Under the pieces are notes generated by a model. It was not told where the DNA came from and made no database searches. It saw only the letters and a list, made by a program, of their open reading frames with translations. This document shows positions 1-33,167 of a stretch of 33,167 nucleotides of DNA, one piece after another; position 1 is the first letter of the stretch, and each line of letters begins with the position of its first letter. The stretch covers positions 1 to 33,167 of the forward strand of contig JAHJHP010000092.1 in assembly GCA_018823705.1 (NCBI GenBank), given 5' to 3'. Source of the DNA: Candidatus Omnitrophota bacterium. Lineage in GTDB: Bacteria > Omnitrophota > Gorgyraeia > 2-01-FULL-45-10. Position numbers and translations under genes: made by a program.

Positions 1-308
1 CCTTTGCAACCAATAGTTAAGCTACCAGGTGTTTAGGCGGAATCCTACGAAGCTCTCGGTGTTTTGAGACATGAATGCGAAGTAGGATTTGAGGCCGCCT
101 CCGGCGGCTGAGTTCCGCAGGTTCCCCTTTTTCTGCTGAACAAAAGACCGGTCCCTATAGCTGGAGCTTAGGGGAAATATTTTCAGTGCGACTATGCTTC
201 GTACTTAGGCCGAACGACGCCGCGAATGAAGCTCTGAGGCGCGGCAAAGATTGGGAGCATATTTTCGCGGTAACTCTTTTTGTATTTACTTTACGGGTAA
301 TGCTGGTG
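1..308. other. Gene-free interval with several inverted repeats
   Basis: No reading frame on either strand looks coding, and all three plus frames hit stops within the first 40 bases. The interval is rich in inverted repeats. GGCGG+AATCCTAC (36-48) can pair with GTAGGATT (82-89) and CCGCC (95-99). GCCGCC (94-99) can instead pair with GGCGGC (103-108). CCCTA..AGCT/AGCT..TAGGG forms a hairpin around 153-173. GCCGCG (219-224) pairs with CGCGGC (240-245). It could hold a structured RNA or old repeat material. I could not match it to tmRNA, RNase P, SRP or 6S RNA by their hallmark motifs. Confidence 0.4.
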
Positions 309-327
309 TATAATTTACGTCGAGGAG
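285..327 (+). promoter_or_regulatory. Sigma70-like promoter and SD of the ExeA-like gene
   Basis: TTTACT (285-290) and a perfect TATAAT (309-314) are separated by 18 bp. A GAGGAG Shine-Dalgarno at 322-327 sits just before the ATG at 331. The predicted transcript start near 321 would give a leader of only about 10 nt. The -10 is strong and the -35 matches 4 of 6. Confidence 0.6.
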
Positions 328-330
328 CTA

Positions 331-1146
331 ATGTATAGAGAATTCTTCGGATTAAAAGAGAAGCCATTTAACATAACAAGCGATCCCAATTTCTTGTTCC
401 TCAGCCGTGTCCACAAAGAGGCGTTTGCTCACCTGCTTTACGGAATAAACGAACGAAAAGGTTTTCTTGAGATAACCGGTGAAGTCGGCGCCGGTAAGAC
501 TACATTATGCAGGGCGCTCCTGAGTCAGCTCGACAAGAAGACCAAGAGCGCGTTCATCTTTAACTCCACTCTTCCGGAATTACAGCTACTGCAGGCCATA
601 CTTGAGGATTACGGGATAACCGTTACCAGCCGCAATAAGGTATCCCTGTTAAAACAGTTGAACCATTTCCTCATAGACGAGCTCACTCACGGCAATAACG
701 TTATCCTGATAATCGACGAAGCCCAGAACCTGAAGCCTTCGATACTCGAAGAGATACGGATGCTCTCGAATCTTGAGACGGATAAGGAGAAACTTTTCCA
801 GATCATCCTGGTCGGACAGCCCGAGCTTAAGGTTAAGCTCGCCTCTCCCTGCTTAAAACAGTTGAGACAACGCATATCTGTGCGTTTTCACATAACACCT
901 CTCGATAAAGACGAGGCGGCGGATTATATAAACCATAGGCTGAGTGTCGCCGGATCGACGGGCCAAACAGTTTTTGAGCCTGCTGCTATTGAAGATATTT
1001 ATAATTTTTCCGGCGGCATACCGCGGCTTATCAATATGGTCTGCGATAAATCGATGCTGACCGCGTATACGATGGAAACCAGGTGCATAACCGCGCATAT
1101 CGTAAGCCGGAGCATCAAAGAGATGGAAGGACATTTGCCGGGATGA
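331..1146 (+). CDS. ExeA/GspA-like AAA ATPase
   Basis: A 271-residue P-loop ATPase of the ExeA/GspA family, which in type II secretion uses ATP to help place the outer-membrane secretin through peptidoglycan. The N-terminus MYREFFGLKEKPF is the family hallmark. Walker A GEVGAGKT is at residues 50-57, Walker B VILIIDEAQ at 124-132, and a sensor-1 strand ending VGQPEL at about 161-166. There is no transmembrane segment or peptidoglycan-binding extension, so this is the short cytoplasmic ATPase form. The start has a good SD and a promoter. The stop overlaps the next ATG by 4 bp (ATGA), so it is coupled to the GspB-like gene, which supports a secretion or pilus-assembly role over other MuB/TniB-like ATPases. 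Confidence 0.88.
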   Translation: MYREFFGLKEKPFNITSDPNFLFLSRVHKEAFAHLLYGINERKGFLEITGEVGAGKTTLCRALLSQLDKKTKSAFIFNSTLPELQLLQAILEDYGITVTSRNKVSLLKQLNHFLIDELTHGNNVILIIDEAQNLKPSILEEIRMLSNLETDKEKLFQIILVGQPELKVKLASPCLKQLRQRISVRFHITPLDKDEAADYINHRLSVAGSTGQTVFEPAAIEDIYNFSGGIPRLINMVCDKSMLTAYTMETRCITAHIVSRSIKEMEGHLPG

Positions 1147-1691
1147 GCATTATTCGGGAAGCGCTTGAAAAAGCGCAATCAGATGTTGGTTCGGATCTTC
1201 CCTCGCCGGAAAACGTGCCGATGAAGAAACCTGAGAATATCGGGTCGTCGGTATGGCCGTTTGTACGAAAACTTTCAAGACCGCGAAGAACCTATAAAAA
1301 GGTTTTTATCGCGGCGGTGATTATCTTTCTCATAACCATAGTCCTTCTGCTGTCCGGAAGGTTTCTATCGATGATCGGTGATATGGCAAAGAGAACGAGC
1401 GCGAAGAACGCGCAGGAAGTCAGCTATAGGCCGATTATCAGAGATATGGCAAAAGAGCCTGCCGGCGCGACTGACCGTCTCAATGCTTCCCCGATGCTCG
1501 CTAAAAATACGACAGCGCCCGAGCTTGTATTGAACGGCATAATGTATGTGGAAGGAAAGCCGAGAGCTATAATAAATAATTTTATCGTTGAGCCGGGAGA
1601 TACGGTGCTTGGCGCGCTTATAACCGGAATAAAGCGCGAAAGCGTTATACTTGAGCATGAAAACGTGGAGATAACGCTCAATCTTAGGTAG
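1143..1691 (+). CDS. GspB-like membrane protein
   Basis: 182 residues, starting at the ATG that overlaps the stop of the ATPase gene. An upstream in-frame ATG at 1083 would bury 60 bp in that gene and is less likely. A basic stretch (residues about 42-53) precedes one transmembrane helix at about 54-77, so most of the protein should be periplasmic. The last 55 residues match the GspB/PulB C-terminal pattern: L-NGI-y-...-P-AIIN, then G-D-V, then a hydrophobic end. In known systems GspA and GspB work together in secretin assembly, and the adjacent ExeA-like gene fits that. The middle is low-complexity and variable. No other type II secretion gene is visible downstream because the next genes converge on it. 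Confidence 0.72.
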   Translation: MSIIREALEKAQSDVGSDLPSPENVPMKKPENIGSSVWPFVRKLSRPRRTYKKVFIAAVIIFLITIVLLLSGRFLSMIGDMAKRTSAKNAQEVSYRPIIRDMAKEPAGATDRLNASPMLAKNTTAPELVLNGIMYVEGKPRAIINNFIVEPGDTVLGALITGIKRESVILEHENVEITLNLR

Positions 1692-1714
1692 GGGTGTATT
1701 AAGAAGCGACGCCC
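1692..1714. terminator. Possible weak bidirectional terminator between convergent genes
   Basis: Only 23 bp separate two convergent stop codons. GGGTGT (1692-1697) can pair with ACGCCC (1709-1714, with one G-U pair) across an A-rich loop. There is no clear T-run, so factor-independent termination is doubtful. Confidence 0.25.
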
Positions 1715-2176
1715 TTAAATCTCCATCTCAAGCTTATGAATATTAAAACCGCTTATGGACAGAGTATCCGTTTCTTTAAAACCTTTTTTCACGCAGAGCT
1801 TCATGGCATCCGACATCCTGTCGGTGCACCTGAAACAGATCTTCTTGTAGTTCTTCCGTTTGCAGAAGTCAATAGCTTTATCGATAAGCTCCGTACCATA
1901 ACCATGACGGCGTCTCTTTACATCTACAAATAGCCTGCGTAGCAAAGCTGTGTCGCCGGTTTCCATCTTGATGCCGACGGTACCGGCTATCTGCGGAGCC
2001 TCATCGATCACGAAGAAGGCGTCTTTCTCTCCCCCATAGGTCTGACCTATCTTTTCCAGGTCGCTGTCGGAATAGGCCGACTTGTCAAACGGGTACTCTC
2101 CGGCAAGTATGCCCAGTATTAGCTTCTTTACGTTCTCAGCATCGGTCTTCTTGTATGACCTCAAAACGTGTTCCAT
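1715..2176 (-). CDS. GNAT-family N-acetyltransferase
   Basis: 153 residues with the GCN5-related N-acetyltransferase fold, which transfers an acyl group from acyl-CoA to an amine. Motif A is visible: LRRLFVDVKRRRHGYGTEL, with the RxxGxG pyrophosphate-binding loop (R-R-H-G-Y-G). A C-terminal strand-helix (SDAMKLCVKKGFKET) matches motif B. The substrate cannot be read from the sequence. The start is supported by GGAGGATT about 7 nt upstream. It is the last gene of the minus-strand run, 21 bp after aroB, and converges on the GspB-like gene. Confidence 0.8.
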   Translation of the reverse strand: MEHVLRSYKKTDAENVKKLILGILAGEYPFDKSAYSDSDLEKIGQTYGGEKDAFFVIDEAPQIAGTVGIKMETGDTALLRRLFVDVKRRRHGYGTELIDKAIDFCKRKNYKKICFRCTDRMSDAMKLCVKKGFKETDTLSISGFNIHKLEMEI

Positions 2177-2197
2177 CGCGAATCCTCCGGTAAGAGC

Positions 2198-3292
2198 CTA
2201 ATTGTCGATACAGCTTCTCAAGGCATTACGTACTGCTGAATCTGCTACACCATCGATTATTCTCACATTGCCGATATTAACGGCAAGAATAAAACGATTC
2301 CTGCCCCTTGTGAATTTTTTATCATGGAGATGAGCTGCGTAGATCTTCGGAGCGGCTATCCCCTTTATGGCGACCGGAAGCCCCACTTTCCCGATAAGCG
2401 TCTCGATTTTAACGGCATCAGATCTTTTTATAAGGCCAAGCCCGCGCGCCACCCGGCCTGCCACACGCATTCCGAGAGCTACCGCTTCTCCGTGATCGTA
2501 TCTGCCTGAATAGCCGGAGGCCGCTTCTATCGCGTGTCCCATCGTATGACCGTAATTCAATATGGCCCTCACACGTCTTCTGTCGAGCTCATCCCTGGCA
2601 ATAATACCGGCTTTTATCCCGACGGACTTGAATACGACATATTCGATGGATCCCATATCCAGCTTCAGTATCTTAGCATAATTCGATTCGACGTACTTGA
2701 AGAGTGCGGAATCTTTTATAACGCCGTACTTTATTATCTCGGCGAGGCCGTTCCTTATCTGTCTGAGCGAAAGCGTCTTTATTGCCGATACGTCAGATAT
2801 AACCACCCTTGGCTGGTAAAATGACCCGACCATGTTTTTCGCGACGCTCAGGTCTACCGCAACCTTTCCGCCGATGGAAGAGTCTACCTGCGCGAGTAAA
2901 GTCGTCGGTATCTGCACATAAGGAGTCCCTCTCCTGTATACGGAGGCGACAAAACCCGCTAGATCACCCACGACTCCGCCGCCCAAAGCTATTATGAATA
3001 TACGCTTATTGACATCATAACGGCTCAGTCTATTCAATATGGATCTCGCGGTCGATAAGGACTTTGCTTTTTCGGAATCGGGCACGAGCTCAAAACGGAC
3101 CGTGAAACCGTCTCTCTTAAGAGCTTTTTCGATACTTTTTTTATATAGAGCTGCCACGCGGGGATTCGTAATAACCACTGCATCTGTTCCGATCCGGAGT
3201 CTTTTAATTATACGCCCACAATCACCGATCAGGCCCCTGCCTATCAGGACATCGTACGAGCGCTCCCCCAGACGTACTTTAATCTTTTTCAT
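2198..3292 (-). CDS. aroB: 3-dehydroquinate synthase
   Basis: 364 residues, the usual length for AroB, which converts DAHP to 3-dehydroquinate in the shikimate pathway using NAD+ and a divalent metal. The NAD-binding glycine motif GGGVVGDLAGFVAS is present, followed by RGTPYVQIPTTLLAQVDSS, the active-site EIIKYG, and the metal-ligand stretch NYGHTMGHAIE. The gene follows the small basic protein gene by 14 bp, and no strong SD is visible, so it may depend on coupling. A second shikimate enzyme (aroQ, 25372-25809) lies far away in another operon. Confidence 0.96.
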   Translation of the reverse strand: MKKIKVRLGERSYDVLIGRGLIGDCGRIIKRLRIGTDAVVITNPRVAALYKKSIEKALKRDGFTVRFELVPDSEKAKSLSTARSILNRLSRYDVNKRIFIIALGGGVVGDLAGFVASVYRRGTPYVQIPTTLLAQVDSSIGGKVAVDLSVAKNMVGSFYQPRVVISDVSAIKTLSLRQIRNGLAEIIKYGVIKDSALFKYVESNYAKILKLDMGSIEYVVFKSVGIKAGIIARDELDRRRVRAILNYGHTMGHAIEAASGYSGRYDHGEAVALGMRVAGRVARGLGLIKRSDAVKIETLIGKVGLPVAIKGIAAPKIYAAHLHDKKFTRGRNRFILAVNIGNVRIIDGVADSAVRNALRSCIDN

Positions 3293-3306
3293 TTCAACCG
3301 GAATGT

Positions 3307-3621
3307 TTATTTTGTTGTCTTCTTTGCGTCAGCTACACCTGCCGGCTTCCCGGCGGCTTTAACCGGTGCGGCTTTGGCGCCTGGGGCGGCAACGGCAGCG
3401 CCCGGAGCTGCGATTGCGCCTTCTACCGCGGTGTCTTCTGCGACAACCTTCTCTTTTTTGACCTTGAATTTAGCTACCTTGAGTTTGGGTAATTTATATA
3501 CGGAGTCTTTATCCGTCCATTTCTCTTTATCTTTTAATATCTTCACTCTCTCGTATCTTTTTAAGACCGATCTTAGCGCCTTATCTTTGTCGGATGAGCG
3601 CAAACTTGGATGCTGTGACAT
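3307..3621 (-). CDS. Small basic protein of the Chlamydiae/Verrucomicrobia type, with Ala/Pro/Lys tail
   Basis: 104 residues. The first about 60 match from memory the small basic protein family known in Chlamydiae and Verrucomicrobia: MSQHPSLR at the start, VLKRYERVKILKDKEKW, then SVYKLPKLKV. The function is unknown; its charge suggests nucleic-acid or ribosome association. Here the core is followed by about 45 residues of lysine-rich then Ala/Pro/Gly/Lys-rich low-complexity sequence, resembling histone H1-like tails, which is longer than I recall for the family. It sits between the SPOR gene (about 40 bp upstream) and aroB (14 bp downstream). It is the best lineage marker in the window. Family assignment is by recall only. 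Confidence 0.75.
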   Translation of the reverse strand: MSQHPSLRSSDKDKALRSVLKRYERVKILKDKEKWTDKDSVYKLPKLKVAKFKVKKEKVVAEDTAVEGAIAAPGAAVAAPGAKAAPVKAAGKPAGVADAKKTTK

Positions 3622-3660
3622 ACTTCCTCCCTTATATTTTTTATTAACTGCGAACTGATA

Positions 3661-4290
3661 TTACCTTAATTTAAACATTGCGTCTTTGTTGATTTGCCTT
3701 ACTCTCATCAAGTCTCTTCGGGCATCGGCGTCGTTCTTATTTCTGTAAGCACCGACGCAAACCCGATAATAAGGCTTAAAATACGTGACGCTTGCGTTGA
3801 AGCCCTGCTTTATAAGAATTGCGACAGAGGCTTGAGCGTTCGCTCTTTTTGCGTATGATCCGGCAAGTATCGTGTACGGTTTCGATTCCTGAAAAACAGT
3901 CGTCGCCTTTACCTGGCGCTGAACTATCTGCCTGACAGGCGGAGCGGGCCTCACGGCAGTCACTATAGGCGCTGTATTGAGTATGTTCTTTACCGGAATA
4001 GCGGCCGGCCTGACCCGCGCACCCGGAGCTCTGGAAAGTTGCTCCGACGGTTTTCCCGCCTGGACGGCCGGGGCATTCTTGCGCGACTTTCCGCTCTCGA
4101 CGCCCATAGCATACACAATAACAAAGACCATCATCATGCCTATGGCGATGAAGACTATCTTTTCAAGGCTGATAGTGATCGAGACCTTGCCTTCGAAATC
4201 CGCTTTTGGCAGCATCTCCGCAAACCGCGAAAACGACTTTTTAGGCTGCTCGAATTGAAATAATTCTTTCTGGTATTTTTCCTCTTCCAT
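3661..4290 (-). CDS. SPOR-domain membrane protein
   Basis: 209 residues. A short cytoplasmic N-terminus is followed by one transmembrane helix (IVFIAIGMMMVFVIVYAMG, near residues 47-65), a Pro/Ala-rich periplasmic linker, and a C-terminal SPOR domain (YTILAGSYAKRANAQ ... YRVCVGAYRNKNDA), which binds peptidoglycan stripped of stem peptides at division sites. I start at the ATG at 4290 (MEEEKYQ). An in-frame ATG at 4341 lies within the -35 element of a strong promoter, so it cannot be on that transcript. The SD is weak (AAAG). A role in cell division or envelope maintenance is likely. It leads the run SPOR, small basic protein, aroB, GNAT. Confidence 0.85.
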   Translation of the reverse strand: MEEEKYQKELFQFEQPKKSFSRFAEMLPKADFEGKVSITISLEKIVFIAIGMMMVFVIVYAMGVESGKSRKNAPAVQAGKPSEQLSRAPGARVRPAAIPVKNILNTAPIVTAVRPAPPVRQIVQRQVKATTVFQESKPYTILAGSYAKRANAQASVAILIKQGFNASVTYFKPYYRVCVGAYRNKNDADARRDLMRVRQINKDAMFKLR

Positions 4291-4312
4291 AATCTTTATC
4301 TGATTTTTGCGT

Positions 4313-4341
4313 ATTATAACACATGCGCTTTCAAAAAGCAA
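4313..4341 (-). promoter_or_regulatory. Sigma70 promoter of the SPOR gene
   Basis: On the minus strand TTGCTT (4336-4341) is separated by exactly 17 bp from TATAAT (4313-4318), with a TGn extension in front of the -10 (TGTTATAAT). The predicted start near 4306 leaves a leader of about 16 nt before the ATG at 4290. It supports the shorter start for the SPOR protein. Confidence 0.72.
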
Positions 4342-4368
4342 CCGCAGTCCCTCGTGCGGTCGGGTGCT

Positions 4369-4445
4369 TTACCTTTCCACTTGCTCCGCCTTTTCTACGG
4401 CGGCGTTTACTTTCGAGGCCGCCTTCCGCTTGTCGCCACCAGCTA
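4369..4445 (-). pseudogene. Possible C-terminal gene remnant
   Basis: On the minus strand, reading from the inverted repeat to a TAA at 4369-4371, one frame gives a lysine/alanine-rich, helix-like peptide (AGGDKRKAASKVNAAVEKAE plus four residues, then stop). Its third positions look like the local coding style. The frame continues upstream through the inverted repeat but meets a stop in the loop, so it has no start. It may be the tail of a gene cut by the inverted-repeat element. It could also be chance. Confidence 0.3.
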
Positions 4446-4543
4446 TAGGGGACGTGTCACTTTGGGACACTCCACTTTTTGTGAATTATCTATAGCTACC
4501 AGTACTATTTAAAGTGGAGTGTCCCAAAGTGACACGTCCCCTA
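4446..4543. repeat. Perfect 33-bp inverted repeat (REP/MITE-like)
   Basis: The arms 4446-4478 and 4511-4543 are perfect reverse complements (33 of 33) around a 32-bp A/T-rich loop. Each arm begins TAGGGGACGTGTCACTTTGG and contains a smaller internal GTGTC/GACAC symmetry. The loop carries a second copy of the left-flank motif in reverse (AGCTATA at 4441-4447, TATAGCT at 4491-4497). The form suits a dispersed REP-like or non-autonomous mobile repeat. No transposase is nearby. Confidence 0.8.
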
Positions 4544-4655
4544 AATACTCATAACCATATGGCCCTTGCGCACCTACAGGTATACTGCGCGCTATGCCGA
4601 AAAAATTCAACCCGCTCGCTTCATGAAGCCACTTGTGCTTTATTTCAAGCGTCAT
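4509..4655 (-). other. Short open frame of uncertain status ending in the inverted repeat
   Basis: A 48-codon frame runs from ATG (4653-4655) to TAA (4509-4511). It encodes MTLEIKHKWLHEASGLNFFG, then a tail whose last residues are read from the right arm of the 33-bp inverted repeat. I recognise no family, and there is no good SD. It may be a coding remnant truncated by the repeat, or part of a larger repeat unit. From 4656 to 4749 I see nothing of note. Confidence 0.2.
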
Positions 4656-4749
4656 GGGGTAGAAGACCTAAGTGCGACATATATGAGCACATTGAAAATA
4701 TTAGGTCTCTTTGTGAAGCAGAAAAAGTGTGGAACCGAAAAATCTCCGC

Positions 4750-5445
4750 CTACTTGACGCCTATGTTGAGGCGGAAGAGTTTGCCGGTTACACGGATAGA
4801 CGGTTTCGCCAGATCGCCCTCGACTTTTATCGTAAGGCTCTTCCATCCATCGCCCCCGTCCTTTAACGCCATACTTGTTAATTCGGGGGGTATTTTGCCG
4901 ATTAACTCCTTGTCAAAGAAAATAGCTATATCTGCATCAATAACGTTGCCATAAATCAGTGTGCCGTCGACTGAAAACCTGATAGTATCGCCCGAGGCAA
5001 GAAAATCGTTTACGCTGATACCGTCTCTTATCGCGCTTACTTTGCCCGTTATGGTCTTATATCTCAATAAGCTGCTGAACGGAAGAGCTATCAGGTCGCC
5101 TATATTATTATACGAGGCCGCTTCTTCGGAGCCTTTCCTGATGAACTGAACATTGTTCAGGCTGAAGTCGGCCGTCGTCTTAACCGCCGGACTCTTATCG
5201 AATACGAGCTTTACGCTGGCTCCCGATGACAATATGCCTACCCCCCGCTTCCGTTCGATGGCTTTAAGGTCTTTGAATACGAACTCAGTGAGGCCGCCGG
5301 TTGTCAATTTCTTGTACGAAATGTCGATATCGTTCGACCTGGCGAATATGAAGACCGCTATATGAGCGTAAAAAATGACGATACAGAAGATAAATACCGA
5401 TAAAGAGATCACCAAAAAAAATATTGCGCTCTTCCCTGACTTCAT
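4750..5445 (-). CDS. Membrane-anchored protein, possibly GspN/AsmA-like
   Basis: 231 residues from the ATG at 5445, which has an ideal GGAGG five bases upstream. The ATG at 5460 would have no SD and overlap the helicase gene. One N-terminal hydrophobic segment (AIFFLVISLSVFIFCIVIFYA) would anchor the protein in the inner membrane, and the rest is predicted periplasmic beta-rich sequence. Repeated V-x-G-x-L-type strands near the end (KVEGDLAKPSIRVTGKLF) recall GspN or AsmA-type proteins, but similarity is too weak to name it. The SD overlaps the end of the upstream helicase gene, so translation is probably coupled. The product should be treated as hypothetical. Confidence 0.6.
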   Translation of the reverse strand: MKSGKSAIFFLVISLSVFIFCIVIFYAHIAVFIFARSNDIDISYKKLTTGGLTEFVFKDLKAIERKRGVGILSSGASVKLVFDKSPAVKTTADFSLNNVQFIRKGSEEAASYNNIGDLIALPFSSLLRYKTITGKVSAIRDGISVNDFLASGDTIRFSVDGTLIYGNVIDADIAIFFDKELIGKIPPELTSMALKDGGDGWKSLTIKVEGDLAKPSIRVTGKLFRLNIGVK

Positions 5446-5447
5446 CT

Positions 5448-8400
5448 TCACCTCCAGCATATGTTATCAAAATCACAATTGGCGCAGATATCTTTGTCGC
5501 GTTCGTTCAGCTTTTCAAAACGCAGTTCTTTGATCCGGCCCCATACGTCTTTTATTATCTTTTCCAGATCGGCGACCATCTCATCGGTCACCTGCACCGA
5601 CTTTGATACGTAATCGCCCTTCTTAAGCGATGCCCTGGATATCTTCTCCGATAAGGGCTCAATGAATACCAGCGTCAAGCTTCCGGCTTTCCTTCCTTTT
5701 GATTCCTTCTTAGCTCTCTCGAAAAGCAGTTTATATGCGGCAAGTTGCCTCAGATATCCATCGCAATCAACGCTTGCCAGGTCCTTGCATTGATCGATGC
5801 TCTTTATGTGCTTGTCGGGCCTACCAGTCTTATAGTCCAGTATCCTTACCGAAGCTTTCTCCTCGTCCTCCCACTCTACCTTATCATATTTACCGGTGAA
5901 TATTATATTGTCGCCGATGGTTACGGTCAGTTTCTTCTCCAGGTCTATCGGCATTACGGGATGCGCCGATTCGCGCTCGTACCAGCCTTTCAGGGTCTTC
6001 ATCTTATTTAAACAGTCGCGCTCCATCGCCTTATCCACCCCCTGAAATCTAAGTTCTCTTCTGAATGCGTTCTGAAATAATACCAGGGAAGGGAACTTGC
6101 TTTTAGCCATATATTCCCTATACGTCTCCTCCAGCGCTTTATGTACGCAATTTCCGAATACGAGGCTCTTCTTCTTTCGTCCCGGAAGCTTTAACACGTC
6201 ATTGTATAAAAATTTTCTGCGGCAGGTGATGTAGTTATTCAATCTTGTGGGATTCAGTGTCATGCCGGATATCATATCCTTAAGCACATCGTCCGTTCCT
6301 ATGAAAGAGTCCGCGGCCTTAGCTGAGTCGAGCGACTTACCGATCAAAGTTTCTTCGCTCTCACGGATATCTTCAGCCGGATTTTTGGATACACTGAGCC
6401 GATCCAGGTAAAAAGACGGCACATTATCTTCAGTGGGACTTGCCGTAAATATGAGGTCCGATTTTGCGCGGGTCATCGCAACATAAAAAAGACGCGCCTC
6501 ATCCTGCAGCGTTAGTCTTCTCAAGGACTCTTTATCCGGCTCCTGCTTCTTGTCCTTGAAAAGATCAAAAGGCAGTTTTATCTTTTCATGGATAGCGCGC
6601 GCAGGCCAGTTCTTGTTCTGAAGACAAAAAGGTATTATAACAGACCGGAATTCCAGGCCCTTGGATCCGTGAGCTGTATATACCCTGACACCTTCCTGGG
6701 TAAGCGTTACCAGGTCTCCCTGCACCGGAAGGCCATGGCTCTTCCTGGTCTTTATTTCGCTCAGGAACGCGCCGAGCCTGACAGAAGGATCGGCGAGATC
6801 GCTTCTCTTGACCATATTAACGAATGAGCCTATGCCCCTGAGCTCTCTTATCCTGAGTATGCCGTTTTTTGAGTATTCCCTGAGAATATATTCATATATG
6901 CCGGCGTCTTTTATGAAGTTAATGAGGAGCATATGGACGGGCGTATCGTAAGCGTCGGTGAGCAGTTTTTTGACGACTTCGAAGGCGCGCTTGAACCTCT
7001 CCGGAGCCTCCAATTTCAGTTCATCGCGGTCCGCTGAGAAATAAGCAAAGAACGCGGACAGGAGAGTCTTCTCTCCATCCGGGCGCTTACGCTCTATATG
7101 CGCAAAATTCACAAATCTCAGGATGTCCGCCTGCGGTATTCCGAAATAATCAGCTATAAGGACTTTGTATAGCGCGGTATCTTTCGATTCGGCGTCTATC
7201 AGATCTATATGCGCAAGCTCCAGCGCGTCCATAAGCTGACTGACGCGCTTCTCGCGGCCGATATCCTCCTTACCATCGGTGGCATAGGGGATGCCGCGGC
7301 GCAGAAAAGCATCCGTTATCTTCAATATATGTTCCCGCTTCCTGACCAGCACGGCTATGCCGTTATAGGGATGTTTGCGCTCCTCCTCGCTCAGTCCTGT
7401 ATCAGTCTCAGCCCTGGACTTAAGCTCCTTTACCCTGTCGGCTATATATATCAGCTCTTCCTCTTCGGTCGACAGCTCTCTGTAGGTGAGTTCTTTATTA
7501 CTGAACTCTTTGACGCTATTCAGCGTCTTCTCGGCCACGCGGACGTCTATGAGATCCAATATCTTGCCGGATGCTTTTATCAGGTCATCGGAAGACCGGT
7601 AATTATCCGTAAGAAAGACCTTCTTTATTCCTGGAAACCGTCTCTCCAGTCTTTTGAAGTTATCTATATTGGCCCCCTGAAAACGGTATATCGACTGGTC
7701 ATCATCGCCGACGCAGCAAATATTGGCTTTCTCGGTGCCGGCCAGTTCGAATAAAAGATCTAATTGCGCTCCGTTTGTATCCTGATATTCGTCGACCATT
7801 ATATACATATACCGGTCTCTGTAATCTTTGCCGAGGAGCGGTTCTTTTCTGATCGCCTGGACCGCGAAGATTATCATATCGTCGAAGTCGTACCGGCCAC
7901 GCTCATCAAATAGACCCTTGACCGGGATCTCTTTGAGTTCTTCGTACTTCGTATATACCAGGGAAAGCGCCTTAAGCCTCTTCATATACTTATCTTCCAT
8001 GGAACGGTACAAACTATCTTTAGCTTTTAAATAATTCTCAAGGATCTTCGGCGTTACATCGTCTTTTTTCAGATCACTTATCTTATTGAGCAATTCCCTG
8101 ACATATAAGAAAGGAGCCCTGAACGGCCGGATATCCTCCACGCCGTCGGTATTATTCAATATGTATTCGATCGCTTTTATCCGATCCACGTCATCCATCA
8201 ATATCTTATCGCCTATGTAATTGGCGGCTTCGGCGGATTCCTGGATCATCGAATTGGCAAAACTGTGAAATGTCCCGACCTCGACATCGTAACCTGCGGG
8301 GCCTATGACCGAGGCAAGCCTCTCCTTCATCGCTTTGGCGGCGGGATTGGTATATGTAAGGATGAGTATATTTTCCGGACGCGCCCCGGTCTTCTTGAGG

Positions 8401-8528
8401 ATAGACGCCGCTCTTACCGAAAGTAGCTGTGTCTTTCCCGTGCCGGGTCCGGCGAGCACCAGAAGCGGACCTTCTATAGTATCTACTGCGATCTTCTGTT
8501 TTGGATTTAACTGCTCGTAAAATTTCAA
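5448..8528 (-). CDS. UvrD/PcrA-type helicase fused to AddB/Cas4-like Fe-S nuclease
   Basis: 1026 residues. The N-terminal part is a superfamily 1A 3'-5' helicase: Walker A AGPGTGKT (26-33), motif II DEYQD (246-250), motif III GDDDQSIYRFQGA (274-286), then HGSKGLEF and LFYVAMTRAK for motifs V and VI. The C-terminal quarter is a PD-(D/E)XK nuclease of the RecB/AddB/Cas4 type: H796, D882, D898-x-K900 (LDYKTG), and QLAAY (928-932). Cys769 plus C1015-x2-C1018-x5-C1024 form an Fe-S cluster set as in AddB. A role in double-strand break processing or repair is likely. The start is TTG at 8528 with CGGAG upstream; no in-frame ATG lies upstream. Confidence 0.93.
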   Translation of the reverse strand: MKFYEQLNPKQKIAVDTIEGPLLVLAGPGTGKTQLLSVRAASILKKTGARPENILILTYTNPAAKAMKERLASVIGPAGYDVEVGTFHSFANSMIQESAEAANYIGDKILMDDVDRIKAIEYILNNTDGVEDIRPFRAPFLYVRELLNKISDLKKDDVTPKILENYLKAKDSLYRSMEDKYMKRLKALSLVYTKYEELKEIPVKGLFDERGRYDFDDMIIFAVQAIRKEPLLGKDYRDRYMYIMVDEYQDTNGAQLDLLFELAGTEKANICCVGDDDQSIYRFQGANIDNFKRLERRFPGIKKVFLTDNYRSSDDLIKASGKILDLIDVRVAEKTLNSVKEFSNKELTYRELSTEEEELIYIADRVKELKSRAETDTGLSEEERKHPYNGIAVLVRKREHILKITDAFLRRGIPYATDGKEDIGREKRVSQLMDALELAHIDLIDAESKDTALYKVLIADYFGIPQADILRFVNFAHIERKRPDGEKTLLSAFFAYFSADRDELKLEAPERFKRAFEVVKKLLTDAYDTPVHMLLINFIKDAGIYEYILREYSKNGILRIRELRGIGSFVNMVKRSDLADPSVRLGAFLSEIKTRKSHGLPVQGDLVTLTQEGVRVYTAHGSKGLEFRSVIIPFCLQNKNWPARAIHEKIKLPFDLFKDKKQEPDKESLRRLTLQDEARLFYVAMTRAKSDLIFTASPTEDNVPSFYLDRLSVSKNPAEDIRESEETLIGKSLDSAKAADSFIGTDDVLKDMISGMTLNPTRLNNYITCRRKFLYNDVLKLPGRKKKSLVFGNCVHKALEETYREYMAKSKFPSLVLFQNAFRRELRFQGVDKAMERDCLNKMKTLKGWYERESAHPVMPIDLEKKLTVTIGDNIIFTGKYDKVEWEDEEKASVRILDYKTGRPDKHIKSIDQCKDLASVDCDGYLRQLAAYKLLFERAKKESKGRKAGSLTLVFIEPLSEKISRASLKKGDYVSKSVQVTDEMVADLEKIIKDVWGRIKELRFEKLNERDKDICANCDFDNICWR

Positions 8529-8569
8529 ATCATACTCCGTAGCGGATAATATGGCGTGGTTAGATAAAA

Positions 8570-8836
8570 TTAAGCAGGTCTCTTCTTAAGCAGCTTGACT
8601 ATATTAGATATCAGCTTAGGGTCGCGCGTGTAACTGTATCCCGTAGTGGATGTAGAGCGGTGAGCTATAAGAATATTACAGGAAGTAAGCTCCTCGAGCG
8701 CTTTTTTAACTTTACCCCTGTCCTCATCGATCCATGCAGCAACTCCGCGCGGCGTATCTATGGATGACTGATTCTCGTGAAAAAAATTTACAATTTTTGT
8801 TCTTATGCCCGGCTTCAAGGCCTTATTGAGATCCAT
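8570..8836 (-). CDS. Small winged-helix DNA-binding protein
   Basis: 88 residues. The pattern suits a winged-helix fold: helix IRTKIVNFFHENQ, a PRGVAAWID segment, a recognition-like helix DRGKVKKALEELTSCN, then a beta-wing (ILIAHRSTSTTGYSYTRD) and a C-terminal helix. It may be a transcription factor or a small adapter. A strong SD (GGGAGGT) lies about 7 nt upstream. It sits between the GAF/HD-GYP-like gene (35 bp upstream) and the helicase-nuclease gene (41 bp downstream), so it may regulate this block, but that is inference. Confidence 0.65.
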   Translation of the reverse strand: MDLNKALKPGIRTKIVNFFHENQSSIDTPRGVAAWIDEDRGKVKKALEELTSCNILIAHRSTSTTGYSYTRDPKLISNIVKLLKKRPA

Positions 8837-8871
8837 TTTTTATACCTCCCGGTCGAATAATGTAACTCTTA

Positions 8872-10404
8872 TTAGCGGATATAATTGGACTCGCGTTGAT
8901 CCCTCTTGACTGCGTCTTTGATATCTTTTCGCCGCATCACATTCAGGAAAGAGTCCACAACCTTCGGATCGAACTGTGTTCCTGAATTCCTGGAGACCTC
9001 CATAACAGCCTCGCTGATCGATTTTGCCGCACGGTAAGGTTTTTTCGAAATCATTGATTCGAACGCGCTGACGACGGCCATTATTCTGGCGCCAAGTGGT
9101 ATCTGGTCTTTCTTAAGGCCTTTCGGATAACCGGAGCCGTCGTAATTTTCATGATGATACATTATTATGGGGGTTACGCCCTTGAGCGCTTTTATATGCT
9201 TTATTATCTCTACGCCGGCTGCCGGATGCGCTTTCACCATCTTGTATTCTTTGCCTGTAAGTTTTGTAGGTTTTGCGAGGACGGCTTTCGGGACGAATAC
9301 CTCGCCGGCATCATGCAGCACCGATGCGTACTCGAGGCTTTTCAGGGAATCGGCATCCATCATCTGTTCCTGCCCTATGCACTGTGCTATCTTCACCGAG
9401 GAGACCCTGGGCACATATGTGCCTGGCGCTCTCGTATCGAGTACCTTTGCAAGAGCCTTGATTGTGCCCATAGTAAGCCTCTCCTGCTCCTTATATAACT
9501 GGGCGTTTTTTATAGCGATGACCGCCTGCTCCGCCATAGTAGACATGATCTCCTGGTCAAACGCTGTAAAAGGTTTCTTGTCGATCTTGTCGTATAATGT
9601 TATTACACCTATAATATCTTCATCTATCAGGGGAGTCGCCAGATAGTCACGCGCCCTTACCGGCCTGCCGTATTTAAATGCCTTTCCGGGGGCCCACATT
9701 CCTACCTTCACTTTCTTGAGCCTGATCTTTTTAGCCCGTAAATCTACGGTGACTTTAGGCAGGAGCAGTTTTCGTTTCGAATCTACAAGTTTTACGGAAC
9801 AACGCTGAGCCCTCATTATCTGCAGGGAGAGCCTGGCTATACGCGGCAGGAGCTCGCCCAGATCAAGAGTCGAGCTTATCAGGCGATGGACGGTATGGAC
9901 CGTGGAGAGAGCTATCGCCCTGGGCCTGAGCGTTTCATACAGCTTCGAAAGCTCTATCTCCTTCTGAACTTCCTTAACTATGGTATCGGCAAATGCCGGA
10001 AATATTTGAAGTGCTTCCGAAGAGATCTCTTTCCTGGAGTAACACGCCCCGATATATCCGTATATTTTATCGCCTTGCGCTATCGGAAATACAAAGCCAT
10101 GAAAGTCTTCCATGCAGTCGAAGCTTAAAAGTTTTTTATGTTCGGCGGATTTTTTTAGCGTTTCAGCCAGGGTATTAAGGCACTCTCCCGATTTATCGGT
10201 GAAGATCTTCTTTATGCTATGGTAACTCTGTTTTAAAAGGTCTTCGATCTCTTTGGTCTTTGGGTTGGGCTTGTCTATAATCCACCAGAAGGCGGGTTTT
10301 ATAATGCATCCGAAGCACTCTTCGGCCTTCTTCAGGCTTACGCTCCTCCTCAACCGTTCGAATAATTCGATCTGATACGTATTTTGACCCCTGATCTCTT
10401 CCAT
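8872..10404 (-). CDS. GAF-domain protein with degenerate HD-GYP domain
   Basis: 510 residues: an N-terminal Cys-containing sensor-like region (1-160), a GAF domain (about 175-305), and a C-terminal HD-GYP domain (about 320-485). HD-GYP enzymes normally hydrolyse cyclic di-GMP. Here H364-D365, H393, H417-H418-E and GYP (425-427) are present. However, HDxGK reads HDAGE (lysine to Glu368), the DxxDA metal motif reads SAFES (S446, E449), and the early metal His is replaced (near R333). It is therefore probably a c-di-GMP-binding or inactive form. It starts 6 bp after the dNTPase gene, with a weak SD. No transmembrane helix is visible, so it is cytoplasmic. Confidence 0.85.
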   Translation of the reverse strand: MEEIRGQNTYQIELFERLRRSVSLKKAEECFGCIIKPAFWWIIDKPNPKTKEIEDLLKQSYHSIKKIFTDKSGECLNTLAETLKKSAEHKKLLSFDCMEDFHGFVFPIAQGDKIYGYIGACYSRKEISSEALQIFPAFADTIVKEVQKEIELSKLYETLRPRAIALSTVHTVHRLISSTLDLGELLPRIARLSLQIMRAQRCSVKLVDSKRKLLLPKVTVDLRAKKIRLKKVKVGMWAPGKAFKYGRPVRARDYLATPLIDEDIIGVITLYDKIDKKPFTAFDQEIMSTMAEQAVIAIKNAQLYKEQERLTMGTIKALAKVLDTRAPGTYVPRVSSVKIAQCIGQEQMMDADSLKSLEYASVLHDAGEVFVPKAVLAKPTKLTGKEYKMVKAHPAAGVEIIKHIKALKGVTPIIMYHHENYDGSGYPKGLKKDQIPLGARIMAVVSAFESMISKKPYRAAKSISEAVMEVSRNSGTQFDPKVVDSFLNVMRRKDIKDAVKRDQRESNYIR

Positions 10405-10410
10405 AACTAT

Positions 10411-11562
10411 TTATACTCTCTCGTATGGTTCGAAAAACTTCTTATACTCATCCAGCGCGTACCTGTCCGTCATGCCGGCAAGGTAATCGCATATAACTCT
10501 TTGCTTCTCTTCCTTTTTCAGCCGGAAATGGGTATTCGGAGGCAGTTGGTCCGGCTTATCGACGTAATTACTGAAAAGGCTCTCTATAAATCTGTACGCT
10601 TTATTGGCCATGCGCACCACCCTGTAATGCCGGTAAAGATTTTCGGTAAGAAATTCCCTCATGGGCCGGCGAAGCGTAAGCATGCTTTTGGAGAACGTGA
10701 CTATCCTTTCAGGGAGCTTCACGGCATCGCAAGTCTTTCTTATCCCGTACTTCTTTATATTGTTTTCGGTATGGGTTATTATGTCGGTGACCTGCTCATT
10801 TATAAGGGATCTTATTATCTGATACTTCCTTATCTCCTCGCTTATCTTCGGATATCGTCCGTCAATGCTCTTCTTTCTGTTAGTCCAGAGTTTTATATGT
10901 TTTAGGTCACTTTCCTTTATGAGGCCGCTCGTTATGCCGTCGTCAAGATCATGGTTGTCGTATGCTATCTCATCCGCCAAGTCAACCACCTGGATCTCGA
11001 GTATCGGTGAACCGTTCGATTTAAAAGAGCCTTCCGGCCTTGGCCCGTCAAAAGCCGTGGAATGTTTTATGATGCCCTCCCTTACCTCATAAGTGAGGTT
11101 AAGGCCGGGAAAGTCGGGATATCTCTGTTCCAGGAGATCGACGACTCTCAGGCCTTGCGTATTATGATCAAAGCCGCCATGGTCTTTCATCATATCGCGT
11201 AGGGCGTCCTCGCCGGAGTGGCCGAAAGGGGTATGCCCCAGATCATGGGCCAACGCAAGCGCTTCCACAAGGTCTTCGTTCAATCTTAGAGCTCGCGCTA
11301 TCGATGTCGCTATCTGACTGACCTCGAGTGTATGTGTAAGACGAGTGCGGTAATAATCCCCCTCATGATTAACAAATACCTGTGTCTTGTATTCGAGACG
11401 CCTGAATGCTGTAGAATATATGATGCGATCTTTGTCCCGCTGATAGCAGGAGCGATAGTCGTGCTCATCTTCTTTATGTATTCGCCCCTTCGTCATGCGG
11501 CTCTTCTGCGAATACGGGGCCAGCAGCTCTTCCTTCTTTTCCAGGTCTTTTCGTTTAAGCAT
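10411..11562 (-). CDS. dgt: dGTP triphosphohydrolase-like protein (HD superfamily)
   Basis: 383 residues of the Dgt family, which hydrolyses dNTPs to deoxynucleosides and triphosphate. The signature is clear: RRLEYKTQVFVNHEGDYYRTRLTHTLEVSQIA, then ALAHDLGHTPFGHSGE with the HD dyad, and DLADEIAYDNHDLDDG for the downstream Asp. Length and motifs suit the short, dgt-like subgroup, whose exact nucleotide preference cannot be read here. The gene is 12 bp downstream of the HIT gene, with GGGAAGA as SD. It sits in a nucleotide-metabolism block with a ThyA-family gene. Related enzymes can act against phage by depleting dNTPs, but nothing here requires that role. Confidence 0.9.
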   Translation of the reverse strand: MLKRKDLEKKEELLAPYSQKSRMTKGRIHKEDEHDYRSCYQRDKDRIIYSTAFRRLEYKTQVFVNHEGDYYRTRLTHTLEVSQIATSIARALRLNEDLVEALALAHDLGHTPFGHSGEDALRDMMKDHGGFDHNTQGLRVVDLLEQRYPDFPGLNLTYEVREGIIKHSTAFDGPRPEGSFKSNGSPILEIQVVDLADEIAYDNHDLDDGITSGLIKESDLKHIKLWTNRKKSIDGRYPKISEEIRKYQIIRSLINEQVTDIITHTENNIKKYGIRKTCDAVKLPERIVTFSKSMLTLRRPMREFLTENLYRHYRVVRMANKAYRFIESLFSNYVDKPDQLPPNTHFRLKKEEKQRVICDYLAGMTDRYALDEYKKFFEPYERV

Positions 11563-11574
11563 ATATCTTCCCGG

Positions 11575-12045
11575 CTATCTCTCGCGCAAAAGTTCGTAAA
11601 GCGAATCAAGCGACTCGGGCATCACCCTGGTGCCGCCTATCAAAGGCATGAAATTTGTATCTCCGGTCCATCGCGGCACGATATGGGCGTGGATGTGGCC
11701 GGCAAATCCTGCGCCGGCAACCTTTCCGACATTGAGACCGATATTGAAGCCGTGCGGCTTCAATCTTTTATCGATAATAACCTTCGCCTTATTGATGAGC
11801 TTTATCATATCGAGAAGCTCTTCATCCGACAGAAGCTCAAGGCTCTTTACATGCCTGTACGGGGCGACCATAACGTGGCCGTTGTTGTAGGGGTAAAGGT
11901 TCAGCATCGAAAAGGAGTGCGCGGATCTTTCGAGGATATACAGCTTCTTCAGGTTCTTCGCCTTCTTCGCGAGGCAGAATATGCATCCGGAGCGTTTTCT
12001 CAGGTAAATGTATTTACTTCTCCATGGAGCCCATAATTTATTCAT
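11575..12045 (-). CDS. HIT-family nucleotide hydrolase or transferase
   Basis: 156 residues with the histidine-triad motif HIHAHIVPRW in its canonical place and an N-terminal CIFC zinc-site pair. The opening MNKLWAPWRSKYI is typical of HIT proteins related to diadenosine-tetraphosphate hydrolases and phosphorylases, which act on the alpha-phosphate of nucleotides. The substrate is not defined by the sequence. A good SD (TAGGAG) precedes the ATG. It lies 19 bp after the ThyA-family gene and 12 bp before dgt, consistent with a nucleotide-salvage or house-cleaning role. Confidence 0.88.
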   Translation of the reverse strand: MNKLWAPWRSKYIYLRKRSGCIFCLAKKAKNLKKLYILERSAHSFSMLNLYPYNNGHVMVAPYRHVKSLELLSDEELLDMIKLINKAKVIIDKRLKPHGFNIGLNVGKVAGAGFAGHIHAHIVPRWTGDTNFMPLIGGTRVMPESLDSLYELLRER

Positions 12046-12064
12046 AGCACGCTCCTATATTGAA

Positions 12065-12886
12065 TTACGCGGACTGCTCCTCTTTTTTCAGTTTTGTCCT
12101 GGCATCCTCGAAGAACGGCTCTGCGAACTCGGAAGACCATGTCTTATCGGCAAATGAGCGCTCGCTCACATTCTTAAGAAAGTTCTTAAAGTCCTCGAAG
12201 TAACTGCCATATATGTGAAAGCTATCGCTTATATCGACATATCGGCCAACCCTGACGGTCGTATGCAGGCTTTTTGAGATCTCCGCGGCTATTGCCTTCT
12301 GGAGGTCGGTCAACGCAAAGATATTCATGAAGCTGGCTTTGTAGGCATCCCTGGAGCGCCAATGGGTATTCATGTTGAGCACGTATCCGCCGTCGACCTG
12401 CTTAACGAGCCTGCACCATATTCTCTGCAGGCACGGCGGATCATCCGTAACGGGGTCTGTCTTCGGGTTCCATGTTATGCCCTGCGCTCTCCTTGTGTGA
12501 GGCACAGACGAAAGTTTTTTTACTATATAATCGATTTGATCCACTTTCAGGCCCTCAATATCAAAAGAAGCCAGTCTTTGATGGTATGTGTATGTCCACT
12601 TTCCCTCCTCGGGCTTTATCCAGTGGTCATGTATGCCCAGGACGACTTCCTGCCTGTACACTTCGAGATCCTCAAGCGCCCCGGGAAAAGCCCTGTGGAT
12701 CCTGGGCTCTCTCATAGGATCGTTCACAACCATTATCATCGTCGAATCCTTGCTCGGGGCATCCGACGGCTTATCATACTCGGTCTTTATATCGAGTCCG
12801 TCCTTCCAGGTAGCTATTACGGCCTTCTCCCATGCCGCCGGCAGCGTGTCGCCTTCAACCTTCAATACCGGGATCTCCCTGTTCAT
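12065..12886 (-). CDS. Thymidylate synthase family protein (divergent)
   Basis: 273 residues with the ThyA fold, which methylates dUMP to dTMP with methylene-tetrahydrofolate. Residues aligned by eye to E. coli ThyA are present: TRRAQGITWNP (R132, R133 for the partner's phosphate), catalytic C152 in DPPC, R177-S178-x-D180, N188 (Asn favours dUMP over dCMP), and H224-x-Y226. The usual PCH reads PCL, and the region before the Cys is divergent. It resembles the ThyA-like proteins of methanogens. A pyrimidine hydroxymethylase is an alternative, although N188 argues against a dCMP substrate. It overlaps the phosphoesterase gene by 4 bp and belongs to the dgt/HIT block. Confidence 0.82.
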   Translation of the reverse strand: MNREIPVLKVEGDTLPAAWEKAVIATWKDGLDIKTEYDKPSDAPSKDSTMIMVVNDPMREPRIHRAFPGALEDLEVYRQEVVLGIHDHWIKPEEGKWTYTYHQRLASFDIEGLKVDQIDYIVKKLSSVPHTRRAQGITWNPKTDPVTDDPPCLQRIWCRLVKQVDGGYVLNMNTHWRSRDAYKASFMNIFALTDLQKAIAAEISKSLHTTVRVGRYVDISDSFHIYGSYFEDFKNFLKNVSERSFADKTWSSEFAEPFFEDARTKLKKEEQSA

Positions 12887-13371
12887 CGCAGCCTCACAAT
12901 CGTTCCTTCTATCCCCTTGTCGGTGACGTCCAGTATTCCGTAGGTATTAGTACTGGCGAATATCGTGTCGGTAGGGCTTCCGGGATTAAAAAATAGTATA
13001 CCGTCTTTCTTGATATTAGTAGCCGAATGAGAATGGCCGAAGACTATCGCGTCTACGTCTTTGAATTCCTGCTTGACCGTCTGGATAAGGTCTTTGGGCG
13101 GCCCGTAACCGTGGACAAGCCCGATATTGAACTTTCCCACAGTAATGACCTCTTTGTCTTTTAATTGGCGCCGCAACTCCGGTGAATCCATGTTTCCGCG
13201 CACGGCATGAAACTCCACTTTTGATCTTATTATGAGAGCATACACCTCTTCTTCGATGAAATCTCCGGCATGCAACACCATATCGGACTTTTGTATCTCG
13301 TCTATTATTATGTCCGGCAGGGCATGAGCCGCCCTGGGAATATGAGTGTCGGACAGGACGAGTATCCTCAT
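12883..13371 (-). CDS. YfcE/MJ0936-type metallophosphoesterase
   Basis: 162 residues. The metal-binding motifs of the calcineurin-like phosphodiesterases are complete: SDTHIP (D8, H10), LHAGDF, RGNMDS, LVHGYG and FGHSHS, ending with NPGSPTD. Relatives hydrolyse phosphodiesters in vitro with Mn or Ni; the physiological substrate is unknown. It overlaps both neighbours by 4 bp (ATPase upstream, ThyA-family downstream), so all three are translationally coupled. Confidence 0.92.
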   Translation of the reverse strand: MRILVLSDTHIPRAAHALPDIIIDEIQKSDMVLHAGDFIEEEVYALIIRSKVEFHAVRGNMDSPELRRQLKDKEVITVGKFNIGLVHGYGPPKDLIQTVKQEFKDVDAIVFGHSHSATNIKKDGILFFNPGSPTDTIFASTNTYGILDVTDKGIEGTIVRLR

Positions 13372-14999
13372 AACGCTACTACCCTCTTTTTATGATACAG
13401 GGTTAACAGGCTATTGACAGTGCGGCTGTCCCAGATCGATATCTTGAGCTCCTTGGCAAGCAGTTTCGCGTTCTCATCTATTCCCCTTATCGGTATTATA
13501 AGCTTATTGGATATCTTACAATCCAGGGCTTTCACGTTTCTTATAAAAGCCACTATATCATTCTCATTTACCTTGCGCTCGTAGGCCTGAACGATCCAGA
13601 AATTCCCGCGGAAAGAAGCCGCAATGAACTGATTTGAATCCGCGAAAGATCTCACCTCTACTTTTGTAAAATGAGGCATTCTTGAGTTCTTCATATCGAG
13701 CGATACCAGTTCGTTCGAGAAGAGATTAAAAAGCTCCGCTAGTCTGTCGGCGGTAGATATCGCAAGCTCATTCTCAAACTCGCCAATGTAAGCGACTATA
13801 TCTTCGCGGAAAAGCGCCGTCTTATCGAGCGCCCCGTCCACGAGCAGGTTCTTCTTTCTTTCGTAAACATACTTTAACCAGAAGTCGAGCATGACGTCAT
13901 CGATCGAATAAAATATGCCACTTCTCGTTATAAGGCCCTGCTCCGAAAGACGGCGCAGGGCATCTGTTGCTCCGGTATGCGTTACGCGCAGGCTTCTGGC
14001 GATTTCAGACTGTCTGTTCCTGCCGTTTGCTATCGATACCAATATGGATATATGCAGGTCTCTGACCTTTACGTCGATCAGCTCGAGAATATAGTTCATC
14101 AGGTATTGATGTATTGTGCCGCTTGAGTTATATACAAGCTCCAGTATCGCTTCGGCGACGATGTCAATGCCTACATAACTCGTCATGCGTTTTATGGCGA
14201 TATCCTTTATCCTGCGGATCATATTGTTGAGGTAGAAGGGATTGCCATCGGTAAACGCTATTAAAAACTTCTTCAGGAAGATGTCGGTATCGAAACTCGA
14301 CAGCCTGATGTTTATGAATTCATCGGATGCCCGGGCTCCGAAGTTCGTAACCTTGATAACTTCGAAGTTGCCGAAAAGAAGCGACAGCTTTTCCGATATT
14401 ATTTTACGTATAGCAAGGCTCCGCGAGCTTGACACTATGTACATCGTATCTTTTTGAACCATTATAACCTTGCCGAAAGCCACGAAAGGGTTCCTTATCC
14501 CGAGAAATTCGAGGTTATCGAATTCATCCAGAATGACTATGCAAGGTAAGCCGCTCTCCATTTTTAGCGTTGAGGTGAGTTCTAGCAGGCTGGAGTATGC
14601 CTGATCATACTCTTCCTTCTCGATGCTCGAATTGACATGTTTTATGGCAGAATACGTCTTAGGAAGCGCCGCGGACGCTCTCTCCATGAGGAACTCTATA
14701 TCAACGCTCACCTCCTCGCCTTTCTTGGCAAGCGCGCTATAGAGCATAGTCGCTATGAATTTATTAGCAAAGGCTCTGAAAGGCTCTTTTATGACCTCAA
14801 CATAGATCGGGATGAAACCGTCCTCTTTTATCGAGTGTAAAAATTGGAGTATTATCGACGATTTTCCTGCCAGGGACTGGCCTGTCAGCGCGATATTCTG
14901 CCTGTATCCGTCCTTCAACGCGATAGCTCGTTTGCTCAGAATCTCGAGGACTTTATCGCGTCCGAAAAACTTATCTCCTACAGCCGGTTCACTGAACAT
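13368..14999 (-). CDS. Archaeal-type AAA ATPase with winged helix and nuclease-like C-terminus
   Basis: 543 residues resembling the STAND-like archaeal ATPase family with a DUF234-type tail. Walker A GQSLAGKS is at 40-47, Walker B VILDEFD at 155-161, and IVSSSRS (188-194) suggests a sensor strand. A winged helix lies at about 315-365 (RQSEIARSLRVTHTGATDAL). The C-terminal about 130 residues look like a PD-(D/E)XK fold (FTKVEVRSF ... FWIVQAYERK), but the expected ExK reads QAY, so catalysis is doubtful. Substrate and role are unknown; members often act in stress or defence-like switches. SD GAGGT precedes the ATG, inside the spacer after the NlpD-like gene. It overlaps the phosphoesterase gene by 4 bp. 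Confidence 0.75.
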   Translation of the reverse strand: MFSEPAVGDKFFGRDKVLEILSKRAIALKDGYRQNIALTGQSLAGKSSIILQFLHSIKEDGFIPIYVEVIKEPFRAFANKFIATMLYSALAKKGEEVSVDIEFLMERASAALPKTYSAIKHVNSSIEKEEYDQAYSSLLELTSTLKMESGLPCIVILDEFDNLEFLGIRNPFVAFGKVIMVQKDTMYIVSSSRSLAIRKIISEKLSLLFGNFEVIKVTNFGARASDEFINIRLSSFDTDIFLKKFLIAFTDGNPFYLNNMIRRIKDIAIKRMTSYVGIDIVAEAILELVYNSSGTIHQYLMNYILELIDVKVRDLHISILVSIANGRNRQSEIARSLRVTHTGATDALRRLSEQGLITRSGIFYSIDDVMLDFWLKYVYERKKNLLVDGALDKTALFREDIVAYIGEFENELAISTADRLAELFNLFSNELVSLDMKNSRMPHFTKVEVRSFADSNQFIAASFRGNFWIVQAYERKVNENDIVAFIRNVKALDCKISNKLIIPIRGIDENAKLLAKELKISIWDSRTVNSLLTLYHKKRVVAL

Positions 15000-15007
15000 C
15001 TTTACCT

Positions 15008-15766
15008 CTATCTTAATAAATAAAATTCCGGGTTTTGCGGCTCACCATTCTTCCTTATCTCGAAATGGAGCATCGGTTCCCGGGCGCGACCGCTCGAGCC
15101 CACCCTGGCTATGACATCATGCTGTTCCACCATATCACCAACCTTTACCGCTATGAGTGCATTGTATGAATAGACCGTCTGAAAGCCGTCCATATGATCG
15201 ATTATGACCGTCTGGCCAAAGCCTTTCAGGCGGGAGTCGCAATAGACCACTTTGCCTCCGCGGGAAGCCGCTACGTTAACGCCCTCTCCTGCCTTTATAT
15301 CTACCCCCTTATTCACAAACTTATCGACCTTTGAGCCGAAAGATGACGCTATAGTCCCTCTTACCGGCCAGATGAAAGTGGCGCTGCGCCGCGCGCTATA
15401 GTTAACTTTTTTTACGATGTCGCGCGAAGAGGCCCCCGGTACCATTAAGACCTGCCCGACGCCTATCGACCTTGAGTCTCTCACGGAGTTTGCCTCGGCC
15501 AGCGCGGCCAGATCAACGCCGTATAATTTAGAGATAGCCCAGAGCGTTTCGCCGCGCCTTACCGTATGTTTTGGCGCGTTCTGCGATCGGATTGCCCTCG
15601 CGGGCGCCTTCGTTAAAGTTTCTACGGAAGGCTCAATATCTTCCTGATGAATTATCATCGAAGACTGAGGGCCTGCCGCATCTTTCCGGGAGCGTGACAC
15701 GCGCGATCTTGTTGTGGTGCATCCGGTAAGAGCAATCACCAACAGACATGTTATCAATATTCTCAT
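15008..15766 (-). CDS. NlpD-like lipoprotein with LysM and degenerate LytM domain
   Basis: 252 residues. The N-terminus MRILITCLLVIALTGC is a lipoprotein signal with the lipidated Cys at 16. A LysM domain (66-110) binds peptidoglycan. A LytM/M23 domain (131-246) follows, but the zinc and catalytic residues are largely lost: the HxxxD motif reads N152..D156, the catalytic His reads Y201, and HxH reads M232-x-H234. By analogy with NlpD and EnvC it should activate cell-wall amidases at division rather than cut peptidoglycan. No amidase gene is in the window. GGGGAATT precedes the ATG. It lies 42 bp after a tRNA gene on the same strand. Confidence 0.88.
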   Translation of the reverse strand: MRILITCLLVIALTGCTTTRSRVSRSRKDAAGPQSSMIIHQEDIEPSVETLTKAPARAIRSQNAPKHTVRRGETLWAISKLYGVDLAALAEANSVRDSRSIGVGQVLMVPGASSRDIVKKVNYSARRSATFIWPVRGTIASSFGSKVDKFVNKGVDIKAGEGVNVAASRGGKVVYCDSRLKGFGQTVIIDHMDGFQTVYSYNALIAVKVGDMVEQHDVIARVGSSGRAREPMLHFEIRKNGEPQNPEFYLLR

Positions 15767-15772
15767 AATTCC

Positions 15773-15807
15773 CCACTAGGAACTAAGAACTAGCAACTAA
15801 CATCTAA
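15773..15807. repeat. Five-copy heptamer tandem repeat
   Basis: Five consecutive 7-bp units, CCACTAG, GAACTAA, GAACTAG, CAACTAA and CATCTAA, fill the gap between the tRNA 3' end and the start of the NlpD-like gene. They follow (C/G)AACTA(A/G) with few differences. The repeat lies in the predicted leader of the lipoprotein gene. Function is unknown. Confidence 0.6.
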
Positions 15808-15808
15808 A

Positions 15809-15882
15809 TGGAGCGAGCGAGGGGAATCGAACCCCCGTAGCCAGCTTGGGAAGCTGGTATTCTACCATTGAACTACGCTCGC
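15809..15882 (-). tRNA. tRNA-Gly (anticodon CCC)
   Basis: A complete cloverleaf on the minus strand. The acceptor GCGAGCG (15876-15882) pairs with CGCTCGC (15813-15819). The anticodon arm is CCAGC-TTCCCAA-GCTGG with anticodon CCC, and the T arm has TTCGATT as loop. The discriminator is U73, as usual for glycine tRNAs, and CCA is encoded (15809-15811). It lies between the PfkB gene and the NlpD-like gene. Confidence 0.95.
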
Positions 15883-16008
15883 ATGCCACTTAATTTCCAC
15901 ACTGCCATTGTCCCGCCGCTAGCTTTTTCAAGCGGGGCGGGATCCCGCCAGCACATCTAAAAAAAGTCCATCTAACATATCCTGGCGGGAAACTACGCTC
16001 GCATGCCA
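15871..16008. repeat. 18-bp direct repeat of the tRNA-Gly 5' end, flanking a palindromic insert
   Basis: An 18-bp sequence, AACTACGCTCGCATGCCA, occurs at 15871-15888 and again at 15991-16008. It covers the first 12 nt of the tRNA gene and 6 bp of its upstream flank. The 102 bp between the copies hold GC-rich inverted repeats: TCCCGCCAG and CTGGCGGGA around 15950-15990, and CCCGCC..GCT with AGC..GGCGGG around 15910-15943. This looks like a short duplication or a small inserted element beside the tRNA. Confidence 0.75.
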
Positions 16009-16022
16009 ATCATTTTCGATGG

Positions 16023-16922
16023 TTAAAAACTGGTTATTTTCCTATAATGGTCGAACCTATCCTTAATGTCTTTCCTGGATATCTTCAGAAGCCTGTTCAC
16101 GCTGAAGTCCTCTACTGTAAACGATGCCATTATGCTTCCGTATATTATGCTCTTTCTTATAGCCGCTTCGTTTATGCTCCCGACGCGGCTTAGATACCCG
16201 ACCATGCCGCCTGCGAATGTGTCTCCGGCACCGGTCGGATCGTATATTGTTTCAAGGAGATACGCAGGCGCAACAAAATGAGCTTTACTGGAAAAATACA
16301 GGACTCCATGTTCACCTCTTTTTATCACTACCGCCTTAGGGCCGAACGAGATCACGCTCGAGGCCGCTTTTATCAGGTTGGACTCCCCGCTCAACTGCCT
16401 TGCCTCGGCGTCATTCAGCAATAATATATCGATACCGCCGAGAAGCTTCTCAAGCGATCTTCTCTTGGTATTTATCCAGTAATTCATGGAATCGCACGCG
16501 ACAAGTTTCGGGCGTTTTACCTGACTAAGCACTTTGTACTGCAGATCTGGATCTATATTTGCCAGGAATAGGAATTCCGGACGGGAAAGGTCTTTCGGCA
16601 CGCGGGGATCAAAATCTTTAAAGACATTCAAATGTGTCGAGATCGTATGGGCCGTATTAAGATCATAATCGTAGCGGCCCTTCCACCTGAAAGTCTTGCC
16701 TTTATTTACCGAGAGCCCGAGGGTTCCAACTCCATTGTCTTTCAGGAGCTTCACATATCTCCGTGGAAAATCTTCTCCCACTACGGCCACGATATCAACC
16801 TTACTGAAGAAGGAAGCGGCAAGCGAAAAGAATGTCGCCGAGCCGCCCAGGATATCTTTTCTATTACCGAAAGGCGTCTCAACAGAATCAAGCGCCACCG
16901 AACCTACTACCAGAATACTCAC
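16023..16922 (-). CDS. PfkB-family sugar kinase
   Basis: 299 residues of the ribokinase/PfkB fold. The N-terminal GSVALDSVETPFG and GGSATFFSLAASFF motifs and the C-terminal DPTGAGDTFAGG (phosphate-binding loop with the catalytic Asp) are intact. The substrate is not evident. It overlaps thiC by 4 bp and so is co-translated with the thiamine genes, but it lacks the look of ThiD or HldA. A thiamine-precursor or other sugar role is open. There is a tRNA 140 bp downstream. Confidence 0.88.
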   Translation of the reverse strand: MSILVVGSVALDSVETPFGNRKDILGGSATFFSLAASFFSKVDIVAVVGEDFPRRYVKLLKDNGVGTLGLSVNKGKTFRWKGRYDYDLNTAHTISTHLNVFKDFDPRVPKDLSRPEFLFLANIDPDLQYKVLSQVKRPKLVACDSMNYWINTKRRSLEKLLGGIDILLLNDAEARQLSGESNLIKAASSVISFGPKAVVIKRGEHGVLYFSSKAHFVAPAYLLETIYDPTGAGDTFAGGMVGYLSRVGSINEAAIRKSIIYGSIMASFTVEDFSVNRLLKISRKDIKDRFDHYRKITSF

Positions 16923-18208
16923 TTTTTCCTCCCAAAGCAGTTTTCAGCGACTTTTATCGAACAATATTCACCGCACATAGTGCACACGTCTTTCATTCCG
17001 GGATTTGACGCCTTCCTGTATCTATCAGGTTTCGTCCTGTCTATCGCCAGCTCGAATTGCCTCTTCCAGTCCCTATTGCGTCTGGCTTTCGAAATGGCTA
17101 TATCACGATCGATCGCGCCCTTTATTCCTTTTGCTATGTCTCCGGCGTGAGCAGCGATCTTTGACGCTATCACGCCTTCCTTGACATCATCCAGAGTCGG
17201 GAGCCTGAGATGTTCCGCGGGCGTGACGTAACAGAGAAAGTCCGCGCCTTTACCGGCGGCCAGAGCTCCGCCGATAGCCGCAGTTATATGATCATAACCC
17301 GGAGCGATATCTGTGACGAGCGGCCCCAGGACATAGAACGGCGCCTGATTACAAAATTCTTTTTCCAGCAGGACATTTGCCTCTATTTGATTTAACGGAA
17401 CATGGCCCGGTCCTTCTATTATGACCTGGACACCTTTCCTGAAAGCTTGCTTTTGGAGCTCTCCGAGTGTAATAAGCTCCATCATCTGCGGCCCATCGGT
17501 GGCATCCGCTATCGCGCCCGGCCTCAGGGCGTCGCCGAGTGATAAAGTTATGTCGTATCTCCTCGCTATATCTATGACTCTGTCAAAGTCCGAGTAGAAC
17601 GGGTTCTCTTTGCCGTTGGCTATCATCCACTCGGCGAGAAATGCCCCACCCCGGCTCACTATATCGAGTATACGCGGATGTTTTCGAAGCGTATCGATAG
17701 TATCCATTATTACGCCGGCGTGTATCGTAAAGAAATCTACGCCATCTTCGGCCTGTGTTTGCAGTACATCGAACATATCTTCCGCGGTAATATCTTTTAT
17801 GTTCCCGTACTTCTTCAGGCCGTTTATCACTATCTCATATATGGGAACGGTACCGACGGGGACGGCCGACCCTGATAAAATTGCCCGGCGCGTCTCTTTG
17901 ATCTTTGGGCCTGTGGAAAGGTCCATAATGGTATCCGCGCCGCATACGATTGCCGCGTCCATCTTGGCCAATTCTTTTGCGATGTTGGAAGAACCCTTTG
18001 ATGTTCCTATATTGGCGTTTACTTTGGTCTTAAGGCGATGCCCTATGCCGCATAATGAACTTATCCTGCGGCGTATATTCCTGGGGATCACGATCCTGCC
18101 TGCGGATATACCCCGTCTTATGAGCTCCGGATTAACGCCTTCACTATCCGCCACCCGACGCATTTCAACAGATATTTTACCTCTTCTTGCGTATTCCAGC
18201 TGCGTCAT
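16919..18208 (-). CDS. thiC: Phosphomethylpyrimidine synthase ThiC
   Basis: 429 residues, the short form of ThiC. This radical-SAM enzyme rearranges aminoimidazole ribotide to the pyrimidine phosphate (HMP-P) of thiamine. Visible hallmarks are RIVIPRNI, VNANIGTSKG, IHAGV, SRGGAFLAEW, VIEGPGHVP and APFYVLGPLVTDIAPGYDHI. The C-terminal cluster motif is C409-x2-C412-x3-C416, one residue tighter than the CX2CX4C of the E. coli type. It overlaps ThiE upstream and PfkB downstream by 4 bp each. No TPP riboswitch is possible in front because the coding is continuous. Confidence 0.96.
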   Translation of the reverse strand: MTQLEYARRGKISVEMRRVADSEGVNPELIRRGISAGRIVIPRNIRRRISSLCGIGHRLKTKVNANIGTSKGSSNIAKELAKMDAAIVCGADTIMDLSTGPKIKETRRAILSGSAVPVGTVPIYEIVINGLKKYGNIKDITAEDMFDVLQTQAEDGVDFFTIHAGVIMDTIDTLRKHPRILDIVSRGGAFLAEWMIANGKENPFYSDFDRVIDIARRYDITLSLGDALRPGAIADATDGPQMMELITLGELQKQAFRKGVQVIIEGPGHVPLNQIEANVLLEKEFCNQAPFYVLGPLVTDIAPGYDHITAAIGGALAAGKGADFLCYVTPAEHLRLPTLDDVKEGVIASKIAAHAGDIAKGIKGAIDRDIAISKARRNRDWKRQFELAIDRTKPDRYRKASNPGMKDVCTMCGEYCSIKVAENCFGRKK

Positions 18209-18840
18209 ATTGTAATGGCCTCTTTCAACTTTTTGGTTGCTGCGAGCGGGTCCTTAGATAATAAGACCGCCCTTATTACGGCTACGCTCCTGAACCCGCT
18301 TTCAGTCAAAACCGATATATTACAACTATCTATTCCGCCTATTGCCATGATTGGAATACGTAAAGCGCGCACCTTCTTTAGCAAGCCTATGCCACAGGCT
18401 TTCGCGGAAGCTTTTATCGGCGTCCTGAATACGGGCCCAACACCTATATAATCCGCGCCGATAGCCTTTGCGCGTCTGGCATCATTCAGTGAAGCGGCCG
18501 ATGCCCCTATTATCTTGCCGGGACCGAGCAACTCTCTACAGGTTTTTAAACTCAGATCCGACCGGCCTATATGCACTCCGTCGCTATCCACCGCAAAGGC
18601 CGCATCCACACGGTCATTTATTATCAGGCTCGCCCCATAGCGCTTAGTCAATCTTCTCAATGCCAGAGCCGTTTCAATAACTTCTATTGTCGAAGAGCGC
18701 TTATCTCTAAGCTGTATCATGTCGGCGCCGCCCCGAAGGGCTTTCTCCGCCGTTCGAAGCATCATGCTTTTTTCCAGCGTCTCCCTATCGAGGATGACGC
18801 AGACGAGAGAGTCTTTTAATAGCTCTTTTTTCGATATCAT
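18205..18840 (-). CDS. thiE: Thiamine-phosphate synthase ThiE
   Basis: 211 residues from the ATG at 18840. ThiE joins HMP-PP and thiazole phosphate to make thiamine phosphate. Visible motifs are QLRDKRSS, LIINDRVDAAFAVDSDGVHIG, GADYIGVGPVF and IPIMAIGGID, as in the family. A frame upstream to 18909 is also open, but those residues overlap the ThiD2-like gene and look like its alternate frame. Even with the ATG at 18840 the gene overlaps ThiD2 by 56 bp. In many bacteria the two domains are one protein. The frames differ by one base at a run of six A. The gene overlaps thiC by 4 bp. Confidence 0.92.
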   Translation of the reverse strand: MISKKELLKDSLVCVILDRETLEKSMMLRTAEKALRGGADMIQLRDKRSSTIEVIETALALRRLTKRYGASLIINDRVDAAFAVDSDGVHIGRSDLSLKTCRELLGPGKIIGASAASLNDARRAKAIGADYIGVGPVFRTPIKASAKACGIGLLKKVRALRIPIMAIGGIDSCNISVLTESGFRSVAVIRAVLLSKDPLAATKKLKEAITI

Positions 18841-19225
18841 ACGTTTTAAATCTGAGTCTCGACAGTTTGGCCGACAGATCCATATTGATAAGCTTAAAAA
18901 ACTCTTCAAGAACCCTGATGGACTCTTTAACGCGCTCGATATTTGCTGAAAATATATCGGCCGCTTCCCGCCTGGAGACTTCGATCTCGAAATCAGGTAT
19001 TCTGCCGCAGTCGCTTACGGAATTACGCGACTCGAGGCATTCCTTAGCGGTCCCGGGAGACGATCGCATTATGCCGGTTATACCGTGGCGCAGGGCCTTA
19101 AGCTCTTTCGTGAGCGCAGGGGAAGACATTATGAAGCGGGTTATCTCTTCGCACACCCTTAACCCTTCCCTCGAGCGGTTAAAATTCGCATCCACTATCC
19201 TGAAGATATCTCTTCTTAAGGGCAT
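18785..19225 (-). CDS. ThiD2-like HMP-P kinase domain (separate from ThiE)
   Basis: 146 residues matching the ThiD2 domain usually found in front of ThiE: RIVDANFNRSREGLRVCEEITRF near the start, LRHGI, SRREAADIFSANIERVKESIRVLEEF, and LRFKTYDIEKR at the end. ThiD2 phosphorylates HMP-P to HMP-PP, the step before ThiE. After YDIEK, where fusion proteins run into ThiE, this frame continues about 16 residues (basic, unlike the family) and stops. An indel at the A6 run would restore a fusion. It starts right after the hldE-like stop. Confidence 0.82.
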   Translation of the reverse strand: MPLRRDIFRIVDANFNRSREGLRVCEEITRFIMSSPALTKELKALRHGITGIMRSSPGTAKECLESRNSVSDCGRIPDFEIEVSRREAADIFSANIERVKESIRVLEEFFKLINMDLSAKLSRLRFKTYDIEKRAIKRLSRLRHPR

Positions 19226-19696
19226 CTATTTGCCGATCTTATCTATGACAGATGTGGTAGAGTAGCCTTTTATAAAGGGTATCCTCACCACTCTTCCGCC
19301 ATAAGATTTCACAAAATCGGCGCCGACTATCTCTTCAGCTTTCCAGTCAGCGCCCTTTACCAGAATATCCGGCTTAACAGCTCTTATAAGTCTTTCCGGA
19401 GTCGCTCCGTCGAATATTGTGACGAAATCCACAAAATAAAGAGCTGACAGGACGATGGCCCTATCAGCTTCTTTGTTTATAGGCCTCAACTTTCCCTTTA
19501 TGTCACGGACTGACGAATCGCTATTCAGTCCGACCACCAATACGTCGCCTAGTTCTCTGGCCCTCTTCAGATATGCCACGTGGCCGACGTGCAGGATGTC
19601 GAAACATCCATTCGTGAAGACCACTCTCTTATTTCCGGACCTCAAGCGAGCGACCACCCTTACCAGGGCGGCGGCGGACCGTATCTTTTGTCCCAC
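19226..19696 (-). CDS. hldE: D-glycero-beta-D-manno-heptose 1-phosphate adenylyltransferase
   Basis: 156 residues corresponding to the C-terminal (RfaE2) domain of HldE, which makes ADP-heptose for LPS core. The nucleotidyltransferase motif TNGCFDILHVGHVAYLKRAR is present, with GLNSDSSVRDIKGK, RPIN and the C-terminal STTSVIDKI. There is no kinase domain, so the HldE N-terminal activity must be supplied elsewhere. It is 12 bp from gmhA and directly abuts the ThiD2-like gene. The pair with gmhA marks an LPS-bearing outer membrane. Confidence 0.94.
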   Translation of the reverse strand: MGQKIRSAAALVRVVARLRSGNKRVVFTNGCFDILHVGHVAYLKRARELGDVLVVGLNSDSSVRDIKGKLRPINKEADRAIVLSALYFVDFVTIFDGATPERLIRAVKPDILVKGADWKAEEIVGADFVKSYGGRVVRIPFIKGYSTTSVIDKIGK

Positions 19697-19708
19697 AAAT
19701 TCACAACC

Positions 19709-20278
19709 TTATTTAAACAGCTCATTTTCAATCAGATCGCAGAGAATATGTATGATGGTTATATGCGACTCCTGTACCCTCGGCGTATCTTTGGTCCTGA
19801 CAATTATCGAGATATCGCAAGCCTTGCTCAATTTGCCGCCGTCACACCCCGCTAAAGATATCGTGCTCATCTCCAGAGATCTGGCCTCATTGATGGCATT
19901 TAGCACATTCACCGAATTACCGCTTGTGGATATTCCTATAGCGACATCACCCTTCTTACCCAGAGCCGCTACCTGCCTGGAGAAGACTACATCATATCCG
20001 TAATCGTTCCCGACTGATGTTAATATCGACGTGTTTGTAGTCAGAGCTATCGCCGCAAGCCCCCGGCGCTCTTTCTTGAATCGGCCCACAAGTTCGGCCG
20101 CCATATGCTGGCTGTCGGCGGCGCTACCGCCGTTCCCGAATATCAACACCTTTCCTCCCAGGCGGAGAGATTTTATTATGATCCTTGCAGCCTTCTCTAT
20201 ATTGGCTGTTTCGTCCTTAAGCAAGCCTTCATGAGCCCGCATACTATCTTTTATGGATTCTTCTATTATGTTTTTCAT
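19709..20278 (-). CDS. gmhA: Phosphoheptose isomerase (sedoheptulose-7-phosphate isomerase)
   Basis: 189 residues of the SIS fold, converting sedoheptulose 7-phosphate to D-glycero-D-manno-heptose 7-phosphate, the first step to ADP-heptose. Visible motifs are FGNGGSAADSQHMAAELVGRF, GISTSGNSVNVLNA and VQESHITIIHILCD, with the Gln and His of the zinc site. It is 3 bp downstream of the phosphofructokinase gene and 12 bp upstream of the hldE-like gene, in an operon supplying LPS core. Confidence 0.96.
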   Translation of the reverse strand: MKNIIEESIKDSMRAHEGLLKDETANIEKAARIIIKSLRLGGKVLIFGNGGSAADSQHMAAELVGRFKKERRGLAAIALTTNTSILTSVGNDYGYDVVFSRQVAALGKKGDVAIGISTSGNSVNVLNAINEARSLEMSTISLAGCDGGKLSKACDISIIVRTKDTPRVQESHITIIHILCDLIENELFK

Positions 20279-20281
20279 AGT

Positions 20282-21316
20282 CTATCCGAAGAACGTTCTG
20301 GCAAGATCATACAATTTTGTGTCTACCGTTTTAAGTGTGCCGACCGCATCCTGAATGGGTACCCCAATCACATCAGTCCCTTTTAAGCTGGCCATGTATC
20401 CGAATTTCCCGGTGAGTACCAGATCCATCGCAGTGACACCAAAACGGGTTCCGAGAAATCTGTCGAAGGCGCTCGGCGTCCCACCTCTCTGTATATGTCC
20501 GAGGACCGTGGTCCTCGTCTCTATGCCGGTTCTCTTCTCTATCTCTTCCGCCAAAGTTTCGCCGATCCCGCCCAGCCGCACATGGCCGAACGAATCAAGC
20601 TCCTTTTCCTTCAGCACCGTCTGGCCCGCCATGATCCGGGCACCCTCTGCCGCTACGACTATCGAGTACTCACGGCCTTCCGCTTTCCTCTTCTTTAATA
20701 TAGCCGAGACTTCATCCAGGTTTACCGGGACCTCTGGTATTAATATTAAGTTAGCGCCCGAAGCGATCCCCGAATGGAGGGCAAGCCACCCGGCGTGGCG
20801 GCCCATCACCTCCACGACCATTACGCGGTGATGACTCTCGGCCGTGGTGCGAAGCCTGTCTATAGCTTCAGTCGCGATGTTTACTGCTGTATCAAATCCG
20901 AAAGTGTAGTCTGTCGCACTGAGATCATTATCGATGGTTTTGGGGCATCCCACGACCTTTAACCCTTTATTCTCCTTACTCAGCTTATTGGCAACTCCAA
21001 GAGTGTCCTCGCCGCCTATTGCGATAAGCGCGTCGAGATTAAGAGACTTAAAATTATCGATAATGCTCTTCACGTCTTCCGGTTTCTTGTAAGGGTTCGT
21101 TCTTGAAGTACCGAGTATAGTTCCGCCCTTGGAGACTATCTCCGCAACGGAATCCAGGTCGAGGTCTACTGTATCGGCCTTGATAAGACCTTGCCAGCCA
21201 TTCTTTATACCGATCACTTTTATCCGGTTTTGAAAAGCCTTTACGACAATCGCCCTTATTACTGCGTTCAGGCCGGGACAATCTCCGCCGCCCGTTAATA
21301 CGCCGACTCTCTCCAT
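20282..21316 (-). CDS. 6-phosphofructokinase with PPi-type active-site residues
   Basis: 344 residues from the ATG at 21316, which has an ideal AGGAGG SD. A longer frame to 21376 adds residues in the hairpin leader and is unlikely. The fold is phosphofructokinase: LTGGGDCPGLNAVIR, PKTIDND, GHIQRGGTPSAFDRF. GGEDT (101-105) has Asp at 104 where ATP enzymes have Gly, and C124-P-K126-TIDND supplies the Lys found in PPi enzymes. The enzyme is therefore predicted to use pyrophosphate reversibly between fructose 6-phosphate and fructose 1,6-bisphosphate. It is followed by gmhA at 3 bp. Confidence 0.92.
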   Translation of the reverse strand: MERVGVLTGGGDCPGLNAVIRAIVVKAFQNRIKVIGIKNGWQGLIKADTVDLDLDSVAEIVSKGGTILGTSRTNPYKKPEDVKSIIDNFKSLNLDALIAIGGEDTLGVANKLSKENKGLKVVGCPKTIDNDLSATDYTFGFDTAVNIATEAIDRLRTTAESHHRVMVVEVMGRHAGWLALHSGIASGANLILIPEVPVNLDEVSAILKKRKAEGREYSIVVAAEGARIMAGQTVLKEKELDSFGHVRLGGIGETLAEEIEKRTGIETRTTVLGHIQRGGTPSAFDRFLGTRFGVTAMDLVLTGKFGYMASLKGTDVIGVPIQDAVGTLKTVDTKLYDLARTFFG

Positions 21317-21329
21317 CTCTTCCTCCTTG

Positions 21330-21402
21330 TCCAAAATTTTACAGAGAAAATTTTGGATTTTCCAAACTGTCTGCATGTCCAGATTTTGCTATGTCAAAAT
21401 CT
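21330..21402 (-). promoter_or_regulatory. Two hairpins in front of the phosphofructokinase SD
   Basis: TCCAAAATTTT (21330-21340) and AAAATTTTGGA (21347-21357) form an 11-bp perfect stem with a 6-base loop, ending a few bases before the SD. Further upstream AGATTTTG (21381-21388) and CAAAATCT (21395-21402) form a second stem. Both are A/T-rich without a T-run, so they look more like translational or mRNA-stability elements than terminators. Confidence 0.5.
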
Positions 21403-21425
21403 AGACCTTGATGATTACGGTAAGA

Positions 21426-22028
21426 TCAATACTCTATATTTCCTCTGAACTGAGGGGACGGCGGCTTATCATCTTTTTTTACGCTCTTTGCCGCATCCTC
21501 TTTATGAGCGATCTTTACGACATGGACCTTGATATTAATAGGTTCTTCAACACCGAGCATATCCTGCACTCTCGACTTTACCAGGTTCTGTATCTTCTCT
21601 GTGGTTTCGGGTATACTGATATCCGAAAATAGAGTGACTTTGTTTATTATGCTTATGCCTTTTTTTGAAGCTCTTACGCTGGGCCTTAACTCTTTGACCT
21701 CCGGCAGTTGCTTCAAGGCTCTCTTTATAAAATCCTCTATGGCGCTCAGGCTGATCGTCACCTGCCCATCAGGGTTTTCGAATGCTATCGTCTTTTCTCT
21801 GGTCAGTTTGCCCATAGCTACCTGCATTACAAGCACGCTTATAAATATCAGGAGCGCGCCGGTTATACCCAGGCAGGCCCGGGCATTCGGTGTAAAGTAG
21901 ATAGTCTCAAGAGTAAACATTATGGATTCCTGCGTGATCAGGTTCAGGGATATCGCGACGAGGGATCCCCCTACCAGCAAAAAAATAAATGTGTAGAAAA
22001 ATAAAGTCAGGCCTCCGAGAAATCTCAT
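21426..22028 (-). CDS. amaP: AmaP-like alkaline-shock membrane anchor
   Basis: 200 residues. Two transmembrane helices (about 9-31 and 52-70) are followed by a soluble domain with the AmaP/Asp23-like pattern FENPDGQVTISLSAIEDFIKR, LPEVKE and ...IQNLVKSRVQDMLGV. AmaP anchors Asp23 to the membrane in Firmicutes. Here it overlaps the Asp23-like gene by 4 bp. Its C-terminal 30 residues are Lys/Asp/Pro-rich and disordered. The next gene downstream starts about 110 bp away across two hairpins. Confidence 0.85.
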   Translation of the reverse strand: MRFLGGLTLFFYTFIFLLVGGSLVAISLNLITQESIMFTLETIYFTPNARACLGITGALLIFISVLVMQVAMGKLTREKTIAFENPDGQVTISLSAIEDFIKRALKQLPEVKELRPSVRASKKGISIINKVTLFSDISIPETTEKIQNLVKSRVQDMLGVEEPINIKVHVVKIAHKEDAAKSVKKDDKPPSPQFRGNIEY

Positions 22029-22429
22029 ATATTCGATCCCCTCCTCTTATCTTTATCATATAAAGACGGAGTATATACGCCATCCACCACAACGTCGACC
22101 TCCGACATGACCAGTCCGGTCATCTTCTCTACGGCATGCTTGACGCTGTCCTGGACTCCGTCGGCTACGCGCGGTATATCGATGCCATAGTCGACTATTA
22201 TCGAGACTACGAGCTTGATTTCGCTATCCTTCACACTGATCTTCACTCCACTGGAAGAATGGCCGCGGAGAAAGACCTCATGCAATGCTTTCTTGATCCC
22301 GCCCCCCATTTTGTGGACGCCTTTAACCTCCATCGCGGCAACGGAAGCTATGGTCGTGATCGCCTCATTATTTATCCTGACCACGCCGAGATCCGTAGTC
22401 CTTTCCCTGTGCGTGATATCGTTTGTCAT
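22025..22429 (-). CDS. Asp23/Gls24 family envelope stress protein
   Basis: 134 residues: GVVRINNEAITTIASVAAMEVKGVHKMG, then VKISVKDSEIKLVVSIIVDYGIDIPRVADGVQDSVKHAVEKMTGL and VDVVVDGVY, the Asp23 pattern. It is cytoplasmic and expected to bind its AmaP partner at the membrane. A strong SD (GGGGAGG) precedes it. It follows accC by 31 bp, as in Firmicute accBC-asp23 clusters. Confidence 0.92.
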   Translation of the reverse strand: MTNDITHRERTTDLGVVRINNEAITTIASVAAMEVKGVHKMGGGIKKALHEVFLRGHSSSGVKISVKDSEIKLVVSIIVDYGIDIPRVADGVQDSVKHAVEKMTGLVMSEVDVVVDGVYTPSLYDKDKRRGSNI

Positions 22430-22460
22430 GATATGCCTCCCCTTAAGAAGTGAAATTTAT

Positions 22461-23822
22461 TTAATGCTTAACTTTTGCCGTAGCGTCAAAAAGTTTTTCG
22501 ACAAAATCGGTCGAGAATTTACCTTTCAAGAACGCAGGATTGTTCATCACCCTTTTATGAAAAGGGATCGTCGTCTTTATAGGCTCTATGGTAAATTCAT
22601 CCAGAGCTCTCCTGCATATATTGACGGCCTCTTGCCTGTTCTTGCCATGGACGATGAGCTTGCCTATCATCGAATCATAATAGGGCGATATGGTATATCC
22701 CTGGTATGCATGCGTATCGATCCTTACCCCGCGTCCTCCTGGCAGATTGAACGTCTCTATCTTGCCCGGGCTCGGCATAAAATCATTATCCGGGTCTTCG
22801 GCATTGATACGGCACTCGATCGCGTGACCGTCAAACTTTATATCTTCCTGCTTATATGCCAGTTTCTCTCCGGCAGCTATCCTAAGCTGTTCCTTCACGA
22901 GATCTATGCCCGTGACGGTTTCGGTGATGGGGTGCTCAACCTGTATCCTGGTGTTCATTTCCATAAAGTAAAAAGAATTGTCTTCGTCCAGCAGGAACTC
23001 CACGGTTCCGGCGTTAACATACCCGATCGATCTTGCGCACTTCACCGCCGCATCGCCCATCCTCTTGCGCAGCTTTGAGCTAAGACTGGGGGAAGGAGAT
23101 TCCTCTATCAGTTTCTGATGCCTCCTCTGGATGGTGCAATCTCTTTCTCCGAGATGTATTATGTGGCCGTAATTATCGCCAAGTATCTGGATCTCGATAT
23201 GCCGCGGCCGTTCAATGAACTTTTCTATATACACGTCGGGATTACCGAATGCCGCTTCAGCCTCCCTTTGAGCCGTGAGGAAAGCGCTGATGAGCCTGAC
23301 ATCGTTGTGACATATGCGCATACCTCGTCCGCCACCTCCGGCAGACGCTTTTATTATAACCGGGTATTTCATATCTTTTGCGATCTTCATAGCGTCTTCT
23401 TTGGTCTTGACGCATGTCTTGGACCCGGGTATCGTCGGCACGCCCGCTTTTTTAGCGGAATCTTTGGCGGCCATCTTATCTCCCATCCGCCTCATATTTT
23501 CCGGGGTGGGCCCTATAAACTTTATTTTGCACGACTCGCATATCTCGGCAAAATGAGCATCTTCGGCGAGAAAGCCGTATCCCGGATGTATCGCCTCGAC
23601 ATCGGTTATCTCGGCCGCGCTTATTATGCTGGGTATATTCAGATAACTATTCGCGCTTGCCGCGGAACCGATGCATATGGCTTCATCCGCGTATTTTACA
23701 TGCAGGCTATTTATGTCAGGCTGAGAGTATACGGCGACCGTGCCGACACCGAGCTCTTTTGCGGCTCTTATGATCCTTAGGGCCACTTCACCTCTATTGG
23801 CTATGAGTATTTTTGAGAACAT
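22461..23822 (-). CDS. accC: Biotin carboxylase subunit of acetyl-CoA carboxylase
   Basis: 453 residues, the usual AccC length. It carboxylates biotin on AccB using ATP and bicarbonate, the first step of fatty-acid synthesis. Motifs: [45 protein letters not shown] (ATP-grasp glycine loop), [14 protein letters not shown] (metal/ATP site) and the C-terminal domain. The start follows AGGAGAGG that overlaps the end of accB (7-bp gap), so the two are coupled. Confidence 0.98.
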
Positions 23823-23829
23823 ACCTCTC

Positions 23830-24276
23830 CTATACCGGTTCTATCACAAAAAGTACCTGACCAAATTCAACGGGTTCCGCGTTATCCGCCTGTATATCGA
23901 CTACCTTACCTTTTACCTCGGCCTTAATCTCGTTCATCAGCTTCATGGCTTCGATTATACATATAACCTGCCCTGGAGATATGATATCTCCCATGTTTAC
24001 ATAAGCAGGCGATTCCGGGCTGGCCGCACGGTAAAATGTGCCCACCATAGGTGACTTAACATCCAGAGTGTTCTTCGTATCCGTCTTTTCGGCCGCTGCG
24101 GCAGGCCTATCGGCCTGGGAAGCGACTTGCCCCGTCGGGACCAGTTCGACCGCCCGCTCTATGCCTGCGGAGCCCTTCCTTAGCTTTATTCGCACGCCCT
24201 CCTTCTCGATCTCAAGCTCGGTCAGGCTGTTTTCGTTCATCAAGTTGATCATGTCCTTTATCTCTTTAATGTACAT
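23830..24276 (-). CDS. accB: Biotin carboxyl carrier protein of acetyl-CoA carboxylase
   Basis: 148 residues. A hydrophilic N-terminal helix region and an Ala/Pro/Thr linker precede the biotinyl domain (about 72-148), in which the biotin attachment site reads EAMKLMNE with K112. SPMVGTFY is typical of AccB. SD AAGGAG precedes the ATG. It lies 40 bp after the M24 peptidase gene, where other genomes place efp, and 7 bp before accC. Confidence 0.97.
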
Positions 24277-24316
24277 ATCTCTCCTTCATATTAAATTTCT
24301 TCCTTAGACAAACAGG

Positions 24317-25375
24317 CTACCTTGTAAGCACTTCACATCCATTTTTCGTGACCAAGACCATATTTTCTATCCTCACTCCTCCAAATCCAGGTATGTATAT
24401 CGCCGGCTCTACGGTAAATACCATCCCGGCTTCCACGCAGCCTTCGTCGGTTCTTGAAACTGTAGGTTTTTCATGCACGCTCATGCCTATGCCATGACCG
24501 AGCGAATGTCCGAAATACTTACCAAAACCCTTATCCATTATATATCCGCGTCCGGCAGCATCTATGTCGGATATACGCACTCCCGGGCGTATGATCTTTA
24601 TAGCTTTCTCCTGGGCAACCCTCACAATATTGTATACCTTCTTGAGCTTATTCTTAATAGTGCCGAGAGTTATCATCCTGGTAATGTCCGAGCAATAACC
24701 ATTGAGCTTTGCGCCCATATCGATCATCACAAAGCTGTTATTCTTTATCATCGCATCAGTAGGTATAGCGTGCGGTTTTGACGTGTTTTCTCCTGAAGCC
24801 ACTATAGGCTCAAAAGCGCTCCTGGCTCCCTCATCGATGAAAGCGGACTCTATAAATTCGGCAAGAGACCTCTCCGATAGGCCCGGGACTACCCGTTCAG
24901 CCGTCATATCCAGGACTCGCTTATTGAGACGCACGGAGTCTTTTATTAATGCGATCTCGACCGGATCCTTTACCGACCTGATGTCCTCGACCATATCCTT
25001 GACGGGAAATAGCCTCGCTGTCTTTATCAGCTTGTAAAGTCTGGAGGCTACGCCGTAAGGAAGATCCATCGTTTCAAAGCCGATCTTTTTCAGCCGCTTG
25101 GCCTTTATGATCCCTGCGATAGTATCGTAGGTGGATACTTCCACCAGTTTGACGCAGAAACCTTTTAACGAATTTTTGGCCTCCTCGATGTATCGTGAAT
25201 CCGTTATGAAGAAATTCTCATCGAGGGTTATCATGAGCATGGAATCATGCCCTGAAAATCCGCTCAGATAAGCTACGTTCGTCCTGTCCGTTATAAGGAG
25301 CGAGTCGAGAGCTATCTTCTTCAGTCCTTTTTTTAAAAGAGCGAGCCTTCTTTGGATATCAGTTCCTTTAGTCAC
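24317..25375 (-). CDS. Xaa-Pro peptidase (M24 family)
   Basis: 352 residues, of the PepP/PepQ type, with the pita-bread metallopeptidase fold. All five metal ligands are visible: MIDMGAK (Asp), CSDITR (Asp), HGIGMSVHE (His), VEPAIY (Glu) and VRIENM (Glu). An N-terminal creatinase-like domain covers about residues 1-130. It removes N-terminal residues ahead of proline; exact specificity (aminopeptidase or dipeptidase) is unresolved. It overlaps aroQ by 4 bp. Confidence 0.93.
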
Positions 25376-25809
25376 TTATCTAAAAGTTCCATAATAGCTT
25401 CGAGGCCCAGGACGTAACTCTGCTCGCCAAATCCCGATATCTGGCCTACCGCCACAGGAGCTACCAGTGATATATGGCGAAACTCCTCCCTCTTGTAGAT
25501 ATTCGAAAGATGAACCTCGACCGTGGGTATATTAACGGCGCTTATAGCGTCCCTTATCGCAATGCTCGTATGCGTGTATGCAGCCGGATTTATGAGAATG
25601 GCGTCAAACTTTCCGCGGGCATTACCTATCGCTTCCACTATTTCACCCTCGTGATTTGACTGTACGATATTCAGGCTGACATTCATTGCCTTCGCCTTCT
25701 TTTCCATGAGGATATTAATATCAGCTATCGTAACATTGCCGTACACGTCGATTTCACGCGTGCCCAAGAGGTTCAAATTCGGGCCGTGGATCACAAGTAT
25801 ATTCTTCAT
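25372..25809 (-). CDS. aroQ: 3-dehydroquinate dehydratase, type II
   Basis: 145 residues from the ATG at 25809, the usual AroQ length. A longer in-frame start at 25911 would add 34 basic residues overlapping the Trm112-like gene and is rejected. It converts 3-dehydroquinate to 3-dehydroshikimate. Motifs: [42 protein letters not shown] and [17 protein letters not shown]. The start overlaps the stop of the Trm112-like gene by 4 bp. Confidence 0.96.
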
Positions 25810-25991
25810 GGCCGGCTCGCTTTGCCGCTTCCGGGAGGAAGCTCGGCTTCGTCTATCAGCATTATTGGAATATCGTCTCTGACCGGGTAGCGCCGCAGAC
25901 ACTTTACGCAAACTATCTTATCTCCCTCAAGCTTAACATCAGCTTTGCATGCGGGGCACGCTAGAATATCCAGAAGCTCTTTGTCTATCAT
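25806..25991 (-). CDS. Trm112/YcaR-like zinc-ribbon protein
   Basis: 61 residues: [16 protein letters not shown] opens the family pattern, with a second CVKC pair, then [16 protein letters not shown]. The four cysteines should bind zinc. Trm112 in other organisms stabilises methyltransferases; bacterial members are of unknown role. It overlaps both neighbours by 4 bp (membrane protein upstream, aroQ downstream). Confidence 0.92.
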
Positions 25992-26980
25992 AGATTATCC
26001 CCCTCTTTTTCGATCTCTTTTAATTTCATCTTGAACTGCGGACTTAAAGCGTAGATTACGCCACCGATAACGCTGGTTATGAGCAGCAACATTATCATGA
26101 GTATGCTTATAGCCAGAGCCTTCTCCTTGCCGATCAAAGGCCCGAAGAACATCACCATCGAGCCTTCACGGACGCCGAGACCGTTTATAGACGGTAATAA
26201 GCTGATGACGCCCACGATGGGCATCTTCAGCAGGATATCTACTGCGGGTATCCTCGATCCTATGCTTATCGCCAGGATGCCATAACAGGCAAAGTAACAG
26301 AGCTGGCTTATTATGGATATGGAGAACGTGGTTATCATCAGGCCCGTCCGATGATGGTACTTATTTACTGCGACATAAAGATTTCTCAAATGACTTTCTA
26401 TGGGTTTTACCAGCACAATGAGTCCGGAAAATCTCTTCGCAAAATTTTTGTTGGTAAGAAATACGATCCCGAGAACGGCAATGGCGGTTACGGTGTAGAT
26501 TGCGATAGCGAGATGCCTGTCTACAACGCCGGAACCGACAAAGACCAGCGCGGCAAAGGCCATAAATATCATAGTTATCAGTCCCACCACCCTATCGACG
26601 AATACAGACGTGTATGAACCGGCTTTATCGCGGCTATGCTTGGAAAGATAATGGGCTTTAACGACATCCCCTCCGATCGCGGTGGGAAGGAAGTTATTGA
26701 AAAAATAACCTATCATGGACAGAGATAAAGCTTCCCGGAATGTCAATTTTATGCCCTGAGCCTCGATTATGAGCTTCATCCTGATGCTAGCCACGCTCGC
26801 GGCGGCCATAAAAGCGGCGAATGCCAAAGAGAAGACAGTTAAATCGGTACTCTTCAGGGTCCTCAAAATATCACCGTACTTACCCCTCATTATATAGAGT
26901 AATGTTATTATGAGCAATAAGCTGACGGCTACCCTTAAGAAAGGGCCGATTTTCTTTTTCATGGGTAAATAATTTAACAT
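25988..26980 (-). CDS. Flippase-like / lysylphosphatidylglycerol synthase TM-region membrane protein
   Basis: 330 residues with about eight transmembrane segments. The family hallmark is NNFLPTAIGGDVVKAHYLSK followed by TSVFVDRVVGL, and GVREGSMVMFFGPL near the end. Members of this UPF0104/AglD-like group act in lipid or glycan transfer or flipping, without clear enzymology. The start is uncertain: ATG at 26980 or at 26962 (MKKKIG), neither with a clear SD. A TTTACT..TAAATT pair upstream might be a promoter, but I hold it weak. It overlaps the Trm112-like gene by 4 bp. Confidence 0.85.
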   Translation of the reverse strand: MLNYLPMKKKIGPFLRVAVSLLLIITLLYIMRGKYGDILRTLKSTDLTVFSLAFAAFMAAASVASIRMKLIIEAQGIKLTFREALSLSMIGYFFNNFLPTAIGGDVVKAHYLSKHSRDKAGSYTSVFVDRVVGLITMIFMAFAALVFVGSGVVDRHLAIAIYTVTAIAVLGIVFLTNKNFAKRFSGLIVLVKPIESHLRNLYVAVNKYHHRTGLMITTFSISIISQLCYFACYGILAISIGSRIPAVDILLKMPIVGVISLLPSINGLGVREGSMVMFFGPLIGKEKALAISILMIMLLLITSVIGGVIYALSPQFKMKLKEIEKEGDNL

Positions 26981-27038
26981 AAAGGTGCCGGTAAGTAAAG
27001 CGTTTTATGAGGGCGAAAATATCCCCTATGACTGCGGC

Positions 27039-27977
27039 CTAAGTCGGATTGTTGTGCTCGAGGGCGGAGATATGCTGCTCGAGCCTCGCGATGGCTCCGG
27101 TAGCCTCGTTATTGTGCTTTGAGTGGGCATTCTCTATGTGGGATATGATGATATTGTAGATCGTCTTGAAGCGGTCGTAGTCGTTGCGAAGCGCCGTAAC
27201 CTTGCGCAGTATATCTTTGGCGTTCTCCTCTATTTTCAGCGCTTTCATGCCCTGCAATATTGTCATCAGGTACGGGTAGATAGTCTGGGGGGACGTCGGA
27301 TAAACCTTCTTTTTGAGGGCATAATCGATCAGGGCGTTATCTTCGCCGAACTGCTTATTCTTTACGAACGCCTCATAATAGACGCCTTCCGACGCTATAT
27401 ACATCAGCGCAAAATCCGTCGTCTTTTCATTGGGCAATATATATTTCGCCGTCTCATCTATCCTTTTCTTGACCGCCGAGGAGAAGGCTTTCCAATGAAC
27501 GCGTTTCTGCAGATCATCGGAGGCGGATAGCATCTTATTAAAATCCTCCAGCGAGAGCTTCGAATCCACCGGCACCATATACTCCTTGAATTTTATCGTG
27601 AAGTCGACCGTACCCGAACTCAGGCGGACCTGGGTATCGAACATATCGTCAGGCAGTACATCATAAAGCGTCTTTTCAAGGAGCCTCTCGCCTATCGCGC
27701 CCGCGCCTTTAGGCATTATGAACATATTGCGGAGGCTCGTCACTTCATTCATGACATCGTTTATCTGCATCGCTTTCTGATTAAGGCTTCCCATGCGCTC
27801 GTTCAGGCTTTCCATAGTGCCTGAGGCCTGTCTACGCATCTCGTCAGTGACCGGAAATTTGTAGGCGATATCCCGCAGGCCGGCTGATATGTCCTTTATA
27901 CGGATCATCAGATAGAATAAGACGAGGGCCACCAGCGCAAGTAGGACTGTGAGGATAATACCCAGAATGATCAACAC
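27039..27977 (-). CDS. rmuC: RmuC-family DNA recombination protein
   Basis: 312 residues. An N-terminal transmembrane helix (about 2-25) is followed by a coiled-coil region and the RmuC nuclease-like domain (FIMPKGAGAIGERLLEKTLYDVLP, TVDFTIKFKEYMVPVDSKLSLEDF, LMYIASEGVYYEAFV). RmuC limits inversions at short repeats in E. coli and its fold is PD-(D/E)XK-like. The start is GTG at 27977, sharing one base with the stop of the DUF1844 gene (TAGTG). It is shorter than E. coli RmuC, with a short N-terminal coil. Confidence 0.9.
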   Translation of the reverse strand: MLIILGIILTVLLALVALVLFYLMIRIKDISAGLRDIAYKFPVTDEMRRQASGTMESLNERMGSLNQKAMQINDVMNEVTSLRNMFIMPKGAGAIGERLLEKTLYDVLPDDMFDTQVRLSSGTVDFTIKFKEYMVPVDSKLSLEDFNKMLSASDDLQKRVHWKAFSSAVKKRIDETAKYILPNEKTTDFALMYIASEGVYYEAFVKNKQFGEDNALIDYALKKKVYPTSPQTIYPYLMTILQGMKALKIEENAKDILRKVTALRNDYDRFKTIYNIIISHIENAHSKHNNEATGAIARLEQHISALEHNNPT

Positions 27978-28336
27978 TATTTACCCGCTTTCTGCACAAA
28001 CCTCATACGCAGATCGTAAAGCACCGCTTCCAGAGAATCATTCTCTTCTTTCGACAGGTTGTTCTTCGTCTTATCTTTCAGCATCGCGAGAGTCTCTATT
28101 ATAAACTTCGCGTGAGGCACGCTTAACTCTTTTTTCTTCGTAACAGGATGCTCCGCGTCGCCGAGGGCTATTAGCGCTTCCATCAGAAGCCCCGATATGA
28201 ATAACCCGAACGTCATCTCCGGAACCTCGGGGGTTTTCGGATCCGAGGATACCGTCTTATCTTTCGAAACTGCTTCTTTCCACGACTCGTCTACTTTCTT
28301 TTTCAGGTCTTCTTTCTTATCTTCGTTCATAGTCAT
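27977..28336 (-). CDS. DUF1844 protein
   Basis: 119 residues. A charged, Lys/Asp-rich N-terminal third is followed by the DUF1844 core: MTFGLFISGLLMEALIALGD, H-PVTKKKELSVPHAKFIIETLAMLKDKTKNNLS, and EAVLYDLRMRFV. The function is unknown. It overlaps the patatin-like gene by 4 bp upstream and rmuC by 1 bp downstream. Confidence 0.9.
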   Translation of the reverse strand: MTMNEDKKEDLKKKVDESWKEAVSKDKTVSSDPKTPEVPEMTFGLFISGLLMEALIALGDAEHPVTKKKELSVPHAKFIIETLAMLKDKTKNNLSKEENDSLEAVLYDLRMRFVQKAGK

Positions 28337-29118
28337 ATCTTCAGGTCCCTCTTTATTTGCCCTATACCGGCCTCCGCGGCCTCAACCCCTTTCGCGATTA
28401 TCTCGTGCGACTTATCAAATGCTGCCTGATCTACATCCGTTAAGAATACTTTTATAATAGCGTCGGCGTCCCGGGATTGATGCCGGTTCAATTCCTCTCC
28501 CATAATCTGGAATGATTGCACTATCATCTGGAATATATTATCGATCTTACCCTTTCTCACGCAGAAACCGACGTCGACGGCTATCACATAGTCAGCGCCG
28601 AGGTCCCTGGCGATCTTGGTCGGCACGCTATGTTTAATGCCGCCGTCCGAAAGAAGCCTTCCGTCGATCCTTACTGGATTGAAGATGCCGGGCCATGAAC
28701 AACTGGCGCGCACTACCTTGACCAGGTTGCCCCTCTGGAAGACTACCTCTTCTCCGGTCTCGATGTCGTTACAAACAACCGCAAGGGGTATCTTGCAGTC
28801 GTCAAACTGCTTGTTATCTATCAGGTGTTTGATCGTGGACTCCAGTTTTTCACCGGCCAGCAATCCCATGGTGGGCATTGTGGGATCGAGTATCTTTTTT
28901 GTAGTGAATTTGTATGCGCGCTCCTCCATCTGAGCGATGGGGACGCCCACAGAGTATGCGGCTCCGAGCATAGCACCCATGCTGGTACCAATGATACTGT
29001 CGATGGGCACTTTCTCCCTCTCCAGTATTTTAAGGACCCCTATGTGCGCTAAACCCCTCGCAGAACCTCCGCCGAGAACGAGTGTCACCTTCTTGCGTTT
29101 TTTAAGAAAATTGAACAT
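28333..29118 (-). CDS. Patatin-like phospholipase (RssA-type)
   Basis: 261 residues from ATG 29118 (MFNFLKKRKK). The longer frame to 29280 would overlap the MEMO gene by 148 bp with basic, non-family sequence and is rejected. The oxyanion motif GGGSARG is at 16-22, the nucleophile GTSMG with S46 at 44-48, and the Asp of the dyad in SDGGI at D157. It likely hydrolyses phospholipids or acyl chains; the biological substrate is unknown. An AGGAG lies about 12 nt upstream, a longish spacing. Confidence 0.92.
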   Translation of the reverse strand: MFNFLKKRKKVTLVLGGGSARGLAHIGVLKILEREKVPIDSIIGTSMGAMLGAAYSVGVPIAQMEERAYKFTTKKILDPTMPTMGLLAGEKLESTIKHLIDNKQFDDCKIPLAVVCNDIETGEEVVFQRGNLVKVVRASCSWPGIFNPVRIDGRLLSDGGIKHSVPTKIARDLGADYVIAVDVGFCVRKGKIDNIFQMIVQSFQIMGEELNRHQSRDADAIIKVFLTDVDQAAFDKSHEIIAKGVEAAEAGIGQIKRDLKI

Positions 29119-29132
29119 GGGCCTGAGGTCTC

Positions 29133-29942
29133 CTAATTTATTATTATACCTGCGTATCCGACCACGGACGAACGATCGCCCGTCACATCTCCGCTTGTCT
29201 GATATCCTATTAATCTCGCGCTCCTGGCGCCCAATTCTTTCGCCGCAGCTATCATAATGGCCGCCGGCGCGTAACCGCACATCGTGATGGCAGCTTCCGA
29301 AACCTTCATGACAAGTTTTGCCTCATCCAGCGCCAGCATAGCTTCGATCGCGATCATATCTTTCCTCCTGGCTTCTTCCTGAGATTCGTAATGCGTCATG
29401 TCACTCGATGCTATTATCGTCACATCATCCGCGATCCTGAGGCCTTTTATTGCACTGGCTATCGCTTTTCCCGCATCTACGCATGCGCTCAGATCCGCAT
29501 ACGAAACCGCGATCGGTACGATCTTAAAGTCCTGCTGCAGAAACTGTAAGAAAGGCAGCTGCACTTCTATTGAATGCTCATGCGCGTGAGAGACGCTATC
29601 GCTTTTAATAAATTTACAGTTACTCTGTATCGCATCCGCAAGCTCCCTGTCTATCCGGACTTCACCGAGAGGCGTTTTCCACGAATCGTTTTCGTCCAGG
29701 CCGAACGCTTCGCCCAGGCCCGTATGGTTCGGCCCGAGTATAATATATCTCTTTCTCGGCTTTATCGCCGACAGCACACTGCCTGCCACCGGGCCGGAAT
29801 ACGCGTATCCCGCGTGCGGAGACACGACACCGATCGCATCCTCCTTATCGGCCTTCGAGTCGACTAAAGCCTGAACCTCGCGCTCCAGAGCTTCTTTAGA
29901 GCCTGAATAAAACTGTCCGGCTACAACCGGTTTACGTATCAT
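29133..29942 (-). CDS. MEMO-family protein (AmmeMemoRadiSam protein B)
   Basis: 269 residues: MIRKPVVAGQFYSGSKEAL, GVVSPHAGYAYSGPVAGSV, ILGPNHTG, AHEHSIEVQLPFLQ and ASSDMTHYESQEEARRKD are the MEMO motifs, with the His residues that form the metal or substrate pocket. In many genomes MEMO is linked to AMMECR1 and a radical-SAM protein; neither is in this window. It starts 4 bp after the M16 stop and ends 14 bp before the patatin start. Confidence 0.92.
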   Translation of the reverse strand: MIRKPVVAGQFYSGSKEALEREVQALVDSKADKEDAIGVVSPHAGYAYSGPVAGSVLSAIKPRKRYIILGPNHTGLGEAFGLDENDSWKTPLGEVRIDRELADAIQSNCKFIKSDSVSHAHEHSIEVQLPFLQFLQQDFKIVPIAVSYADLSACVDAGKAIASAIKGLRIADDVTIIASSDMTHYESQEEARRKDMIAIEAMLALDEAKLVMKVSEAAITMCGYAPAAIMIAAAKELGARSARLIGYQTSGDVTGDRSSVVGYAGIIIN

Positions 29943-29946
29943 GCGG

Positions 29947-32559
29947 TCATTTCGGAGAGACCGTCACTTCGACGCTCTTTGCGAGGTCAAAATATTTATC
30001 AGCGGCTCTCACCACATCTTCTTTTGTCACGCTATCGATCGCTGTCTCATACTTATACAGATTATCATAGCCCAAACCGCGAAGTTCTTCCACTGCAAAA
30101 TTAAACGTGTAAAATTCGTTCGACTGCATCGCCATCTGGCGGCTCGACACAAGTTCGCTCTTAGCCATCCGCAGCTCCTCGTCCGTTACGCCGGATGTTT
30201 TGATCTTGCGGATCTCTTTTATTAACGCTCTTTTGGCATCAGCCAGCTTCTCTTTTGTGGTAGCAACGTAAAACGCGAATATACCCGTATCCGTCCAGTA
30301 ATCCTGCCAGCATCCAAGCGTATACGCCAAAGAATATTTGCTGCGAAGTTCACTGAAGAGCCTGCCCGAATGTCCGCTCATCACGGCGCCAAGCGCTTCG
30401 AGCGCATACTTATCGGGACTCTTTCTTGGCACGGTCTTAAAGCCCAATACGAAAAGGCTCTGTTCCTTATCCATCGTAATTGTTACGGCCTTTGGCTTAT
30501 TGATGGCAGCATCGCTTACCGGAGACATAAAGAGCTCTCTCTTCTTCAAACCCGAAAAGAGCTCTTTTAAGCGCGCCATCATCTTAACTGGCTCGACATC
30601 TCCTGAAACGGCGATGGCCATGTTATTGGGCAGACAATATTTTTTATAGAACGCCGATGCGTCTTTGGGCTTTAATGAACTTACAGACCGTATTCGGCCT
30701 ATATTGCGGAGTCCGTAAGGAGATCCCTCGAAAAGCTCTTTCTTTAGCGCGGAGAATCCGACTTCGAATATGTCGTCATCCTCGGCCCTGATCGATGCGG
30801 CGATAAAAGCCCTGCTCTTCTCGAACTCGTTTTCCGAAAAATTCGCGTTAACAAGCACATCTTTGAGTATCTCAAGAGCGATCTCCACATCGGGTTTCAG
30901 CACGGATATACTGATACCAAAAGTATTGGCGCCGCTAAAAGCATAGATCTCTCCTCCCAGCTCCTGTAAGACACCTTTTATTTTGCCGCTATCGGGCCGG
31001 TCTTGCGTACCCCTCAGCATCATATCCGCGGTAATATTAGATATTCCGTTATTCTCTTTCGTTTCAACGGCTAAGGCGCCGAGCATCGCCGCAGTTATTG
31101 TCACCGATGGTATCTTCTTGTCTTCCCGCACAAATAACTTAAGGCCGTTCGGAAGCACTTCTCGCGCCACAACGTTCTCCTCCTTAGGCCTATCAACGAC
31201 CTTCTTCGGCTCACAAGCGGCGCGCGGCAGGATCCTTACCGTCGTAAGATTGTCAGCGCGGAGATATTTGCCGGAGACTGCCTTAATGTCCTCTTTCGTT
31301 ACACCACGGACACCTTCGATGTAGCGCCGGGAGAACCCTTCGGAGCCCGTCAAAGCGTAACTCGCGGAGATATCGTTAGCCTGGCCCTGTATAGTCCCGA
31401 GCGCCGAGATGAGATCGGCCAATAGTATCCGTTTTGCGGAGTCCAGCTCGCTATCGCTGGTAAAACCTTCACGCGCGCGGGCCAGCTCTTCCATTACCGA
31501 CTTCTCGGCCTCATCCAGATTATCTTTATCGAGCACCGCCGTGACTACGAAGAGGCCGGGATCTCTCGGCGTATAATTCCACGCCGCTATCGTATGGACA
31601 AGGCTCTTGTCTTTATACAAAGCAGTATTGAGACGCGAGTTATCTCCCCTCCCGAGTATCACCGATAACACATCCATGGCGAAGAGGTCCTCGTTCAATA
31701 GGCCGGTCGAATGGAAGCCCATCGCGAGATACGCCAGGCTCGTATCCATATACTCATCCGCCCTTCTGTGCTGGATCTGCGTCGGCTCAACAGGCATAAC
31801 GTCCGATATACTGTAATCCGCTCTCCTGAAATCGTTAAACTCTTTTTCAACCTGTTGGATAGCGTCGGACTCATCGATACCTCCGACCACCGTAACTATC
31901 ATGCGATTTGGTACGTACCTGGTCTTATAATATTTCATCAGGTCGGCAGCAGTAAGCTCGTTTAAATTATCCTCATAGCCTATCACAGGAAATTTATAAG
32001 TATGCTCAAGGTATGCTTTACTGTTTAGGGTACGCATGAGCCTGCCCTGAGGTTCATCCTTATACATCCGCATCTCTTTCAGGATGATCTCTTTTTCGCC
32101 GGCAACCACGGCAGGGTTCATCTTTGCGTTCGAGAGCATATCTTTAAGGATAGCAAGGGCTTGAGGAAGGTACTTTGAGGGTAATACTATGTAGAAATCC
32201 GTGTCATCGCTCGAAGCGGAGCCGTTCAATATGCCGCCGTAGGATTTAATCTCTTTTTCTATGACGCCTGCGGCCCTGGATGCGGTTCCTTTAAATATCA
32301 TGTGCTCTACGAGATGCGAGATACCCGAGCCGAGATACTCACCTTCGACGCTCGAACCGGCTTTTACCTTGACATCGATGGCAACAAGGCCTTGCGGTGG
32401 GGCGTATTTGGCTAAAATAGTGAGACCGTTATCTAAAGTCTTCTTAGTAACGGCCTCATCAGGAAGTACTATTGCGTCTTGCGAAGCGCCGCACGCGATC
32501 GATACGGCAAACGAAAGAAATATCAGCGTCCAGCACGTTCTTTTAATTATTTCTTCCAC
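29947..32559 (-). CDS. M16-family zinc metallopeptidase, two-domain
   Basis: 870 residues. A secretion signal (TCWTLIFLSFAVSIACGA) ends near residue 24, and the Cys might be lipidated but the box is imperfect. The first M16 half (about 40-450) has the inverted zinc motif HLVEH at 82-86. The second half (about 465-870) reads ISNIT in the matching place, so it is inactive, as in pitrilysin-type two-repeat enzymes. It should degrade peptides or misfolded proteins in the periplasm. The start is GTG at 32559, inside the last codons of rpsU (13-bp overlap), so translation is coupled to rpsU. Confidence 0.93.
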   Translation of the reverse strand: MEEIIKRTCWTLIFLSFAVSIACGASQDAIVLPDEAVTKKTLDNGLTILAKYAPPQGLVAIDVKVKAGSSVEGEYLGSGISHLVEHMIFKGTASRAAGVIEKEIKSYGGILNGSASSDDTDFYIVLPSKYLPQALAILKDMLSNAKMNPAVVAGEKEIILKEMRMYKDEPQGRLMRTLNSKAYLEHTYKFPVIGYEDNLNELTAADLMKYYKTRYVPNRMIVTVVGGIDESDAIQQVEKEFNDFRRADYSISDVMPVEPTQIQHRRADEYMDTSLAYLAMGFHSTGLLNEDLFAMDVLSVILGRGDNSRLNTALYKDKSLVHTIAAWNYTPRDPGLFVVTAVLDKDNLDEAEKSVMEELARAREGFTSDSELDSAKRILLADLISALGTIQGQANDISASYALTGSEGFSRRYIEGVRGVTKEDIKAVSGKYLRADNLTTVRILPRAACEPKKVVDRPKEENVVAREVLPNGLKLFVREDKKIPSVTITAAMLGALAVETKENNGISNITADMMLRGTQDRPDSGKIKGVLQELGGEIYAFSGANTFGISISVLKPDVEIALEILKDVLVNANFSENEFEKSRAFIAASIRAEDDDIFEVGFSALKKELFEGSPYGLRNIGRIRSVSSLKPKDASAFYKKYCLPNNMAIAVSGDVEPVKMMARLKELFSGLKKRELFMSPVSDAAINKPKAVTITMDKEQSLFVLGFKTVPRKSPDKYALEALGAVMSGHSGRLFSELRSKYSLAYTLGCWQDYWTDTGIFAFYVATTKEKLADAKRALIKEIRKIKTSGVTDEELRMAKSELVSSRQMAMQSNEFYTFNFAVEELRGLGYDNLYKYETAIDSVTKEDVVRAADKYFDLAKSVEVTVSPK

Positions 32560-32714
32560 GCCATTTTTCTCTTGCGCCGCTTCTGCTCGCTGGGCTTCTC
32601 ATAATGCTTCCTCGCCTTAAGCGTCTTCAGCGTTCCTTCTATTTCCATCTTTTTTTTAAATCGTCTAAGCGCCTTTTCAATAGGCTCATTTTCACCAACG
32701 GTGATCTTAGGCAT
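32547..32714 (-). CDS. rpsU: 30S ribosomal protein bS21
   Basis: 55 residues. The frame starts MPKITVGENEPIEKALRRFK and ends KRRKRKMAWKK; the conserved pattern and very basic tail are those of bS21, which promotes initiation on the 30S subunit. The SD is good (AAGGGGTGAG about 7 nt upstream), and a sigma70 promoter sits 35-63 bp upstream. The stop overlaps the start region of the M16 peptidase gene. In many bacteria rpsU is with dnaG and rpoD; here it heads a long operon of unrelated genes. Confidence 0.95.
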   Translation of the reverse strand: MPKITVGENEPIEKALRRFKKKMEIEGTLKTLKARKHYEKPSEQKRRKRKMAWKK

Positions 32715-32734
32715 TTATTATCTCACCCCTTTTA

Positions 32735-32777
32735 CATGATTTGTTATCATGATATCAGCCGCTCCTGTCGTTGTCAA
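32735..32777 (-). promoter_or_regulatory. Sigma70 promoter of rpsU with overlapping palindrome
   Basis: On the minus strand TTGACA (32772-32777) and TATCAT (32749-32754) are separated by exactly 17 bp, with a likely start near 32742. The -35 overlaps the stop codon of the OsmC-family gene. CATGAT (32735-32740) and ATCATG (32746-32751) form a near-perfect inverted repeat across the start, overlapping the -10; it might be an operator or a short RNA stem. Confidence 0.85.
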
Positions 32778-33160
32778 GGCTTAACTAAGCGCGTATTTAT
32801 TTCAGGATTGTTTTTAAGCGTATTATGCACGGGACAATTTCTTATGAACTCTAATATCGCTTTTTTTCTGCGTTCGTCCAGTTCCACGCCCTTGAGGTCT
32901 ATAACGACATCTATCCGCCTGAAGCAGTAAGGCGGTACTTTTCCGAAGTCAGCTTCGACGCTTACTGTAAAGTCTTTAATGGCGAGCTTTGCGCCATCGA
33001 CGTATTTGCGGATATAGACGCCGATACAGCTGCCTACGCTGGCCAAGAGCGCGTCGGGAGGCGTGATACCCTTGCCGCTAGCATCTATCGAAAATTCATA
33101 ATCTCCCGACCTTACATTGAATTTATATGCGCCTTCGTTTGATACTTTCACTTTATACAT
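32774..33160 (-). CDS. OsmC-family protein
   Basis: 128 residues: MYKVKVSNEGAYKFNV, SIDASGKGITPPDALLASVGSCIGVYIRKY with the first Cys, and a second Cys in FIRNCPVHNTL. These are the two redox cysteines of OsmC/Ohr peroxidases, which reduce organic hydroperoxides. The tail ends before the rpsU promoter. The start is at the window edge (7 bp follow), so a more upstream start cannot be excluded. Confidence 0.9.
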   Translation of the reverse strand: MYKVKVSNEGAYKFNVRSGDYEFSIDASGKGITPPDALLASVGSCIGVYIRKYVDGAKLAIKDFTVSVEADFGKVPPYCFRRIDVVIDLKGVELDERRKKAILEFIRNCPVHNTLKNNPEINTRLVKP

Positions 33161-33167
33161 ATCGCCC

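Follow-up and report, generated by a model that had tools for sequence, protein, structure and literature searches.

The perfect inverted repeat described here is, at a probability of roughly 90 %, a REPIN-like non-autonomous mobile palindrome that is mobilised in trans by a Y1 transposase encoded on another contig (C72) of the same genome. The repeat lies in the window, the whole 33,167-nt stretch of DNA that was analysed, which is contig C92 of an Omnitrophota genome (G000; 1,698,325 bases in 97 contigs). Data on copy number, the linkage between arm and enzyme, the predicted fold of that enzyme, the absence of a target duplication and a junction motif carry this reading, under which the window element, REPIN-like and non-autonomous, is assigned to the TIRtron/TIRYT type.

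The two arms are 33 nt long, 100 % complementary and separated by a 32-nt spacer (Table 1), and no T-run can be read on either side of the palindrome; on both points the sequence-only reading was accurate. Of the seven inverted pairs of at least 20 nt listed in the window, no other is perfect and no other has its arms closer than 1 kb. For the 98-nt strand, the folding energy as DNA is −39.9 kcal/mol (shuffle mean −8.8; z −14), and as RNA it is −64.2. A single left arm can also fold as a weak REP-type hairpin (GGA-C-GTGTC / GACAC-TCC). The outermost TA on each side more likely belongs to the flank than to the element, since the family sequence common to the copies starts at GGGGAC and the two bases before it vary: TA precedes GGGGAC in 29 of 52 flanks, and AA, AT, TT, CA or GA stands there in other copies. 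The element proper is then more likely 94 bp long. The window copy sits in an intergenic region of 0.4–0.5 kb, with some 207 nt between it and the nearest gene end that faces it (4750), and is probably a passenger there. A 146-codon ORF that starts inside its right arm has no Pfam match. On each side of the palindrome, the neighbouring stretch recurs as a dispersed repeat in relatives (Table 1).

Table 1. Positions of the palindrome and of associated features (window coordinates unless a contig, C, or locus, L, is named)
Feature	Position	Strand	Remarks
Left flank	4441..4447	+	AGCTATA; partial fit to junction motif GGnWWTA; outscores all 91 upstream control offsets
Left arm	4446..4478	+	GGGGAC.. 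from 4448; TA at 4446-4447 probably flank
Spacer of the 94-96-bp class	4479..4510	.	Varies among copies: interior 86 % identical, arms 99 %
Right arm	4511..4543	-	Inverted copy of left arm; CCCC ends at 4541; TA at 4542-4543 probably flank
Right flank	4542..4548	-	GTATTTA read towards the element; partial fit to GGnWWTA; rank fraction 0.011
Element proper, if TA is flank	4448..4541		More likely extent
Dispersed repeat in relatives	4391-4436		3 matches in G001, 1 in G002, 1 in G003, 3 in G013
Dispersed repeat in relatives	4663-4730		7 matches in G002, 1 in G001, 1 in G003
Diverged arm relatives	C50:824-883 (L083), C27:21687-21715, C69:12226, C90:12128		Including GGGGGCGTGTCA forms
Inverted repeat around third Y1 gene (C15)	L066 1670-1730 and 2278-2338		61 nt, 85 % complementarity
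Nesting sites, G000	C42:2343, C73:12000, C23:6540, C27:19952, C63:185		L080, L077, L041, L047, L076
Nesting sites, G000, further	C4, C16, C45, C23:39247, C23:53688		
Interrupted tRNA-like site	L179 1480-1570		G000 C51 near 2568-2605

The sequence alone had suggested a REP-like or MITE-like element whose spread depends on a transposase from another locus, a proposal that a single genomic copy would contradict; the arm proved to be present in many copies. The arm core GGGGACGTGTCAC has 77 matches in G000 (53 exact, 9 with one mismatch and 15 with two), compared with 14 in all for the reversed core at up to two mismatches, and the 15 two-mismatch matches may therefore be due to chance. A BLAST search with a 111-bp query returned nine near-full-length copies at 90–100 % identity in addition to many arm-only matches. 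A slightly looser pattern, applied to fetched stretches of the genome, marked 37 places, 25 of them paired and 12 of them distinct single arms, where ‘single’ means that no partner matching the pattern lies within 900 bp (13 rows, less one that was listed twice). The pairs measure 29 bp (four short perfect hairpins), 60 bp, 75 bp (three), 94–96 bp (nine), 115–242 bp (seven) and 747 bp. Many copies lie at contig ends, which makes some counts and flanks uncertain, and the same locus has probably been counted twice in places, for example C6/C40, C44/C63/C4 and C45/C91.

Arm identity among the nine copies of 94–96 bp is 99.2 %, compared with 86.3 % in the spacers. Better conservation of the arms is expected if only copies with intact ends move, or if the arms correct each other. 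Among the 21 elements longer than 55 bp, the arms match at 29/29 positions in 17, at 28/29 in one and at 16–21/29 in three, and the copy on C7 carries an identical base change in both arms. Fifteen of the 25 paired elements overlap no mechanical ORF of at least 90 residues. In the other ten, leaving aside C72, where the overlap is the transposase gene inside the element, ORFs span the whole element only in C16. Diverged relatives of the arm also occur and look like older copies.

PF01797 (Y1_Tnp) scores above its cut-off in three places of G000. On C72, the gene for a Y1 HUH-tyrosine transposase of 196 residues lies between two inverted 32-nt arms that match the window arm, and it is the sole inner ORF of at least 100 residues in this 747-bp element; an upstream ORF extends 41 nt into the element. 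An alignment of its sequence with 19 from relatives shows the HUH pair (H60, H62) and the tyrosine (Y120) unchanged in all 20. The AlphaFold model (pLDDT 90.9) has helices beyond residue 140, and a fold search of the PDB places it closest to 4er8, the structure of an E. coli REP-associated tyrosine transposase bound to a REP hairpin, at 19 % identity; the IS608, ISDra2 and IS200 transposases come next. At the level of sequence, phmmer against the PDB found nothing at E 0.01, the NCBIfam model REP_Tyr_transpos gave 74.3 bits, just under its cut-off of 80, and Pfam gave nothing besides Y1_Tnp, with no helix-turn-helix match. The two other Y1 genes, on C26 and C15, have different flanking inverted repeats. 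The pattern GGGGGACACRATAC, which represents the repeat of the C26 gene, is matched 21 times in the genome, and the long inverted repeat around the C15 gene is of different sequence again (Table 1). Related arms in 37 places and an arm-bracketed Y1 gene on another contig fit the proposed spread by a transposase encoded elsewhere, and it is very probable that the C72 enzyme moves palindromes of the window type.

A target duplication, which the sequence-only reading had suggested looking for, was sought at lengths of 2–9 bp; none of at least 4 bp was found (0/23 pairs), as is expected for a single-strand HUH mechanism. The two flanking bases are identical on both sides in 9 of 23 pairs, compared with a shuffle mean of 7.9. 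These counts weigh against the view that the element derives from a DDE-type insertion sequence as a MITE and duplicates its target when moved by cut-and-paste. Long terminal inverted repeats, a length of about 95 bp and dispersed copies would all suit such a MITE, and the frequent TA on both sides could be a 2-bp duplication. However, two-base sharing is no commoner than in shuffled pairs, longer duplications are lacking, and the gene between these arms, found by the PF01797 search, encodes a Y1 HUH enzyme, which makes a DDE-type origin very improbable.

The flanks carry a weak motif, GGnWWTA, on both sides. Across 57 flanks, being those distinct in their last 14 bases, the position before GGGG is A in 47 (−1), T is found at −2 in 36, A or T at −3 in 55, and G at both −6 and −7 in 31 each; positions −20 to −9 show little bias. 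Under leave-one-out scoring against 91 upstream offsets, 42 of 55 flanks have the junction among the top 5 %, and in 20 it outscores every offset. A test for left-right palindromy of the flanks in excess of composition was negative, thus this arm family does not as a rule insert into long palindromes. The syntenic region of the congener G003 keeps sequence on both sides and has no palindrome; an exact empty site for the window copy was not found there, the intergenic DNA of G003 being too diverged for the joint to be read.

REPs near stop codons have effects on translation. In 21 of 52 flanks an ORF of at least 100 codons ends from 26 nt before to 1 nt past the junction, a raw count over 40 nt on either side that has no random-intergenic background and uses mechanical ORFs, some of them near contig ends. 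In three flanks the first G of the element completes a stop codon begun by TA. The window copy does not sit at a gene end like these. Placement near stop codons, a very stable RNA hairpin and arms far better conserved than the spacer would suit a host element acting at the RNA level, as a transcription end, an RNase III site or a translational brake, that is kept for this role and whose mobility is history. Yet there is no T-run, a gap of about 207 nt separates the window copy from the nearest facing gene end, the element is absent from the syntenic locus in G003, and recognition by a transposase predicts arm conservation just as well. Rfam has no match at the palindrome, its only match in the window being a tRNA elsewhere, so that the structured-RNA site once offered as an alternative gains no support from it, and a retained RNA function is highly unlikely to explain the family. 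Least credible is an assembly artefact of the metagenome bin, in which graph ends would have multiplied or inverted the repeats. Ten or more contigs do have an arm no farther than about 350 nt from an end, the right flank on C62 is the exact reverse complement of the left, flanks are common to the contigs suspected of double counting and the right flanks of C13:16110 and C44:39494 share 18–19 nt, but the window copy and 15 other pairs lie more than 300 nt from contig ends, interiors differ among copies, and the better assembled G003 has a like family.

Counting its own, 48 of 97 genomes contain the transposase at an E value of 1e-30 or better, and a partial relative in Omnitrophica WOR_2 is 59 % identical over residues 128–196 (one contig scan). 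At 24 of 30 transposase loci (its own and 29 from relatives) the inverted repeat around the gene outscores all 100 base-order shuffles; the repeat contains GGGGAC in 14 of these, GGGGCC in 2 and GGGACG in 3. At L109 the scored part lies within a longer upstream arm starting GGGGACG. The repeats of L114, L119, L129 and L131 differ, and the best repeat of L114 is not the pair adjoining the gene. Six loci do not exceed their shuffles (L110, L113, L127, L128, L130 and L134), although short repeats of like appearance are present at L110, L113 and L130. G003, a genome of the same genus in about 10 contigs, has 16 matches (counting the query) to the arm of its own enzyme, and the pattern is therefore not confined to one fragmented assembly. 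Over 15 loci, six of whose repeats were read by eye, repeat similarity correlates weakly with transposase similarity (r 0.20, p 0.06).

A separate observation concerns the 60 nt upstream of the transposase start (L108–L116, L119, L120 and L122), where a hairpin pairs the Shine-Dalgarno sequence with an upstream CCTC-like stretch. It was seen by eye in 12 of 15 loci folded, and three of five consensus pairs have changes on both sides. RNAalifold on the 5′ UTR alignment gave only five consensus pairs at −1.2 kcal/mol, probably because loop lengths differ. The transposase message of IS200 is held shut, and by analogy the message here may be held shut by the Shine-Dalgarno hairpin.

Other palindromes are nested with the window family. 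P3 (CCTGCCTGCCTG...), a second palindrome, sits within this family's arms in C42 and C73, and leaving it out restores the arm at 30/30 and 29/30 positions, respectively, a clearer empty-site comparison than the G003 locus allows. A second palindrome family (CCTGCCTGCCTGC...GCAGGCAGGCAGG), with 45 exact arm matches when overlapping registers are counted and 2 for the control with one mismatch allowed, sits inside the window family's arms as well as in the hairpin loop of a third palindrome (GTAGCCCGGGCT/TAAGCCCGGGCTAC), which is uninterrupted elsewhere. The ends of the second family are not shown by any of the three Y1 genes. At three mismatches the third-palindrome pattern is not above its reversed control (74 vs 64), and its evidence is limited to 5 exact and 8 one-mismatch matches. 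Additionally, what looks by eye like the 5′ half of a tRNA gene is split by the second palindrome, with GGATA on one side and GAGC on the other; ARAGORN called no tRNA at this site.

Hairpin recognition, single-strand transfer and movement in trans are steps that we infer by analogy with IS608 and the RAYTs. Once single-stranded, as may happen on the lagging strand, the arms would fold, and a transposase dimer would recognise the hairpins and cut at the foot of each. The cut piece would be rejoined elsewhere without a target duplication, with GGnWWTA-like junctions preferred, and copies would survive mostly where little harm is done, near gene ends or between genes. A broader and tentative proposal, which we consider somewhat doubtful, is that tyrosine transposases with GGGGAC-type ends form a widespread Omnitrophota system. 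Each genome would have its own palindrome populations, single-stranded hairpins would insert at a defined junction with GGnWWTA on either side, frequently a short way behind stop codons, and families would repeatedly nest in each other's hairpin loops.

With the IS200/IS605 elements (IS608, ISDra2) the system shares a Y1 HUH core and the lack of a target duplication of at least 4 bp. It differs from them in the tyrosine motif of the C72 enzyme, which is Y...NP and not Y...Q, in having one transposase copy with this arm compared with many non-autonomous copies, and in that the transposase gene is the only ORF of at least 100 residues in the 747-bp element. The likeness to the RAYTs (Nunvar 2010, PMC2817692), or TnpA-REP, lies in the predicted fold of the C72 transposase, the same as that of 4er8. 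Members of TnpA-Y1 subclass 2.1 are described as having the motifs NHVH or NH[YF]H, W[EQ] or FQ, and YIELNP or Y[IV]HLNP, a C-terminal extension of helix-turn-helix type and a median length of 238, and no REP-like sequences were found beside 2.1 genes (Quentin 2018, PMC6006769). NHFH and FQ in the C72 transposase fit this description and YIERNP is one residue off YIELNP, whereas its 196 residues and an arm beside the gene that can fold as a weak REP-like hairpin depart from it. As to the C-terminal extension, Pfam shows no helix-turn-helix match, and the model has helices after residue 140.

REPINs are inverted doublets that form one long hairpin with conserved arms, a looser spacer and compensatory changes; they are extragenic and have a cognate tyrosine transposase, and 101 GI doublets were aligned in their description (Bertels and Rainey 2011, PMC3116915). 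Likewise, the present family consists of two inverted short repeats and a spacer that fold as one hairpin, is dispersed, multicopy and mostly extragenic (25 paired places), and has a cognate RAYT flanked by the same repeat, the C72 gene with its 32-nt arms. Its arms, however, are perfectly paired, its copies are fewer (nine in the main class vs those 101 doublets), and the GT[AG]G foot is absent, the arm starting TAGGGG in the window and GGGG generally; the window element is therefore not a classical GTAG REP. A search of a limited set of papers for RAYTs in Omnitrophota and for transposases together with miniature inverted repeats in Omnitrophica found nothing, which is no proof of absence.

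In TIRtrons/TIRYTs a RAYT-like gene lies between long terminal inverted repeats (TIRs) and not GTAG REPs; some TIRs share GGGGWSAS, and some form moderately abundant dispersed families, many as dimers (Di Nocera 2013, PMC3733652). The same source reports REPs less than 20 bp from gene 3′ ends, GTAG REPs that supply a TAG stop, and, for GTAG and CGTC REPs, dimers inside other palindromes in three species. On C72, too, a RAYT-like gene lies between long TIRs unrelated to GTAG REPs. Placement near stop codons, with a TAG stop completed by the element in three flanks, is a further likeness, and the nesting of palindromes has its precedent in the REP dimers. The start of the repeat (GGGGACGT) fits GGGGWSAS in part, at 6 of 8 positions. 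The differences are the host, here Omnitrophota, and the junction motif GGnWWTA, for which the passages used here give no counterpart in TIR elements. In its working the window element resembles a REPIN, and in anatomy it is a TIRtron-derived repeat. The type of element is already known and the main novelty is the host group: a little-studied phylum without cultured members gains a REPIN/TIRtron system for which there is a clear candidate enzyme. The junction motif and the uninterrupted within-genome copies offer material for asking where such transposases insert.
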